Shown here piece after piece: positions 1 through 64,000 of a stretch of DNA of 64,000 nt. Position 1 is the first letter of the stretch. Each line of letters begins with the position of its first letter. The position numbers and the translations under genes are program-made. The notes under the pieces were generated by a model. That model worked only from the letters and a program-made list of their open reading frames with translations, did no database searches and had not been told where the DNA came from. Origin of the DNA: Candidatus Binatia bacterium (GTDB lineage Bacteria > Desulfobacterota > Binatia > UBA12015); contig JAQWRY010000086.1 of assembly GCA_029243485.1 (NCBI GenBank), positions 620,001 through 684,000 on the forward strand, in the 5' to 3' direction.

Positions 1-1212
1 GGCGATCGAGGAGTCGAAGTCGTCTTCCGCCCGAAACCACACGAGGGCGCCGGTGTAGAGTCCACGTCCGTGCGGTTCGAGTTCGTGGATGACCTCGCTC
101 GCGCGGATCTTCGGCGCTCCTGTGATGGAACCGCCGGGAAACGTGGCTCGCAGAATCGCGGAAAGATCCGTTCCCGCGCGGAGTCGACCTTCTACGGTCG
201 ACACGAGGTGATGGAGCGTCTTGAAGGGCTCGAGCCGTAGGAGCGACGTCACGTGGACACTGGCGCGCTCGCAAAGCCGGCCGAGGTCGTTACGCTCGAG
301 ATCGACGATCATGACGTGCTCGGCTCGCTCCTTCGGATCGGCGCGGAGCTCGGCGCGCAGCGTGTGATCGACGTCGGCCTTCGGGTCGCGACGGCACGTT
401 CCCTTGATTGGTTCCGTTGCGATGCTGTCGCCGTGTACACGGAGAAAGCGCTCAGGCGAGTTCGAGAGGACGGAGAACCCCTCGCATTCGAGAAACGCGC
501 CGAACGGAACCGGCTGGGCGGCGCGCAGCGCCAGGTACGCGTCCGCGGCCGGAGCGGAGCTCTCGACCTGGAAGCGTCGCGCCAGATTGACCTGATAGAC
601 ATCCCCGGCGGCGATGTAATCGAGCGCCGTGGCGACCGCACGCTGGTATTCCGGCCAATCTGGGGACTCGATCAGCCGTGCGTTCGCATGGGTCGGCGTT
701 CGGATGGGCTGTCGGGTGCCTTCGGTGACGGCGGAGAGGAGAGCTTGCCCGGCGGCTTCACTCGCGGCTTCGATGTGAAGCCGGCAAGGGGCGTCGGGCT
801 CCTCATGCTGCGGGACGCACGCGAGAACGGCGTCGTATCGGGCCAGGTAAGCGCGCGGGACGTCGTCATCACTCGGTCGCGCTGCGAAATGTGGTTCGAG
901 CTCGGGGCCGAGCTCGTAGCCGAGGAAGCCCACGGTGCGCGGCGCGCCCGATCCACCGCCGAAGGGGGCAGCTTCCCGCACGAAGTCCGTGAGCGCTTGG
1001 ATGGGGTCTCCATCGACCACCGACGCGCCGTTCGCGTCGGTGCGGTAGGCGCGCCCATCGGCGCCGATCCGTAGTTGCGCCACCGGAGCGTAGCTCATAA
1101 AGGAGGCGCGCTCGCCGAACGCACAATCCAACCAGAAGGATCCTGCCCGTTGGCAGAGGCTTCGGAAGACCTCCGAGGCCGGGGCCGAATTCTTGAGCTC
1201 GACTGACCACAT
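1..1212 (-). CDS. pabB: Aminodeoxychorismate synthase component I, 3' end cut by window edge
   Basis: Chorismate-utilising enzyme that aminates chorismate to 4-amino-4-deoxychorismate for folate synthesis, normally with a PabA glutaminase. The minus-strand reading frame is open to the window edge. It shows DVYQVNLARRF, PFGAFLECEGF, PIKGTCRR, HVMIVDLERNDLGR and then FPGGSITGAPKIRASE and GRGLYTGALVWF near the edge. The Lys in PIKGT is the PabB signature; anthranilate synthase has PIAGT. About 404 codons are visible, so only the last part of the active-site domain, and any fused PabC-like lyase, is missing. ATG at 1212 is used; an in-frame GTG at 1245 is possible and a TAG lies just upstream of it. 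It is divergent from the protease-like gene at 1239, and the two 5' ends nearly touch. Confidence 0.93.
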   Translation of the reverse strand, partial: MWSVELKNSAPASEVFRSLCQRAGSFWLDCAFGERASFMSYAPVAQLRIGADGRAYRTDANGASVVDGDPIQALTDFVREAAPFGGGSGAPRTVGFLGYELGPELEPHFAARPSDDDVPRAYLARYDAVLACVPQHEEPDAPCRLHIEAASEAAGQALLSAVTEGTRQPIRTPTHANARLIESPDWPEYQRAVATALDYIAAGDVYQVNLARRFQVESSAPAADAYLALRAAQPVPFGAFLECEGFSVLSNSPERFLRVHGDSIATEPIKGTCRRDPKADVDHTLRAELRADPKERAEHVMIVDLERNDLGRLCERASVHVTSLLRLEPFKTLHHLVSTVEGRLRAGTDLSAILRATFPGGSITGAPKIRASEVIHELEPHGRGLYTGALVWFRAEDDFDSSIA

Positions 1213-1238
1213 GCGGAGCGCCCCGCTCGTGCCGGAGT

Positions 1239-2165
1239 ATGGCACCTCCGTGGGAGACTAGCTCCTTGAACGCTTCTGTTCACCTCTTAAACAAGGCTGT
1301 CCGGACGACGATGCGCGTCCGCTCGGAGATCCCCTCGGGCCACTCGTCCGCGGGCATTCTCGGCACGGAGCGCATGGGGGCCGGGACCGTGGTCGAGCCC
1401 TCCGGCCTGGTCCTGACCGCACACTACCTGGTGATCGGGGCCCAGTCGGTCGAAGTCACCCCGCCCGACGGACAGAGCCTCCCGGGGCGCGTCGTGGGCG
1501 TTGACCATTCCAGTGGCCTCGCGGCGGTCGAGGTCGTGGGGGGACGGCTTCCGGGGCTTCCGGTCCGCCAGACGACCGAGTCCGTGGTCGGGGAGGAAGC
1601 ATTCCTGGTCGCGGCGCACGAAGAAGGCCGGCGGGTGAGCAACGGTGTCGTCACGTCGTACGCACCCTTCGAGGCATTCTGGGAGTACATGGTCGATCGC
1701 GCCCTCACGTGTAGCGCTGCAAGCCCGGGACTCGGCGGCGGTCCGCTGGTCGATGCGCGCGGCGAGATGCTCGGGGTAGTTTCGCTCTCCCTTGCCGAGG
1801 TCGGCAAGTTCACTCTGGCCGTACCGGCATGCAGCGCGATGCAGATGATCGAGAGCATCGAGAAGAGCGGCGGCTACACGAATGCGACGCCCCATGCGTG
1901 GATCGGCGTGACGAGTTACCCGGTAGGCGGCAATGTGATCGTTGCGGGCGTCCTGCCCGATAGTCCTGCGGAAGCCGGCGGTGTCGCGCCCGGCGACATC
2001 GTCGTCGCGGTGAGCGGTGACGCGGTCAAAGATCGCCGCACTTTGTATCAGGCGATCTGGAAGACGTCACCGGGTGGGACCGTGCACGTCTCGGTTCGTC
2101 GCGGAGACGAATTCCTCGAACTCGATATCGAGTCGAGCAGCATCGAGAAGTACTTCGGCCCCTAG
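1239..2165 (+). CDS. Trypsin-like serine protease homologue with PDZ domain, active site degraded
   Basis: The protein has the DegP/HtrA layout, a trypsin fold (about residues 25-200) followed by one PDZ domain (about 205-300, WIGVTSYPVGG then PDSPAEAGGVAPGDIV). The catalytic His region is kept (LTAHYLVIG). The block that normally reads TDLAV is SGLAAVEV, so the Asp is lost. The GNSGGPL block reads GLGGGPLVDARG, so the nucleophile Ser is Gly. It is therefore probably not a protease but a binding or scaffold protein. No signal peptide is evident at the listed start. The ATG at 1239 lies inside the pabB start region; TTG 1266 and ATG 1310 are in-frame alternatives. It ends 10 bp before the convergent lytic transglycosylase. 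Confidence 0.85.
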   Translation: MAPPWETSSLNASVHLLNKAVRTTMRVRSEIPSGHSSAGILGTERMGAGTVVEPSGLVLTAHYLVIGAQSVEVTPPDGQSLPGRVVGVDHSSGLAAVEVVGGRLPGLPVRQTTESVVGEEAFLVAAHEEGRRVSNGVVTSYAPFEAFWEYMVDRALTCSAASPGLGGGPLVDARGEMLGVVSLSLAEVGKFTLAVPACSAMQMIESIEKSGGYTNATPHAWIGVTSYPVGGNVIVAGVLPDSPAEAGGVAPGDIVVAVSGDAVKDRRTLYQAIWKTSPGGTVHVSVRRGDEFLELDIESSSIEKYFGP

Positions 2166-2175
2166 CGCGTCGTCG

Positions 2176-3252
2176 TTACCCGTGGATCAGGAGACGTTGC
2201 CCGAGCCGCAAGTGCGCGGAGCGGGAAAGCATGTTGGCGCGCCGGATCGCTTCAATCGAGACGCCGTAGCGTCGCGCGAGGTCCCATAGGGTATCACCCT
2301 TGCACACGACGTGCTCGATGCCGTCGTCGTGGACGAGCTCGGGGAAGTACAGGCCCGCGTTCTCCGCGACGTGCGCGGCCGCGAGGAACTGCGCGTAGAA
2401 GTTCCGCACCGCGAATCCGAAATTCCCGCCTTCATGTCGATCGATGATGTCTGGGAGATGACGCGAACCGACCGCTTCGACGGCACGCATCGTTCCGGAG
2501 AGGCCGTAGTTGTAGGCGGTGATCGCGAGCGGCCAGTTTCCGAGCTTCTCGTGTGCGTGGCGCAGGTACTCCCCGGCGACCTTCGTGGCCTTGTAGGGGT
2601 GGGTGCGTTCATCGACGCGGCGGTCGACTCTCAGCGCCGGTCGGGCCGTCGCCGGCATGAGCTGCCACAGCCCGACGGCCCCGGCGCGTGAACGCGCGCG
2701 GGAGTTGAACGAGGACTCGACGTGGGGCAGGTACGCGAGCCTCTCGGGAAGGTCCAGGCGCTGCAGCTCTTGGCGAATCCGCTTCATGTAGCGGCGCGAG
2801 CGCACGATGCTCTTGCCCATGACCTCGCGTTGGCCTCGTTGGACGCGAACGCGGTCCGTCGCTGCGGCGATGCGTCGCGGATCGATCGGGACCTGGAACA
2901 AATGCAGGAACGGGCTGATCCCCCACGCCGGGTTCCCGGCGACTTGCTGAATCAGTTCCTGGTAGCGCTCTTTGATCTGCGCGAGCTCGGTGCCGCGGCC
3001 GTTCTTGAGAGGAACGACGGCGAGCACGTACTCGGGGTGAAGACGGTCGTGCACGACCGCTTCGGTCAGCGAGTACCGCGAGAAGATGTCGACCCAATGC
3101 TGCACGCGGGCTTCGAGGCCCGTGGGGGAGTCGAATTCTGTGTCGTTCTCGAACCGCGCAATCTCACGCGCCCCAGCCGGGCACGCCACCACCAACCACA
3201 GTCCCACCCACAACCAGCTGAGAGAGCGCCGGCTCCGGGGGCCAAAGGACAT
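2176..3252 (-). CDS. Membrane-bound lytic murein transglycosylase, MltD-like, with C-terminal LysM
   Basis: Periplasmic enzyme predicted to cleave the MurNAc-GlcNAc bond of peptidoglycan, forming 1,6-anhydro ends. Residues 1-28 form a signal peptide (SWLWVGLWLVVACPAGA). The SLT catalytic domain (about 150-280) contains PHVESSFN with the catalytic Glu, AGAVGLWQLMPATAR, and AITAYNYG. A single LysM repeat (about 312-357, GDTLWDLARRYGVS) should bind glycan. At 358 residues it is shorter than E. coli MltD, which has two LysM repeats. It lies 83 bp downstream of the haem/barrel gene on the same strand and may be cotranscribed with it. Confidence 0.92.
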   Translation of the reverse strand: MSFGPRSRRSLSWLWVGLWLVVACPAGAREIARFENDTEFDSPTGLEARVQHWVDIFSRYSLTEAVVHDRLHPEYVLAVVPLKNGRGTELAQIKERYQELIQQVAGNPAWGISPFLHLFQVPIDPRRIAAATDRVRVQRGQREVMGKSIVRSRRYMKRIRQELQRLDLPERLAYLPHVESSFNSRARSRAGAVGLWQLMPATARPALRVDRRVDERTHPYKATKVAGEYLRHAHEKLGNWPLAITAYNYGLSGTMRAVEAVGSRHLPDIIDRHEGGNFGFAVRNFYAQFLAAAHVAENAGLYFPELVHDDGIEHVVCKGDTLWDLARRYGVSIEAIRRANMLSRSAHLRLGQRLLIHG

Positions 3253-3335
3253 GGTGTGTCACTCCTCCGAAGGTCGGTGTCTCGCATGCAGGATTGCCAC
3301 AGTCCGAGCCGGGGCTCAACACGGGCCTCCCGCCG

Positions 3336-4532
3336 TCAGAAAAAGACGTGTAGTTCCAGCACCAGTCGGTTCTGGTTCGTATCGGCGACGTCCTTCGGGC
3401 CGTTCGCGATCGAGTAAAAGAGCCTCGCTTGGAGGAAGCGGCCGAGGAAGGGCTCGATGCCGAAGCCGAAACGGTTCTGCGCGGTGCCCGTGCGTTTGAC
3501 GTCGTCAGTGCTCAGCATGCCGTCGTTGTCCGCGTACTCGCCGAAGGCCTTGGTGTTGATCCAGTCCAGCAGCAAGTAGTTGATCTCGCCGTAGGCCAGG
3601 AAGGTTCCGACGGATTCGCGGCCATCGAAACTCTGATGGATGAAGTCGATCTCGGCCTGGTACTCCAAGGGGCCGAGGTTTGAGCCGCCGTAGAACCCGT
3701 AGATGTACTGGTCGGATCCGGTGGGTGAATTGTGCAGGAACGACGCCCCCAGCATCGCGTTGTCGATCACCGGCAGGTCGCGCCACATGCCGTAGCCGTT
3801 CGAGGTTACCCGCACGCCGGTGTCCCCAGACGAGGGGTCGGTCACCGAGGCCGTGATGTGCCAGGGGCCGGGCTGGAAGCCGACTTCCAGGCCCGAATCG
3901 AAGCCGGTGAACCCGGTTCCCGTGCGGCCGCGCACGAACAGGTCCTGGGAGGGGGCATTTGTGCTGAAGAGGTTGTCGGTCTCCATTTTCAGGCCGTAAT
4001 CCAGGTAGAATCGGCCCGCTTTGACGTATCCCCGTCCGGGCAGGACCCCTCGGAGGAGCCCGAAGACCTCGCGTGCGACCGGGCTACCGGGGGCCAGGTT
4101 CAGGTCGGTGTAGATGGACAGGAAGTCTTCGACCAGCTGGACGTCGAAGTACAGCGCCCCTTCCCGAACGTCGAGGACGTTCTCGTCCACGTTCCCGCGC
4201 AGAAACTTGTGCGGAACCAGCCCGTTTTGGTCCGGGTCGTCCTGGAAGACGATCGAATCGGTCACCCGGAGGTCGCCGCCGATCGAGAAGAAGCTCGTGA
4301 TCTGGCCGTTGAAGACCTCGGCCGCCTCATCCAGTTCCGGGAAGATGTCCCGGTAGTGGGTGATCTCCTTCATGTGGGTGTTCGCGAGGAGCGTTCGCAT
4401 GCCTCCGCCGGTCTGGTTCACGTGGCAGGTTCCGCACTTACGCCCTTCGCGGAGCGCCATGTACGGTTCTGCCCCGGCACTTATCGGCCAAAGGACCGTC
4501 AGTGCGGCCAAAACCAAGCCCCAGCGGTCCAT
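3336..4532 (-). CDS. Outer-membrane barrel protein with N-terminal c-type haem motif
   Basis: Start chosen at the ATG 11 codons inside the longest frame because it directly precedes a good signal peptide (LVLAALTVLWPISAGAEP). The mature N-terminus carries KCGTCHVNQTGGGMR, one CxxCH haem-c site. The remaining 350 residues are rich in alternating aromatic and polar strands and end in LELHVFF with a terminal Phe, typical of an outer-membrane beta-barrel. Barrel annotation is by composition and ending, not by a recognised family. A haem at the periplasmic mouth of a barrel could serve electron transfer or ligand binding, but the function is unknown. It is divergent from the DUF1302 gene across a 258-bp gap and upstream of the lytic transglycosylase. 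Confidence 0.8.
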   Translation of the reverse strand: MDRWGLVLAALTVLWPISAGAEPYMALREGRKCGTCHVNQTGGGMRTLLANTHMKEITHYRDIFPELDEAAEVFNGQITSFFSIGGDLRVTDSIVFQDDPDQNGLVPHKFLRGNVDENVLDVREGALYFDVQLVEDFLSIYTDLNLAPGSPVAREVFGLLRGVLPGRGYVKAGRFYLDYGLKMETDNLFSTNAPSQDLFVRGRTGTGFTGFDSGLEVGFQPGPWHITASVTDPSSGDTGVRVTSNGYGMWRDLPVIDNAMLGASFLHNSPTGSDQYIYGFYGGSNLGPLEYQAEIDFIHQSFDGRESVGTFLAYGEINYLLLDWINTKAFGEYADNDGMLSTDDVKRTGTAQNRFGFGIEPFLGRFLQARLFYSIANGPKDVADTNQNRLVLELHVFF

Positions 4533-4675
4533 GGTCTGAGATCGTCGCGATTGCGCCCCCATCATTCCAAGCTCCTCTCAATCAGGGGGCTACACTCTGG
4601 GGCGCTCCATAGTCAAAACCCGCGTTCGAAACGGTCGGATGACGGGCCAAGTCCCCTGGAAATAGGTCGGAATCG

Positions 4676-4705
4676 TTGACAGGCCCGAGGTGCAAAGCGT
4701 AGAAC
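4676..4705 (+). promoter_or_regulatory. Candidate sigma70-type promoter for the DUF1302 locus
   Basis: TTGACA at 4676-4681 is a perfect -35 box. With an 18-bp spacer, TAGAAC at 4700-4705 is a weak -10. This would start transcription near 4712 and leave about 80 nt of leader before the ATG at 4791. It sits in the divergent gap 4533-4790 between the haem/barrel gene and DUF1302. Confidence 0.4.
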
Positions 4706-4790
4706 CGCGCCAACTCCACGGCAGATGGCGCTGCATCTGCGCGTGGGTGGCACATGCCGGCTGCAACGGTCGGCCTGAGGAGGGGGTCTC

Positions 4791-6617
4791 ATGTTTCCTG
4801 TACGGGCAAGGTGGCTGCTCGCAGTCGTGATTGCTGGCTCGATGATCGCCGGACTCGCCGGCCGGGCCGATGCGGTTCCGCTGAACGAAGAAGGCACGAT
4901 TAACGTCAGCGTGCGCGCTTACGTGAACGCTCGTATCGGCACCAACTCGAAGCAGTCGACCCGGACGGGATGCTCCGGGGCTGAGTGCGCTACGCCCCTC
5001 GCGTCGCCGCCGTCCTCGTTCGGTGGCACGTTCGTCTACTCGGGCGCCGGCCACCTCATGCAAAATCGCTACTTTCTCGACGTCGAGTGGGATCACGACA
5101 TCCTCCCTATGTTCGACGACATTCTGCCCGATTGGGTGAGCTCTCTAGAGTACACCCTCGGGTACCGGGGTGAGTACGAGGGCATCTACGACTTCGGTCC
5201 CAGCGAGTTCAGCAAGTCGGAGGAAACCTACAACGAGTTGCAGAGCTTCCTGCGGCAGGGCCCCACCTTCCAGCCCGGCCAGATCGATCAGCTGGGCGAC
5301 ATGACCTACTTCGTGCGGCATCGCCTCCGCCAGGTCGCGACGTACCGCAACCGGCTCTTCCAGGCCTTCGTCGATGTCGAGTTGGGTGACCTCTTCATCC
5401 GCGCCGGTCGTCAGAACCTGGTGTGGGGTGAGACCGACGTCTTCCGCCTCCTCGACAACATCAACCCGATCGACAACAGCTTCGGCGGGTTCTTCATCGA
5501 TCTCGATGAGCGGCGTGTGCCGCTCAACATGATCCGAAGCAGCTACTACCTCGGATCGATCGGTGGCGTTCTCGATCAGGCGTTCATCGAGGGCTACGTA
5601 GCCTACGACAACACGGTCGCCTTCATTCCGGGTGCACCGGCCGGCTCGCCTTGGTCGACGCCTCTCGGCCCCTTCACGGGCCGGACGCTGCAAGAGATGA
5701 AGGCCCCGTCGCCGGGCGACGTGCGCGGCGGTGGACGAGCGGTCTTCAACGTCTCCGACTTCACGTTCACGCTCGCGAGTTACTTCACGAGCATGGACAT
5801 CCAGGCGGTTCGGTTCCGTGCAGCCTGCGGTGGTAATGAGACCGTGGGGACCTGCGAAGGGCGCCCTCGCGACATCGGCTTCCAGAACGGCGTCAGCATC
5901 ATCACCGCCGAGCAGACCGCACCCCGTGTATGGGTGAACGGTGCCGCGATGACGACCGCGCTTCCCGATCTCATGGCCGTTCTGCGGTCGGAGGTCGCGT
6001 GGTTCCGCGACGAGGCGTTCTTCAGCGGTCCCGGCCGCGACTCCTTCCCGGGGACCGCTTCGACGACCGACCCGAACTATCTCACGAACTTCCTCGGCCC
6101 CGTCCTCGCGGGCACGCACGACACGTTGGCTCGCAAGGATACGATCAAGGCCGTCCTCGGCTGGGACATGAACCAGTACATCTCGATGTTGAACCCGTCC
6201 CAGTCGTTCTTCTTCTCGACCCAGTTCTTCTACCGTCACATGTTCGACCACGAACCGTGTGGCGTCGACGAGCAGGGAATGGGCAAGCCCTGCTCCACGG
6301 TGTCGGTGCCGACTCCGAACAACTCCACCCGCGTCGTCCAGGTCCCGGAGGATCAGTTCCTTCACACTCTGTTGATCAACACGACGTACAATATGAGGAT
6401 CCCGTTCACGGAGAGCACGGTTCAGGCGACTCCCGGATTCGGGATGTTCTACGACTGGCAGGGCATGATGGTCTTCCAGCCGAGCCTGCGCTTCGTGCGT
6501 GACCCGTGGCGCGTCATCGTCGACTACACGAACATCAACTCTGGCGTCTTCAAGCAGACCTTCGGCATCGTTCGCGACCGCGACAACGTCCGGCTGCAGC
6601 TCGAGTACGTTCTGTAA
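4791..6617 (+). CDS. DUF1302 family outer-membrane protein
   Basis: A 608-residue exported protein with a clear signal peptide (WLLAVVIAGSMIAGLAGRADA) and a long mature region typical of DUF1302, including RAGRQNLVWGETDVFRLLD, the family's best-conserved block, and a C-terminal strand ending RLQLEYVL. DUF1302 proteins are predicted large barrels that habitually co-occur with DUF1329, YCF48-type propellers and RND/MMPL permeases, which is what follows here. The likely role is an outer-membrane partner in moving a hydrophobic substrate across the envelope. That role is inferred from context. The locus reads YCF48, RND, ABC genes, DUF4340 and DUF1329 downstream on the same strand. Confidence 0.9.
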   Translation: MFPVRARWLLAVVIAGSMIAGLAGRADAVPLNEEGTINVSVRAYVNARIGTNSKQSTRTGCSGAECATPLASPPSSFGGTFVYSGAGHLMQNRYFLDVEWDHDILPMFDDILPDWVSSLEYTLGYRGEYEGIYDFGPSEFSKSEETYNELQSFLRQGPTFQPGQIDQLGDMTYFVRHRLRQVATYRNRLFQAFVDVELGDLFIRAGRQNLVWGETDVFRLLDNINPIDNSFGGFFIDLDERRVPLNMIRSSYYLGSIGGVLDQAFIEGYVAYDNTVAFIPGAPAGSPWSTPLGPFTGRTLQEMKAPSPGDVRGGGRAVFNVSDFTFTLASYFTSMDIQAVRFRAACGGNETVGTCEGRPRDIGFQNGVSIITAEQTAPRVWVNGAAMTTALPDLMAVLRSEVAWFRDEAFFSGPGRDSFPGTASTTDPNYLTNFLGPVLAGTHDTLARKDTIKAVLGWDMNQYISMLNPSQSFFFSTQFFYRHMFDHEPCGVDEQGMGKPCSTVSVPTPNNSTRVVQVPEDQFLHTLLINTTYNMRIPFTESTVQATPGFGMFYDWQGMMVFQPSLRFVRDPWRVIVDYTNINSGVFKQTFGIVRDRDNVRLQLEYVL

Positions 6618-6666
6618 TTTCCGAAGTTTTCACTGGCCTGATTTAAGGCTAACCTGTTAGGCGCAA

Positions 6667-6697
6667 GCGAGCTTGGCGGATCCTCCGCCAGGCTCGC
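6667..6697 (+). other. Strong RNA hairpin between DUF1302 and YCF48 genes
   Basis: A 14-bp stem (6667-6680 with 6684-6697, one G:U pair) closes a 3-nt loop. No T-run follows, so it is not a standard intrinsic terminator. It could stabilise the upstream mRNA end or set unequal expression of barrel and propeller. Confidence 0.6.
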
Positions 6698-6762
6698 CTG
6701 CATTCTGAATGAACAAACAATCCGTCTTTACTGTTTTCCTGGGATCTAAAGGGAGCCCGGCA

Positions 6763-7821
6763 ATGATGCCACCTCGTCTTCGATCGTTCCTGGTGGGGGC
6801 TTCTGCGTCCCTGCTGCTCCTCGCTCCGGCGGCCGCGCATGCGTCGTCGCCCGGAGATATCGTGCTGCCCCGAGATCTCCGCGTGAATCTCTTCGGCGCG
6901 TGCTTCACCACTCCCGATACCGGTTGGGTTGCGGGTGACCTCGGCCGCATCTTCCGCACGGAAGACGGCGGCAAGACGTGGTTGCGGCAGGACACCGGCG
7001 GTCTTCGTCCCTTCTTCAGCATCGCCTGTGTCGACGATCAGCATGTCTGGCTGTCGACCACCGACGGCGCGGTCTACGCGACCACCGACGGTGGCGCGAC
7101 CTGGACGAAGCAGCAGACCCCGGTCGAGCGGAACCTCCTGCAGGTTCGCTTCGCGAATACCAAGCGCGGGACGGCGGTCGGCGATTTCGGCCAGGTGGTC
7201 CATACCGAAGACGGTGGGGTGACCTGGCAGGACGTAGGCCTTCCCAAAGACTTCAAGCTTCCCGACATGGCCCTCGACATGGGCGTGGCCCCGAATGACG
7301 CACTTCTCTACGGCATGTCCTACGCCGACGAGAACAACGTCTGGGTGTCGGGTGAGTTCGGGACGATCATCATGAGCAGCGATGGCGGCCAGACGTGGAC
7401 GCAGCAGAAGACCGGCCTCGAGAGCACGCTCTTCGGCATCCATATGCGCGACGCGCAGAACGGGATGGCGGTCGGCATCGATAGCGTGATTCTCACCACG
7501 ACCGACGGTGGCGAGAACTGGAAGCCGATTCGCGGCCCATTCCAGGAGCGGCCCTACTACGACGTAGTGATCTCCGGGCAGATCGGTTGGATCGTCGGCG
7601 GGCAGGGCACGTTGCTCACCACCTCCGACGGCGGCGCGACCTGGGGGGTCTTCGAGACTCCGATCGAGATGGCGTCTGAGTGGTTCCGCGGTTTGAGCCT
7701 GAGTGGTGAGACCGGTTATCTGGTCGGTGGCGCAGGGTTGGTTTATCGGAGCGACGGCACGGAAGCGACGCTCCTGGGCGCCGAGACCGAGACCAAGCGC
7801 ATCATCGAGCACGGCGGCTGA
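6763..7821 (+). CDS. YCF48/BNR-type beta-propeller, exported
   Basis: Start placed at the ATG at 6763, preceded by AAAGGGAG and followed directly by a signal peptide (SFLVGASASLLLLAPAAAHA); an in-frame ATG at 6709 has no such support. The mature protein is a run of six repeats each ending in a DGGxTW-type motif (DGGKTW, DGGATW, DGGVTW, DGGQTW, DGGENW, DGGATW). It resembles the photosystem II assembly factor YCF48/HCF136 fold, which in non-phototrophs is used as an envelope accessory protein. It lies 145 bp after DUF1302 and 21 bp before the RND gene, as in other DUF1302 loci. The exact partner is unknown. Confidence 0.87.
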   Translation: MMPPRLRSFLVGASASLLLLAPAAAHASSPGDIVLPRDLRVNLFGACFTTPDTGWVAGDLGRIFRTEDGGKTWLRQDTGGLRPFFSIACVDDQHVWLSTTDGAVYATTDGGATWTKQQTPVERNLLQVRFANTKRGTAVGDFGQVVHTEDGGVTWQDVGLPKDFKLPDMALDMGVAPNDALLYGMSYADENNVWVSGEFGTIIMSSDGGQTWTQQKTGLESTLFGIHMRDAQNGMAVGIDSVILTTTDGGENWKPIRGPFQERPYYDVVISGQIGWIVGGQGTLLTTSDGGATWGVFETPIEMASEWFRGLSLSGETGYLVGGAGLVYRSDGTEATLLGAETETKRIIEHGG

Positions 7822-7842
7822 CCGGAGTAGATCGGAGCAAAC

Positions 7843-10281
7843 ATGATCCCGCAGAGCATCGTACAGGCCTACCTCCGCGTTCTTCTGAAGTACGGAAAGA
7901 TCATCAGCGTTATCGTCGCTGCGTTGACCCTGTTTTTCATGTGGTCACTGCGCGATATGCGCCTGAATACCGACTTCTTCGATTTCTACCCGCAGAAGCA
8001 CCCGTACATCAAAATCTACAACGAGTTCCGCCAGATGTTCGGTTCCGCGAACGTTCTGCAGATCATCGTCAAGAAGAAGGACGGCAGCACGATTTACAAC
8101 CCGGAGACCCTTCAGAAGGTCGATCGGGTCACGAAGTTCATCATCGAGACGAAGGGCGTCGTTCCCTACCAGATCCTCTCGATCGCTTCGCCGAAGATGA
8201 AGTCGATCAGCAACTATCGCGGACAGATTCAGGTGCGCGAGGTTTACTACCCAGGAGTGCCCAGTACCCAGGAAGACGCCGACCGCGTCAAATTCGCGGT
8301 CTACGCTACGAAGGGTATTCACGGTGTCTACACGGCCGAGGATGACTCGGCGGCGCTGGTGACCGCCGGGTTCTGGGAAGAAGATCTCGACTTCAACTAT
8401 CTGTTCGAACGATTACAGGAGTTGAAGGCGCAGGAGGTCGACGGCGAGCACGAGATCATGATCACGGGCTTCCCCTACCTGTTCACCTCGATCATGAGGT
8501 ACGCATACCAGGTCGGCGTGGTCTTTGGCTTGACGTTTGTCACCCTGGGCGTGTTGCTTTGGGTGTATTTCCGAACGTGGACGGGCATCTGGGTGCCCCT
8601 ATTTTCGGGAATTCTATCGAGTATCTGGGGACTCGCGTTCGGGGCCTTGATGGGCTTCAACCTCGATCCGCTGGTGCTCGTCATCCCGATTTTCTTGACG
8701 GCGAGAGCGCTCAGTCACTCTGTCCAATCGATGGATCGCTACCACGACGAGTACCACAAGTCGGGTGACAAAATGCAGGCGATCGTCGACTCTTACAGTG
8801 CTCTGTTCCCGCCGGCGATCGCATCGATCATCACCGACGGCATGGGCATTCTGCTCGTCGCCTTCGCACCGATCCCGCTGATCATGAAGGTCGCTCTGTT
8901 CGCGTCCTTCTGGATCATTTCGATCTTCATCAGCGTCGTGACGCTCCACCCGATCATCCTGCTCTACATCAACCCGCCGGCGACTCCGACGGCGGAGGAG
9001 GAGGCGGCGACCGAGAGGCTTTGGTCGGAGCGCTTCTACAAGTGGATTACGCTCAAGGTCGTCTTTGCCTCCGAGGGCAACAAGCGTTGGTACATGGTCG
9101 TGACGACGGGGGTCGTTGGCCTCATCTGCTTCTTCGTCGGGACGACGTACTTGAAGGTCGGTGACATGTCGCCGGGTGCAGCACTTCTGTTCCCCGATCA
9201 TCCCTACAATCAGGCCTACGACGAGCTGAACTCGAGCTTCCTCGGGGCGAGTCAGTTGATCGCGATCGCGGATGCGAAAGAGCCGGATCTCATCAAGAGC
9301 AAAGAGCCGCTCGAGTTGATGGAAGAGTACGGCATGGAGATGGAAGAGGTGGAAGGCGCCGCCATCTCCGTTTCCGTCGTGAACATCATCAAACAGCTGG
9401 CGAGGACCTATCGGGAGGGTGACCCCAAATGGGGCTACATTCCCGAGACGCCGCAGGAGATCGGCCAGCTCTTCTACGCATTCACGCAGTCGGGCCAGGC
9501 CGGAGATCTCGATCGCTTTGTCGACTCAGCCTACCAGTTCGGAACGGTGGTGACGCTGTTCCGCGGCCACTCGAACGCGATCATCTCGAACTCGATCGAG
9601 AAGGCCAAGGAGTTCGCACACCAAAACGAGACCGAGAACGTTCGGTTCCGTCTCGCGGGCGGCATGTTCGGCATCCTGGCCGCGGTCAACGAGAAGGTTG
9701 AAGAGAGCTACTGGGTCACGCTCATCACGGTGTGGTGTGTCGTCGCGATCTGCCTCTTCATGACCTACGGATCGGTCGTCTGTACGCTGATTCTGCTCGT
9801 GCCCGTCATCTTCGCGCAGTTCTTGTGCGAGACGGTGATGGTGATCTTCCGAATCGATCTGAATGTGAACTCGTTACCCGTTGCCGCGGCAGGTGCGGGG
9901 GTGGGCGTCGACTACGGCATCTATCATTTCAGTAGAATGTTGGACTGCTTCGACGAGGGGCGCGATATCGACGACGCCGTCGATTACGCGACCGCGACCA
10001 CCGGGAAGGCCATCATCTTCACGGCGACCACGATGTTCGCTGGGACGGTCTTCTGGTTCTTCTCGAGCCTCAAGTTCCAGGCGGAGATGGGGATTCTCCT
10101 CGCACTGCTGATGTCACTGAACACGTTCGGTGGCCTCGTCGTGGTTCCGTCGCTCGTGAAGATCATCCGCCCGAGCTTCCTGCTCAAACGGCGTGATGCA
10201 GCCCTCGAGCGGCTGGCGGCTGAAGGAAAGCCGCCGCCCGAGCCGTTCGATCCAACCAAGGAGTTTAGCTTCGTCCACTGA
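7843..10281 (+). CDS. RND/MMPL-family inner-membrane transporter
   Basis: At 812 residues with about 12 membrane segments, it has an N-terminal helix, a large periplasmic loop, a six-helix block, and a second copy of loop plus helices. The transmembrane motif AGVGVDYGIYHFSRML in the second half is the typical MMPL/RND GxxxD signature; the first half has the corresponding SHSVQSMDRYHDEYHKS segment. MMPL proteins move lipids or other hydrophobic molecules using the proton gradient, as in HpnN hopanoid export. Position next to DUF1302 and YCF48 suggests delivery of such a substrate to the outer membrane. The substrate is unknown. Confidence 0.92.
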   Translation: MIPQSIVQAYLRVLLKYGKIISVIVAALTLFFMWSLRDMRLNTDFFDFYPQKHPYIKIYNEFRQMFGSANVLQIIVKKKDGSTIYNPETLQKVDRVTKFIIETKGVVPYQILSIASPKMKSISNYRGQIQVREVYYPGVPSTQEDADRVKFAVYATKGIHGVYTAEDDSAALVTAGFWEEDLDFNYLFERLQELKAQEVDGEHEIMITGFPYLFTSIMRYAYQVGVVFGLTFVTLGVLLWVYFRTWTGIWVPLFSGILSSIWGLAFGALMGFNLDPLVLVIPIFLTARALSHSVQSMDRYHDEYHKSGDKMQAIVDSYSALFPPAIASIITDGMGILLVAFAPIPLIMKVALFASFWIISIFISVVTLHPIILLYINPPATPTAEEEAATERLWSERFYKWITLKVVFASEGNKRWYMVVTTGVVGLICFFVGTTYLKVGDMSPGAALLFPDHPYNQAYDELNSSFLGASQLIAIADAKEPDLIKSKEPLELMEEYGMEMEEVEGAAISVSVVNIIKQLARTYREGDPKWGYIPETPQEIGQLFYAFTQSGQAGDLDRFVDSAYQFGTVVTLFRGHSNAIISNSIEKAKEFAHQNETENVRFRLAGGMFGILAAVNEKVEESYWVTLITVWCVVAICLFMTYGSVVCTLILLVPVIFAQFLCETVMVIFRIDLNVNSLPVAAAGAGVGVDYGIYHFSRMLDCFDEGRDIDDAVDYATATTGKAIIFTATTMFAGTVFWFFSSLKFQAEMGILLALLMSLNTFGGLVVVPSLVKIIRPSFLLKRRDAALERLAAEGKPPPEPFDPTKEFSFVH

Positions 10282-10368
10282 CCGGAAGCCCCCTTCGGTG
10301 GGCCGATCCGACCTTTCGACCCGAATGGTTTGCGAAGAACCGCTTAAGGCAGGAGGCTTGGCTCGACC

Positions 10369-11372
<1,004 letters not shown>

Positions 11373-11376
<4 letters not shown>

Positions 11377-12116
11377 ACGCGATTCTCACCATCGCCAAGC
11401 GCGAGTTCTTCGCGTACTTCGGCTCGCCGACGGCGTACATCCTCTTGGCCGTCTATCTCGGCCTCACCGGATACTTCTTCTACAGCGATGTCGCCTTCTT
11501 CGTGACGTTCGGCGCGCAGTACCTCGCAACCGGTCTCTGGCGGTACGTCTTCATCGATTACCGGCTCGTCACGCTTCTCGTGATGCCGCTCGTCACGATG
11601 AGGTTGTTCGCCGAGGAGCGGAAGCTCGGCACGATCGAGCTTCTCTGGACGCTTCCCGTTCGCGACTACCAGATCATCCTCGGCAAGTTCCTCGCCGCCT
11701 GGGGCTTCTTCGGGGTCCTGGTGATGCTCGCACTGATTCCGTTCGGGGTGTTCTACGCATTCCATCCGTTCGAGTTGGGCCCGCCCGCGGCAGGCCTGCT
11801 GGGCCTGGTGTTGCTGGGCACGGCTTTCATTGCGTGTGGTCTCGCGGCATCGACGTTGAGTGAGAACCAGGTCGTTTCCGCGATGGTGACCTACGGGATC
11901 CTGGTTTTCTTCTGGTTCATGACCTGGAACGAAGCCGTCGGGAACGAGGAACTCATCCGCGTACTCACGCTGCTCTCCCTGTTCGATCACTATTACAGCT
12001 TCGCGACCGGCAAGATTCAGACGGTCGACATCATCTACTTCCTCTTCTTCATCTTCTTCTTCTTGTACGCTGGCCTCCGTTCGCTCCAGAGCCGTTCATG
12101 GCGGGGGGTCGCTTGA
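11373..12116 (+). CDS. ABC transporter permease, GldF-like
   Basis: A 247-residue integral membrane protein with six predicted helices, starting AILTIAKREFFAYFGSPTAYI, the hallmark opening of ABC-2/GldF permeases, and containing the RLFAEERKLGTIELLWTLPV block. It couples with the ATPase at its 5' end (4-nt overlap) and with the GldG-like gene at its 3' end. GldFG-type complexes were named from bacteroidete gliding but are widespread in non-gliding bacteria, where they appear to handle envelope material. No gliding machinery is visible here. Confidence 0.9.
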
Positions 12117-13513
12117 TCCCGAAGGGCGCACGGTGGCATCTCGCCGCGCTGGCGGTCGAACTCGGTCTGCTCGGCTTGATCGGCCTGTTCCTCATCGCGG
12201 TGGGGTACGCGCACAACGTGACCTTCGATCTCACGCCGACGAAGGAGCACACCCTCTCCGACCAGGCGCAGCGGACCGCGAAGCGCCTGGATCGCGACGT
12301 GATGGTTACCGCGTTCTACAACAGCCAGGATCAGGGTCGGGTTCGCTACTTGAAGGACCTGCTCCAAAAGTTCGAGCAGCTCAACTCGCACTTCAGTTTC
12401 AAGATGTACGATCTCGACCGGAGCCCGCTTCTCGCGAATCGCTACGGGATCGTGAGCTACAACTCCGGCGTCGTCGAAGATGCCGATCGCAAGCTCGTGG
12501 TTCGCGATCTCGCGGAACCGTCGCTGACGACCCACCTCATCAAGATCATCGAGGGGCTCGAGAGGACGGCGTTGTTCTCGACGGGCCACGGCGAGCGCGA
12601 TCCCGGCAATCCGGACGAGCGCGTCGGGCTCTCGCTCGTTGCGAAGGCGCTCGAGGCCGACAACTACCGGATCGAGCGCAGTAGCGACCTGCGCGGGGGG
12701 ATCCCCCAAGGCGTTGCCCTACTCGTCATCGCCGGTCCGAAGACCGATTTCACGGAAACCGAGATCACCGTGGTTCGTTCGTACATCGAACGGGGCGGGG
12801 GCGCGCTGATCCTGCTCGAGGCGGGTGCGCCCAAGCGGATTCAGGCGCTGGTAGAAGAGTACGGGGTCTTCCCCGGGAACGACCTGATCGTCGATGAGCG
12901 CAATCGGCTCTTCTTCGCCGATAGCTTTGCGCCGCAGGTCGCGTTCTTCAACGAGCAGATCCTGCCCTACACCGGTGCACCGCCCGCGGTACTGCCGCTG
13001 GCGCAGTCCGTCACGGTCGCGGCGCCGAAGGTGGAGGGGATCAGCAACGCACCGCTCGCGTTCACGGGCGCCGACACCTGGGCGGATGCCGAGCGTATCA
13101 GCGTAGAGAACGAGCAGCCGAAGTTCCGGGAAGGGATCGATCGAGTCGGCCCCGTCCCGGTCGCGGCCATCGCCCATGTCGCTGCAGCCTCGGATGCCCC
13201 GGTGGCGCCGGGGCGCGCGGACGCGAACGGCTCGGTGATCGTCGTGGGCGACGTGAGCTTCGCGACGAACCTGTACTCCGGCTCCCTCGGCAACAAGGAT
13301 CTCTTCCTCAACTTCTCGCACCTGGCTGCGCGGGCCGAAGCGCTCATCGCCGTGCGTGACAACGAGACCCCTGGAGGCACCTTCTCCCGGATCTATCTCA
13401 CCGCCGCCCAGGGACGAACCCTCTTCTGGTGCTCGGTGATCCTGCTGCCGGGAGCCGTTCTTCTCCTCGGCGGCTTCGTCGGATGGCGCCGGCGGCTCAG
13501 GACGGCCGGGTGA
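12098..13513 (+). CDS. GldG-like ABC-associated protein
   Basis: Residues 10-40 form an N-terminal membrane helix. The periplasmic part matches the GldG/ABC_transp_aux family: VTFDLTPTKEHTLSDQAQ, VMVTAFYNSQDQGR, ALFSTGHGERDPGNPDE and the GGGALILLEAGAPKR block. A C-terminal helix (WCSVILLPGAVLLLGGFVGW) anchors the second end. At 471 residues it is of usual length. The ATG at 12098 lies inside the permease gene; the TTG at 12113 that overlaps the permease stop is an alternative. It completes the ATPase/permease/auxiliary triad. Confidence 0.88.
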   Translation: MAGGRLIPKGARWHLAALAVELGLLGLIGLFLIAVGYAHNVTFDLTPTKEHTLSDQAQRTAKRLDRDVMVTAFYNSQDQGRVRYLKDLLQKFEQLNSHFSFKMYDLDRSPLLANRYGIVSYNSGVVEDADRKLVVRDLAEPSLTTHLIKIIEGLERTALFSTGHGERDPGNPDERVGLSLVAKALEADNYRIERSSDLRGGIPQGVALLVIAGPKTDFTETEITVVRSYIERGGGALILLEAGAPKRIQALVEEYGVFPGNDLIVDERNRLFFADSFAPQVAFFNEQILPYTGAPPAVLPLAQSVTVAAPKVEGISNAPLAFTGADTWADAERISVENEQPKFREGIDRVGPVPVAAIAHVAAASDAPVAPGRADANGSVIVVGDVSFATNLYSGSLGNKDLFLNFSHLAARAEALIAVRDNETPGGTFSRIYLTAAQGRTLFWCSVILLPGAVLLLGGFVGWRRRLRTAG

Positions 13514-14085
13514 CCGCCGTGCAGGAGATTCACGACACCCCGTTCGGGGCCCGCCGTGGGTTCTTCCTGGGGCTTGTCGCGCTCGCGACTCTGCTCGGGA
13601 TCGTGGTCGTGGTGGACGTGCTGCCGCGGGTAAATCCACCCCCGCCGAAAGTAGAAGGGGAACCGTTCCTTCCGGCGGGAATCGGGCCGATCCAAGCGAT
13701 CGACGTCGTCCGGGGGCGAAAGGATTTTCGCCTCGAGAATGCAGGCGGCACCTGGGAAATGCTCGACCAGGGAGAGCGCTCGGACATCGGCAACGAGCGG
13801 GTCGCCGAGTTCATGGCCGAGATCACAGATCTCGTGGAAATCATCGATATCGGTCCTGTTTCGGAGCTCTCCCCGGCCGACTTCGGGCTCGACCATCCCC
13901 GTGAGCGAGTGGTCCTCCACCCGGAGGACGGGCGAGAGATCCAGATCCTACTCGGAGACCGTAATCCCCCATTGACGGGGATCTACATTGAGGTATTGCC
14001 AGGGGAGCACGTGGTTCTGGTCGGAGCGGTGCTCCTGCTGGAAATCGACCAACTCGCCGCCCTGGCGAGTGCCCAGGCACCATGA
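13510..14085 (+). CDS. DUF4340 domain protein with N-terminal membrane anchor
   Basis: The GTG at 13510 overlaps the GldG stop as GTGA, indicating translational coupling; longer in-frame starts inside gldG are less likely. The 191-residue product has one membrane helix (FFLGLVALATLLGIVVVVDVLP), then a periplasmic beta-rich region with GTWEMLDQGERSDIGNERVAEFMAEITDL, typical of DUF4340. This family commonly follows GldG-like genes. The enzymatic role, if any, is unknown. Confidence 0.82.
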   Translation: MTAVQEIHDTPFGARRGFFLGLVALATLLGIVVVVDVLPRVNPPPPKVEGEPFLPAGIGPIQAIDVVRGRKDFRLENAGGTWEMLDQGERSDIGNERVAEFMAEITDLVEIIDIGPVSELSPADFGLDHPRERVVLHPEDGREIQILLGDRNPPLTGIYIEVLPGEHVVLVGAVLLLEIDQLAALASAQAP

Positions 14086-14167
14086 AACCCCGACCACAGC
14101 GGTCTCCCTCTTGACGGCGGACCGCGCGCAGCACGACTCGTACAATCTCAGATGGAGGTATCTGCAC

Positions 14168-15469
14168 ATGCTCGATAGTCGTTGGTTCGTAGCGCTGACC
14201 GCAGCCGCGGTCCTCGCCTCCCCTGCTCTCGCCCTCGCTGAAGGACAACCATTGCCTGAGGGCGCATGGAAGCTCTCGAAGGACAACTGGCAGAAGGCCG
14301 AGAATCTCCTGCCGGACCCGGTACTCAAGCGGGTCAAAGCGGGTGATTACACCTTCACCGTCGTTCCTCTCGACGACCAGAAGTTCAAGGAAAACTACAC
14401 CGCGAACTACTGGGCCGCGTCCGAGGCCAACGAAGGCAAGTACGAGCTCGACGCCGAGACGTGTGCAATCAGCAACAAGGAGACCGGCGAGACCCCCGAT
14501 CACATCTGGGGCAAGCCGTTCCCGCGCATCGACCCGAAGGATCCCACAGCGGCCTGTAAGGTTGCGTGGAACTTCTACCTGGCCAACCAGATGGGTGAGG
14601 GTGTCGGCGCGACATTTACGCTGAATGGCATCGACCGCAACGGTGAGTTCCGCCGCATCAAGATGTGGCTGCACGCGAACTCGTACATGGGCCGTACGGT
14701 GAAGGACGAAGAAAACCCGGAGAAGCTTCGCGTCACGACGATGTCGCACGCGATGGAGCCGGCGGACGCCGAGGGCGTGAACATCCTCTCGCAGCAGCTC
14801 AACGAGTGGGATGCGCAGGACAACATCTGGGCGTACCTCCCGCAGATGCGTCGCGCGCGTCGCGTGAACGCGGCAACGCGTTCCGACCCCATCGCCGGCC
14901 TGGACATCTTCTCCGATGACCTGAACTGCTACGCGGGCAAAGTCGAGTACTATAAGTGGAAGATCGTCGGCGAACAGAAGATCTTCGCCCCGGTGATCGG
15001 CCCCTACGCGCTGAAGCAGATCAAGACGAAGGAAGAGGGCAAGATGGATGTGCCCATTCCGTACCTGCGCGGCGGCTACGAGACGCCTGGCAACGAGGGC
15101 GCGCCCTGGCAGATCACCGAGAACCTCGTGCTCGTCGAGCGCCCGGTCTGGAAGATCGAGGGTGAGTCGACCGACCCGTACTACAACTTCGGTAAGGTCA
15201 TCATGTACATCGACAAGGACATGAGCCGCATCTACTGGAAGAACGTGCACAACCGTGCGGGTGAGTATTTCTACACCGCCATGTGCTCGTACCACTTCTC
15301 GAAGAGCGACGACGGCGAATTCGGCACCACCACACCGAACATGGTGATGGGCGTGAACGACAAGACCGATCGCGCGGCTCTGGGCGGGCGCTACGCCTCG
15401 CAGTTCATTGACCGCAACATGGATCCGTCGCAGTTCTCGCTGCGAGCCCTGTCGCGCTTGAGCGACTAG
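14168..15469 (+). CDS. DUF1329 family exported protein
   Basis: The ATG at 14168 has GGAGG upstream and precedes a signal peptide (WFVALTAAAVLASPALALA). The 433-residue protein carries DUF1329 hallmarks: PLPEGAWKLSKDNW, VWKIEGESTDPYYNFGK, and the long central strand region. DUF1329 is related to LolA/LolB-like lipid-binding folds and almost always pairs with DUF1302. Here it is separated from its DUF1302 partner by the ABC/GldG block rather than lying beside it. It ends at the shared terminator 15488-15527. It probably acts as the periplasmic or outer-membrane lipid chaperone of the locus (inference). Confidence 0.9.
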   Translation: MLDSRWFVALTAAAVLASPALALAEGQPLPEGAWKLSKDNWQKAENLLPDPVLKRVKAGDYTFTVVPLDDQKFKENYTANYWAASEANEGKYELDAETCAISNKETGETPDHIWGKPFPRIDPKDPTAACKVAWNFYLANQMGEGVGATFTLNGIDRNGEFRRIKMWLHANSYMGRTVKDEENPEKLRVTTMSHAMEPADAEGVNILSQQLNEWDAQDNIWAYLPQMRRARRVNAATRSDPIAGLDIFSDDLNCYAGKVEYYKWKIVGEQKIFAPVIGPYALKQIKTKEEGKMDVPIPYLRGGYETPGNEGAPWQITENLVLVERPVWKIEGESTDPYYNFGKVIMYIDKDMSRIYWKNVHNRAGEYFYTAMCSYHFSKSDDGEFGTTTPNMVMGVNDKTDRAALGGRYASQFIDRNMDPSQFSLRALSRLSD

Positions 15470-15487
15470 GACTCACCGCAGGAATGC

Positions 15488-15527
15488 AAAAAGGGCGCGT
15501 GGGCCATCCGGCTCGCGCGCCCTTTTT
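15488..15527. terminator. Bidirectional intrinsic terminator
   Basis: A 12-bp perfect stem (15488-15499 with 15516-15527) has A5 on one side and T5 on the other, so it can stop both the DUF1329 transcript and the convergent mrp transcript. Confidence 0.9.
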
Positions 15528-15543
15528 CGTTTCCGGATCTCGT

Positions 15544-16653
15544 TCAGGCCGCGCGCGAGATTTCAGAGGCGATCTGACGGAACTGCTGCGTGACCGGGCT
15601 GTCCGGCTGAGCTTCGACGATCGGCACGCCAGCGTCTCCCTGCGCGCCGACTCCGGCGACGAGGCCGATGCGCCCGAGGAAGGGGATCGCCAGTTCGCTC
15701 GCCAGCTTCTCGCCGCCGTCGCGGCCGAAGACGTCGGTTTCATGTCCGCACGCCGTGCAGGTGTGTCCGCTCATGTTCTCGACCAGCCCGATGACGGGTA
15801 CGTTAACCTGGTTGAACATCTTCACGCCGCGGCGGACGTCGGCGAGGGCGACTTCCTGCGGAGTCGTGACGATCACACCGCCGTTCATCGCGAGCTGCTG
15901 CGCGAGTGTCAGCTGGACGTCGCCGGTCCCCGGCGGCAAGTCGAGAACGAGATAGTCGAGCTCGCCCCATTCGACGTTCTTGATGAACTCGGCAACGAGC
16001 TTGGTCACCATCGGTCCGCGCCAGATGACGGGCTTATCCTTCTCGATGAAGAAGCCCATCGAGATCATCCGCAGGCCGTGGGCCTCCACGGGGGTGATCC
16101 GGCGCTCCTCGGTGACGACGGGCTGGGCAGTCTCGGTTCCCATCAGGAGGGGGGCGCTGGGGCCGTAGACATCCGCATCCAGGAGGCCCACCTGTCCGTA
16201 TTTTCGCAGGGCGAGAGCCAGATTGGCCGCCACGGTCGATTTCCCAACGCCGCCCTTCCCACTGGCGACGGCGATGATGTTCTTCACGCCGGGGATGGGC
16301 TGCGGGCCCCGCGGGCCGGATGTGACGGGGTTCTGGTCGCCGTGGGAATGACCGGCGTGGCTCTCGGCGGGCTGCTGGGGCGTCCCTCCCTGCGGCTGAG
16401 CTGCCTGGGGGGCGAGTTCGCTCACGATCTCCAGGGCGCCGGCACCCGGCAAATTTGCGACGGTCGCTTCGATGTCGGGGCGTATTTTGCCGACCAGGTC
16501 GGGATCACCGGCCGGGGGCGCCACGACGATGCGGATGCCCCCCTCGTCGACCTGGATGTCGCGAATGATGCCGAATGAGACGATATCCCTGGAAAAACCA
16601 GGGTATCTCACCCCTTTCAGGGCCTCGAGAACCTCTTCCGACGACAGCGCCAT
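15544..16653 (-). CDS. mrp: Mrp/ApbC/NBP35 P-loop iron-sulphur cluster carrier
   Basis: The start is the ATG opening LSSEEVLEALKGVRYPGF, the conserved DUF59/MIP18 N-terminal domain; the frame extends 31 codons upstream without support. A His-rich linker (HAGHSHGDQ) leads to the ATPase domain: deviant Walker A SGKGGVGKST, DADVYGPSAP, VLDLPPGTGDVQL and near the end ENMSGHTCTACG, whose CxxC bridges the Fe-S cluster in the dimer. It acts in the cytoplasm to load Fe-S clusters into apoproteins, relevant for the many haem/Fe-S enzymes nearby. It is monocistronic and convergent with DUF1329. Confidence 0.95.
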   Translation of the reverse strand: MALSSEEVLEALKGVRYPGFSRDIVSFGIIRDIQVDEGGIRIVVAPPAGDPDLVGKIRPDIEATVANLPGAGALEIVSELAPQAAQPQGGTPQQPAESHAGHSHGDQNPVTSGPRGPQPIPGVKNIIAVASGKGGVGKSTVAANLALALRKYGQVGLLDADVYGPSAPLLMGTETAQPVVTEERRITPVEAHGLRMISMGFFIEKDKPVIWRGPMVTKLVAEFIKNVEWGELDYLVLDLPPGTGDVQLTLAQQLAMNGGVIVTTPQEVALADVRRGVKMFNQVNVPVIGLVENMSGHTCTACGHETDVFGRDGGEKLASELAIPFLGRIGLVAGVGAQGDAGVPIVEAQPDSPVTQQFRQIASEISRAA

Positions 16654-16964
16654 GGCTCTTAACGGTAGCCGACCCCCCCCCTGCAGCAACCCCCATCGGG
16701 CCGCTAACCCGGCAAAGTGCGCCGCATTGATAACGCTATAGTTCATTTCGTGACGGTCCGCGGGAGACCGATTTGCCGTGAATGCAGGGTTTTTGCGATG
16801 GCATCTACGTTGCAGAGAGCCACATCGACAACGAGGTCACGGATGGCCTTTCAGAATCTGGTTCGGGGGTGGCGGTAGTACCCGCCACTCTGAAGCGAAT
16901 ACCAGGGCACGGAACATGGGGCGGCAGGGAGCCGTCCTAGTCGCAGATACCAAGGAGTGAATCG
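16654..16964. other. Intergenic region upstream of mrp and HTH gene
   Basis: This 311-bp divergent gap has a locally AT-rich stretch (about 16728-16750, containing TATAGTT) that may hold promoter elements, and an 8-bp hairpin at 16868-16889 in the HTH leader. AAGGAG at 16951-16956 is the ribosome binding site for the HTH gene. No protein or RNA gene can be supported. Confidence 0.4.
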
Positions 16965-17249
16965 ATGATGGAAGCTGCATACATGGAGGACCAAGGCATG
17001 TTGGAAGAACTCACGGGCGGGGAAATCCGCGAGCTTAGAAAGCGCCTGGGTCTCACCCAGGAAGAGTTCGCTCACGCAGTCGCCGTGACCTTTTCAACGG
17101 TCAACCGTTGGGAGAACGGTCACGCCAAGCCGAGCAAGCTGGCTCGTCGCGCCATCGGGGCGTTGGCGGCCCGCAAGCCAAGCGCACCTTCGGAGAGTCA
17201 GACCATCGATGAGATGGCTGGCCAACGTAGCTTCGGCAACGGCGAGTAG
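16965..17249 (+). CDS. Small XRE/YiaG-type helix-turn-helix protein
   Basis: A 94-residue protein with one HTH_3 domain (about 18-70): GEIRELRKRLGLTQEEFAHAVAV, then VNRWENGHAKPSKLAR as recognition helix and following turn. An in-frame ATG at 17001 also has GGAGG upstream, so two starts are possible. No toxin gene or other partner is adjacent, so antitoxin status is not supported; it is probably a local transcriptional regulator. The 13-mer CAACGTAGCTTCG from its last codons recurs just after the stop. Confidence 0.85.
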   Translation: MMEAAYMEDQGMLEELTGGEIRELRKRLGLTQEEFAHAVAVTFSTVNRWENGHAKPSKLARRAIGALAARKPSAPSESQTIDEMAGQRSFGNGE

Positions 17250-17284
17250 CAGGAGCGCATTCCCAACGTAGCTTCGATTCGCTA

Positions 17285-17320
17285 ATGGCTGGTCCGGATG
17301 GATTCATCCGGACCGGCCAT
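17285..17320. terminator. Long hairpin, probable terminator between convergent genes
   Basis: A 16-bp stem with GATT loop and one G:U pair (17285-17300 with 17305-17320). There is no strong T-run, so termination strength is uncertain, but the position 36 bp after the HTH gene and before the convergent lipoprotein gene fits a terminator. Confidence 0.6.
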
Positions 17321-17409
17321 GCGGATTGCCGGCTGCAACACGATGGTTGCGCTCGGATCAGCGCAGTCGGGCGGAGTGGCCGCGCGTCGACGCCGTTAAC
17401 CGTTATGCG

Positions 17410-18933
17410 CTAGCGGCTGTCGCCTAGAAAGAGGACGCGATCGTTCGAGCGGTCTCGCTCGGCGATGAGGAGAGCCTGGCCGGCGTTGTTGAAGCCCACG
17501 GACGTGAGGTTGGTGATCGTTCCGAGAGCCTCGGTATCGAGGCTCGAGACTATCGTGACGAACTCGCCGTTCGCGCGCCGCACCGAGGCGCGGGTTTCCT
17601 CGACCCGGGTCGTTCCCTCGATGCGCGTCCCAAGGGTCGTGACGAAGAGAACGTCGCCTGCCTCATTTATCCGCGTGCCCCCGGTGGAGAACACTTCCAG
17701 TTCCTCGCCGGGGAACAGGTCGCCTTCGCAGACGATATTCTGAGTCGAACGCGAGTCGCCCAGCCTCAGGCAGGCGGTTTCCTCGCCCGTGGCTTCGTTC
17801 CGCAGGGTTGCCTGGAAGAGTGCGCGCCCCCCGCCGAGCCCGGTTCCGCGGAGGGACGCCACGACACGGTCGGCCTCGATGCTCCCTTCGGCGGCGATGT
17901 CCGTGAACTGATCGCCATCGAGAAGGCCGATATGATCTCGAACCGGATCGTCGGGGTTCTGGCCGGCGAAACCGAGTTCGACCAGGAGCCGTCCCTCGGT
18001 GTCGAGGTCGACGATGTCGATTCGCGCCACCACTCCTTCGGGAAGCTCTCCGTTTTTGCGCAGGGTGGGCAGGGTGTCCTCGCCGTCGAACTGAACGACG
18101 ACGGGCGACCTGCGCCGGCCCGGTACCGAGAAGAAGAGCTCACCGTCCTCGTTCATCCCGATCTGGGCGTCGTTGGCCTGGCGCCGGTCCAGCTCGAAGT
18201 CCTCGTGCTCGATCTGAACGACCTCCGACTCGTTTGCCAGGAAGAGGGCAACGGTGCAGAGGTCGCGGGGTGTATCGCCCGTGGAGTCGACCTCGCAGTC
18301 CCCGCCTCCGCCCACGAACGCGACCCGGCCGTTCCGTACGATCCGGAAGTTTCCGAGGATCCGGAACTCGGGGCCGCCGGCGCCGGTGATGGTCTCGGGA
18401 TCGTTCGCGATCCCGGCGATGGTCTCGACCTCGTCATCGAGAGCTCGGTGAAGCTGGTCGGTGTCCAGTCCGTTCCCGCTCTGAAAAGCGAGCTCGCCGG
18501 TCGAAGCCATCCTAAGCCGGGAAAGCGTGGAGAGGTCGACTTCGGCCGGTGCGTTGCTCTCGTCGAAGATCGTTCGCAAGGTGCCGTTCGCGGCCATGCG
18601 GAGGACCGCGCGTGCGTCGCCCTGGTTCGCTGCGGCGATGAGCGCCAGGCTGCCGTCGGCGGCGAGCGCGGCATCTTCGATGTTGCCGATCACGAAGCCG
18701 TTGGTTGCCGCGTCACCGTTCTGCAGGGCGATGCGGGCGTTGCTGGGCTGGCGCGGGTCTACTTCCGGCGGGTCTACGGGAATGGGCGAGGGCGCCGGGG
18801 CCGGGTTGTTCGAGGTGCTTCCGCCGTCATTTCCACCGCCGCCACCACAGGCGAACGTGGTCAGAAGAGTCAGGACCACAAGGCTCGAGCGAATCGGGTG
18901 GACATGGTGCGAAGTGTAAATGTGCGGCAACAA
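17410..18933 (-). CDS. Putative lipoprotein with repeated beta-propeller-like segments
   Basis: The signal sequence ends in a lipobox (LTTFAC), followed by a Gly-rich and Pro-rich linker (NNPAPAPSPIPVDPPEVDP). The remaining 450 residues carry repeats with ADGSLALIA, STGELAFQSG, NEDGELFFSV, EAGDVLFVTT and NNAGQALLIA spacing, resembling the propeller-like repeats of DUF7453-type or choice-of-anchor proteins. The function is unknown. It would be tethered to the outer membrane or periplasmic face. It is flanked by two HTH genes with no evident operon. Confidence 0.7.
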   Translation of the reverse strand: MLPHIYTSHHVHPIRSSLVVLTLLTTFACGGGGGNDGGSTSNNPAPAPSPIPVDPPEVDPRQPSNARIALQNGDAATNGFVIGNIEDAALAADGSLALIAAANQGDARAVLRMAANGTLRTIFDESNAPAEVDLSTLSRLRMASTGELAFQSGNGLDTDQLHRALDDEVETIAGIANDPETITGAGGPEFRILGNFRIVRNGRVAFVGGGGDCEVDSTGDTPRDLCTVALFLANESEVVQIEHEDFELDRRQANDAQIGMNEDGELFFSVPGRRRSPVVVQFDGEDTLPTLRKNGELPEGVVARIDIVDLDTEGRLLVELGFAGQNPDDPVRDHIGLLDGDQFTDIAAEGSIEADRVVASLRGTGLGGGRALFQATLRNEATGEETACLRLGDSRSTQNIVCEGDLFPGEELEVFSTGGTRINEAGDVLFVTTLGTRIEGTTRVEETRASVRRANGEFVTIVSSLDTEALGTITNLTSVGFNNAGQALLIAERDRSNDRVLFLGDSR

Positions 18934-19138
18934 GCAAGGACCTCCTTACGGGTTCGAAGACGCGCGCAGGAGGGGGGTCTGGAAGAAGCAGGGGGGCCGG
19001 CGCGTCTGCCCGTCAGACTAACCTTCCGAGTACTATCCCGGAAAGCGGGTATTTGTCCGCACGCCGGGCCGGACCTTTCGGGGCCCCCGCGATCGTGGCC
19101 GTGCTCGACCGCGGGGACCCAGGCTACAGGATCTTGGT

Positions 19139-19384
19139 TCAGGCTGCGACAGACGTGTGCTGCGCATCCAGGGATTCTTCCCCCAGGAACCACTCCATGG
19201 GGTATCCCGTGTACTTCGCAATGCGGAACAGCACGTCCGTCGTTGGGATTCGACCGTTCATGTAGTTGTAAACGGCCGACAGGCTGAGCCCCAGGTCGTA
19301 TGCGAATGCCTTGGGCTCGTCCCGCACGACGAATCGAATGCGGTCCGAAAGGACTCTCGGATCAATGCTGATCGTGTTGTCCAT
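19139..19384 (-). CDS. Small helix-turn-helix protein
   Basis: An 81-residue protein whose middle (AFAYDLGLSLSAVYNYMNGRIPTTDVLFRIAKYTGYP) has the XRE HTH pattern with a YNYMNG recognition turn. AAGGAG lies immediately before the ATG. A terminator 72 bp upstream isolates it from the ABC-F transcript, so its promoter should lie in 19385-19455. It is distinct in sequence from the HTH protein at 16965. No target is known. Confidence 0.75.
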   Translation of the reverse strand: MDNTISIDPRVLSDRIRFVVRDEPKAFAYDLGLSLSAVYNYMNGRIPTTDVLFRIAKYTGYPMEWFLGEESLDAQHTSVAA

Positions 19385-19450
19385 GGCTCCTTGCTCTCCT
19401 TCCCGCTCCGCCCGTTTCCGGGTCGAGGCTTGGTTGTTCCTCGATCGGCC

Positions 19451-19487
19451 AAAAAAAAGGCCGCTGGGTTTTCACCCAGCGGCCTTT
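19451..19487 (-). terminator. Strong intrinsic terminator, minus-strand transcripts
   Basis: A 14-bp perfect stem (19456-19469 with 19474-19487) with TTTC loop, followed on the minus strand by eight U. It ends transcription that comes from ABC-F and the small reading frame at 19512-19694. Confidence 0.93.
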
Positions 19488-19511
19488 CCTTCGAGGAATC
19501 GTTCAGTTCGG

Positions 19512-19694
19512 TTACTGATCACCTCTTGGGGGGCTGCTGGGCCTGAAGTCGCAAATCGTAGCGACCGGCGTGCGCTTGGCCTGCGCACAGAGCGACGAGA
19601 CGACTACGACATGAGCGGCGGAACGCACCGAGACTGCGCGTACACGCCCGGCGTCGTTTCCGCGCCAGCTGTGATTTGCAGTCATAATGATCAT
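19512..19694 (-). CDS. Possible 60-residue protein or non-coding transcript before terminator
   Basis: A short reading frame with an AAAGGG element about 10 nt before the ATG, ending 25 bp before a strong terminator. The product begins with IIMTANHSWRGNDAG and has a hydrophobic middle (AAHVVVVSSLCAQA). I recognise no family. It may be a real small protein, or the segment may simply be the 3' untranslated region of ABC-F or a small RNA. Confidence 0.3.
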   Translation of the reverse strand: MIIMTANHSWRGNDAGRVRAVSVRSAAHVVVVSSLCAQAKRTPVATICDFRPSSPPRGDQ

Positions 19695-19807
19695 TCGGTT
19701 GCGTTCCCTTTCTCGACCCAACTTGCCTTGCAAGATGTTGTACCCATGGCCTGATGGGGGATTCAAGCCCCCCTTCTCCACACCTGTGGAACGCCATGGC
19801 GTCCGGG

Positions 19808-21784
19808 CTACGTTTCCGCCGACGCTTCGGCGGCCTCCAGCGCGTCCTGAACCTCCACCCAGCGGTCCATTTTCGCCGTCAGGTCTCGGTCGACCTCGGC
19901 GTGGCGACGCTGCGCTCCGCCGACGTCGAAATCCGAATCCTCATACGTTTCCGGGTCGGCGAGGCGACTCTCGAGTTCGCCCTTTTCGGTCTCCAGGGCC
20001 TCGATCCCGGTTTCCAATGAGGTCAGCTCTCGGCGCAGGGGCTGTGTACGACGGGCCAGGTCGTTTCGGGCCTCTGCCGCCGCGCGCCGCTCTGCTCGTT
20101 TGCCGCGGCCGGACCGCTCTCCGTCGGCACCCTCGTCTGCGGGTCCGCCCCCCGCGCTGGTGCCGGCGGCCAGGAGTTCGGCCTCCTGGGCGTGCTTCCA
20201 CGTATAGTAGTCCCAATCGCCGGGGTATTCGTTGACGGTTCCCGGCTCGATCCGGACGACTCTCCTCGCCAGGCGGCGGATGAAGTGGACGTCGTGGCTA
20301 ACGAAGCAGAGGGAGCCCTCGTACTCGCGGAGCGCGTCGATTAGGGCGTCTACCGAAGGGATGTCCAGGTGGGTGGTCGGCTCGTCCATCAAGAGGACGC
20401 TCGGCGGTGCCAGCAGAATCCGTGCGAGGGCGAGACGGCTCTTCTCGCCGCCACTCAGAACGGAGGCGTTCTTGAAGACGTCGTCGCCGCTGAAAAGGAA
20501 GGAGCCGAGAAGGGTGCGGATGAAGGTCTCGGTCTGGTCCGGGGCGGCGGAGCGCGCGTTCTCTAGGACCGTCTGCCCGAGGTCCAGCAGGTCGTGCCGA
20601 TGCTGCGCGTAGTAGCCGATCGTGGCTCGGAGGCCGAGTTTTCGTTCTCCTTTGCTCGGCTCGAGCACACCACCCAGGAGCTTCAATAGCGTCGACTTTC
20701 CGGCACCGTTCGGACCGACGAGGACCGTCTTCTCTCCGCGTTCGAGCCGGAAATCGATGCCGTCGTAGATGGTCTCGGTGCCGTAACCGAAGCGGACCTT
20801 CTCGAGTTCGAGCGCGATGTCCGACGTGCGTTCCGGTTGCGGGAAGCGCAGGTGAACGCGTGCGCTCTCCGAGGCGATCTCGATGCGGTCTTCCTTCTCG
20901 AGGGCCTTGATCCGACTCTGGACCTGGGTTGCCTTCGTGCTCTTGGCGCGGAAGCGCTCGATGAAGCGTTCCGTCTGTTTGATGCGGCGGTCCTGTGCTT
21001 TGGCCGACGCCTCGAGTTGGGCGCGGCGGGCGGCGCGTTCCCGAACGTAGTCGCCGTACGAGCCGACGTACCGCGTGAGCTGCATCCGGTCGACTTCGAG
21101 AATCGACTGGATCGTCGCGTCGAGAAACGCGCGATCGTGCGAGATGATGATGAGGATCGAGCGTGTCTGAGCGAGGAATCCCTGGAGCCACAGCACAGAC
21201 TCGAGGTCGAGATGGTTCGTCGGCTCGTCGAGCAGAAGGACGTCGGGCAAGTCCAGGAGGAGTCGCGCCAGCTCGGCACGCATCACGTAGCCACCGGAAA
21301 ACGTTCCCAGCCGTCGTTCCGGTTCACCCGTGCGAAACCCCAGACCAGCGAGGATGCGTCGGGCCCGCGCTTCCCGGTCGTGGCCTCCGACTTCCGCGAA
21401 CACGGCGTGGGCCTCGGCAAGGTGGGTGCTCAGCGTTTCCCGCTCGGTATCGGTGGTGGCTGCTTCAATCGCGCTTGGAAGCCGCTCCAGGTCCTCCAGG
21501 ATCCCGGCGAGCCTGCCGGAGGGGCGGGTTGCCGTCTCCAGGACCGTTTCCTCGGGCGCGGTCAGGATCTCCTGCGGAAGGTGGCCGAGCGTGAGCCCCT
21601 TGGATCGTCGGATGGCACCGTCGTCGGGCAGCTCATGTCCGAGCAGCAGGGCCAGGAGCGTAGACTTTCCGGCGCCGTTCGGACCGACGATGCCGATCCG
21701 ATCCCCGGGACCCAGCGTGAGCGTCGCGTCCTGGATGAGGGTGCGGGCGCCGAAGCCCTTGGTGACGTTCTCGAGACTTATCAT
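19808..21784 (-). CDS. ABC-F family ATPase
   Basis: Two ATP-binding domains in one chain without membrane helices. Domain 1 has GPNGAGKSTLLALL, LGTFSGGYVMRAELARLLL and LLLDEPTNHLDLES. A linker with the charged arm helices follows (RRAQLEASAKAQDRRIKQTERF). Domain 2 has GPNGAGKSTLLKLLGG, LSGGEKSRLALARI and LLMDEPTTHLDIPS. The C-terminal 90 residues form a charged coiled coil, as in Uup/YheS types. ABC-F proteins act on ribosomes, resolving stalls or giving antibiotic protection. The start is the ATG at 21784; ATG 21814 is an upstream alternative. About 658 residues. Confidence 0.93.
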   Translation of the reverse strand: MISLENVTKGFGARTLIQDATLTLGPGDRIGIVGPNGAGKSTLLALLLGHELPDDGAIRRSKGLTLGHLPQEILTAPEETVLETATRPSGRLAGILEDLERLPSAIEAATTDTERETLSTHLAEAHAVFAEVGGHDREARARRILAGLGFRTGEPERRLGTFSGGYVMRAELARLLLDLPDVLLLDEPTNHLDLESVLWLQGFLAQTRSILIIISHDRAFLDATIQSILEVDRMQLTRYVGSYGDYVRERAARRAQLEASAKAQDRRIKQTERFIERFRAKSTKATQVQSRIKALEKEDRIEIASESARVHLRFPQPERTSDIALELEKVRFGYGTETIYDGIDFRLERGEKTVLVGPNGAGKSTLLKLLGGVLEPSKGERKLGLRATIGYYAQHRHDLLDLGQTVLENARSAAPDQTETFIRTLLGSFLFSGDDVFKNASVLSGGEKSRLALARILLAPPSVLLMDEPTTHLDIPSVDALIDALREYEGSLCFVSHDVHFIRRLARRVVRIEPGTVNEYPGDWDYYTWKHAQEAELLAAGTSAGGGPADEGADGERSGRGKRAERRAAAEARNDLARRTQPLRRELTSLETGIEALETEKGELESRLADPETYEDSDFDVGGAQRRHAEVDRDLTAKMDRWVEVQDALEAAEASAET

Positions 21785-21855
21785 CGGCTGGGCCGCAGGA
21801 ACGGAGGATAGCATCGGCGGGTTGACCGATGCATGGCCGCGACGGAAGGTCCGGT

Positions 21856-22536
21856 ATGCGCAAACTGATGTTCCTCTGCCGTCGCCGACCGGACATCGGC
21901 CACGACGACTACGCAAGTAAGGTACTCGTCGGGCACGTCCCGCTCGCGCTGCTCCACCATCCCACGATGCGCCACTATGTCGTCAACATCGTCGATCGGG
22001 CGCTGATCCCCGGATCGCCCGATATCGACTCGGTCGCAGAGCTCAGCTTCGACACGCTCGAGGACTACCGCGAGCGGCTCTACGACTCCGCGGAAGGCGA
22101 GAAGATCATTCACGGAGACGTGGTGGGCTTCATGGGCGCCGCGGACGCATACGAATGTACGGCGCACGTCCACAAGAAGCCCGAGGACTGGGAAGTCGGC
22201 CGAACGACACCGGGTGTGAAGATGATTTCGGGTCTGAAGCGGAAGCCGGGCGTCTCGCACGACGAGTTCGTCGACCATTGGCTCCATCGACACGTCCCCC
22301 TGGCTCTCGAAGATGCGGCGGGCATACCGCACTACGTGACCAACGTCGTCGACTCGAAGCTCTCCGATGGGGGCGAGGAGTTCGATGGTTTCGCGGAGCT
22401 GGGCTTCCCGAGCGAGGCTGCGATGATCGCGGAGTTCACCGGAAAACCCGAGCGCGCGAAGGTGATCGCCGCGGATAATGACAAGTTCATCGGGTCCATG
22501 CAGGCGTGGGTCGGGGTGGAGCACCCGCAGAAGTAG
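21856..22536 (+). CDS. Tandem EthD-domain protein
   Basis: Two related EthD (dimeric alpha-beta barrel) units: residues 1-110 (MRKLMFLCRRRPDIGHDDY, VGHVPLAL, HYVVNIVD) and 112-226 (MISGLKRKPGVSHDEFVDHW, RHVPLALED, HYVTNVVD). The repeated H-VPLAL and HYV-NVVD motifs show an internal duplication, so one chain probably folds as a pseudo-dimer. EthD proteins were found with ether-degrading P450s and many are accessory or small-molecule enzymes. GGAAGG precedes the ATG. It is divergent from ABC-F with a 71-bp gap. Confidence 0.88.
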   Translation: MRKLMFLCRRRPDIGHDDYASKVLVGHVPLALLHHPTMRHYVVNIVDRALIPGSPDIDSVAELSFDTLEDYRERLYDSAEGEKIIHGDVVGFMGAADAYECTAHVHKKPEDWEVGRTTPGVKMISGLKRKPGVSHDEFVDHWLHRHVPLALEDAAGIPHYVTNVVDSKLSDGGEEFDGFAELGFPSEAAMIAEFTGKPERAKVIAADNDKFIGSMQAWVGVEHPQK

Positions 22537-22554
22537 GTCGGACTCCCTGAGGCT

Positions 22555-23175
22555 TCAGCGCAGGTCGAATCCGAGGAGCTGCTGGAGCTCGGCGAGTGCC
22601 GGCTCTGGGTGGTCCACCTTGATGGTCGACATCCCGAGCTCGCGGGCGGTCTTAAGGTTCCGGCCGATGTCGTCCAGGAAGATCGCATGGCCTGGCTCGA
22701 CGGAGAGCCGCTCGCACACGATCTGGTAGATCCGCGGGTCCGGTTTCCGGACGCCCTCGACGGCGGACTCGACGTAGACGTCGAAGAAATCGACGAGGAG
22801 GTTTGCCTGCGCCTGGTCACTTTTCCAGTTGTTCGTGAGAGCTGCGGTGGCGATGCCTTGCTTGCGGATACGGCCGATCGCTTCGAGCATCTCGGGTCGC
22901 GGTCCGGTGACGAGGGCGATCCGTTCCATCATCTCGCGCGCGGAGAACACGGAACCGGCCTCGGCGCAGTCGGCGTCGAACGCTGGGTAGAATTCTTCGA
23001 GTTCGAGCTCGCCGCGTTCGAGGCGCGACCACGCTCCGGTGGCTCCCGTCGAGACCACGATGCCGTTGATGAAGCCCGAAGGGATCCCCTTCTCTTTCTC
23101 GTAGTCGCGAATGACGTGAAGAGGTGACCCCAACACGACTCCACCCAGGTCGAAGATGACGGCGCGGTAGCTCAT
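22555..23175 (-). CDS. HAD-superfamily hydrolase, epoxide hydrolase N-domain/ACAD10-like
   Basis: A 206-residue cytoplasmic HAD protein. Motif I is FDLGGVVLGSP, where the usual second Asp (DxD) is Gly as in EPHX2-like phosphatases. Motif II is ALTNNW, the motif III Lys is in GVRKPDPRIYQ, and motif IV is IFLDDIGRN. The helical cap lies at about 20-95. The likely activity is phosphatase on a small metabolite; the substrate cannot be read from sequence. It is divergent from the NUDIX gene. Confidence 0.88.
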   Translation of the reverse strand: MSYRAVIFDLGGVVLGSPLHVIRDYEKEKGIPSGFINGIVVSTGATGAWSRLERGELELEEFYPAFDADCAEAGSVFSAREMMERIALVTGPRPEMLEAIGRIRKQGIATAALTNNWKSDQAQANLLVDFFDVYVESAVEGVRKPDPRIYQIVCERLSVEPGHAIFLDDIGRNLKTARELGMSTIKVDHPEPALAELQQLLGFDLR

Positions 23176-23212
23176 GGTTCAGCGGTAGCCTAGGGCAAGA
23201 CCGCATGCCAAG

Positions 23213-23803
23213 GTGCCGCCCGTGCATCGGAAGGCCATCCTCGGACTCCTCGAGCGTTACCTCGATCGTCATCCGAATGAACTGATCATGGTGGATCACA
23301 TCCGTCAGTTCGTTCGCGTTCACGACGACTGCTTCGAGCGAACCTGCCTCGAAGGCCACATCACGGCCTCCGCGTGGGTGGTCTCGGAGGATCACCAGAA
23401 CGCTCTCTTCACGCATCACGCGAAGCTGCAGCGTTGGCTGCAACTCGGCGGGCATTCCGACGGGCAGACGGATCCGTTCCAGGTGGCGCTGCGCGAGGCG
23501 CGCGAAGAGTCCGGCATGCAGCGGTTTCGCGAGGCCTCGGGCGCAGACGTTCCCCTTCCTCTGGATGTCGATGTTCATCGAATTCCAGAGCGTCGCGCGG
23601 AGCCGGCGCACCTGCATCTGGACATTCGCTACCTCTTGATCGCCGAGGTCGGCCAGCCGCTCGTCCTGACGGAGGAATCGAATGATCTCCGCTGGATACC
23701 GGTCTCGGAAATCGCGCAGTGGTTCGATGAGGAGAGCCTTCTTCGCATGGCAAGAAAGGTGCCGGCACTTCTCGGCGAGGGGTCGGCTCCGCCGCCGGGC
23801 TGA
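23213..23803 (+). CDS. NUDIX hydrolase
   Basis: A 196-residue cytoplasmic protein with the NUDIX box around residues 83-105, GGHSDGQTDPFQVALREAR followed by EESG. The REAREES core is intact; the first Glu of the box is Thr, a variation also seen in GGHADG-type members. The likely reaction is cleavage of a nucleoside diphosphate linked to another group. GTG 23213 is used as start. DUF427 follows after 6 bp, so both probably share an mRNA. Confidence 0.87.
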   Translation: MPPVHRKAILGLLERYLDRHPNELIMVDHIRQFVRVHDDCFERTCLEGHITASAWVVSEDHQNALFTHHAKLQRWLQLGGHSDGQTDPFQVALREAREESGMQRFREASGADVPLPLDVDVHRIPERRAEPAHLHLDIRYLLIAEVGQPLVLTEESNDLRWIPVSEIAQWFDEESLLRMARKVPALLGEGSAPPPG

Positions 23804-23809
23804 AGGACG

Positions 23810-24379
23810 ATGCCGGGCCGGACGGACTGGGACGCGGCTCGCGTCCGACGCGAGCGAGACCGGTTTCGCGCAGAGATTCGCGTACGCCCGTCTAAGATCG
23901 ACGTGCCGGGCCACGGACAGGAGTCGGTCTGGGGGTATTCTCGGCCGCCGCGGATCGAACGAGAGTCGCGGCCGGTCCGTGTGGAACTCGCAGGGGTCGT
24001 TCTCGCACAGAGCGTGCAGGCGGTTCGGGTTCTGGAGACCTCGAGCCCGCCGACGGTCTACCTGCCGCCGTCGGACGTTCGGTTTTCTTCCGTGCGGAAG
24101 ATGCCCGAGCGGACGCTCTGCGAGTGGAAGGGACTCGCCGTCTACTGGGAAGCGAAGGTCGGCGTTCGTGTCGCCCGGGCGATCGCGTGGAGCTACCCGG
24201 AGCCGTTCCCAGAGTACGCTGCTCTGCAGGATTGGATTGCGTTCTTTCCGGGTCGTGTCGACGGGTGTTGGCTCGGAGAAGAACGCGTTCGACCGCAACC
24301 AGGAGAGTACTACGGCGGATGGGTGACCGACGACGTCGTCGGTCCGTTCAAGGGAGAGCCGGGAAGCGAACGTTGGTAG
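23810..24379 (+). CDS. DUF427 family protein
   Basis: A 189-residue protein matching DUF427: ESVWGYSRPPRIERESR, VLETSSPPTVYLPPSDVR, AVYWEAKVG, and a terminal repeat-like block EYAALQDWIAFFPGRVDG. Members are soluble beta-barrel proteins without established activity. An N-terminal Arg-rich segment of about 30 residues precedes the domain. It sits 6 bp after the NUDIX gene. Confidence 0.85.
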   Translation: MPGRTDWDAARVRRERDRFRAEIRVRPSKIDVPGHGQESVWGYSRPPRIERESRPVRVELAGVVLAQSVQAVRVLETSSPPTVYLPPSDVRFSSVRKMPERTLCEWKGLAVYWEAKVGVRVARAIAWSYPEPFPEYAALQDWIAFFPGRVDGCWLGEERVRPQPGEYYGGWVTDDVVGPFKGEPGSERW

Positions 24380-24434
24380 TTAGATCAGGCACTATGGGGT
24401 TGTACATCTCGCCTGCGTCATGCCAAAAAAATAC

Positions 24435-24462
24435 GTTGACTCGCATTGTGAGACGCAAGTAG
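24435..24462 (+). promoter_or_regulatory. Weak candidate promoter for the PD40 protein
   Basis: TTGACT at 24435-24440 is followed after 17 bp by GTAGCG, a poor -10. The same TTGAC-N17-GTAG layout occurs before DUF1302 at 4676. A 5-bp hairpin (GACGC/GCGTC) overlaps the spacer. Support is limited to this resemblance. Confidence 0.25.
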
Positions 24463-24587
24463 CGTCGACCGTGGACGAGCCTTGCGGTCTTGGATCGCGG
24501 CTCTCTTCTGCCTGTTCGCTACGGTCTTTAAATCCAACTTGTCGACTCGACGGGGCTCGCTGCGCTCCGCTCGCCTTGGAGGTTCTC

Positions 24588-26138
24588 ATGTCCTCAATCC
24601 TACGCCCGTTCCCACTTCTGTTCACCGGGGTCGGGGTTCTGAGCTTGATCGTCACCGGATCGGCACTGGGCTACGTTAAAATCGCCACGGCCAAGCTCGT
24701 CACGAACACGAAGAACGGCAGCAACGAGATGGTGGCGCTCGACAAGAAGGGACAGGTCGCCGTGTTCGTTTCGAACTCCGATCACCTTGCGGGTGTTGCG
24801 CCGCCCGCGACGGGAGCCTTCGATTACGACGGTGCCGGGAACGGGTTCGCCTCCGGCGCCGCGCCCAGTCCGTCGTGCACCAATTGCCTGCCGGTCGATG
24901 AAAACGCGGGCAATCTCTACCTCTGGCGTCTGAAGAAGAAAGGTGACCAGCCCGCGAACTCGATTCGTCAGCTGACGTCCTCGGCGACGGGTGGGTTCGA
25001 CGCGAACTCGCATCCGGATATGGATTCGAAGGCGCAGTGGGTTGCGTGGACGTCGGATCAGGATCACCTGGGTTCCAACAATGATGGCAACAGCGAAATC
25101 TTCTTGGTGGAACTCGACACCGACACGATCATGCAGGTGACCCATACGATGGGGGGTGGCGACAAGGCGAACCGAACGGCGACCATCAGCGATAAAGGTC
25201 GGTTCATCGCGTTCGACTCGACTCGCGACTATGCGGAGGCCGGCAATTGCAAGCGGCCGGATGGCACCACGGCCTGCAGCAACCCCGACCACAACTCCGA
25301 GGTGATGTTCTACGACCGCGAGGCCGGGACCTTCACGCAGGTGACGGATACAAGCGGCGACGGCAACGACGCACACGAGTATCCCCGCATCAGCATCGAT
25401 GCGAGCCACATCGTATTCAAGTCGACTCGGAGCTTCGCGGGCGTCCTCGGCGGCGGCGTGACGTGTGTCGGGAGCACCGGTGGGTGCGCGAACGATTCGA
25501 ACGGTGAGATCATGCTCTACGAAATCGGAGAGCGGATTCTGACCCAGGTGACAGACACAATCAATCAGGCCGGATGCAACGACAAGACGTCGAACGAGCG
25601 CCCCGAGGTGAGCAAGAAGGGCAAGTATGTCGTCTTCCAGTCCGAGTGTGAGGAGCAGCTCAACGCGGCCGGTTGTGGCCGCTGCAACGGGAACGACGAG
25701 GTCTTCTACTTCGAGACGAAGAAGGGCGAAATCTCGCAGGTCACGATCTCCGATGCCGGGTGGAATCGCGTGCCGCGCATTGCACCGACGGGTAGCTACA
25801 TCGCCTGGGACACGAACCGCAGCTACTTCGGTCTCAACGCGAGCCACAACGAAAAGCTCTTCATCATGAAGCGCGGAAGCACGAAGCCGCGTGCCGGGCT
25901 CACCGCCAAGATGCAGGTCGTGGAAGATGAGGAGCTCGCGGATTTAAACGTCGTGCAGCACCCGAGGAGCCAGGCCACCACGATCCAGTTCGATGGCGGC
26001 TTTCCGGGCAGCGAACGGATCGGCATAAGCGGTAACGGACGCCACGTTGCCTTCGAGAGTTCGAAAAATGTCGGCAATCAGGAGATCTGGCTGGTCGATC
26101 GGAACAGGTGCGACCACGCCTACCCCGACTGCCTTTAG
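24588..26138 (+). CDS. Exported PD40/TolB-like beta-propeller protein
   Basis: The ATG at 24588 with TTGGAGG seven bases upstream precedes a signal peptide (LLFTGVGVLSLIVTGSALGY). The 516-residue protein contains repeats of the PD40/WD40-like type: SDKGRFIAFDSTRDYA, DASHIVFKSTRSF, KKGKYVVFQSECEE, PTGSYIAWDTNRSYF and GNGRHVAFESSKNVG, each pairing with a phrase such as NSEIFLVELDTDT or NGEIMLYEIG. These form a propeller like TolB without the Tol partner genes. The role is unknown. It ends at a strong terminator. Confidence 0.82.
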   Translation: MSSILRPFPLLFTGVGVLSLIVTGSALGYVKIATAKLVTNTKNGSNEMVALDKKGQVAVFVSNSDHLAGVAPPATGAFDYDGAGNGFASGAAPSPSCTNCLPVDENAGNLYLWRLKKKGDQPANSIRQLTSSATGGFDANSHPDMDSKAQWVAWTSDQDHLGSNNDGNSEIFLVELDTDTIMQVTHTMGGGDKANRTATISDKGRFIAFDSTRDYAEAGNCKRPDGTTACSNPDHNSEVMFYDREAGTFTQVTDTSGDGNDAHEYPRISIDASHIVFKSTRSFAGVLGGGVTCVGSTGGCANDSNGEIMLYEIGERILTQVTDTINQAGCNDKTSNERPEVSKKGKYVVFQSECEEQLNAAGCGRCNGNDEVFYFETKKGEISQVTISDAGWNRVPRIAPTGSYIAWDTNRSYFGLNASHNEKLFIMKRGSTKPRAGLTAKMQVVEDEELADLNVVQHPRSQATTIQFDGGFPGSERIGISGNGRHVAFESSKNVGNQEIWLVDRNRCDHAYPDCL

Positions 26139-26189
26139 ACCAGCGTTCCGGGCCTCGGGGTCGTCCCGGCTTCGGCCTCTGCTACTCTG

Positions 26190-26223
26190 AAAGCGCCGCC
26201 TCTCCTCGAGAGGCGGCGCTTTT
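26190..26223 (+). terminator. Intrinsic terminator
   Basis: A perfect 15-bp stem (26190-26204 with 26208-26222) with a T-run at its end. It closes the PD40 transcript and lies only 5 bp before the ATG of the oxidoreductase, so it also shapes that gene's leader. Confidence 0.88.
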
Positions 26224-26227
26224 GCTT

Positions 26228-27235
26228 ATGGCCTCTTCGCAACGAAACGCGCCCCTTCCGGTGGGCTTGATCGGGCTCGGCAAGCACGGTGTCCGGTACC
26301 TCGATCACATCCGGCGGGATGTTCCCGCGCTGCGCGTCGTCGCGGTTTCTCGCCGGGATGACGCGATGGGGACGGCTCAAGCGCAGGATCTAGGTGTGCG
26401 TTTTCACGCTGACGCCACGGATCTCGTGCGGGATCCCGAAGTGCGCGGCGTGATCTCCGTCGTGCCGCCGACGCTCAACGACGACATCGTCGAGGCCTGT
26501 GCGAGCACGGGGCGTCCCCTGCTGATCGAGAAGCCCTTCGCGATCGACGCTGCGTCGGCGTTTCGTCTCGCGGCTCGCGTCGAGTCCTCCGGGATCCCGT
26601 GTTTGGTTGCGCAGACGCTGCGGTTCTCGCCAGTCGTCGCGACCGTTCGCGAGTGGCTCGCCGATCTCGGGCGGATCAGTCAGATCCTCCTCACCCAGAG
26701 CTTCGAGCCCAGTCGCCTCGGCTGGTTGGATGACCCGACGAGGTCGGGTGGCGGCAACGTGCTTCATACCGGCGTGCACATGTTCGATCTGCTGCGGCAT
26801 CTTCTGGGCGGGGAGGTCGTCGACGCCTCCTGCTTCGTCGACCGGGTCGTCACGACCGAAACAGAGGACAACTTCTCCGCGACGTTCCGCATGCAGGCTC
26901 CCGAAGGTCCGTGCCTTGGTGCCGCGGCGGGCTCGAGGGCGACCACGAGTCGCGCCGGCCAGATCCGGATTGTGGCCGAGGCAGGCCAGATTCTGGCCGA
27001 CCACGTTCACGGTACGGCGACCCTTTTCGAGGGGCGGGGCGCGGTTCGCACGGTCGAGCCGGCAGAGGTGCCCACGGTGCGCGCGGTTCTCGAGGAATTC
27101 AGCCGTGTGGCGACCGGCGACCGGCCCTCGTCGGTCACGGCCGGCGATGGCGCGGCGGCGGTAGCTATCGCCGACGCGTGCTATCGATCCGCGGAGACCG
27201 GGGCTCAGGTGCGGGTCCCCACGAGAGAGGACTGA
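26228..27235 (+). CDS. Gfo/Idh/MocA-family oxidoreductase
   Basis: A 335-residue NAD(P)-dependent dehydrogenase. The N-terminal Rossmann fold shows GLIGLGKHGVRYLDHI, a dinucleotide-binding motif, and PLLIEKPFAID with the family EKP Lys. The C-terminal domain carries GGGNVLHTGVHMFDLLRHL, with the catalytic-site His. The substrate is likely a sugar, polyol or related carbonyl but cannot be named. The ATG at 26228 follows the terminator hairpin with no Shine-Dalgarno visible. The YciI-like gene starts 5 bp after it. Confidence 0.88.
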   Translation: MASSQRNAPLPVGLIGLGKHGVRYLDHIRRDVPALRVVAVSRRDDAMGTAQAQDLGVRFHADATDLVRDPEVRGVISVVPPTLNDDIVEACASTGRPLLIEKPFAIDAASAFRLAARVESSGIPCLVAQTLRFSPVVATVREWLADLGRISQILLTQSFEPSRLGWLDDPTRSGGGNVLHTGVHMFDLLRHLLGGEVVDASCFVDRVVTTETEDNFSATFRMQAPEGPCLGAAAGSRATTSRAGQIRIVAEAGQILADHVHGTATLFEGRGAVRTVEPAEVPTVRAVLEEFSRVATGDRPSSVTAGDGAAAVAIADACYRSAETGAQVRVPTRED

Positions 27236-27240
27236 TTAAC

Positions 27241-27540
27241 ATGCCGCTGTTCGCCATGGTCGGAAAGAACGGAGAGGACGCCATCGCGAAGCGCGGTGCC
27301 GTGCGGCCTCGACACCTGGAGCACCTGAAGGCGCTCGATCGTGACGGCCGCATCAAGCTCGCGGGCCCGTTGCTCGAGGCCGATGGCACGATGCCGTGTG
27401 GGAGCCTCATCGTCTTCGAGGCCGAGAGCTTCGACGCGGCGCGGGCCATCGCGGAGCGCGACCCGTACGTCGTCGACGGGGTCTTCGAATCCTACGACTT
27501 GCAGGCGTTCACCCTCGTGCTTTCGGAGACCCACGGATGA
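27241..27540 (+). CDS. YciI-like protein
   Basis: A 99-residue member of the YciI/dimeric alpha-beta barrel family: RPRHLEHLKALDRDGRIKLAGPL and AIAERDPYVVDGVFESY with the family His and Asp. YciI proteins are small enzymes or partners in catabolic clusters. The gene follows the oxidoreductase by 5 bp and overlaps the next gene by 4 nt (ATGA). Confidence 0.87.
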   Translation: MPLFAMVGKNGEDAIAKRGAVRPRHLEHLKALDRDGRIKLAGPLLEADGTMPCGSLIVFEAESFDAARAIAERDPYVVDGVFESYDLQAFTLVLSETHG

Positions 27541-28502
27541 GTCTTCGCCCGGTCGAATCGAGCGAGGAAGGCCCGCACGCCGCATCGGATGAACTGGGGT
27601 GGGGCGAGTCCTACTCGTTTCATTTCGTGGATCCGAAGGATCGGCTGGCCTTACTTTCCCGGATCGGTGTCCGGCCCAACGAGGGCATCATGGATGTCGG
27701 TCTCGACGTTTACGTCGCGGACGGCGGCCTGCTCGCCGCGCGCCATGTTCGCTCGCAGAGCGAAAACACCGCCGATCTCGAGGTCGAAGGCGTTCGGTAC
27801 GAGATGGTCCGGCCGCTCGAAGAGTGGAAGCTGTCGTACGATGGCCCGGCGCACTCTCTGCGTTCTTCGCGAGACGCGGCGAGCCACGACGCGTGGCACA
27901 AGTCTCGACTCGAGCGTCTCTCGATCGATCTCACGTTCCGCGCCGAGGCACCGGCGGCGGCTTCGGATGCGGCGCCGGGCAAGTTCGGGCAGGCCGGGCG
28001 GTTCACGGGTGAGGTGTGGGTCTCGGGGGACGAGTATCGAGTCGACGTGCCCGGCGTGCGGGAAAAGACCTGGGGCGCGTTGGGCAACACGATCCCGCGA
28101 ATGCGGCGCCGCTTCTGGGTTCGGTTCGACGACGGCAGCGCGTTGGTCGTCGACCGGCGGGTGGAAGAGGAGGCGGACGTTCACTCCGGATGGATTCTCG
28201 AGGGCGGCGTCCTGCGGGCTCTGACCGAGGTGCGCGTCGAGACCGAGACGGAGCCCGACTCGTTCTGGCAGAAGAGCGTGAAGCTCACGTTCGTCGACGA
28301 CGCCGGGGCGGAGGGTTCGGTGTCGGGAGAGATCCTTCAACTCGCGCCGCTACCGAGTGTTCGGGGAACGGTGCACGCAGTGGTTTGTTCGAGCGTCGCG
28401 CGGTTCCAGTGGGGCGACCGCTCCGGAATGGGTATCGCGGACTACCTCCACCAACTCGATGCGTCGGGCCAGCCCGTGCTGCCCATTGCGGAGTGGGGCT
28501 GA
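27537..28502 (+). CDS. Uncharacterised lipocalin/CrtC-like beta-sandwich protein
   Basis: A 321-residue soluble protein with no signal peptide. Its beta-rich pattern (GWGESYSFHFVDPKDRLA, YEMVRPLEEWKLSYDGP, GREKTWGALGN-type turn near the middle) resembles hydroxyneurosporene synthase-like or DUF7064-type proteins found beside catabolic genes. I do not assign a function. Overlap with the YciI gene implies co-translation with the Gfo/Idh and YciI genes. Confidence 0.6.
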   Translation: MSLRPVESSEEGPHAASDELGWGESYSFHFVDPKDRLALLSRIGVRPNEGIMDVGLDVYVADGGLLAARHVRSQSENTADLEVEGVRYEMVRPLEEWKLSYDGPAHSLRSSRDAASHDAWHKSRLERLSIDLTFRAEAPAAASDAAPGKFGQAGRFTGEVWVSGDEYRVDVPGVREKTWGALGNTIPRMRRRFWVRFDDGSALVVDRRVEEEADVHSGWILEGGVLRALTEVRVETETEPDSFWQKSVKLTFVDDAGAEGSVSGEILQLAPLPSVRGTVHAVVCSSVARFQWGDRSGMGIADYLHQLDASGQPVLPIAEWG

Positions 28503-28511
28503 GCGGCCGCC

Positions 28512-29720
28512 TCAGGCTGCCTCGACCGGTTCGCCGGCACCCGCGCGTAGGGTGATCTCGAGGATTTCCGCGGGTGCGCGCAGGCGCATGGGTGGGCCCC
28601 AGTAGCCGGTCCCGCGACTCACGAGGAGCTGCGAGGACCCGCGGCGATAGTAACCGGCGACGAATCCGATGGCCGCGCGAACGAGCGCGTTGAAGGGCCA
28701 TATCTGGCCGCCGTGGGTATGGCCCGAGAGCTGTAGGTCGACGTCGGCTTTGATGGCGGCCTTGAAGGTCGAGGGGTCGTGCGCGAGCAGCACGACGGCT
28801 TCGGCGGGGTCCCGCCCGGCAAGAGCGGTGGGAACGTCTTCTCCGTGGCCGGGGCCGAAGAGATCGCCGCGGTGGTCATCGACCCCGGCAAGCTCGAAGT
28901 GAGCGCCGTCTCGCGAGATCGTCACGCGTTCGTTTCGCAGGGCTCGCATCCCGAGTTCCCCGACGTGCTCGAGCCATGGGTCGGCGCCTGAGTAGTAGTC
29001 GTGGTTGCCCGTGACGAAGTAGACACCATGCTCCGCGCGGAGATCGGCGAAGGGCGCGACGTGCTCCCGGAGATGCTTCACCGGGCCGTCGACGAGGTCG
29101 CCGGTGACGGCGATGAGGTCTGGCCGCAGCTCATTCACGCGGTCGACGATCGCTCGAGCGAACTTCACGTCGAGCATCGAGCCGATGTGGATGTCGCTGA
29201 TCTGAACGATCCGAAACCCGTCGAGCGCGGTGGGCCATCGTTCGAGCTGGATGTCCCAGCGGCTGGTCTTCGGTGGTGTGAGGGCGGAGAACATCCCGGC
29301 GATCGACGCGATCGTCGCAAACGAGACGACCGCAAGCGCGCGAGACCGCACGACGATGAGCCCGCTCGGATCGACGCCGAAGGCGGCACCGGCGAGGAGA
29401 AGCGAGAGGTCGACCGCGAAGAGCCCGATCAGAAGATAGAACGCGAAACCGAGGAATAGGTTCGCGGGCCAGGCGACGAGGCGGCTGAGTTGCGGCGGTG
29501 CGACGCGCTCAGTCAGCGCCTGCAAGCCCGGCGTGATGGCCAGGACGACGAAGAACCCGAATAGAACTGAGGTCCACGGCTCCCCGAGCGCCGGCTCGAA
29601 GATCAGCCTTCCGGCGAGGTAGCGGCTGCCGCCGACGTAGACCGTCAGGATGACCGCCGCGAACGCGGTGATGGCGAGTGCTTTGCGCAACATCCGTCCG
29701 TTCGGGTGTAGGGGAGCCAT
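28512..29720 (-). CDS. Membrane-anchored metallophosphoesterase
   Basis: Three or four N-terminal membrane segments (residues about 10-155) followed by a calcineurin-like phosphoesterase domain with all metal motifs: QISDIHIGS, TGDLVDGP, VTGNHDYYSG, LLAHDPST and LSGHTHGGQIWPF. YaeI/YkuE-type proteins with this layout hydrolyse lipid headgroups such as UDP-diacylglucosamine in some species, though the substrate here is unknown. The start is the ATG at 29720; ATG 29693 is possible. It is convergent with the gene at 27537, 9 bp apart. Confidence 0.9.
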   Translation of the reverse strand: MAPLHPNGRMLRKALAITAFAAVILTVYVGGSRYLAGRLIFEPALGEPWTSVLFGFFVVLAITPGLQALTERVAPPQLSRLVAWPANLFLGFAFYLLIGLFAVDLSLLLAGAAFGVDPSGLIVVRSRALAVVSFATIASIAGMFSALTPPKTSRWDIQLERWPTALDGFRIVQISDIHIGSMLDVKFARAIVDRVNELRPDLIAVTGDLVDGPVKHLREHVAPFADLRAEHGVYFVTGNHDYYSGADPWLEHVGELGMRALRNERVTISRDGAHFELAGVDDHRGDLFGPGHGEDVPTALAGRDPAEAVVLLAHDPSTFKAAIKADVDLQLSGHTHGGQIWPFNALVRAAIGFVAGYYRRGSSQLLVSRGTGYWGPPMRLRAPAEILEITLRAGAGEPVEAA

Positions 29721-29796
29721 GCTGCCGTGACAAGGATTCGGATCGCACCGGCGACTTCTCGGCGGCCGTGTCCTATGCCCGGGCGTCGGATTCGGG

Positions 29797-30240
29797 ATGT
29801 CGATCAAGTACGCGGTTCTTGGGTTGCTCGCCGAGCGTCCGTGCCACGGGTACGGAGTGCGCGCGCGGTTCGAGGAGCACGCCGGGGACCTGCTCGACAT
29901 CGGTTCCGGACGTGTCTACGACGTCCTTGCTCGTCTCGAGGTGGACGGACTGGTCCTCCGCGCGACGGAGCGCCGAGGCCGGCGGACCCGCAAGGTCTAT
30001 TCGATCAGCGTCGCCGGTCGATGCGAGTTGGTGGCCTGGGCCCATCGCGAACCGCCGCCCCTCGCCGGTCCACGGGATCTCCTACTTCGTCTGCTCGCCG
30101 TAGCGTCGGACGATCACGCGGTGTCGTCGATCGTGCGGACCTGGGAACGCCGGGAGCGTCGAATGCTCGAAGCGCTGGAGCGGCACACCCCTGGGACACC
30201 TGTCCTGGAGGTTCTACGTCGTCTCGCAGGCGCGGACTGA
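29797..30240 (+). CDS. PadR-family transcriptional regulator
   Basis: A 147-residue protein with a PadR winged helix (residues 3-80): IKYAVLGLLAERPCHGYGVR, DLLDIGSGRVYDVLARLEVDGLV, and the RKVYSISVAGR wing. The C-terminal helix (about 95-140) is the dimerisation arm. PadR proteins usually repress a nearby gene, often a transporter or stress gene; the divergent metallophosphoesterase is the closest candidate. The 153 bp after it show nothing recognisable. Confidence 0.88.
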   Translation: MSIKYAVLGLLAERPCHGYGVRARFEEHAGDLLDIGSGRVYDVLARLEVDGLVLRATERRGRRTRKVYSISVAGRCELVAWAHREPPPLAGPRDLLLRLLAVASDDHAVSSIVRTWERRERRMLEALERHTPGTPVLEVLRRLAGAD

Positions 30241-30393
30241 CTGAGGGAGAACAGGTAGCTCGCGCAAGACAGCGGACACGTGCCGTACCCTGGGGTCGTC
30301 TGCCCTGGGACCGGCTGCACTCACGTGCAGGCGAGGTCCTGAGGGCTCGGCCCGACTTCATGGGGGCATCATCGGACGCTGGGGGGGATAGCG

Positions 30394-30777
30394 CTAGTGC
30401 AGGGCGCCGGGTTGCTGTAGCGCAAACCGTGGGATCTGGGCCTGAAAGACGCGCCCGCCGGTATCGTGCATCTCGTAGGTACCTTCCATCGTGCCGACGG
30501 GAGTCGTGAGGACGGCACCGCTCTGGTACTGATGCTCCTGGCCGGGATCGAGGACGGGCTCCTTCCCGACGACGCCCGGGCCCTCGACGTCCTGCACTTT
30601 TCCGTTCCCGTCGGTGATGATCCAATGCCGCCGCTTGAGTTGGACGCGCGCGTCACCCTCGTTGGCGATGCTCACCCGGTACCCGAACGTGAATCGGTTC
30701 TCGTTGGGCGCGGAGTGCTCTTCGAGGTAGCGCACTTCAACTGTCACGCGGATTCCTTCGGTGACGGCGCTCGGCAT
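30394..30777 (-). CDS. apaG: ApaG domain protein
   Basis: A 127-residue single-domain ApaG (FN3-like fold): IRVTVEVRYLEEHSAPNENR, FGYRVSIANEG, RRHWIITDGNGK and GVVGKEPVLDPG, the glycine-rich signature loop. Length matches the family (about 125). The start is the ATG at 30777, eight residues before the conserved core; the reading frame continues upstream without support. ApaG binds nucleotides or polyphosphate and has been linked to cobalt resistance and protein interaction; its role here is general. It is divergent from the OB-fold gene. Confidence 0.93.
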   Translation of the reverse strand: MPSAVTEGIRVTVEVRYLEEHSAPNENRFTFGYRVSIANEGDARVQLKRRHWIITDGNGKVQDVEGPGVVGKEPVLDPGQEHQYQSGAVLTTPVGTMEGTYEMHDTGGRVFQAQIPRFALQQPGALH

Positions 30778-30858
30778 GGGTTTCTCATAGCAATCGGGCC
30801 CCGGGCAGCCAATCGGGATGCTTGCGCGCTGCCACGAGGAGGCGGTACCGATCCCCTC

Positions 30859-31281
30859 ATGGCCGACCGATACGAGGCGCCCCTCCCCAAGCCGACACCC
30901 GACACGCAGCTTTACTGGAAGGCGCTCCGGGGGCACGAATTGCACATCCAGCGCTGCGGCGATTGTAACGAGGCGTACTTCTACCCGCGCAGCGTCTGTC
31001 CGCACTGCCTGTCCGGCAATGTGGCCTGGTTTCGGGCGAGCGGACGCGGGCGCCTTCACACGTTCACGATCGTGTACGCGGCCGGCCCGAAGCCTCCGCT
31101 GCCGACGCCGTACATCATTGCGGTGGTCGAGCTCGAGGAGGGGCCGCGGATGCTGACGAACCTCGTCGGCGTCGATCCGGACCCGGCGAAGCTTTCGTGT
31201 GACCTGCCGGTCGAGATCGAGTTCGCCGACGTCACCGACGAGTGCACGTTGCCGCACTTCCGACTTGCGGGAGGCGAATAG
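30859..31281 (+). CDS. Zn-ribbon/OB-fold (DUF35) acyl-CoA-associated protein
   Basis: A 140-residue protein with an N-terminal helix (TPDTQLYWKALRGHELHIQ), a rubredoxin-like Zn ribbon (RCGDC then CPHC) and an OB fold (RLHTFTIVYAAGPKP, YIIAVVELEEGPRMLTNL). DUF35 proteins form complexes with the thiolase-like enzyme encoded next to them and gate acyl-CoA access. The thiolase gene starts 1 bp after this stop, so the pair is one translational unit. Confidence 0.92.
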   Translation: MADRYEAPLPKPTPDTQLYWKALRGHELHIQRCGDCNEAYFYPRSVCPHCLSGNVAWFRASGRGRLHTFTIVYAAGPKPPLPTPYIIAVVELEEGPRMLTNLVGVDPDPAKLSCDLPVEIEFADVTDECTLPHFRLAGGE

Positions 31282-31282
31282 C

Positions 31283-32449
31283 GTGGCGACGTCTAAGTTC
31301 CAGGCGGGTCGGGGCACCGTCGCGATCGTAGGTGCGTCCGAGTCGGACGAAGTCGGCAAGCAGCCGAACAAGTCGGCCCTGATGCTGCACGCGGAAGGAG
31401 CGAGGAACGCTCTTGCCGACGCGGGCCTTCGCGCCTCGGACGTCGACGCGGTCCTGTCCACGGGGCGACCGATGGCGGGTGAGATCCCCGAGTACCTGGG
31501 GATCCGACCGCGCTACCTCGACAACACCCACATGGGAGGCTGTTCGTTCATCGCTCATCTCCAGCACGCGATCGCGATCGTGAATGCCGGGCTCGCGGAG
31601 GTGGTGCTGATTACCCACGGGGAGAGCGGGCGCTCGCGTGTCGGCATGCCGCCACGAGTGATTGGAAGCGATTCACCGGGCGGGCAGTTCGAGTCTCCGT
31701 TCGGGGTCGGCGGTCCGGCGACTCGCTACACGCTCGCGGCAACGAGGCACATGCACGAGTACGGTACGACCAAGGACCAACTCGCGGAGGTCGCCGTAGC
31801 GACACGTAAGTGGGCGAGCCTGAACCCGCGGGCGGCGATGCGCGATCCCATCACCATCGAGGACGTGAAGTCGTCGAGGATGATCGCGTCGCCCTTCAAT
31901 CTACTCGATTGCTGCTTGGTCACGGACGGCGGTGGCGCCCTCGTCGTCACCTCCGCCGAGCGGGCGAAGGATAGCAAGCACGCGCCGGTCTACGTCCTCG
32001 GGACGGGGGAAGCGACGCACCACAACCTGATCAGCCAGATGCCGCGCTTCCATGTGTGGGATGCGGCCGTTCAGTCGGGGAAGAGCGCGTGGGAGATGTC
32101 GGGCGCCGGGCCCGCCGACATCGATTTCGCCATGTTCTACGACGCGTTCACGATCGTGCCGATTCTCGCACTCGAGGCGCTGGGCTTCTGCGGGCTCGGG
32201 GAGGGAGGTGGGTTCGTGGAGGGCCAGCGCACGGCGCCGGGAGGGGACTTCCCGATGAACACCAATGGCGGCGGCCTCTCCTACACGCACTCGGGGATGT
32301 ACGGGATGTACCTTCTGGTCGAGGCGGTGAAGCAGCTCCGTGGGGAGTGTGGCGCGCGCCAGGTCGCTGGCGCGAAGACGGCGATCTGCCATGGTACCGG
32401 CGGGATCCTCTCGGCCGCGGCGACCGCGATTCTGTCGACGGAACGGTGA
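31283..32449 (+). CDS. SCP2/sterol-carrier-type thiolase (acetyl-CoA acetyltransferase family)
   Basis: A 388-residue thiolase-fold protein. The nucleophile Cys is in NTHMGGCSFIAHLQHA, the C-terminal loop has NTNGGGLSYTHSGMYG and ICHGTGGILSAA. The usual GHP motif of biosynthetic thiolases is THSGM here, as in the lipid-transfer-type subfamily partnered with DUF35 proteins. It probably cleaves or condenses a branched or cyclic acyl-CoA, for instance in steroid or isoprenoid breakdown. The start is GTG 31283 after GGGAGG. Confidence 0.9.
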   Translation: MATSKFQAGRGTVAIVGASESDEVGKQPNKSALMLHAEGARNALADAGLRASDVDAVLSTGRPMAGEIPEYLGIRPRYLDNTHMGGCSFIAHLQHAIAIVNAGLAEVVLITHGESGRSRVGMPPRVIGSDSPGGQFESPFGVGGPATRYTLAATRHMHEYGTTKDQLAEVAVATRKWASLNPRAAMRDPITIEDVKSSRMIASPFNLLDCCLVTDGGGALVVTSAERAKDSKHAPVYVLGTGEATHHNLISQMPRFHVWDAAVQSGKSAWEMSGAGPADIDFAMFYDAFTIVPILALEALGFCGLGEGGGFVEGQRTAPGGDFPMNTNGGGLSYTHSGMYGMYLLVEAVKQLRGECGARQVAGAKTAICHGTGGILSAAATAILSTER

Positions 32450-32913
32450 GAGTCGTGTCGGGCGGACAGACGGGCGTCGACCGCGCGGCGCTCGATGTCG
32501 CAGCGGAGCTCGGGTTGGAGCGCGGGGGTTGGTGTCCGCGGGGTCGGCTGGCCGAGGACGGAACCCTGGGGGCCGACTACCCCCTGCAAGAGACACCGTC
32601 GTCGCGCTATTCGGAACGTACGCGCTGGAACGTGCGGGACTCGGACGCGACTCTGATCTTGGTCGCCGGCCCTCTCACCGGCGGAACCGCTCTGACGGCG
32701 CGCGCGGCGAAGCAGGCGGCCAAGCCGCTCCTCGTCGTGGATCTGGATGAGGGGGAAGATGCGGCGCCGACGCTTGCGTGGCTCGTCGCACAGAAGGTCG
32801 GGGTTTTGAACGTCGCCGGTCCACGCGAGAGCAGGTCATCCGGCATCTACGAGCGCACCGCTGCGTTTCTTCGGACTCTCCTCAGCGACCCTTCGGGACC
32901 AGGCCCTCGGTGA
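32446..32913 (+). CDS. YpsA-like/putative molybdenum-carrier-family protein
   Basis: A 155-residue Rossmann-like protein: VSGGQTGVDRAALDVAAELG at the N-terminus and NVRDSDATLILVAGPLTGGTALTA, which is typical of the cpYpsA / MoCo_carrier group (SLOG superfamily). Such proteins bind nucleotide-like ligands; actual molybdenum cofactor binding is only predicted for the family. GTG 32446 overlaps the thiolase stop (GTGA). Its 3' end runs 32 bp into the convergent BtuF-like gene. Confidence 0.8.
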   Translation: MRVVSGGQTGVDRAALDVAAELGLERGGWCPRGRLAEDGTLGADYPLQETPSSRYSERTRWNVRDSDATLILVAGPLTGGTALTARAAKQAAKPLLVVDLDEGEDAAPTLAWLVAQKVGVLNVAGPRESRSSGIYERTAAFLRTLLSDPSGPGPR

Positions 32914-33691
32914 GCGCACGAGCGGTTCGCGGGCCGTGCCAGAACGCCAGGGTTCCGTCCACGAGGTGGATGCGTCCGTTGCGAGCGGCGGCTGCCGTCG
33001 CGAGTTCGGTTCGGAGGGCCCCGGCATCGGCTTCGGTAAAGGCGTAGGGCTCGTCGGGCAGGAGTATGATCTCAGGGTCGCGCTCACGGATTTGTTCGAT
33101 CGTCACGCGGGGGTAGCGTCCGGGTTCGTCTGCGAATACGTTTTGGAGGCCGAGACGGGAGAGGAGATCATGCGCGTAGGTGGAGGCGGAGATCGTCATC
33201 CAGGGGTCCTTCCAGACCGGAAGGAAACATCGCCTGGCGTCGCCGTGGCGCCCATCGACTTCTCGCGCGGCGGTTTCGATCGCGCGCAGCAGGGCGGCTC
33301 GGGCGTCGTCCGGCGCACCGAGCCCGGCCAGCCACCGGACGTGCTCGATCACTTCGGGCACGGTGCAGGGGAAGTCGACCCAGACGAGGAGCCCGCCCTC
33401 GCGCAGGCGCCGCACGTCGACCTCACGGTTCTCTTCCAGGTTTGCGATGACCAGATCCGGTTCGAGAGCAGCGATCGCCGCGAGATCCGGGTTCTTGGTG
33501 CCCTTCACGCGGGGGAGGGAGCGGAGCGCCTCTGCCGGGTGGATGCACCAGTCGGTCACCCCGACGACCCGGTGCCCGAGACCGAGCGCGAACAACGTCT
33601 CCGTGACGCTCGGCACGAGCGACACGATCCGCGTCGGCCTGTTGGGAACCGAAACGACGACTCCGGAGGCATCCTTCGAAAAGACGGCCAT
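32882..33691 (-). CDS. BtuF-like helical-backbone metal/cobalamin-binding protein, no signal peptide
   Basis: A 269-residue protein of the ABC substrate-binding type used by vitamin B12 and Fe-siderophore systems: RPTRIVSLVPSVTETLFALG, VVGVTDWCIHPAEAL, LEPDLVIANLEENR and ILLPDEPYAF. Members without a signal peptide occur as cytosolic proteins of unclear use. No btuC or btuD gene is near. It overlaps the YpsA-like gene by 32 bp at the 3' ends and is divergent from galK. Confidence 0.85.
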   Translation of the reverse strand: MAVFSKDASGVVVSVPNRPTRIVSLVPSVTETLFALGLGHRVVGVTDWCIHPAEALRSLPRVKGTKNPDLAAIAALEPDLVIANLEENREVDVRRLREGGLLVWVDFPCTVPEVIEHVRWLAGLGAPDDARAALLRAIETAAREVDGRHGDARRCFLPVWKDPWMTISASTYAHDLLSRLGLQNVFADEPGRYPRVTIEQIRERDPEIILLPDEPYAFTEADAGALRTELATAAAARNGRIHLVDGTLAFWHGPRTARALTEGLVPKGR

Positions 33692-33729
33692 GCGGGCTCT
33701 GTCCTACCATGGGGGCCGGGGGAGTGGTC

Positions 33730-34878
33730 GTGAGAGATGTCGATCTGAAGGAGGCCTTCCGCGCTCGATTCGGCGCGGATCCGCGGTCGTCGTCGGCGCC
33801 GGGCCGAGTGAACCTCATAGGCGAGCACACCGACTACAACGAGGGCTGGGTTCTGCCGGTTGCGATCGGCCTCGGGACCCGCGTCGCCTTCGGCCCGGCG
33901 AGCGGCGGTGGCTTGACGGTCGTCTCGACGGCGTTTCCCGACGAGTCGGTGGAGATCCCGCTGGGTGTGGCGCCCGCTCGGCGTAATCACTGGAGCGACT
34001 ACGTTCACGGTGTTCTCCGAGAGTTGGAGGCCGCGTCCGTGACGGTGCCGCCCGCTGCGCTATTGGTCGATAGCGACGTGCCCCTGGGCGCCGGCCTCAG
34101 CTCGTCGGCTTCGCTCGAGGTCGCGACCGCATGGGCGCTGCTGGCTCTTGCCGATCATGGGATGGCACCGACCGAAGTCGCGCTTCTCTGTCAGCGGGCC
34201 GAGAACGACTTCGTTGGAACCCGGTGTGGGATCATGGACATGTTCATCTCGTGCCTCGGTCGGGAGGGCCAAGCGCTGTTGCTCGACTGCCGCTCGCGCG
34301 AGGTGTCGTACGTCGGCATCCCGGACTCTACCGAGATCGTCATCGTGAACAGCGGGGTTCGCCACTCCCTGGCGGCGGGGGAGTACAACCGGCGTCGAGC
34401 GCAATGTGAGTCGGCCGTCGCGACGCTGGCTCGGGCCAACCCGGCGATCGGATCCCTGCGCGACGTCGCGGCGGGCGATCTGGACCGGGTCGATTCTCTG
34501 CTGGGCGGCGTGGAACGCCGGCGAGCGCGTCACGTCGTGACGGAGAATGCGCGAGTCCAAGGATTCGTCACAGCGCTGCTCGCGGGTGACCTCACGACGG
34601 CGGGCGGGCTTCTCGACGAATCCCACCGGAGCCTCCGCGACGACTATGAGGTCAGCTGCCCGGAGCTCGATTCGCTGGTCGATCTCGCCCATCGCCGGCC
34701 CGCCCTGCTCGGTGCTCGGATGACCGGCGGTGGATTCGGCGGCTGTACCGTGAATCTCGTGAGAGCCGGCCAGGGCCGCCTCTTCCTCGACGGCCTGACG
34801 TCCGATTACAGGGAACAGACGGGGCGAGCCCTCGAGGGCTGGATCACCCGGCCGGCGCCCGGAGCCTATGTGCTCTGA
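33730..34878 (+). CDS. galK: Galactokinase
   Basis: GHMP kinase that phosphorylates D-galactose at C1. Motif 1 is APGRVNLIGEHTDYN (galactose binding), motif 2 VPLGAGLSSSASLEV (ATP loop), RCGIMDMFIS carries the catalytic Asp, and motif 3 is GARMTGGGFGGCTVN. GTG 33730 has GGGGGAG at ideal spacing and yields 382 residues, the usual length; ATG 33709 and GTG 33724 are in frame upstream. No galT or galE is adjacent, so the gene is solitary. Confidence 0.92.
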   Translation: MRDVDLKEAFRARFGADPRSSSAPGRVNLIGEHTDYNEGWVLPVAIGLGTRVAFGPASGGGLTVVSTAFPDESVEIPLGVAPARRNHWSDYVHGVLRELEAASVTVPPAALLVDSDVPLGAGLSSSASLEVATAWALLALADHGMAPTEVALLCQRAENDFVGTRCGIMDMFISCLGREGQALLLDCRSREVSYVGIPDSTEIVIVNSGVRHSLAAGEYNRRRAQCESAVATLARANPAIGSLRDVAAGDLDRVDSLLGGVERRRARHVVTENARVQGFVTALLAGDLTTAGGLLDESHRSLRDDYEVSCPELDSLVDLAHRRPALLGARMTGGGFGGCTVNLVRAGQGRLFLDGLTSDYREQTGRALEGWITRPAPGAYVL

Positions 34879-34924
34879 ACTGGGCTTCGCCCGGGCATGA
34901 TCTCGCACGCCAGCGTCGCACTGG

Positions 34925-34958
34925 CAATATTTTGCCGGCAATCGTCAATAGTTTGCCG
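34925..34958 (+). repeat. Two direct copies of CAATAKTTTGCCG, 21 bp apart
   Basis: Copies at 34925-34937 and 34946-34958 differ at one base and start 21 bp apart, that is two helical turns. Each is also part of a GGCAA-TTGCC inverted arrangement. They lie 144 bp before the 40-residue membrane peptide gene, which suits an operator or activator site. A related copy stands at 59311. Confidence 0.55.
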
Positions 34959-35101
34959 ACCCTGGTCTCCGCAGCCTGAAAACCACCGTAGGTTAAAGCG
35001 AATTCTGTCCATTAGAGATGGCTCGCCATTTGCTTCGTCCTAGGTCACCCAGTCAGCAAGGCGTTCCTCTGAGCGTCAGGGACCGGGGGCGGAGGCAATT
35101 C

Positions 35102-35224
35102 ATGAAACGGTTGGCGAGAGAGCAAAAGAAATTTCTTCGGCGCTGGTACCGGAATTCAGGTTCCTGGTTCGGCCGAGCGGCTCTCCTCGGGACCGCATTC
35201 CTCTTCGGAATGGTGGCGGCATGA
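35102..35224 (+). CDS. 40-residue basic single-helix membrane peptide
   Basis: A perfect GGAGG sits six bases before the ATG. The product has 15 basic or aromatic residues at the N-terminus (MKRLAREQKKFLRRWYRN), then one membrane helix (AALLGTAFLFGMVAA) to the end. It stands alone with a terminator 84 bp behind it, just before the cox operon promoter. I recognise no family; it could be a small assembly or stress peptide. Confidence 0.6.
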   Translation: MKRLAREQKKFLRRWYRNSGSWFGRAALLGTAFLFGMVAA

Positions 35225-35307
35225 GGTGAAGGGGGGGTCTTCTCCCCTCAGGTCAAAGGGAAGCACGAGGGTGGGACCTCCGCTTCCTTCGCAGCAGCTG
35301 TGAGAAG

Positions 35308-35339
35308 CCCGGACCCTTCCCAGGGGGCCCGGGTTTTTT
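35308..35339 (+). terminator. Intrinsic terminator
   Basis: A GC-rich stem (CCCGG-CCC paired with GGG-CCGGG, one mismatch) followed by T6 at 35334-35339. It separates the small-peptide transcript from the cox operon. Confidence 0.8.
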
Positions 35340-35414
35340 GCGTCTGAAGCCCTCGGAGCTCTCGTCACCGGACTCTCCGACCGGCCGGAGCCGGTTCAGC
35401 AGAACGCGTGTTTG

Positions 35415-35443
35415 TTGACGAAACAAATTTGGCTGTGCATATT
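35415..35443 (+). promoter_or_regulatory. Candidate sigma70-type promoter for the cox operon
   Basis: TTGACG at 35415-35420, a 17-bp spacer and CATATT at 35438-35443 match the consensus at five and four of six positions. The region is AT-rich against a GC-rich background. The start would be near 35450, about 34 nt before the coxB ATG. Confidence 0.55.
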
Positions 35444-35483
35444 CCGGCGGCGGATCTGCTGTCCGCGTGCTGGACTCGACGCC

Positions 35484-36581
35484 ATGACGAGTGAGACGAC
35501 GCGCACGCGCAAATTGAGCCGTCGCCACCGACGAGAACGTGGGCTTCTGACGGCCCTGGTTTTCGGCCTTGCGGCCATGGTGTGGCTCGTGCCCGCGACC
35601 AGCGGCGCCGAAGAGTCACCGATTGAGTTCAACCAGGTCTCGAGCATCTTCGAGCCTGTCTCAGTCCCGGCGCAGAAGATTCACGATCTCGCCGAGTTCG
35701 TCATCGCGATCTGCGCGGGGATTCTTCTCGTGGTCGGCGGCCTGCTGACGTATGTGATCATCCGCTTCCGGGCGCGTGCGGGCGATGAGAAGCGAGAGCC
35801 GCCACAAGTCTACGGGAGCAACAACCTCGAGGCGGCATGGACGATCATCCCGGTGATCATCGTCGTCGTACTCTTCCTCGCGACGGCTCGAACGATCAAT
35901 GAAGTCGAGATGAAGGAGCCGATGCCCGGCGCGCTCGAGGTCACGGTCGTCGGTCATCGCTGGTGGTGGGAGTTCGAGTACCCCGAGTATGGGATCATCA
36001 CTGCGAACGAGCTCCACATCCCCGTGAGTACGGCCGACGAGCCGCGCCCGACGTTCCTGTGGCTCGAATCCCAAGACGTCGTGCACAGCTTCTGGGTTCC
36101 GCGTCTCGCCGGCAAGACCGACGTCGTCCCCAATCGGCGGAACACCCTGTGGATCGACACGGCGCGCCCCGGCCTCTACCTCGGCCAATGCGCCGAGTAC
36201 TGTGGGACCCAGCACGCGCACATGTTGTTGCGCGTCTACGTCCATTCGAAAGAGGACTTCGCGTCGTGGGTGGAGGCCCAGCAGGCGCCGGAGGTCGTGG
36301 ATCCTTCCGTCCAGGCGGGCCGCGAACTCTTCCAGCGAACCGCGTGCATTAATTGCCACACGCTCGACGGTACCGTGGCGGACGGCACGTACGGCCCGAC
36401 GCTTTCGCATCTCATGAGCCGCGTGACGATCGGGGCGGGGGCCGCGTTCAATAACGAGGAGAACCTGCGCAAATGGGTGCAGGATCCGGCGCTCTTCAAG
36501 CCTGGCGTTCGCATGCCGGACATGAAGCTATCGAGCGAAGAGGTCGACCAGTTGGTCGCCTTCCTCGTGACGTTGAAGTAG
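35484..36581 (+). CDS. coxB: Cytochrome c oxidase subunit II with fused cytochrome c domain
   Basis: Receives electrons from cytochrome c and passes them through CuA. Signal or first helix at about 20-40, two membrane segments at about 75-100 and 115-140, then the cupredoxin domain with HRWWWEFEYPEYG and the CuA site QCAEYCGTQHAHM. A C-terminal haem-c domain follows (about 285-365, ACINCHTLDG with a distal Met in VRMPDMK). That fusion marks a caa3-type enzyme. The ATG at 35484 was chosen because it directly follows the promoter and precedes the basic signal region. First gene of a long co-directional operon. Confidence 0.96.
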   Translation: MTSETTRTRKLSRRHRRERGLLTALVFGLAAMVWLVPATSGAEESPIEFNQVSSIFEPVSVPAQKIHDLAEFVIAICAGILLVVGGLLTYVIIRFRARAGDEKREPPQVYGSNNLEAAWTIIPVIIVVVLFLATARTINEVEMKEPMPGALEVTVVGHRWWWEFEYPEYGIITANELHIPVSTADEPRPTFLWLESQDVVHSFWVPRLAGKTDVVPNRRNTLWIDTARPGLYLGQCAEYCGTQHAHMLLRVYVHSKEDFASWVEAQQAPEVVDPSVQAGRELFQRTACINCHTLDGTVADGTYGPTLSHLMSRVTIGAGAAFNNEENLRKWVQDPALFKPGVRMPDMKLSSEEVDQLVAFLVTLK

Positions 36582-36595
36582 GAGGCCGGACCCCT

Positions 36596-38272
36596 ATGAC
36601 CGCGATCGACGGAAGCATCGTCCAGGAGCCGGAAGGTTCGAAGCTGAGCATTTGGCTCTGGCTTCACGAGTGGGCGACGACCGCCGATCACAAGAAGCTC
36701 GGTCTGATGTACATCGGCTCGGGCCTGCTGTTCTTCGTCATCGCGGGTCTCGAAGCGTCGATGATGCGCATGCAGCTCGCGCTTCCGAACAACGACTTCC
36801 TCACTCCGGAGACGTTCAACCGGCTGATGACCGTGCATGGCACGACGATGGTGTTCTTCGTCGGGATGCCGGTCTTCTTCGGCTTTGGAAATTATCTCGT
36901 GCCGCTCATGATCGGCGCACGGGACCTCGCGTTCCCCCGCCTGAACGCGTTCGGCTTCTGGTTGTTCCTCTTCGGTGGGCTGCTGTTCTACTTCAGCTGG
37001 ATCGGTGGCGACGGACTGTACGGGATGGGGACCGCACCCGATGTGGGTTGGTTCGCCTACTCACCGCTGACGTCCCCTGCGTTCGCGCCTGGGAATTCGA
37101 CGGACTACTGGATCCTGGGGATCATGGTCGCTGGGTTCGGGAGCACCGCTACGGCGCTGAACTTCGTCGCAACCATCATCTGCATGCGCTGCCCCGGCAT
37201 GACCCTCATGAAGATGCCGCTGTTCGTGTGGCTCATGCTGGTGAACGGCTTCCTCGTTCTGGTGGCGCTGACGCCTCTCACCGCGGCTCAGGTCATGTTG
37301 CTCTTCGACCGGTTCCTGGGATCACACTTCTTCGACACTCAGGCCGGCGGCGACGCCGTGCTCTGGCAGCATTTCTTCTGGGTGTTCGGACATCCGGAGG
37401 TCTACATCCTCATCATTCCGGCGTTTGCGATCGCGTCGGAGGTCACGCCCGTATTTTCGCGAAAGCCGATCTTTGGTTATGAAATCATGGTCGCCGCGAC
37501 GGTCGGAATCGGCTTCATCAGCCTCGGGGTCTGGGCGCACCACATGTTCACGGTGGGGCTCTCGTCCGGCATCAATACGTTCTTCGCGGCAAGTACCATG
37601 GCGATCGCCGTTCCGACGGGGATCAAGATCTTCAACTGGCTCGGGACGATGTGGGGCGGTCGAATACGATTCGAGATGCCGATGCTGTGGGTCACGGCGT
37701 TTCTCTTCGAGTTCGTGATCGCCGGTCTCACCGGCGTAATGCTCGCGGTGGTTCCCTTCGATTGGCAGCTGTCCGACTCCTACTTCGTCGTCGCGCACTT
37801 CCATTTCGTTCTGATCGGTGGGCTGCTCTACAACATCTTTGCCGGAATCTACTACTGGTTCCCGAAGGCGACCGGGAAGATGCTCTCGAAGAAGTGGGGC
37901 CGCTGGCACTTCTGGGCCTTCGTGTTCGGCTTCAATCTGACGTTCGGCACGATGCACTTTCAGGGCCTGCTCGGCATGCCTAGGCGCATCTACACCTTCG
38001 ATCCCGGCCGAGGCTGGGACATGCTGAACCTCATCACCTCCATCGGCGTGATCTTCCAGGCGCTCGGGGTCCTGTTCTTCCTGTGGAACGTGCTCTCGTC
38101 TCTCGCCTGGGGTGAAGAGGCCGGCGACGACCCTTGGGACGGTTGGACTCTGGAGTGGGCCACCACCTCACCGCCGCCCGCGTACAACTTCGAGAAGATT
38201 CCGACCGTGCGGAGTCGTCGGCCGCTGTGGGATCTGAAACACCCGGACGATCCGGATTGGCACCACGAATGA
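36596..38272 (+). CDS. coxA: Cytochrome c oxidase subunit I (A1-type)
   Basis: Haem-copper catalytic subunit reducing O2 to water with proton pumping. 558 residues, 12 helices. VHGTTMVFFVGMP carries the low-spin haem His, HPEVYILIIP the cross-linked Tyr region with the A1-type Glu, AHHMFTVG two CuB His ligands, and AHFHFVLIGG the high-spin haem and remaining His. These motifs place it in the A1 family. GTAGGAGG precedes the ATG. It overlaps coxC by four bases. Confidence 0.97.
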   Translation: MTAIDGSIVQEPEGSKLSIWLWLHEWATTADHKKLGLMYIGSGLLFFVIAGLEASMMRMQLALPNNDFLTPETFNRLMTVHGTTMVFFVGMPVFFGFGNYLVPLMIGARDLAFPRLNAFGFWLFLFGGLLFYFSWIGGDGLYGMGTAPDVGWFAYSPLTSPAFAPGNSTDYWILGIMVAGFGSTATALNFVATIICMRCPGMTLMKMPLFVWLMLVNGFLVLVALTPLTAAQVMLLFDRFLGSHFFDTQAGGDAVLWQHFFWVFGHPEVYILIIPAFAIASEVTPVFSRKPIFGYEIMVAATVGIGFISLGVWAHHMFTVGLSSGINTFFAASTMAIAVPTGIKIFNWLGTMWGGRIRFEMPMLWVTAFLFEFVIAGLTGVMLAVVPFDWQLSDSYFVVAHFHFVLIGGLLYNIFAGIYYWFPKATGKMLSKKWGRWHFWAFVFGFNLTFGTMHFQGLLGMPRRIYTFDPGRGWDMLNLITSIGVIFQALGVLFFLWNVLSSLAWGEEAGDDPWDGWTLEWATTSPPPAYNFEKIPTVRSRRPLWDLKHPDDPDWHHE

Positions 38273-38856
38273 GTAGCGCAGACCAAACGGTTTCGGCGGA
38301 GGAGTGGACACTCCCGTCGCGCGGGCATGTCGGAATGGCGTGTTTGATTCTGACGGAGTGCGCCTTCTTTTCGATCTTCATCGTCGCGCACCTGTTCTAC
38401 CTCGGGAAGAGCCTCGTCGGACCGTACGCGGCCGACGTTCTCTCTCTCCCCGTCGTCGGAACGATCTTCCTTCTCTCGAGCAGCATCACGATCACGCTCG
38501 CGATTCGCGCGCTCCGCCAGGGGCATCAGGCGGCGTTCAACGCGTTCTGGCTCGTCACGATCATCTTCGGCCTGATCTTTCTGATCGGTACCGGTTTTGA
38601 ATGGTACGGCCTGATCTACGACGACGGCCTCACGATTCGTACGAACCTGCTCGGGACGACCTTCTACTCGCTGGTCGGATTCCACGCGGCCCACGTGACG
38701 ATCGGGCTGATCATGCTGACCGGCGTTCTGATATTCAGCTTCGCTGGCTTCATCCGCGCCGGCGAGGCGGAGCGGGTCGAGGTGCTCTCCTGGTACTGGC
38801 ACTTCGTCGACGCGGTTTGGATCGTCGTCCTCACCGTCGTCTATCTAATCGTCTGA
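38269..38856 (+). CDS. coxC: Cytochrome c oxidase subunit III
   Basis: A 195-residue five-helix subunit III that stabilises the oxidase core. The typical phrases are GMACLILTECAFFSIFIVAHLFY, FEWYGLIYDDGLT, FYSLVGFHAAHVTIG and WYWHFVDAVWIVVL with the conserved His-Asp pair. It is the short bacterial form (about 200 residues) rather than the seven-helix type. Its ATG overlaps the coxA stop (ATGA). Confidence 0.95.
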   Translation: MSSADQTVSAEEWTLPSRGHVGMACLILTECAFFSIFIVAHLFYLGKSLVGPYAADVLSLPVVGTIFLLSSSITITLAIRALRQGHQAAFNAFWLVTIIFGLIFLIGTGFEWYGLIYDDGLTIRTNLLGTTFYSLVGFHAAHVTIGLIMLTGVLIFSFAGFIRAGEAERVEVLSWYWHFVDAVWIVVLTVVYLIV

Positions 38857-38869
38857 TTGAGCTGCGGAA

Positions 38870-39706
38870 ATGTCGAACGAAAAACACGAAGAAGGCATCG
38901 AGCTCCCGGCCCCCACGCTCTTCCCGTTGATGGCGGCGTTCGGGATGACGCTGGGGTTCGCCGGATTGGTGACCCACCCGATCGTGTCGATGACGGGAAT
39001 CGTATGCTTCTTCGTCGGCGGCTTCGGCTGGTGGCGGGAGGTGTTGCCGCATCAGCACGAGGAGCTTGTGCCGCTCGCCGCGCCAGAGCTCCGAGCGAAG
39101 CCCATCGTTCCGGCCGCCGAGACTGCGGAGACGCTGGAGCTGGGGAAGGAGGGCCATCGGATGCGCCTTCCGACCCACGTGTTCCCTCTCTCGGCCGGCA
39201 TTCGCGGTGGAATCGCGGGCGGCATCGCGATGGCAGTTCTCGCGGAAATCTTCGGTGTGCTCGCGTTCGGAAGCCTCTGGTACCCCGTCAACCTGCTCGC
39301 GGCCGCGGCGATGCCGACGCTGGCGCAAGCGGATACGTCCGTTCTGATTGAGTTCAATGGCACCGCGCTCGGGCTCGCGATCCTGATCCATGGGCTTCTC
39401 TCGCTGCTGATGGGGCTGCTTTACGCGGTCATGCTGCCGATCTTCCCGAAGTACCCGGTGATCGCAGGCGGGATCATTGCGCCGCTTCTGTGGACCGGGC
39501 TTCTGACGACGAGCCTTGGGATCATCAACCCCGCGCTGAGCGATCGGATCGCGTGGGAGTGGTTCGCGGCTTCTCAGATCGCCTTCGGCCTGACCGCCGG
39601 CTTCGTCATCGCGCGGATGGAGAGAATCGAGACGTTGCAGTCTGCGCCGCTAGCGGTCCGCGCCGGTCTCGAGACCATAGACTCCAGTGGAAAGGCGGAC
39701 GGATGA
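38870..39706 (+). CDS. Integral membrane protein within the oxidase operon, unknown
   Basis: A 278-residue protein with about seven membrane segments. The first two helices (LFPLMAAFGMTLGFAGL and TGIVCFFVGGFGWW) look like the small subunit IV of caa3/aa3 oxidases. A 60-residue polar loop with WWREVLPHQHEE follows, then five further helices (LAEIFGVLAFGSLW, ILIHGLLSLLMGLLY, IIAPLLWTGLLTTSL and others). It may be a subunit-IV-like domain fused to a novel membrane domain. It overlaps the downstream cytochrome gene by 4 bp (ATGA). Confidence 0.7.
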   Translation: MSNEKHEEGIELPAPTLFPLMAAFGMTLGFAGLVTHPIVSMTGIVCFFVGGFGWWREVLPHQHEELVPLAAPELRAKPIVPAAETAETLELGKEGHRMRLPTHVFPLSAGIRGGIAGGIAMAVLAEIFGVLAFGSLWYPVNLLAAAAMPTLAQADTSVLIEFNGTALGLAILIHGLLSLLMGLLYAVMLPIFPKYPVIAGGIIAPLLWTGLLTTSLGIINPALSDRIAWEWFAASQIAFGLTAGFVIARMERIETLQSAPLAVRAGLETIDSSGKADG

Positions 39707-40422
39707 AGAAGTCTGCCCAAGTGTTCGCGTTCCTCGCGCTGTCTTTTGCGCTCGGTTGCGATTCGATGCCGGGGCGGCCGCAGGAAGCGGATCGTCCGAT
39801 TCGCCCGAAGAACGTGAAAAGCTTCGACGTGCTCTGGTCGATCAACTGTGCCGGCTGTCACGGCGCCGACGGAACGATGGGCGCGGCACGTCCGCTGAAC
39901 GATCCGATGTACCTTGCGTTCGCGAGTGATTCGAACATGCGGTTGGTCATCCAGCAGGGTGTGCCTCGTACGTTGATGCCCGCATTCGCCGATGGCCACG
40001 GGGGCGCGCTCACCGATGCGCAGATCGACATCGTCGTCGATGAGATGCGCCACCGATGGAGCAAGGCGGACAAGGTGCGCGACGTGACGTTCCCGCCGTA
40101 TGCGGCGCAACTCGGCAATGCCGGTCGCGGCGCACAGGTCTATCAGGAGTTCTGTTCGAGTTGTCACGGGACAGACGGAACGGGTGGGACGGCGCACGGC
40201 TCGATCGTCGACCCGGCGTATCTCGCTCTCGTGAGTAACCAGGCGCTGCGCTCGACTGTGGTTGCGGGTCGGTCGGACCTCGGGATGCCGGGTTTCACGA
40301 CCGTCGCGCCCGGGAAGACGATGAGCGAGCAGCAGATCGCCGACGTCCTGGCGTGGCTCGCCGGGCACCGGGTGGAATTCCCCGGGCAGCCCTACACGGA
40401 CAAGGAGAAGAAAAATGGCTGA
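39703..40422 (+). CDS. Dihaem cytochrome c lipoprotein
   Basis: 239 residues. Lipobox SFALGC (Cys 19) anchors it. Two haem-c domains: NCAGCHGADGTMG (about residue 50) and FCSSCHGTDGTGG (about 145), each with distal Met candidates (TLMPAF and GMPGF). It lies between the oxidase and Rieske genes and probably shuttles electrons from the bc complex to the oxidase CuA site. The start overlaps the membrane protein gene and its stop overlaps the Rieske ATG. Confidence 0.92.
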   Translation: MKKSAQVFAFLALSFALGCDSMPGRPQEADRPIRPKNVKSFDVLWSINCAGCHGADGTMGAARPLNDPMYLAFASDSNMRLVIQQGVPRTLMPAFADGHGGALTDAQIDIVVDEMRHRWSKADKVRDVTFPPYAAQLGNAGRGAQVYQEFCSSCHGTDGTGGTAHGSIVDPAYLALVSNQALRSTVVAGRSDLGMPGFTTVAPGKTMSEQQIADVLAWLAGHRVEFPGQPYTDKEKKNG

Positions 40423-40951
40423 CGGGGACGACCCCAAGCACGAAACGCCGCCGGAACTCCCACCGATCAATCGACGGGGGTTTCTGATGGGGCTCGGGGT
40501 CACTCTGAACGTGGTCGGAGCCGCGATGATCGGAGTCCCGGTCGTCGGCTACATCGCCGGTGCTCTCCGACAGCGCTCCTATCAGGCTTGGATTCCGCTC
40601 GGAGAAGTCGTGGACTTCCCCGAGGGCGAGTGTCGACTCGCCAGCTACGAGAACCCGTTTACCGTGCCTTGGGACGGCTTCACCGCGAAGGTGCCCTGCT
40701 GGGTTCGCCGAAAAGGACCGAGCGAGTTCCAGGTCTTCGCGATCAACTGCGCGCATCTCGGTTGCCCGGTACGCTGGTTCCCCGAGTCGCAGCTCTTCAT
40801 GTGTCCGTGTCACGGCGGCGTTTACTATGCCGACGGCTCGCGCGCGTCGGGTCCGCCGCCACGGGGCCTCTATGAGTACGAGTACGAGCTGCGTGGCAAG
40901 GAACTCTGGGTACGCGGCGGCAATATCCCCACGCTGTCGGGCCCGGTCTGA
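40415..40951 (+). CDS. Rieske iron-sulphur protein of a bc complex
   Basis: A 178-residue protein with an N-terminal Arg pair and helix (NRRGFLMGLGVTLNVVGAAMI, Tat-like) and a [2Fe-2S] Rieske domain: CAHLGC and CPCHGG supply the two Cys and two His ligands. It transfers electrons from quinol at the Qo site to cytochrome c. It overlaps the cytochrome gene by 8 bp and precedes cytochrome b by 9 bp. Confidence 0.95.
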   Translation: MADGDDPKHETPPELPPINRRGFLMGLGVTLNVVGAAMIGVPVVGYIAGALRQRSYQAWIPLGEVVDFPEGECRLASYENPFTVPWDGFTAKVPCWVRRKGPSEFQVFAINCAHLGCPVRWFPESQLFMCPCHGGVYYADGSRASGPPPRGLYEYEYELRGKELWVRGGNIPTLSGPV

Positions 40952-40960
40952 GGCGTGTCG

Positions 40961-42454
40961 ATGAGTTCCCCCACGCCACCGCCGGAGCACAAGAGCAAGC
41001 TCGCGCAGATTGGCGACTGGTTCGACATGCGCCTGTCGTTCCGCGAGTCGATCCTCCCGCCGATCGTACACGAGATCCCCAGCAGCTCAGGAAGCTGGTG
41101 GTACGTCTTCGGCAGCGCGACGCTTCTGTGCTTCGTCATGCAGATCGTCACGGGCGTGTGCCTCGCGCTGGTGTACGTCCCCGCGGCTGATCAGGCCTGG
41201 AATAGCCTCGACTATCTGAACTACCAGCAGCCGCTCGGTTGGTTCCTGCGAGGGCTACACTTCTGGGGCTCGAACTTCATGGTCACGCTCATGACCATCC
41301 ACCTCGTGCAGGTCTTCCTGTTCGGGGCGTTCAAGTACCCGCGTGAGCTCACATGGGTCGTCGGGTGCGTTCTGTTTCTCTGTACGATCGGCATGGCGTT
41401 CACCGGGCAGGTCATGCGCTTTGACCAAGACGCGTACTGGGGGCTCGGGATCGGCATCGCGATCATGGGGCGCTTTCCCGTCGTCGGGGAGTCGCTCGTG
41501 CATCTGGTCCTCGGCGGACCAATCATCGGTGCGGAGGCGCTGTCCCGTTTCTTTACGCTGCACGTGTTCGTGATCCCGGGCGTCCTTCTCATGCTGATCG
41601 GCCTTCACCTCTGGTTGGTGATCAAGGTCGGGATCAACGAGTGGCCGATGCCGGGGCGCCTCGTTACGCGCGAAAAGTACATGGACGAGTATCACGCCGA
41701 GATCGCACGGGACGGCGAACCTTTCGTGCCGCAGGGCGTGCGCAAGGACCTCGTCTTCTCCGGGATCGTCCTTATCGCGTTGTTCGCGGCGGCGGCGATT
41801 CTCGGCCCGGATGGTCCCAACGGCCAGCCGGACCCGACGCTTATCAACACCGTGCCGCGTCCGGATTTCTTCTTCCTATGGCTCTTCGCGGCTCTCGCGC
41901 TCCTGCCTCCGTATTTGGAGACACCACTGATTCTCACGGCGCCCCTGGTGCTGATCGCAGCGGCGTTTCTTCTGCCGTTCTACTCGAATGTCGGAGAAAA
42001 GAGCTGGAAGCGTCGTCCGGGCGCGTGGATCCTCGTGATCACCGTGTTCCTGATGCTCGGCACGCTTGCGTATCTCGGGCTGTCGTCGCCGTGGTCGCCG
42101 CACATGGATGCATGGAGCTCGGTGCCCACGCCGATTCAGTACGTGAAAGGCAGGACGCCTCTCGAACTCCAAGGAGCGCTTCTCCTGCAACAGAAGCAAT
42201 GTCGGAACTGTCACAGCCTCGGAGGACAGGGCGGGTTGCGCGGTCCGGCGCTCGACGACATCGCGACGATTCAGACAAAGGACGAGATGATTCGTCAGGT
42301 GCTCCAGGGTGACGGCAATATGCCGGCGTACGGTAAGCACCTGAAGCCCGAAGAAGTCACGGCTTTGATCGCGTTCCTCGAGACGATGCACCCGGGGTAC
42401 GAGCCGGTGCAAAGGAACTCGACGGTTCCGTCGGTCCCCGGCGAGCCGGGGTGA
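40961..42454 (+). CDS. Cytochrome b with fused C-terminal cytochrome c domain
   Basis: 497 residues. Four N-terminal helices carry the haem-b His pairs (GLHFWGSNFMVTLMTIHLVQ and LHVFVIPGVLLMLIGLHLWL). The Qo loop reads RPDFFFLWLFA, a b6/subunit IV-like variant of PEWYF. C-terminal helices follow, then a short haem-c domain (about 395-490, KQCRNCHSLGGQGGL with GNMPAYG). The fusion means quinol oxidation, haem b and haem c lie in one chain. ATG 40961 with GAGG upstream is preferred; GTG 40955 is possible. Confidence 0.93.
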   Translation: MSSPTPPPEHKSKLAQIGDWFDMRLSFRESILPPIVHEIPSSSGSWWYVFGSATLLCFVMQIVTGVCLALVYVPAADQAWNSLDYLNYQQPLGWFLRGLHFWGSNFMVTLMTIHLVQVFLFGAFKYPRELTWVVGCVLFLCTIGMAFTGQVMRFDQDAYWGLGIGIAIMGRFPVVGESLVHLVLGGPIIGAEALSRFFTLHVFVIPGVLLMLIGLHLWLVIKVGINEWPMPGRLVTREKYMDEYHAEIARDGEPFVPQGVRKDLVFSGIVLIALFAAAAILGPDGPNGQPDPTLINTVPRPDFFFLWLFAALALLPPYLETPLILTAPLVLIAAAFLLPFYSNVGEKSWKRRPGAWILVITVFLMLGTLAYLGLSSPWSPHMDAWSSVPTPIQYVKGRTPLELQGALLLQQKQCRNCHSLGGQGGLRGPALDDIATIQTKDEMIRQVLQGDGNMPAYGKHLKPEEVTALIAFLETMHPGYEPVQRNSTVPSVPGEPG

Positions 42455-42473
42455 CGCATCTGCGGCGGTCGCG

Positions 42474-44747
42474 GTGAACCCGGTCGCGTCCGCTGCAATT
42501 GCTTCCTGGCGGTTCGAGCCGTGGCTCCTGCTCGCCCTCGTCGCGACGGCGTGGATCTATCTGCGCGGCCGGCGACGGTTGGTGCGGGATCTTCCGGAGC
42601 GCCTCCCGCCGTGGCGCGGGGTCTGCTTCGTTTCCGGGCTCGCGGTGTTCTTCGTTGCGGTCGCGTCGCCCCTCGATGCGTTTGCGGACCTGTTGCTCCA
42701 GGTTCACATGACGCAGCACTTTCTCCTCATGATGGTGGCTCCCCCGCTTCTGTGGCTCGGCCGGCCGGAGCTGCCGCTCCTCCACGGACTGCCGCACGTC
42801 GCGCGCCGAGACGGACTCGGTCCGTTTCTCGGTTGGCGGGTGTTGCACCGGGTGCGGGCCTTCTTGACGCACCCCGTCGTCTGTTGGCTCGCCTTCGCGG
42901 GGGCCATGTGGATCTGGCACCTGCCTGCGCTGTATGAGACCGCGCTGCGCGATCCGTTCTGGCACGAGGCCGAGCACGCGAGCTTCTTCTTTGCCTCTCT
43001 CTTGTTCTGGTTCCCCGTGATTCAGCCGTGGCCCAGTCGGCCGCGCTGGTCTCGGTGGATGATGGTGCCGTACCTCTTTCTGGCCTCGCTACAGGCGACC
43101 GCCTTCTCCGCACTCTTCGTGTTCTCCGGGCGGGTGATCTACCCCGTGTACGCGAACGCTCCGAGGCTCGGTGGGATGTCCGCGTTGGAGGATCAGAAGA
43201 TTGCCGGCGCGGTGATGTGGGTCCCCGGCTCGTTCGTTCTCCTGGCGTCGACGATGCTCCTCGTCGTGTCCCTACTCGCGCCGAAGTTGGTACGGCCCGG
43301 GGCTCCTGCGGTTGCGGCGCCGATCCCGAACGCCCCGCGCAGGGGGACCGACGTCCTGCGCTGGCCCGGTATCGGCGCGGTTCTACGTGCCCGTTCGGGA
43401 CGGGCGGTGATGCAGGTGGTTCTCCTGTTGATCGCGGCCGTCGTCATCGTCGACGGCTTCTTTGGGCCGCAGATGGGCGCGATGAGCCTCGCGGGTGTTG
43501 TGCCGTGGACCTACGCTCGTGCCGGCATCGTCATCGGTCTGCTCCTCGCTGGGAACCTGTTCTGCATGGCGTGCCCCTTCCTGTTGCCGCGAACGGTGGG
43601 TCGAAAATTCTTCGCGCCGTCGCGAGCGTGGCCGGCGGTGCTGCGGTCGAAGTGGTTCGCGGTGGCGCTCTTCGTGCTCTATCTCTGGGGCTACGAGGTC
43701 TTCGCTCTGTGGGACAGCCCGCTGTGGACGGCGTGGATCCTGCTCGGGTACTTCGTCACGGCGTTCGTGGTCGACGGACTGTTCAAGGGCGCGAGCTTCT
43801 GCAAGTACGTTTGCCCGATCGGGCAGTTCAACTTCGTAGGCAGCCTCATCTCACCGCTCGAGGTCACCGTCCGCTCTGCGGACGCTTGTGGGACGTGCAC
43901 GACGCAGGACTGCATTCGTGGCCGTGAGGGTGCGCCTGGATGTGAGCTCGACCTGTTCCTTCCGGCGAAGGTCGGAAATCTGGACTGCACGTTCTGCATG
44001 GACTGCGTACGCGCGTGCCCTCACGACAACGTAGGCCTCCTGCCTCGCTTGCCCGCGAGCGAGCTGATCGTGGACCCGCCTCGGGCGGGGCTCGGCCGCC
44101 TTGGCGCGCGTCCGGATGTCGCAGCGCTCGCGTTGGTCGTAGTTTTCGGTGCGTTCGTGAACGCAGCCGGGATGGTCGAGCCCGTCGTCGCCGGTCTCCA
44201 GAGCGTGTCGAGTTCGTTGGGGTTCTCGTCGACAGCTCCGGCCTTCACGGTCTTTTTACTGATGACGCTGATCGTGCTTCCTCTAGCCCTTGCGGCGACC
44301 GGGCGCTGGTGGGGCCGGCTGCTGATACCGGAGCTCGGCGGCCGCACACTACTCTGCCGCCTCGCGCTCGCGCTCGTACCGCTCGGTATGGCGATGTGGG
44401 CCGATCACTTCCTGTTCCATCTCGTGACCGGCGCCGGGGCGGCTCTGCCCACGTCCGTGCGCGCGCTGGGTGACGTCGGGATGTCCACGGGCCCGCCCGA
44501 CTGGTCGGCGGCTCACTCGATGGCGGCCCCCGGCGACGGCTTTCGGTCGGTGCAGATCCTTCTCCTCGATCTCGGCCTGCTCGCGAGCCTGTACCTGGGT
44601 TGGCGCGTCGTCCGGCCCGGCGCGGAACGGCTCTCTTCGGCTCTGGCCGCGCTTGCTCCCTGGGCGACGGTAGCGAGCCTACTCTTCGTTGCAGGCGTCT
44701 GGATCCTCTTCCAGCCGATGGAGATGCGCGGCATGATCATGCCTTGA
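42474..44747 (+). CDS. CtaG-like copper assembly factor fused to NapH/CcoG-like ferredoxin membrane protein
   Basis: 757 residues. Residues about 1-280 match the caa3_CtaG family of membrane proteins needed for oxidase copper-site assembly (HMTQHFLLMMVAPPLLWLGRP, AMWIWHLPALYE, ALFVFSGRVIYPVY). Residues about 310-545 are polyferredoxin-type: NLFCMACPFLLP and CKYVCPIGQFNF (CxxCP/CxxxCP motifs of NapH/NosR), then CGTCTTQDCIRG and CTFCMDCVRACPHD, an apparent 4Fe-4S centre pair. Four or more helices close the chain. An electron relay may reduce or oxidise copper during assembly. GTG start 42474. The fusion is unusual. Confidence 0.85.
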   Translation: MNPVASAAIASWRFEPWLLLALVATAWIYLRGRRRLVRDLPERLPPWRGVCFVSGLAVFFVAVASPLDAFADLLLQVHMTQHFLLMMVAPPLLWLGRPELPLLHGLPHVARRDGLGPFLGWRVLHRVRAFLTHPVVCWLAFAGAMWIWHLPALYETALRDPFWHEAEHASFFFASLLFWFPVIQPWPSRPRWSRWMMVPYLFLASLQATAFSALFVFSGRVIYPVYANAPRLGGMSALEDQKIAGAVMWVPGSFVLLASTMLLVVSLLAPKLVRPGAPAVAAPIPNAPRRGTDVLRWPGIGAVLRARSGRAVMQVVLLLIAAVVIVDGFFGPQMGAMSLAGVVPWTYARAGIVIGLLLAGNLFCMACPFLLPRTVGRKFFAPSRAWPAVLRSKWFAVALFVLYLWGYEVFALWDSPLWTAWILLGYFVTAFVVDGLFKGASFCKYVCPIGQFNFVGSLISPLEVTVRSADACGTCTTQDCIRGREGAPGCELDLFLPAKVGNLDCTFCMDCVRACPHDNVGLLPRLPASELIVDPPRAGLGRLGARPDVAALALVVVFGAFVNAAGMVEPVVAGLQSVSSSLGFSSTAPAFTVFLLMTLIVLPLALAATGRWWGRLLIPELGGRTLLCRLALALVPLGMAMWADHFLFHLVTGAGAALPTSVRALGDVGMSTGPPDWSAAHSMAAPGDGFRSVQILLLDLGLLASLYLGWRVVRPGAERLSSALAALAPWATVASLLFVAGVWILFQPMEMRGMIMP

Positions 44748-45250
44748 TGGGACTCGGACGCGTCTTCGCCGTGCTCGCAGTGTGGGCCGGGCTCCTCACG
44801 GCGCCTTACGCGCACGCCGACGGGGGTGCGGTCGTCGCGCGCGGGGAACAGGGCGGCTTGCTCGTCACCGTCTTCGCATCCCCCGTGCCCCTACGGGCCG
44901 GGCCGGTCGACGTGAGCGTGTTGGTGCAGGAGCCCGATGAGGAGAGCGCGGTGCTCGATGCCGATGTCGTGATCTCCTTGTACGGGGGCGGCAAGGCGAT
45001 CTCCGAGGCGACTGCCGACCACACGCTCGCGACGAACCAGCTCTTGTACGCCGCGCGAATCGAGGTTCCGGCGCCGGGCCCGTGGGGCCTGCGAGTCGTC
45101 GTCGAACGTGGAGAAGACCGAAGTGCCGTGGACGCCACGCTGAGCGCGGCCCCTGCGTTGGCCCCCGCCGCGCGCTTTTGGCCGTGGCTCTTGATGCCGA
45201 TCCTGGTTGTCGGGGTCTTCCTGCTCCAGCAGTGGCTTCGCGAACGTTAG
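44747..45250 (+). CDS. YtkA/FixH-like exported membrane protein
   Basis: A 167-residue protein: signal peptide (VFAVLAVWAGLLTAPYAHA), an Ig-like domain (GLLVTVFASPVPLRAGPVDVS and AARIEVPAPGPWGLRVVVE) and a C-terminal helix (WPWLLMPILVVGVFLLQQW). The Ig-like pattern resembles YtkA and FixH proteins that help copper delivery to oxidases. It overlaps the CtaG-fusion stop by one base and is the last gene of the operon, convergent with the UbiB-type gene. Confidence 0.72.
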   Translation: MGLGRVFAVLAVWAGLLTAPYAHADGGAVVARGEQGGLLVTVFASPVPLRAGPVDVSVLVQEPDEESAVLDADVVISLYGGGKAISEATADHTLATNQLLYAARIEVPAPGPWGLRVVVERGEDRSAVDATLSAAPALAPAARFWPWLLMPILVVGVFLLQQWLRER

Positions 45251-45263
45251 GAGGGCGCGTGCG

Positions 45264-46577
45264 TCAGGCTCCGCCCGTGGACTCGGGCGGACTGGAAGGC
45301 GCGGGCGCCGCAGCGAGGTAGGGCAGGAGCGCCGCTCCGATGTCGACGTGTGAGCCCAGCTGCTTGCCGATTCCCGAGAGGAGGCCGGATACGCGTCCTA
45401 CGAGCAGGATGTCGCTGGGGACTTCGACGAGAGGGTTGTCCTTCATCGCCTCGGGGAGCGCTTCGTTGAAGTGCTGGAGCATCGAGGGCTCGGCGTATGA
45501 CTTCTGATTCCGGAGGGCCCAGCCGAGGAAGGCTTCGCCGAGAAGGGCGAGGCTCGCGTCGTCTTCTCGTTTCGTCTTGAAGCCGAGCTCGCGGAAGGCG
45601 AGCCCGATCTGGACCTTGTCGTTCGTCATGATCGAGAGCACGAGCTTCGTGATTCCCTCGCGGAAGCCCGGTTCGAAGTCCTTCGCGAGGCCGAAGTCGA
45701 GCACGACGAGGCGTCCGTCGGGTTGGACGAGAAGATTCCCCGGGTGCGGGTCGGCGTGGAAGAAGCCGTGTACCAGAACCATCTCGCTGAACAGGTCGAT
45801 CAGGAGGTCGGCCATGGCCTGCGGCTCGACCCCGGCTGCGCGAAGGCCGTCGAGGTCGGTCACGCGGACGCCGGGTGCGTACTCCGTCAGCAACACGCGT
45901 CGCGCGCTGAACTCCCGAATGACGCCGGGGACAAACACGTCCGTGCGCTTGGCGAGACAGGCTTTCATCTTTTCGGCGTTCTTCGCCTCGTGCAGGAAGT
46001 CCAGTTCGAGCGGGACGTACTTCTCGACCTCACGAATGACGACTGTGAAATCGAAGTTGCGTTCGATCTTGGACAGGACCTTTACGAAGAACTTGAAGTT
46101 CTCGAGATCGTTCATGACGACCTCTTCGATCTCCGGGTACTGGACCTTGACGGCGACCTCGCGGCCGTCGTGCAGGCGCGCGCGGTGAACCTGGGCGAGG
46201 GACGCGGACGCGATCGGTTCGCGATCGAGCTCGGCGAAGACCTCGTCAAGCGGCTTGCCGATCTCCGCACGGATGAACGGCTCGATCTCGTCCATCGACC
46301 GTGGCGGCACCCGGTCCTGCAGGAGCGACAGCACCTCGACGTACGGTTTGGGGAGCACATCGGCTCGCGCTCCCAGGAACTGACAGACCTTGATGGGCAG
46401 GCCTTCCAGCCGGACCGAGAGTTCGTAGATCGCTTCGGCACTTCGCTGATGCCGGCGATCCAGCGCCGCATCGGTGTTGCGGCCGAGCTTCCCGAGGAGT
46501 TGGACCCACTTGTAGCCCACGTAGACCCGGGCCACGAGCCAGCCCTGGGCGATGAACCGGCGTGGACGAGAGCGCAT
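45264..46577 (-). CDS. ABC1/UbiB-family atypical kinase-like ATPase
   Basis: 437 residues, single ABC1 domain: SASLAQVHRARLHDG with the Ala-rich nucleotide loop, VAVKVQYPEIEEVV with the invariant Lys, ELDFLHEAKNAEKM, HGFFHADPHPGNLLV (catalytic loop) and VVLDFGLAKDF (metal site). The family KxGQ motif reads KVCQFLGARAD, so the Gly is Cys. UbiB/COQ8 proteins support ubiquinone synthesis or membrane lipid transport. No ubi gene is adjacent. Divergent from the lipoprotein fragment at 46659. Confidence 0.9.
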   Translation of the reverse strand: MRSRPRRFIAQGWLVARVYVGYKWVQLLGKLGRNTDAALDRRHQRSAEAIYELSVRLEGLPIKVCQFLGARADVLPKPYVEVLSLLQDRVPPRSMDEIEPFIRAEIGKPLDEVFAELDREPIASASLAQVHRARLHDGREVAVKVQYPEIEEVVMNDLENFKFFVKVLSKIERNFDFTVVIREVEKYVPLELDFLHEAKNAEKMKACLAKRTDVFVPGVIREFSARRVLLTEYAPGVRVTDLDGLRAAGVEPQAMADLLIDLFSEMVLVHGFFHADPHPGNLLVQPDGRLVVLDFGLAKDFEPGFREGITKLVLSIMTNDKVQIGLAFRELGFKTKREDDASLALLGEAFLGWALRNQKSYAEPSMLQHFNEALPEAMKDNPLVEVPSDILLVGRVSGLLSGIGKQLGSHVDIGAALLPYLAAAPAPSSPPESTGGA

Positions 46578-46658
46578 TCAGGGGAGTGTCGCGGACGGGG
46601 GACCGCCCGGCAACGTGTATTGCCGGGTTCTGGTCTCCTGGGCTATCACCCTGGCCCG

Positions 46659-47006
46659 ATGTCCATCTCGGGGTGGATCCCCAGGAGCGCCGCGCTCCTC
46701 ACGATCACGGTGCCCTTGTTTGCTGCAGGCTGTGGCAACGATGCCAGTGACGGAGGAACGGTGACTCAGAGAAGCGCGACCGTTTCCATCGGCGATGCGA
46801 CCGTCGCCTACGAGGTTCTGGGAAAGGCCGAGACCTCTCGGGTCGTCGTCATGGTGCCCAGCTTTGCTCGGGCCCCCGAGGACTTCACTGAGGACTTCGG
46901 CTCCGACCTCGCGGCGCGGGTTGCGGAGGCTGGGTACACGGTGGTCCTGCCAACCCCCGAGCCCGCCGCAGTGGCCGCCGCCGTCCTGGGATTCCTCGGC
47001 CGATAG
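46659..47006 (+). pseudogene. Lipoprotein with truncated alpha/beta-hydrolase-like core
   Basis: 115 codons. Signal peptide with lipobox (LFAAGC), then the opening strands of an alpha/beta hydrolase (VAYEVLGKAETSRVVVMVPSF, DLAARVAEAGYTVVLP). It then passes directly to a short helix AAVLGFLGR and stops. The nucleophile Ser, acid and His regions are absent. An internal and C-terminal deletion of a once full-length enzyme is the simplest reading; a small binding lipoprotein is the alternative. 6 bp from the convergent acnA end. Confidence 0.55.
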
Positions 47007-47012
47007 CGCCCG

Positions 47013-49715
<2,703 letters not shown>

Positions 49716-49828
49716 GCGTGCGATTTAGCCGTCACCCGGAATGCCTGCAATTCAAGGGCTTTCACCGCCTGTGGACCCCGGGATTGCGGGTCTTGGGAGC
49801 GTGGCTCGAAGGCGGTACTCAACATGTC

Positions 49829-51097
49829 ATGCGTTGGGTTGCGAATCTGGGTCGCCTGGTCGTTGCGGGGTGGCTCGCGATGGGTCTCGGAGGCTGCGCC
49901 ACCGAGTCGGTCGGGGAGATTCCGCCCGTCGCCGTGTCGGACGCCGCCGAGGATTGGGGGCAGGTCGCGACGGTGCCGAGCGGTCGTCCGGATCACCGGG
50001 TCTGGGTCCAGGATAGGGTACTGCAGCACTCTCTTCTGTTCGACGGAGACACCGGTGAGATGTTGGGCGCGGTGGACACGGCGAGCGGTGTCGGTGCGCG
50101 GCCGGTCTACGCCGCCCAGGGCCGCGGCGAGGTCTACTCGATCGAGACGTACTATTCGCGTGGCTTGCGCGGAGCGCGCACCGACCAGGTCGTCGTCTAC
50201 GATGCGAAAGATCTCGCCGTGCAGGCGGAGATCGAGATCCCTCCCACGGCCGCCGACACCGGGCAGGGGATCGCGCTGGGTGCGGTTCTCGACGGCGAGC
50301 GCTTCTTCGTGGCGCTGAACCAATCGCCCGGCTCCTCGGTCTCCATCATCGATCTCGAGGAGCGGCGGCTCGTGACGGAGATCGTGACGGGTGGCTGTTC
50401 GATGGTCTACGCGGTCGGGCCCCAGCGCTTCGGCATGCTCTGTGGCGATGGGACCGCGCTCCTGGTCGAGTTGGATGCGCAGGGAAACGAGGTTCGGACG
50501 ACTTCGAGCGATACTTTTTTTGACGTGGTGGCCGACCCGGTCACGGTCTCAGGCGTGCGCGACGGCACCACGTGGTCGTTCGCTTCATTCGACGGCATGC
50601 TCCACCAGATCGATTTCTCGGGTGAGAAGCCCGTCGCGCGCAAGCCCTGGTCGCTCTTCACCGAAGCCGAACGAAAGGCCGAGTGGAAGGTCGGTGGCTT
50701 CCAGCATCTGGCCCTGCATTGGGCTTCGGGTCGGCTCTACTCGGTCGTCCATCAGACGGACAAAACGGGAACTCACAAGGATCCCGGTCTGGCGATCTGG
50801 GTTTACGATTCCAAAACGCACGAGCGCGTGATGGAGATCGAAGCGCCGAACGTGCTGATACCGTTTGTCCGGCCCTTCCTCGAAATCGAGAAGGACAGCT
50901 TCGCCGTAAGGGTTCTGGGTTACCTCTTGCCTCCACCGGGGGTCCACACGATCGCGGTCACGCAGGACGACGCGCCATTGCTGTTCGCCCGCAACGTCGA
51001 TTTGGGCGCGGTCGGCGTGTTGGATGCGATGTCCGGCGAGCACCTGCGCGACCTCGAGCAGGTCGGTCTTTCGGGCGCGACCCTGGTGGTGCCGTGA
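49829..51097 (+). CDS. mauB: Amine dehydrogenase heavy chain (MauB/AauB type), predicted lipoprotein
   Basis: 422 residues forming the seven-bladed propeller of a TTQ amine dehydrogenase. Family matches include TYYSRGLRGARTDQVVVYDAK, TGGCSMVYAVGPQRFGMLCGDG, PWSLFTEAERKAEWKVGG, LHWASGRLYSVVH and DPGLAIWVYDSKTHERV. The signal peptide ends in LGGC (Cys 23), a lipobox, whereas characterised heavy chains are soluble periplasmic proteins. The last codons overlap mauE (GTGA). Whether methylamine or an aralkylamine is used cannot be read from sequence. First gene of the operon. Confidence 0.9.
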   Translation: MRWVANLGRLVVAGWLAMGLGGCATESVGEIPPVAVSDAAEDWGQVATVPSGRPDHRVWVQDRVLQHSLLFDGDTGEMLGAVDTASGVGARPVYAAQGRGEVYSIETYYSRGLRGARTDQVVVYDAKDLAVQAEIEIPPTAADTGQGIALGAVLDGERFFVALNQSPGSSVSIIDLEERRLVTEIVTGGCSMVYAVGPQRFGMLCGDGTALLVELDAQGNEVRTTSSDTFFDVVADPVTVSGVRDGTTWSFASFDGMLHQIDFSGEKPVARKPWSLFTEAERKAEWKVGGFQHLALHWASGRLYSVVHQTDKTGTHKDPGLAIWVYDSKTHERVMEIEAPNVLIPFVRPFLEIEKDSFAVRVLGYLLPPPGVHTIAVTQDDAPLLFARNVDLGAVGVLDAMSGEHLRDLEQVGLSGATLVVP

Positions 51098-51636
51098 CGC
51101 TCGACCCATTGCTCGATGGGACGCTTCGCGGTTCCCTCGCACTGCTGTTCGCCTGGTCGGCGAGTCACAAGTGGCGGGATCTGCCTCGCTTCGCCGCGGT
51201 GGTGCGTGAGTACGAGGTGTTGCCGGTGGGTCTGGAACGTCCGGCGGCCTTGGTTCTCGGTGCTTTTGAGGTCGTGATTGCGATTGCGCTTCTGGTGCCG
51301 GCCGCACATGGATCGTCGAGTGTTGCGGCGGCCGCTCTGCTGGCGATCTACACGGCGGGCATCATTCTCAATCTGGCGCGCGGCCGGCGTGATCTCGATT
51401 GTGGGTGCTTCGGTCCCGCCCAGCGCCAGCCGCTCAGCGAATGGCTCGTGCTCCGCAACGTTCTGCTTCTCTTGGCGGCACTCGTCGTCGGGTTGCCGGC
51501 CGGGGCTCGGTCGCTATCCGCCCTCGACGCCTTCGCGGGCATAGCAGGGTGCACGACGCTCGCGATGCTCTGGACCTCGGCCAATCAGCTCGTATCGCAG
51601 TGGCCGCGCATGCAGGCTGTCCGGAGGTCGCCATGA
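51094..51636 (+). CDS. mauE: Methylamine-utilisation membrane protein MauE
   Basis: 180 residues, five predicted membrane helices (SLALLFAWSASHKW, PAALVLGAFEVVIAIALLVP, SVAAAALLAIYTAGIIL, LVLRNVLLLLAALVVGL and one C-terminal). DCGCFGPA in a loop is the MauE/DoxX signature. MauE and MauD are needed for stable light-chain formation, presumably disulphide bond transfer across the membrane. GTG start overlaps mauB and the stop overlaps mauD (ATGA). Confidence 0.9.
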   Translation: MTLDPLLDGTLRGSLALLFAWSASHKWRDLPRFAAVVREYEVLPVGLERPAALVLGAFEVVIAIALLVPAAHGSSSVAAAALLAIYTAGIILNLARGRRDLDCGCFGPAQRQPLSEWLVLRNVLLLLAALVVGLPAGARSLSALDAFAGIAGCTTLAMLWTSANQLVSQWPRMQAVRRSP

Positions 51637-52238
51637 TCGAGGCTCTCGTGATTTCCAACGTGCTGCTCTGGGTCGTGGTGCTCGTGCTCGCCGCGATCGT
51701 CGTGGCGCTCGCGCGGCAAGTCGGAGTTCTGCACGAGCGCGTCGCGCCGGTGGGCGCGCTCGCGACCGCGGAGGGGCCGGCCGTCGGCGACGCCGCGCCC
51801 CAGTTCGATCTGGTGGACGTCGAGGGGCGCGAATGGAGTCTCGGAGGCGCGCGTGAAGCCGCGACGCTTCTGTTTTTCGTGTCGCCGACCTGTCCGGTCT
51901 GCAAGACGCTCCTGCCGACAGTCGAACGGGTGGTCGGCCGCGAGGGTGCGGTATCCCTGATGCTCGCGAGCGACGGGCCGATCGAGGAGCATCGCTCGTT
52001 CGTCCAAAAGCACGCGCTCGACCGGTTCCCGTACATCCTCTCGACTGAACTCGGACGAGCCTTTCAGGTGGCGAAGCTCCCGTACGCCGTCCTCATCGAC
52101 GAGGCCGGGGTGGTTCGAGCCAAGGGCATCGTGAACACCCGGGAGCACGTGGAGAGCCTCTTCGCGGCAAGTGGTCTCGGGGTGGCGTCGATCCAGGAAT
52201 ATCTCGACCAGCGCACGTCTCGCGCGGAAGCGGTGTAG
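51633..52238 (+). CDS. mauD: Methylamine dehydrogenase accessory thiol-disulphide protein MauD
   Basis: 201 residues. One N-terminal membrane helix (VLLWVVVLVLAAIVVALA) and a thioredoxin-fold periplasmic domain with CPVC in SPTCPVCKTLLP and the cis-Pro loop KLPYAVLID. It forms or isomerises the many disulphides of the light chain. GGAGGT precedes the ATG. Twelve bases separate it from mauA. Confidence 0.93.
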   Translation: MIEALVISNVLLWVVVLVLAAIVVALARQVGVLHERVAPVGALATAEGPAVGDAAPQFDLVDVEGREWSLGGAREAATLLFFVSPTCPVCKTLLPTVERVVGREGAVSLMLASDGPIEEHRSFVQKHALDRFPYILSTELGRAFQVAKLPYAVLIDEAGVVRAKGIVNTREHVESLFAASGLGVASIQEYLDQRTSRAEAV

Positions 52239-52250
52239 GAGTAAGGCGCG

Positions 52251-52799
52251 ATGAGTGTGCTCGATCGTTGGTTTGAAGGGATGACGCGCGGCCTCGCGCG
52301 GCGCTCGGGTCGCAGGAGCTTTCTTGCTCGTGTGGGCCTGGGGCTGGTCGGGGGCGCTGCGGTGCCTCTCCTGCCGGTCGCGCGAGCGGCGAAGGGTCCA
52401 GCGCGTGTGTCGGCCGCACCCGAAGACATCGAGGGTCCCGAGGGCGACTCGCAGGATTGCGAGTATTGGCGGTACTGCGCGATCGACGGTCTGCTCTGCG
52501 GCTGTTGCGGGGGATCGACTACCGCGTGCCCGCCGGGGACGGAGATGGCGCCGGTCACATGGGTCGGTACTTGTCGCAATCCGGCCGACGGGAAAGATTA
52601 CATCATCTCGTACAACGACTGTTGCGGGAAGAAGGTGTGCGGGCGTTGCTTCTGCAACCGCAACGAGGGGGAGCGGCCCGCTTATCATTGGTATCGTAAC
52701 AACGACATCAACTGGTGTTACGGGACGAAGTCGCAGGTATATCACTGCTCCGTCGCCATCGTGCTCGGTGTCGCCGTCGAAGGCCAACCGGAGAAATGA
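52251..52799 (+). CDS. mauA: Amine dehydrogenase light chain carrying the TTQ cofactor
   Basis: 182 residues. A Tat signal (RRSGRRSFLARVGLG) exports the folded protein. The mature part matches MauA: CEYWRYCAIDG, CGCCGGST, VTWVGTC, YNDCCGKKVCGRC and INWCYG. Trp104 and Trp155 are 51 residues apart, exactly as the TTQ-forming pair of the Paracoccus enzyme, and Asp123 lies 19 after the first Trp as the catalytic Asp does. Fourteen Cys fit a disulphide-knotted fold. Followed after 4 bp by the UGA-containing SelW-like gene. Confidence 0.95.
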   Translation: MSVLDRWFEGMTRGLARRSGRRSFLARVGLGLVGGAAVPLLPVARAAKGPARVSAAPEDIEGPEGDSQDCEYWRYCAIDGLLCGCCGGSTTACPPGTEMAPVTWVGTCRNPADGKDYIISYNDCCGKKVCGRCFCNRNEGERPAYHWYRNNDINWCYGTKSQVYHCSVAIVLGVAVEGQPEK

Positions 52800-52803
52800 C
52801 CCG

Positions 52804-53025
52804 ATGAAGATCTCGATCGAATACTGCGGCCGTTGAAACTACCTGCCCCAGGCCTCCAGTTTGGCGGCCACATTGACAGCGAAGTTCCAGGTCGAGCCCG
52901 AACTCATCAAGGGGGACAACGGCGTCTTCGACGTCGTCGTCGACGGGAAGAAGATCTTCTCAAAGCACGAGACCGGTCGGTTCCCCGAGGAGAGGGAGAT
53001 CGTAGACGCGCTCGGCGACGGATGA
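52804..53025 (+). CDS. SelW/Rdx-like selenoprotein with in-frame UGA
   Basis: Reading through TGA at 52834-52836 as selenocysteine gives a 73-residue protein, ISIEYCGRU then NYLPQASSLAATLTAKF, a VFDVVVDGKKIFSKHETG core and GRFPEEREIVDAL end. This is the whole Rdx (SelW/SelT/SelH) fold, with the active-site CxxC as CxxU. Codons after the TGA keep the high third-position GC of neighbours. The real stop at 53023-53025 overlaps the next ATG (ATGA), so coupling to the cytochrome gene needs read-through. Standard gene callers end it at codon 10. Sits directly after mauA. Confidence 0.85.
52851..52869 (+). promoter_or_regulatory. Candidate bacterial SECIS hairpin
   Basis: A stem GGCC(T)CC / GG(C)GGCC with loop AGTTT begins 14 nt after the UGA, the range where SelB-bound bacterial SECIS hairpins lie, and the loop contains a GU as the apical loop does. 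The stem is short, so its assignment is tentative. Confidence 0.4.
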
Positions 53026-53438
53026 GATCGGGAGCCGCGATCACCGCCGCACTCTGCGTGGAGCTTTGGGCGATGCCCGTCGTCGCTCAGGTCCCGCCAG
53101 AACAAGACTACGTTCTGCACTGCTCGGGCTGTCATCGCCCCGATGGTTCGGGCGCCCCCGATGAGGTCCCCAGCCTCGTGGGTCTCGACCGCTTTCTGCG
53201 GCTCCCCGAGGGGCGGGCGTACCTGATTCGGGCTCCTGGAGTCGCGCAGGCCCCGGTGACCGACGAACGCCTCGCGGCGCTGATGAACTGGGTGCTCGTC
53301 GAGTTCGGCGGGGCCGGAGTTTCTCCCGCGTACACCGCAGCAGAGGTGAAAAAATGGCGTGCCCTGCCGCTCCGCGACCCGACGGAGCTTCGCGCGCGAC
53401 TTCTCGCCGGCCCCGAGGTGGCCGCCGAGGTTCGTTGA
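53022..53438 (+). CDS. Monohaem cytochrome c, probable amine dehydrogenase electron acceptor
   Basis: 138 residues. Signal peptide (AAITAALCVELWAMPVVAQ), haem site LHCSGCHRPDGSG, candidate distal residues in the VPSLVGLDRF and following region. No amicyanin (mauC) gene is present, so this cytochrome is the natural acceptor from the TTQ enzyme, linking it to the caa3 oxidase. Its ATG overlaps the SelW-like stop. Confidence 0.85.
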   Translation: MRSGAAITAALCVELWAMPVVAQVPPEQDYVLHCSGCHRPDGSGAPDEVPSLVGLDRFLRLPEGRAYLIRAPGVAQAPVTDERLAALMNWVLVEFGGAGVSPAYTAAEVKKWRALPLRDPTELRARLLAGPEVAAEVR

Positions 53439-53513
53439 AAGATCAGCGTCCGAGATCTGCCGCTACCACGGCTCGGCCCGTAGTACAGTGGCGGTACGGA
53501 TAAACGACAGCGC

Positions 53514-53970
53514 TTGCGCGAACTGCACGCCGGGTCCTTCCTGATGCCGAACTCGTGGGATGTCGGGTCGACCCGGATCCTCGGCTCTCTGGGGCTCGAG
53601 GCACTCGCGACGACCAGCGCGGGCTTGCCTCCACGCGTGGCCAAAGGACGGTGACGTGACCCGCGATGAGGCGATCGGGCACGCCGATGTTCTCTACGCA
53701 CCTGGCTTGAGCGATATCGGGGACATCCGGAGCGTCGTCGCGGCCGTCGATCGACCGCTCAACGCACTCGTGTTGCCCGGTGCGTCCACCGTCGCCGAGA
53801 TCTTCGAAACCGGCGTGGCTCGAATCTCGTTTAAGAGCGCGTTCAACCTGGCGACGAACGCAGCGCTCGTCGAAGCCGCGAACGAAATCCTCGGTCCCGG
53901 CGCGACCGCGTTCTGGACGAAGACACTCGAATCGGCGGGGGCGATCAACGAGGCGTTCAAGGGCTCCTAG
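53514..53970 (+). pseudogene. Decayed isocitrate lyase/PEP mutase-family gene
   Basis: The first frame reads LRELHAGSFLMPNSWDVG and SLGLEALATTSAGLP, the standard N-terminus of the family, and stops at TGA 53652. In the +1 frame DVTRDEAIGHADVLYAPGL continues, but the roughly 110 residues expected between RDEAIGHA and DVLYAPGL are missing. Then DRPLNALVLPGASTVAEIFE and RISFKSAFN are the true C-terminal half. A frameshift plus an internal deletion removes most catalytic residues, so it is non-functional. No good start codon remains. Confidence 0.85.
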
Positions 53971-54009
53971 CGGACCGTCATCGTGATCGTCCGCAGGGCG
54001 GGTCGGCGG

Positions 54010-54276
54010 TCAGTTCTCGTCCAACGCCTTGATCGCCCGCTTCGGCGCGACCAGTCTCCAGCCGTCCTCGAGCAGATCACGGATCACGCTCTAGTCGACC
54101 GTCGACTTGATCCAGACCGAGACGCGGTTGTCGCCATAGAGGTTGTCGTGGAAGCTCGCGAACGTCTTCTTGCCGCCCCAGAAGGTGGGGCTGCCGTGCG
54201 AGATCTTCTCGGAGGTCTCCGGAAGTTCGGCGATCAGTTTGCGCAGCGTTGCGAGTGCGGGGTGATCCTTTGCCAT
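54010..54276 (-). pseudogene. Decayed MmcQ/YjbR-family gene
   Basis: The opening part reads HPALATLRKLIAELPETSEKI and HGSPTFWGGKKTFASFHDN, the typical YjbR N-terminus. VSVWIKSTVD then meets a TAG at 54091-54093. In the same frame the ending DLLEDGWRLVAPKRAIKAL resumes. About 35-40 codons of the middle (the FFVPPYVG region) are missing. It lies next to the isocitrate lyase pseudogene and 1 bp from the end of glcF. Confidence 0.82.
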
Positions 54277-54277
54277 G

Positions 54278-55522
54278 TCAGCCTCCGACGCCGTGGGCGC
54301 GAGCGAGGAGCTCGATGGGGTGAGCGATCTCGACGGGCATGTCGCCCAAGATCGTTCCCGCCCGGATCTGAAGGATACAGCCGGGATTCGCGGCGGCCAC
54401 TACGTCCGCACCGCTCTTTCGGATGTCGGCGAGCTTCCGCTCGAGGAGGCGTCCGGCGATCTCCGGTTCCGTCAGGTTGTACGTGCCGGCGCTCCCGCAA
54501 CAGAACTCGGCTTCGGAGAGCTCGACCAACTGCACGCCGGGGATCTCGCGCAGAAGCTGTCGCGGCGCGTCTTTCACGCCCTGGCCGTGCAGCAGGTGAC
54601 ACGGGTCGTGCATCGCGACCTTCAGGTCGAGCGTATTGCGGGGTGGGGGTAGCCCCAGTTCGGCGAGAAGGTCGAGCGGGTCTCGTGCGCCCGCCGCGAT
54701 GCGAGCGGCACCGGAGTCGTTGGGCAGCAGCTCGTGGTATTCGCGCAGGTGGGCGCCGCAACCCGCGGCGGTCGAAACGTACCACTGCGCATCGTCGTCG
54801 ACGACGCGTCGGATGAGATGAAGTGCGCGATCGCGGGCTCGAACGTCGCTACCCAGGTGAAGGGAAAGCGCGCCGCAGCATCCTTGGCCCGCGGGGATCT
54901 TCACGCGGACTCCCGCTCGGGCGAGGAGGCGCGCGATGGCGACGGTCGTGTCGGGGAACGACGAGTGCGCGACGCAGCCCGTGAGGAGTACCGCGGTCCC
55001 GCGCTCCGGCCCCTCGGGCTCGATCTCCGTGGGCAGAGTGGTGGCGCCGCGCCAGGCCGGGAGGGCGGCCGCGTAGCCGATCAGGGAGGAGGACGTCGCG
55101 CGCGCGAGATACGCGGTCCACGGCTTTCCTGCGAGGAGGCGAAGGGGCGCCGTCGCCGCGCCGCGGAGGGTGGGGTACGTGAGGAACGCGTCCAGCACCC
55201 AGCGGGCGAACCTCGTCAGCAGAGAACGGTGTTGCTCGACGAACGGCCGCGCTGCTTCGATCAGGGCGCCGTACGGAACGCCGGACGGACACGCCGTCTC
55301 GCACGCCCGGCACCCGAGGCAGCTGTCGAGGTGGCTCGTGACCTCCGGCGTGGGTTGAAGGCGTCCCTCTTCCAGCGCGCGCATGAGGAGGATTCGTCCT
55401 CGCGGGGAGTCGGCCTCGGTGCCGAGTTCCACATACGTTGGGCACGACGAAAGACATAGTCCGCAGTGCACGCACGACAGCAATTTGTCGGTCTCGACGA
55501 AGCGCATTTCCGGGGCGGCCAT
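54278..55522 (-). CDS. glcF: Glycolate oxidase iron-sulphur subunit
   Basis: 414 residues. Two N-terminal 4Fe-4S motifs (CVHCGLCLSSCPTY and CLGCRACETACPSG) and two CCG domains (GQGCCGALSLHLG and EFCCGSAGTYN with the CX-rich metal sites). GlcF passes electrons from GlcD/GlcE flavins to the quinone pool. The ATG at 55522 overlaps the glcE stop by one base. Last gene of the glcDEF operon; longer in-frame starts run into glcE and are not used. Confidence 0.94.
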   Translation of the reverse strand: MAAPEMRFVETDKLLSCVHCGLCLSSCPTYVELGTEADSPRGRILLMRALEEGRLQPTPEVTSHLDSCLGCRACETACPSGVPYGALIEAARPFVEQHRSLLTRFARWVLDAFLTYPTLRGAATAPLRLLAGKPWTAYLARATSSSLIGYAAALPAWRGATTLPTEIEPEGPERGTAVLLTGCVAHSSFPDTTVAIARLLARAGVRVKIPAGQGCCGALSLHLGSDVRARDRALHLIRRVVDDDAQWYVSTAAGCGAHLREYHELLPNDSGAARIAAGARDPLDLLAELGLPPPRNTLDLKVAMHDPCHLLHGQGVKDAPRQLLREIPGVQLVELSEAEFCCGSAGTYNLTEPEIAGRLLERKLADIRKSGADVVAAANPGCILQIRAGTILGDMPVEIAHPIELLARAHGVGG

Positions 55523-56799
55523 CAGATTCCTCCCACGAAGCGGCCGGGGGACAAGAGCGCAGTGGGATCGAAGGCTTCCTTTAGGCCGCGCATGAGTGGC
55601 AGACCCGAACCGGCGTCGCCCCAGACACCGCCGATCTCTGACAGCGTCTGTTTGTCGGCCGCGTTTGCGCGCTCGACGACGAGGCATCCGCCGTCTCGTT
55701 CGATGGTGGGCCGGGCTTCGGCCACGAGGTCTGCGAGGTGGGCGGCGGCGTCGATGCTCATTCGGATGATCCCGCAGGCGATGTCGCAGTGGAACGCGGG
55801 CGCCGCTCCGAGCCGCGTCGCGGCGGCCTCGAGAGAGACCAGGCGGGCGCCGACGCGCGTCGGGAGCGTGGAGATTCGAAGCACGTTGCGGTCGGCCTCC
55901 GCGCTAGAATCCGCGAGGTGATGCCGCGTCTCGGCTGCGTTTGAGACGTCGCGCATGGTAGCGCCGCGCGCTTCCGCGATTCGACGGTAGCTCGCAAGAG
56001 CGGCGGTGACTTCCTCGGATCGTCCACCGGCACCGGCGACGATCGTCCAGGCCGCGTCGCCCTGATTTCCGAGATGAAGCCAGAACGGTTCGCAGGCGTC
56101 CCGCATCTCGAGAGCCATCGTCGCCGCCTCCGCCGGATCCTTGCAGGTGATCTCGAGGGCGCGCTCTTCGTGGGGGCGGGGCCGAACTTTGAACGTGGCC
56201 TCCACGATGATCCCGAGCGTGCCGAGCGCGCCGATGTGCATCTTGGGGAGATCGTATCCCGCGACGTTCTTCACCACCCGACCACCCCCGGCGACGATGG
56301 TCCCGTCGGGAGCGACCGTTCGGATTCCGATCAGAAGGTCGCGGGCCGAGCCCTGCGATGCCCGCAACGGACCCGTCAGATTCGTCGCGAGGAGTCCGCC
56401 GACGGTCGTCTGCGGGACGAACGGCGGGTCGAGGGGCAGCCACTGGCTCGACTCGAACAGGACCACTCCGAGAGCGAGCAGCGAACAGCCCGCTTCCACC
56501 TGTACCGTCATGTCGGCCGGCTCGTACGAGAGCACCCGGTTCATGCGGGAGAGCGACAGGACCACGTCGACGGTGCGCGGCGCGTTGCCGAGAGTGAGGT
56601 GCCGGCCGAGCCCGCGGGCGACCACCGAGAGCCCGTGGTCATGCGCGATCTTCATAACCACGGCGACTTCAGCCGCGGTGGCCGTCTCGACGACCCATCG
56701 CGGCATCACGCCGTCGATCGCGTCGGTTGGTGCTGCTTCGGTGACATGCGCCGCGCCGACGGCGTCTTCGAACGGACTGGTGCCCGTCGAGCCGCTCAC
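55522..56799 (-). CDS. glcE: Glycolate oxidase FAD-binding subunit GlcE
   Basis: 425 residues, FAD-binding PCMH-type fold: VVARGLGRHLTLGNAPR, TVQVEAGCSLLALG, PQTTVGGLLATNLTG and GRVVKNVAGYDLPKM. The start is GTG 56799, overlapping the glcD stop (GTGA). A weak similarity to GlcD shows the family relation, but a C-terminal CCG-free end and shorter length mark GlcE. Somewhat longer than E. coli GlcE (350) because of an extended N-terminus. Confidence 0.92.
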   Translation of the reverse strand: MSGSTGTSPFEDAVGAAHVTEAAPTDAIDGVMPRWVVETATAAEVAVVMKIAHDHGLSVVARGLGRHLTLGNAPRTVDVVLSLSRMNRVLSYEPADMTVQVEAGCSLLALGVVLFESSQWLPLDPPFVPQTTVGGLLATNLTGPLRASQGSARDLLIGIRTVAPDGTIVAGGGRVVKNVAGYDLPKMHIGALGTLGIIVEATFKVRPRPHEERALEITCKDPAEAATMALEMRDACEPFWLHLGNQGDAAWTIVAGAGGRSEEVTAALASYRRIAEARGATMRDVSNAAETRHHLADSSAEADRNVLRISTLPTRVGARLVSLEAAATRLGAAPAFHCDIACGIIRMSIDAAAHLADLVAEARPTIERDGGCLVVERANAADKQTLSEIGGVWGDAGSGLPLMRGLKEAFDPTALLSPGRFVGGI

Positions 56800-58223
56800 A
56801 TCGCCGCCTGTCGTCTGGGGGCGCGTGCCTCGACGCAGACCTTCGAGTCGGGCAGCAGCTTGTGCGGATTGGCGCGCCGCTCGGGATCGAAGACGGAGCG
56901 CAGCGTCGTCATGGCGTGGAGGTCGTCGGGCGAGAAGAGGAGGGGCATCTGCGCGATCTTCTCGACGCCGATGCCGTGCTCGCCCGTGACGCTGCCGCCG
57001 AGCTCCACGCAAGCCTCCAGGATCTCCTTGCCGGCCGCGAGGACGCGCTGCACTTCGTCCGTGTCGCGCTCGTCGAAGAGGATGATCGGATGGATGTTGC
57101 CATCACCGGCGTGGAACACGTTGCCGATCCGTAGAGAGTACTTCTCGGCGGTGGCCGAGATGCGCCGGAGGATCTCCGGGACCTGGGTGCGCGGAACGAC
57201 ACCGTCCTGCGTGCAGTAGTTGGGCGCGAGCCTTCCAACGGCTCCAAACGCGCGCTTCCGCGCTTTCCAGAGCAGAGCCCGCTGGGCATCGTCGGCTGCG
57301 CTGCGGACCTCGACGGCGCCGTGCCGTGTGCACAGGGCGCGAACTTCCTCGGCTTGGGAGGAGAGGCCGGCCTCGGGCCCGTCGAGCTCGATCAATAGAA
57401 CGGCGCCCGCATCCACCGGCAGACCGGCGTGGAACGCCTCTTCGACGGCGCGTAGAATTAGTCCGTCCATCATCTCGAGCGCGGCGGGAATGATTCCGTC
57501 GGCGATGATGCTGGAGACGGCCTCGCTCGCCTCGGCGACCGAGTCGAAGACGGCGAGGAACGTTCGATACGACTCGGGGGTTCGCGAGAGCCGCAAGGTG
57601 GCACGCGTCACGAGACCCATCGTGCCTTCGGACCCGACGACGAGACCGGTCAGGTCGTAGCCGATGTGGTCTTCGACGGGACCTCCGAGTTCGACGATTT
57701 CGCCGGTGGGGAGAACGAGCTCGACGCCGAGCACGTGGTTCGTCGTCACGCCGTACTTCAGCGTGTGTGGGCCCCCCGAGTTCTCGGCGACGTTTCCGCC
57801 GATCGTGCATGCGGTCTGGCTCGACGGGTCCGGCGCGAAGTGGAGCCCCGCTTCGCTGACGGCTCGTGTCACCCAGAGGTTCACGACGCCGGCTTGGGCG
57901 ACGACCCGCCGGTTGGCGACGTCGACGGATTCGATCTCTTGCAGGCGGCTCGTACACACCATGACCGGTGCCTCGACCGGAAGCGTCCCGCCGGACAGTC
58001 CGGTGCCGGCGCCACGCGGAACGAACGGGATGCCCTCGGCCCACAGCAGTCGGAGCACCTCGGCGACTTCGGCCGGGGTGCGGGGCAGTACGACCATATC
58101 GGGCGCCCCGCGCTCCAGCGTATACCCGTCGCATTCATAGACGAGGAGCGACTCGGGTTGGTCGACGACGCCATCGCCGCCCACGAGACCTCGCAGACGC
58201 TGAGCGAATCCCGGAGGCAGCAT
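56796..58223 (-). CDS. glcD: Glycolate oxidase subunit GlcD (FAD-linked)
   Basis: 475 residues. FAD-binding domain with VPRGAGTGLSGGTLPV, PSSQTACTIGGNVAENSGG and LTGLVVGSEGTMGLVT; FAD-linked oxidase C-terminal domain with FHAGDGNIHPIILFDERD and SVTGEHGIGVEKIAQM, the His/Glu active-site region. Oxidises glycolate (or D-lactate) to glyoxylate. First gene of the operon. With an amine dehydrogenase nearby, C1/C2 metabolism is a plausible theme. Confidence 0.95.
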   Translation of the reverse strand: MLPPGFAQRLRGLVGGDGVVDQPESLLVYECDGYTLERGAPDMVVLPRTPAEVAEVLRLLWAEGIPFVPRGAGTGLSGGTLPVEAPVMVCTSRLQEIESVDVANRRVVAQAGVVNLWVTRAVSEAGLHFAPDPSSQTACTIGGNVAENSGGPHTLKYGVTTNHVLGVELVLPTGEIVELGGPVEDHIGYDLTGLVVGSEGTMGLVTRATLRLSRTPESYRTFLAVFDSVAEASEAVSSIIADGIIPAALEMMDGLILRAVEEAFHAGLPVDAGAVLLIELDGPEAGLSSQAEEVRALCTRHGAVEVRSAADDAQRALLWKARKRAFGAVGRLAPNYCTQDGVVPRTQVPEILRRISATAEKYSLRIGNVFHAGDGNIHPIILFDERDTDEVQRVLAAGKEILEACVELGGSVTGEHGIGVEKIAQMPLLFSPDDLHAMTTLRSVFDPERRANPHKLLPDSKVCVEARAPRRQAAM

Positions 58224-58298
58224 CAAGGTGTTTCTAGACCCCCCTCGAGCGACTGTACAGCGCGCCGCGAGCAACCGGCTGGGAGTTCGTCGGGTGGC

Positions 58299-59129
58299 TC
58301 ATGCGCGCGACGCGGGAAGCACGCGGATGGAGCTGCCGGACCCGAGGCCCAGCTGGTCGGCCGCGCTCCCGTCTCGGACGGCGATCTCGACGAAGCCATC
58401 GCTCCCCACGAGCGCGCAGACGGCACCCGAAGTGACGGCGGCATACGTCGCCACGAGATCGACGGCCTCGCCGCCCGCCGATGCCTGGTAGGCGGCCTTT
58501 GGAAATCCGGGGAGGTGGGTGGCGGAGATGTTGGTAACGGCGTTGCCGAACCGATCCACGTGGGTCACCGAGCCTTCGAACCCGCCCGCCTCCGGCGTGG
58601 GCGCGGGTTGGGAGAGGCGGACCGGCTCGTGGACCGGGCCGACCTCTGTCGACGGGAGGTGCCCCGAAGCCAGGGCAGCCCCGGTCGGCGCAAAGACGTC
58701 GCGTCCGTGGAAGGTCGCCGACATCGACTCGGGCAACACCGACGCGAGCGCTCCGGTGGGATCGATTCTGCGGGCTTCAGTCGCGCCTCCGAGCGCGTCC
58801 GCGGCGAGGGTGAGCAGCCCGTTGTCGGGGCCGACGAAGATGTGCCCGCCCGCGAGGAGCACGAGCGCAGATCGCTCGGTGCCGACCCCCGGATCGACCA
58901 CGGCCACGTGGACGGTTCCGGTCGGAAACCAGGGGCACGCCGTCCGTAGGACGGCCGCGCCATGGGCCACGTTCTGTGGTCCGATCTCGTGGGCGACGTC
59001 GAGGACGGTGAGTCCGGCCGCGTGAGAGAGGAGGACGCCCTTCATCGCGCCGACGTAGCCGTCGCTCGTCCCGAAGTCGGTCGTGAGTGTCACGATTCCG
59101 TTCGGCGTGAAGCGACTGTCGGCAGACAT
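58299..59129 (-). CDS. SAM hydroxide adenosyltransferase (DUF62, fluorinase-related)
   Basis: 276 residues. Hydrolyses S-adenosylmethionine to adenosine and methionine. The N-terminal domain has LTTDFGTSDGYVGAMKG, VVDPGVGTER and FVGPDNGLL; the C-terminal domain has VTHVDRFGNAVTNI. The set matches DUF62 hydrolases, and the halogenase-specific loop of fluorinases is not evident. The start is the ATG at 59129. It is separated from glcD by 75 bp and may be its upstream neighbour in one transcript. Confidence 0.92.
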   Translation of the reverse strand: MSADSRFTPNGIVTLTTDFGTSDGYVGAMKGVLLSHAAGLTVLDVAHEIGPQNVAHGAAVLRTACPWFPTGTVHVAVVDPGVGTERSALVLLAGGHIFVGPDNGLLTLAADALGGATEARRIDPTGALASVLPESMSATFHGRDVFAPTGAALASGHLPSTEVGPVHEPVRLSQPAPTPEAGGFEGSVTHVDRFGNAVTNISATHLPGFPKAAYQASAGGEAVDLVATYAAVTSGAVCALVGSDGFVEIAVRDGSAADQLGLGSGSSIRVLPASRA

Positions 59130-59443
59130 GGCAGCAGGATCGGTGCTGTCGGGGGTTCTGGCAAGCCAGGGAGCCCAACACGGATGTCGGAATTCGACTC
59201 CGGAAGTGTGGCGATTCACCCTGTGAGACGGGCCGATTCAATTCTGACGCAGTGCAGCGAAAATCTGTAAGAGGGTGTCGTTTTGGGGCGTCAGTGTGTC
59301 GCGCGGTCGACAATATATTGCCGCGTGTGGCCAAGCCCCGAGACCGGAAAATGCGCACTCCTCAAGGATCTATCCCTGCGGCCCCATCATCGAATGAGTG
59401 GCATAGGGATTGCGTCACAGAGGAGACGAGAGAGGCGAACGTC
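59130..59443. promoter_or_regulatory. Divergent gap with CAATATATTGCCG element
   Basis: The 314-bp region has CAATATATTGCCG at 59311-59323, 11 of 13 identical to the paired elements at 34925 and 34946. It lies 121 bp before the small gene at 59444, comparable with the spacing to the 40-residue peptide. GGAGACGAGAG precedes the small gene's ATG. Nothing else is recognised. Confidence 0.45.
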
Positions 59444-59641
59444 ATGAACCGCAACACTACGCTACTGGATCTGGTCTGCGAGGTTTCGCGCGATGCGCGA
59501 ACTGAGGCTGAGGTGGTGGAGCGGGTGACGTCTCTCGTGAATTCCGGTCGCGTCCGGCTGAGCGGATCTTTCCGCGACAGGTGGTTCGACAAGGGAACCT
59601 CGGTTCCCGGCCGCGCGCGTTCCGAGAGGAGATTCCGATGA
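59444..59641 (+). CDS. Small protein of unknown function (65 residues)
   Basis: Charged N-terminal helix (LLDLVCEVSRDARTEAEVVERV) followed by VNSGRVRLSGSFRDR and a basic tail. The pattern LVxxVSxxAxTEAEVVxxVxxLVNSGxVRLxGxFR recurs in small proteins of delta-proteobacterial genomes, as far as I recall; no function is known. GAGGAGACGAGAG gives a ribosome site. Overlaps the next gene by 4 nt (ATGA). Confidence 0.65.
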   Translation: MNRNTTLLDLVCEVSRDARTEAEVVERVTSLVNSGRVRLSGSFRDRWFDKGTSVPGRARSERRFR

Positions 59642-59880
59642 TGAACCTGAACACCAGCGTCGACGAACACTCCACCGCGGACTTCCAATCCGGCGAGACC
59701 TGCAGGGTGATCATCGAGGGCGAGCCCTTTGAGGTCTGGGAGAACCCGGCGGTCCCTTTTGGGAACGATCGGCAGGATCTGGACGCCTACGCCTCCTGCG
59801 GCCAATGGGAGTTCCTCTGGAACGCCCTGGTGCTGGGGGCGGAGTCGCCGCCAGAATCCGGCACCGCCAACCTCTTCTGA
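59638..59880 (+). CDS. Small acidic protein of unknown function (80 residues)
   Basis: Acidic product beginning MMNLNTSVDEHSTADFQ and containing VIIEGEPFEVWENPAVPFG, no signal peptide or membrane helix. AGGAG 8 bases upstream; two adjacent ATGs. Translational overlap with the 65-residue gene suggests a pair acting together. Not recognised. Confidence 0.6.
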   Translation: MMNLNTSVDEHSTADFQSGETCRVIIEGEPFEVWENPAVPFGNDRQDLDAYASCGQWEFLWNALVLGAESPPESGTANLF

Positions 59881-59924
59881 GGCGCGACTCCCACTGACGG
59901 CGCGTTCCGGCTAAGACTGACGGA

Positions 59925-60710
59925 ATGGGTCTGTTCGACTTCTTTCGCAATCGTCGCCGCCGCCGGCTCCGCAACGAGCCGTTTCCCGAGGAGTGGCGGC
60001 CGGTCGTCGAGCAGAATTTCGAGATGTTCCACCGCCTCTCGGCGGAGGACCAGACGGAGCTGCTCCAACACATGAACGTCTTTCTCGCCGAGAAGACGTT
60101 CGAGGGCTGCGGCGATCTCGAGATGACGGACGAGATACGCATCACCATCGCCGCCCAGGCATGTGTCCTTTTGCTTCATCAGGACGACCCGCACTACTAC
60201 CCCGATCTGTCCACCATCCTCGTCTATCCCCACGCGTACGTGGCCAAGGCCAAGGAGATCCTGCCCGGAGGCATCGTGATCGAGGGCACCTCGGCCCGCC
60301 TCGGTGAGTCCTGGGTCCGAGGCTGTGTCGTGCTCTCCTGGGACGACGTCCGTTCTGGCGCTGCCGATGCGGCCGACGGGCACAACGTCGTGCTGCACGA
60401 GTTCGCCCACCAACTCGACCAGGAGGACGGCGCTTCGGACGGCGCTCCGATTCTCGACCAGCGGTCCCAGTACGTCACGTGGGCTCGCGTTCTCGGGGAC
60501 GAGTTCGCGGAACTACAGCGCGCCGCCGAGCGTGGGAAGCGCACCGACATCGACAAGTACGGTGCGACGAACGCGGCGGAGTTCTTCGCCGTCATCACGG
60601 AGTCGTTCTTCGAACGCCCCCGTTCTCTTCACAAGAAGCATCCTGAGCTCTACGAGGAGCTCAAGATGTTCTACAAGCAGGACCCGCTGAGCTTCGAAGA
60701 CTCGCGCTGA
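59925..60710 (+). CDS. mtfA: MtfA-type zinc peptidase
   Basis: 261 residues, close to E. coli MtfA (265). The metal site is LHEFAHQLDQEDG (HExxH) with further ligand Glu in NAAEFFAVITESFFE. N-terminal basic region (FFRNRRRRRLRNEPFPEEW). In E. coli MtfA binds the repressor Mlc and thereby regulates ptsG; no Mlc or PTS gene is here. It stands downstream of the small gene pair by 44 bp. Confidence 0.92.
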   Translation: MGLFDFFRNRRRRRLRNEPFPEEWRPVVEQNFEMFHRLSAEDQTELLQHMNVFLAEKTFEGCGDLEMTDEIRITIAAQACVLLLHQDDPHYYPDLSTILVYPHAYVAKAKEILPGGIVIEGTSARLGESWVRGCVVLSWDDVRSGAADAADGHNVVLHEFAHQLDQEDGASDGAPILDQRSQYVTWARVLGDEFAELQRAAERGKRTDIDKYGATNAAEFFAVITESFFERPRSLHKKHPELYEELKMFYKQDPLSFEDSR

Positions 60711-60717
60711 GTCCGGC

Positions 60718-61788
60718 CTACTTCGGAAGGCTTCCCGGCGCCGGTGGCTCGGCGTTCGTCACGGGGCCGGTGAGCGCGAACATGAAGGCGACGAGGGCGT
60801 CGATTTCGGTGTCGCTCAGATTGAGCGCCTTCATCTTCGCGTCGAGGCCGGGGTTGGCGTTCCCGCCGCGATTGTAGAGCACCATTACGTCGCGCAGCGT
60901 CGCTTCCGAGCCGTCGTGCATGTAGGGCGCGGTGTCGGTCACGTTGCGTAGGGTGGGGGTCTTGAACTTGCCCTTGTCAGCGTCCTTTTCGGTCATGTCG
61001 AAGCGGCCCGGGTCGGCGAACTTCTTTCCCTTGGCGTCCCAGCCGACGCCCAAGTTGTGGTACATCTCGTCACTGAAGTTGAACGAGACGTGGCAGGTTG
61101 CGCAGTCGGCCTTGCCCTCGAAGAGCTCGAGCCCCTTCACCTGCTCCGCGCTCATCGCGCCCTTGTTCCCCGCGCGGTAGCGGTCGTACGGGGCGTTGCC
61201 GGCCAGAACCGTACGCTCGTAGGACGCGATCGCCTGCGCGATCCGGGGCATCGTGATCTCGCCCTTCCCGAACGCCTTCTCGAACAGGGGCGCGTAGCCC
61301 TGAAGTCGCGCCACCTCCTTCACCACGTCGTCGTGGGACGCCATCGCCATCTCGACCGGGTTCGTGAGCGGGCCGTGGGATTGCTCTTCGAGATCCTTCG
61401 CGCGTCCGTCCCAAAACTGCTCGGCGGAGAACAGGCGGTTTATCGAAGTGGGGCTGTTGCGCAGGCCGGTCAGGAACCCGACCCCGGAGGACGTCGGATC
61501 CGTATCGGCGAACCCGTGAAACGGGTTGTGGCAGGACGCGCACGAGATGTTGCCGTCTTTGGACAGCCGCTTGTCGAAGAAGAGCAGCTTGCCGAGCGAG
61601 ACCTTCTCCGCGCTGAGCGGGTTGTCTTCAGGGATGTACGCGGAGTCCGCCTGCAGGCCGAGAGGTAGAACCAACTCGTAGTCTCCCGACTTCACGATCT
61701 CGCGTTTGGGTTTGGCGTCTTCGGCAACCGCGGAGTTCGCGGTGAAGGTCGTCGCGACGATGGCAGCTATCAGTACGAGGGCATTCAT
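60718..61788 (-). CDS. MauG-type dihaem cytochrome c enzyme
   Basis: 356 residues. Signal peptide (LVLIAAIVATTFTANSAVA). Haem sites ISCASCHNPF and DCATCHVSF; FWDGRA holds the Trp between the haems. In TLRNVTDTAPYMHDGS and DVMVLYNRGG, the Tyr occurs 72 residues after the second haem His, where Pseudomonas peroxidase has its axial Met (74 residues). MauG uses Tyr as axial ligand there. The family (MauG/cytochrome c peroxidase) is clear; TTQ maturation is an inference. It is 7 kb from mauA, convergent with mtfA. Confidence 0.88.
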   Translation of the reverse strand: MNALVLIAAIVATTFTANSAVAEDAKPKREIVKSGDYELVLPLGLQADSAYIPEDNPLSAEKVSLGKLLFFDKRLSKDGNISCASCHNPFHGFADTDPTSSGVGFLTGLRNSPTSINRLFSAEQFWDGRAKDLEEQSHGPLTNPVEMAMASHDDVVKEVARLQGYAPLFEKAFGKGEITMPRIAQAIASYERTVLAGNAPYDRYRAGNKGAMSAEQVKGLELFEGKADCATCHVSFNFSDEMYHNLGVGWDAKGKKFADPGRFDMTEKDADKGKFKTPTLRNVTDTAPYMHDGSEATLRDVMVLYNRGGNANPGLDAKMKALNLSDTEIDALVAFMFALTGPVTNAEPPAPGSLPK

Positions 61789-61965
61789 GGTGCGCAGATA
61801 GCACGGCCTCTTCGTCTGCACATGGGTACGAGAAACGTGGATGCACGGCTCGTGTCTATCGGTGATGCTGTCGATTCCACGTTCTCACCCCAACCCTGAA
61901 CGCGCGCTGGTCTCGTCTCCCCCGAATCCTCCGCACCAAAAGCGCGTCTCGAAAGGAAGGCACCG

Positions 61966-63912
61966 ATGCAGTCGTTGATGCGGAATGCGGTTTGCGCCGC
62001 CGTTCTCTGTTCGTTTGCGCTCACCCCGCCGGCCGCTTGGGCCGTGTGCGAGAGCCAGTCGGGTACGCCGGTCGTACTCCGGCCCGTCCGTGACTCGCGA
62101 ATCATGCAGGCCCATTCGAGCGCGAACGATGGCGCCGCCGGATTGATTTGGCTCAAGCGGTCGTCGCACGTTCGCGGCATGATCGGGTTCGATCTCTCTT
62201 GTCACGCCGCAGCTACACCGGATCTCGAGTGTGCCGGTCTCGAAGTCTCGATCTACGAGGGGCTGCCTACGATCAGCGGGAGCACGTTCTCGGCCCACCA
62301 GATGACGGTGCCGTGGGTGGAGGGCAATCAGTCCTTCAACGAGTTCAGCCACGGCGGCGAGAAACTCGGCACGTTTAGTGGAACGGGCGCAGGCATGACG
62401 TGGGACTGTCGCGTCGATGCGGACGTTTCCGATGCGACTAGCGATCAATGCTCCGGGTTGGATCGGTGGGACGGTGCGGACAACTGCGGAGGAGGCATTC
62501 CCTGCTACGAGCTGCCGGGCACGACGGCGTTCTTCGCGAGTGATGAGCAAGAGACTCTCTCGTGGGACGTGACCAGCGGCGTCGTCGATACGTCGAGCGA
62601 GACGAGCTGGCTCCTGAAGGTGGCGGATGAGTCCGGCCAGTCCGGCTCGGTCAAGTTCTACACCCGGAACGGCGCGGAGTTCATGGCGGTCAACGAGCCC
62701 CTGCCGGGGGGCGGGGCCCGCTTCGATCACGCCCCGCGGCTCCTGCTCTGGGGCTCGGGCCTCGAGGCACCAACAGTGGCACTCGTCGCTCCGCAGGCCC
62801 TCTATGAGAGCAGCCCGGCGGATCTCCGGATCTCGCAGGGCGGCGCGGCCGTCGGCTCGACCGCGCGATGGCAGAATCTCACGACGGGCGACTGGGGTTG
62901 GATGACGGCGGAGGGTGGGTCGGACTGGATCGCGTCGGTTCCGCTCGAAATCGGTTCGAATGACATCGAGTTCACCGTCTACGACGGGTGCGGCACCGAA
63001 GGCAGGATCGTCGAGTCGATCGTTCATCAGCTCGGCGAGTTCTGCGGAAACGGTGTTGTCGAAGCGGGGGAGGAGTGCGACGACGGCAACACGTTGGACG
63101 GCGACTGTTGCTCCGCCGCGTGCGGTCGGGAATCGAATGATTCGTCCTGCCAGGATGGGGACGTCTGCACTGTGGGTGATTCCTGCAAGGCCGGCGTGTG
63201 CGAGAGCGGCCCCGTCCAACCAGAGGCCTGTGGCGGCGCGTTTCTCTGTTACGGCGCGAAGATCACGCGGAAGACGGCCGGCTTCGAGTCGGTCGAGGAC
63301 GTGGCCCTGTCGGATTCGATCGAGACTGGGCTTTTCGACGTGAAGAAGGTCTCGAAACTCTGTGTGCCCGGAGACGTGGATGGGGAGGGCTACGCCGACA
63401 CGAACGTCTTCGGCGTCGGGTACGTGACGAAGAAGGCGCCGTCACAGCCGGCCCATGTGTCGATCAAGGGCATCGTCGCGACGGACCGCTTCGGCACTCT
63501 CACGCTCGACACTGTGAAGGTCGATCACATGATCGTCCCGGCGAGCCTAGGGATCGGATCCGCGGCGGCTGCGCTGCCGAGCGGCAAGGCCGACTCGCGC
63601 AAGTGCTACCGAGTCGGGACGGCCCAGGGCAGCGATTTTCCCACGGGCGTCCAGGTCCGCGTGGAGGATCCCTTCGAGGAGCGGCTCTACAGCGTAAAGC
63701 GGCCGTACCGTCTCTGCACGCCCGTCGACGTTGTCGGTGCAGGAGTGACGAACTCCGCGGCACATCTTCTCTGCTACAGGATCGGCCGCCTCACCGGCGA
63801 GCCCAAGCACGACAAGGTTCAGAGCCTAATACACGTCACCGACGACTTCGGGACGCTTCAGCTCGACACGAAGCCGGAATCCGAGCTCTGTGTGACGGCG
63901 GAAGTGCGGTGA
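61966..63912 (+). CDS. Large secreted protein with Cys-rich repeat and tandem DUF7450-like modules
   Basis: 648 residues, signal peptide (VCAAVLCSFALTPPAAWA). Modules: a DNRLRE-like beta domain (about 25-250), a linker, a Myxococcus-type Cys-rich repeat (EFCGNGVVEAGEECDDGN, about 365-395), and two repeated C-terminal units (about 425-530 and 545-645) with FLCYGAKI / KCYRVGT and DRFGTLTLDT / DDFGTLQLDT strands typical of DUF7450. AAAGGAAGG gives the ribosome site. Cell-surface or secreted role; unknown ligand. Confidence 0.8.
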   Translation: MQSLMRNAVCAAVLCSFALTPPAAWAVCESQSGTPVVLRPVRDSRIMQAHSSANDGAAGLIWLKRSSHVRGMIGFDLSCHAAATPDLECAGLEVSIYEGLPTISGSTFSAHQMTVPWVEGNQSFNEFSHGGEKLGTFSGTGAGMTWDCRVDADVSDATSDQCSGLDRWDGADNCGGGIPCYELPGTTAFFASDEQETLSWDVTSGVVDTSSETSWLLKVADESGQSGSVKFYTRNGAEFMAVNEPLPGGGARFDHAPRLLLWGSGLEAPTVALVAPQALYESSPADLRISQGGAAVGSTARWQNLTTGDWGWMTAEGGSDWIASVPLEIGSNDIEFTVYDGCGTEGRIVESIVHQLGEFCGNGVVEAGEECDDGNTLDGDCCSAACGRESNDSSCQDGDVCTVGDSCKAGVCESGPVQPEACGGAFLCYGAKITRKTAGFESVEDVALSDSIETGLFDVKKVSKLCVPGDVDGEGYADTNVFGVGYVTKKAPSQPAHVSIKGIVATDRFGTLTLDTVKVDHMIVPASLGIGSAAAALPSGKADSRKCYRVGTAQGSDFPTGVQVRVEDPFEERLYSVKRPYRLCTPVDVVGAGVTNSAAHLLCYRIGRLTGEPKHDKVQSLIHVTDDFGTLQLDTKPESELCVTAEVR

Positions 63913-63922
63913 AGACGGTGGA

Positions 63923-64000
63923 CTACGACGGCGGTGCGTCGCGCGTGCCGTCGGGGGCCAGGAGGTCCGCGACCAGGTCGTAGTCGGCCGCCTGGGTGAC
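63923..64000 (-). CDS. 3' end of a minus-strand gene, possibly electron transfer flavoprotein alpha
   Basis: 25 codons plus TAG are visible, ADYDLVADLLAPDG near the end. This phrase resembles the ADYGLVGDLF motif at the ETF alpha C-terminus, but 25 residues are too few to settle. The start lies beyond the window. Confidence 0.3.
   Translation of the reverse strand, partial: VTQAADYDLVADLLAPDGTRDAPPS

Follow-up and report, generated by a model that had tools for sequence, protein, structure and literature searches.

Bacterial SelW-like Sec proteins were reported in 2005–2006 (PMC1088965, PMC1794560), and PMC1088965, in the portion available, describes their function as unclear, with a motif suggesting redox activity. 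For the SelW of Campylobacter jejuni, a Sec form like the protein described here, full-length translation through UGA is supported by Ribo-seq and proteomics; its ORF lies on an intergenic transcript, CJnc60, and the available portion of the paper gives it no link to amine oxidation, in contrast to the operon-borne gene that we describe (PMC11955535). The epsilonproteobacterial SECIS, in the available part of its description, is a hairpin of 5/6 bp that follows the TGA by a few bases and carries an invariant loop G, and some epsilonproteobacterial SelW-like genes had been wholly missed in annotation (PMC4607533). In mau/aau operons, the genes for the heavy chain, MauE, MauD and the light chain are followed by a cytochrome c-type gene. 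A literature search joining SelW, selenoprotein or selenocysteine with TTQ-type amine dehydrogenases yielded no paper on the subject, as judged from titles and the starts of abstracts, in keeping with the original prediction that a Sec redox protein in such an operon has no precedent. A search on MauD, MauE and disulphide likewise gave nothing on the subject among the partial records retrieved. Given a known SelW family and no paper placing it with these dehydrogenases, it follows that the locus holds a known kind of protein at a new address: the protein itself is ordinary, and what is new is its genomic position.

The window (the whole 64-kb stretch of DNA analysed, positions 620001–684000 of contig C86) contains the operon on its forward strand, with the gene order heavy chain, mauE, mauD, light chain, selW, cytochrome c. 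It thus resembles known mau/aau operons and differs from them by the extra selW between light chain and cytochrome. The heavy-chain gene (49820–51097; PF06433, E = 9.6e-40) has a provisional start codon, the ORF being open from 49700. It is followed by mauE (51085–51636; PF07291, E = 1.5e-29) and by mauD (51624–52238; TIGR02661, 214.6 bits versus a cut-off of 188.6), which encodes an accessory protein that is thioredoxin-like and, by eye, anchored in the membrane at its N-terminus. Next come a mauA/aauA-type gene for a TTQ light chain of 182 residues (52251–52799; PF02975, E = 4.9e-52), with a twin-arginine leader by eye, then selW (52804–53025) and a gene for a cytochrome c-like protein with the motif CSGCH (53022–53438), whose start codon overlaps the selW stop. 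MauA contains 14 Cys, the number originally counted, and its Trp104 and Trp155, spaced 51 apart, are presumably the TTQ pair. The conserved Cys and the two Trp mark it as a probable TTQ light chain, with a predicted cross-link.

Compared with characterized enzymes, this one has aromatic amine dehydrogenase, and not methylamine dehydrogenase, as its nearer relative. The difference is clear for the heavy chain (157 versus 112 bits, with aromatic amine dehydrogenase as the nearest solved chain) and slight for the light chain (169 versus 165 bits). Both chains miss the strict methylamine dehydrogenase cut-offs (TIGR02659, 179.3 versus 196.85; TIGR02658, 139.5 versus 454.45). A MauG-like di-haem protein encoded at 60718–61821 on the reverse strand was considered as MauG and rejected, as it scores 258.2 bits against a MauG cut-off of 443.85 and is nearer to cytochrome c peroxidases. 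After the cytochrome gene, a window ORF at 53560–53970 has a match to PEP_mutase that is limited to the final 70 positions of that family; in a same-genus genome, G395, a frame that resembles it by eye extends to 335 residues, and the window ORF is possibly a gene remnant.

In selW (52804–53025, forward strand, stop codon included), the DNA runs ATG...TGC GGC CGT TGA AAC..., with its sole inner TGA at 52834–52836. In a mechanical list of ORFs of ≥80 residues, this frame stops at 52836. Read through the TGA, it gives a product of 73 residues that begins MKISIEYCGRU and contains a full Rdx domain (PF10262, E = 3.6e-19, 69.2 bits versus a cut-off of 22.6), which bears out the original prediction of a complete Rdx protein with TGA at the second active-site residue, YCGRU. 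The product also exceeds the cut-off of an existing NCBI model for SelT/SelW/SelH (seleno)proteins (NF041051, 92.9 versus 88 bits). Throughout the 6.5-Mb genome, selW is the sole PF10262 match at E ≤ 0.001, and this match contains one TGA. The final TGA (53023–53025) overlaps the next gene's ATG at 53022, so that the overlap originally described holds in the window. Modelled with Cys in place of Sec (pLDDT 87.5), SelW is predicted to adopt a thioredoxin-like fold, with a strand at residues 3–8 and the CxxU motif (YCGRU, residues 7–11) after this first strand. The model gave 22 PDB hits at E ≤ 0.001, all chains of seven entries that comprise bacterial SelW-related proteins and MIEN1 (TM 0.76–0.86 to the query); all seven entries also match SelW by sequence. 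In its length, its N-terminal-strand CxxU, its thioredoxin-like fold and its TGA followed by a hairpin with G in the loop, SelW resembles known bacterial SelW-like selenoproteins (PF10262; NF041051, TIGR02174), from which it differs by lying inside a TTQ amine-dehydrogenase operon.

Several lines of evidence indicate that the TGA at 52834–52836 (forward strand) is read as selenocysteine, residue 11 of the product. TGA is present in all 11 Sec-form sequences, the window included, and four other homologues have Cys at this codon. We searched the genome for selA, selB, selC and selD, and all were found: selA and selB are adjacent at C86:164965–168242, selC, with anticodon TCA, lies at C86:250416, also on the window's own contig, and selD is on contig C47 of the same genome (G000; 285 bits versus a cut-off of 125). 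This selD match (C47:88313–89227, L128) sits in an open frame of 766 codons, compared with 311 positions in the SelD model, and is perhaps part of a fusion. Genome-wide recoding of TGA as Trp or Cys is rejected, since mauA and selW themselves end in TGA; a binning error that mixed the window with foreign Sec genes is likewise rejected, since selA, selB and selC are on the window's own 763-kb contig. A search of the genome for formate dehydrogenase as a further selenoprotein matched 20 stretches, none of them over the family cut-off; none has an internal TGA, and one has a TAG. We infer from these sequence data that Sec is inserted at the selW TGA in this organism.

We then compared Rdx genes across 39 genomes, the window's own included. 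An Rdx with one inner TGA occurs in 10 of the 39, and in all ten, as well as in a contig filed as viral (L024), the TGA falls on the same codon. Three of the 39 have only a stop-free Rdx. One genome, G410, has both forms, encoded ∼4.2 kb apart on its contig C2 (68991–69212 and 73434–73646; L026, L037), one a Cys form and one a Sec form. Two genomes of the window's genus, G395 and G396, have the same mauA–selW(TGA) pair, with 78% and 70% identity. SelW is 73 residues long in each of these and in the window's genome, and the end stops of the three genes are TGA, TAG and TGA. After the inner TGA, dN/dS is 0.22, 0.33 and 0.11 for the three pairs, which is indicative of purifying selection on this part of selW in the three genomes. 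Thus, in the homologues the TGA is kept and the sequence after it is conserved. Of the two outcomes that the original prediction named as refuting it, a genome lacking selB/selC and homologues with a genuine stop and no conservation beyond it, neither was observed. A fourth member of the genus, G397 (96% complete), contains mauA and selA, and no Rdx match was found in its genome. Of the nine further genomes with a TGA-form Rdx, eight have a selA over the cut-off; only in G396, an 87% complete assembly, was selA not found. As selA also exceeds the cut-off in 19 of the 29 genomes without a TGA-form Rdx, the machinery is common in the group and independent of selW.

A bacterial SECIS-type hairpin follows the TGA in the window (52851–52869, forward strand), starting 14 bases after it. 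Positions 52851–52858 pair with 52862–52869, with loop GTT inside AGTTT, and seven of the eight pairs form, the one mismatch being U·C. Viewed alone, this hairpin is weak evidence, because 1.6% of 200,000 random synonymous recodings match its 7/8 pairs. The alignment of TGA forms is more telling. Each of the 11 sequences has 6–8 of 8 pairs (columns 18–25 with 29–36, counted from the T of TGA), and the four Cys homologues have 2–4 of 8. AGU is present at the loop in all 11; set against the epsilonproteobacterial SECIS, as far as its description is available, the shape is alike, and the loop side here reads AGU-Y-U in 10 of 11 cases and AGU-G-U in the viral contig (PMC4607533). The corresponding Ser codon is AGT in 11/11 Sec forms, a codon that accounts for 12 of 282 Ser codons in 13 reading frames of the window (window usage alone counted).

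In the 11-row alignment, 84.1% of cells are paired, versus 70.8% in shuffled controls (0/500 as high). Double-sided changes affect five of the eight pairs (reached by 2/500 shuffles), and covariation is 0.355 versus 0.138 (0/500 as high). Further pair types number 7 versus 4.8 in shuffles, a less striking excess (18/500 as high). One caveat here is that the aligned rows are related, and hence the shuffle control overstates these differences, which are to be read as support and not as a probability. When the hairpin was slid by 1–3 columns, pairing fell to 31–41%. We also built a model (R2) from seven hairpin sequences outside the window's genus, with the viral row excluded. It finds the window and both sister loci (L028, L029) at 31.9–39.4 bits, scores that owe a part to protein-driven sequence similarity, and in a search of the whole genome the window ranks first (E = 3.4e-4; next, 0.22). 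The viral copy was not reported by R2, and an Rfam search of the 64-kb window gave no hit at or above a family's gathering score. Taken together, these comparisons point to a SECIS hairpin, with a G in its small loop, directly downstream of the selW TGA.

The Sec-form SelW of the contig filed as viral (IMGVR_UViG_3300017764_000306; L024, 1534–1779) has its TGA at the same codon, and its hairpin is kept by compensatory changes. Three other proteins of this contig gave no PHROG match, so we treat it as putatively viral. Searched against a phage collection, the viral SelW gave no match, and further viral scans returned the same contig alone, or nothing.

In the mechanism that we envisage, ribosomes would meet UGA at 52834, and SelB with Sec-tRNA(Sec) would be positioned by the hairpin at 52851–52869. 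Selenocysteine would be inserted at the UGA, and translation would continue to 53025, at the stop that shares bases with the cytochrome start codon. This would yield a small protein of the thioredoxin fold, whose active pair of Cys and Sec would carry out thiol/selenol redox chemistry. Its N-terminus begins straight with the first strand, with no signal peptide by eye; lacking an export signal, SelW would stay in the cytosol. The position of selW between mauA and the cytochrome gene suggests that it is co-transcribed, and presumably co-expressed, with the amine dehydrogenase.

How widespread is this arrangement? Our survey covered 95 mauA loci, the window's own included, made up of the best 80 of at least 572 confirmed mauA relatives and 15 further loci. 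At least three pairs share a contig (L028/L038, L118/L039, L020/L049), and L119 and L120 were omitted as repeats of L028 and L029. In a mauA search of the phylum, 5 of 395 genomes drawn had a match. Rdx is near mauA in four of the 95 loci, which represent three genomes only: the window's, G395 (twice) and G396. None was found near mauA in the remaining loci of the 95. The comparison with other mau loci that the original prediction proposed shows SelW neighbours, in the U form, in two same-genus genomes and nowhere else among the loci examined. As far as this survey reaches, selW in an aromatic-amine/methylamine-dehydrogenase operon appears to be confined to one genus.

A cytochrome-type motif is a far more regular neighbour. 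Two of the 95 loci have under 400 bases after mauA; in the other 93 we counted CxxCH, as a motif in three frames and not as a gene call, and found it within 600 bases after mauA in 81, namely the four Rdx entries, where it lies 322–341 bases after mauA, and 77 of the 89 others. Among 29 loci viewed, most have a cytochrome-like frame directly after mauA, with the exceptions, by eye, of L038 (selW first), L050 and L051. G397 has its cytochrome gene directly after mauA, with no selW between. Since three members of the genus have selW and G397 does not, either selW entered the operon within the genus or G397 has lost it. On the selW-free contig of G397 (C97, L137), the cytochrome gene is followed by a frame that by eye is aldehyde dehydrogenase-like, which fits amine oxidation. 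We had considered that the stop/start overlap might be kept in the sister genomes, an idea now dropped: the cytochrome start nearest to the selW stop of G395 comes 10 bases after it, and none that overlaps selW was found in G396. For the operon argument this matters only in a detail.

The address of selW could be accidental. It is quite possible, at somewhat less than an even chance, that selW is a passenger, a general cytosolic antioxidant or thiol protein that landed in the operon by chance and has no functional tie to amine oxidation. Against this, three diverged genomes share its location between mauA and the cytochrome gene, though inheritance alone could explain that. None of the remaining Rdx genes with an inner TGA has mauA within its locus (∼3.2 kb long, or 6.7 kb in the case of L024). 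Inspected by eye, the genes around them show no relation to amine oxidation and vary from group to group: one neighbour is common to L131 and L132, others accompany L133 and L134, and L130 has none of these. In G421, mauA and a Sec-Rdx are both present, on different contigs. The overlap of the selW stop with the cytochrome start, not being kept in the sisters, also fits a chance landing.

A closer tie was suggested by the original prediction, namely that SelW specifically matures the TTQ light chain, by disulphide isomerization or in cofactor formation. We regard this as improbable. The gene does lie directly 3′ of mauA in three genomes, and the 14 Cys of MauA can be counted in favour of a maturation factor. 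TTQ maturation, however, takes place outside the cytoplasm, and SelW has no export signal by eye, in contrast to the twin-arginine leader of MauA and the membrane anchor of MauD; these data speak against SelW acting directly on the mature light chain and favour a role in the cytosol. The operon already includes the dedicated MauD, plus MauE, and the other mauA loci examined have no nearby Rdx. As G397 has mauA without an Rdx match, SelW need not accompany the operon, and we find no support for the proposed part in handling the disulphides or the cofactor of the light chain.

That the TGA is a genuine stop, with a pseudogene or a ten-residue leader before a decaying Rdx remnant, might be entertained from its use as an ordinary stop here, ending mauA and selW itself, and from the genus member without an Rdx match, but it is rejected as most improbable, given that three genomes keep frame and sequence after the TGA (dN/dS 0.11–0.33), that the hairpin covaries and that the Sec decoding machinery is complete.

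Family cut-offs, the sel genes and the conserved TGA therefore uphold the central claim of a SelW/Rdx selenoprotein gene within an amine-dehydrogenase operon, and we consider it nearly certain, on sequence evidence, that 52804–53025 is a genuine Sec-containing SelW gene of this operon. As for what SelW does there, our guess is a cytosolic thiol-protecting role: co-expression perhaps ensures that the light-chain precursor with its 14 Cys, or other thiols of the cytosol that come under stress when amines are oxidized, stay reduced before export. In a more specific version, which we think rather unlikely, the TTQ amine dehydrogenase would have SelW as its dedicated helper: acting in the cytosol as a selenol reductase/holdase, SelW would hold the 14-Cys precursor of the light chain in its reduced state until the twin-arginine route exports it.

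For the SelW subfamily, the hairpin alignment provides a covariation-supported SECIS that extends over several bacterial families and one contig filed as viral. The link to the operon of one enzyme in three genomes, together with a genus member, G397, that lacks selW, offers a handle on the function of bacterial SelW. If SelW is indeed a dedicated helper of the dehydrogenase, this would give bacterial SelW a physiological partner.
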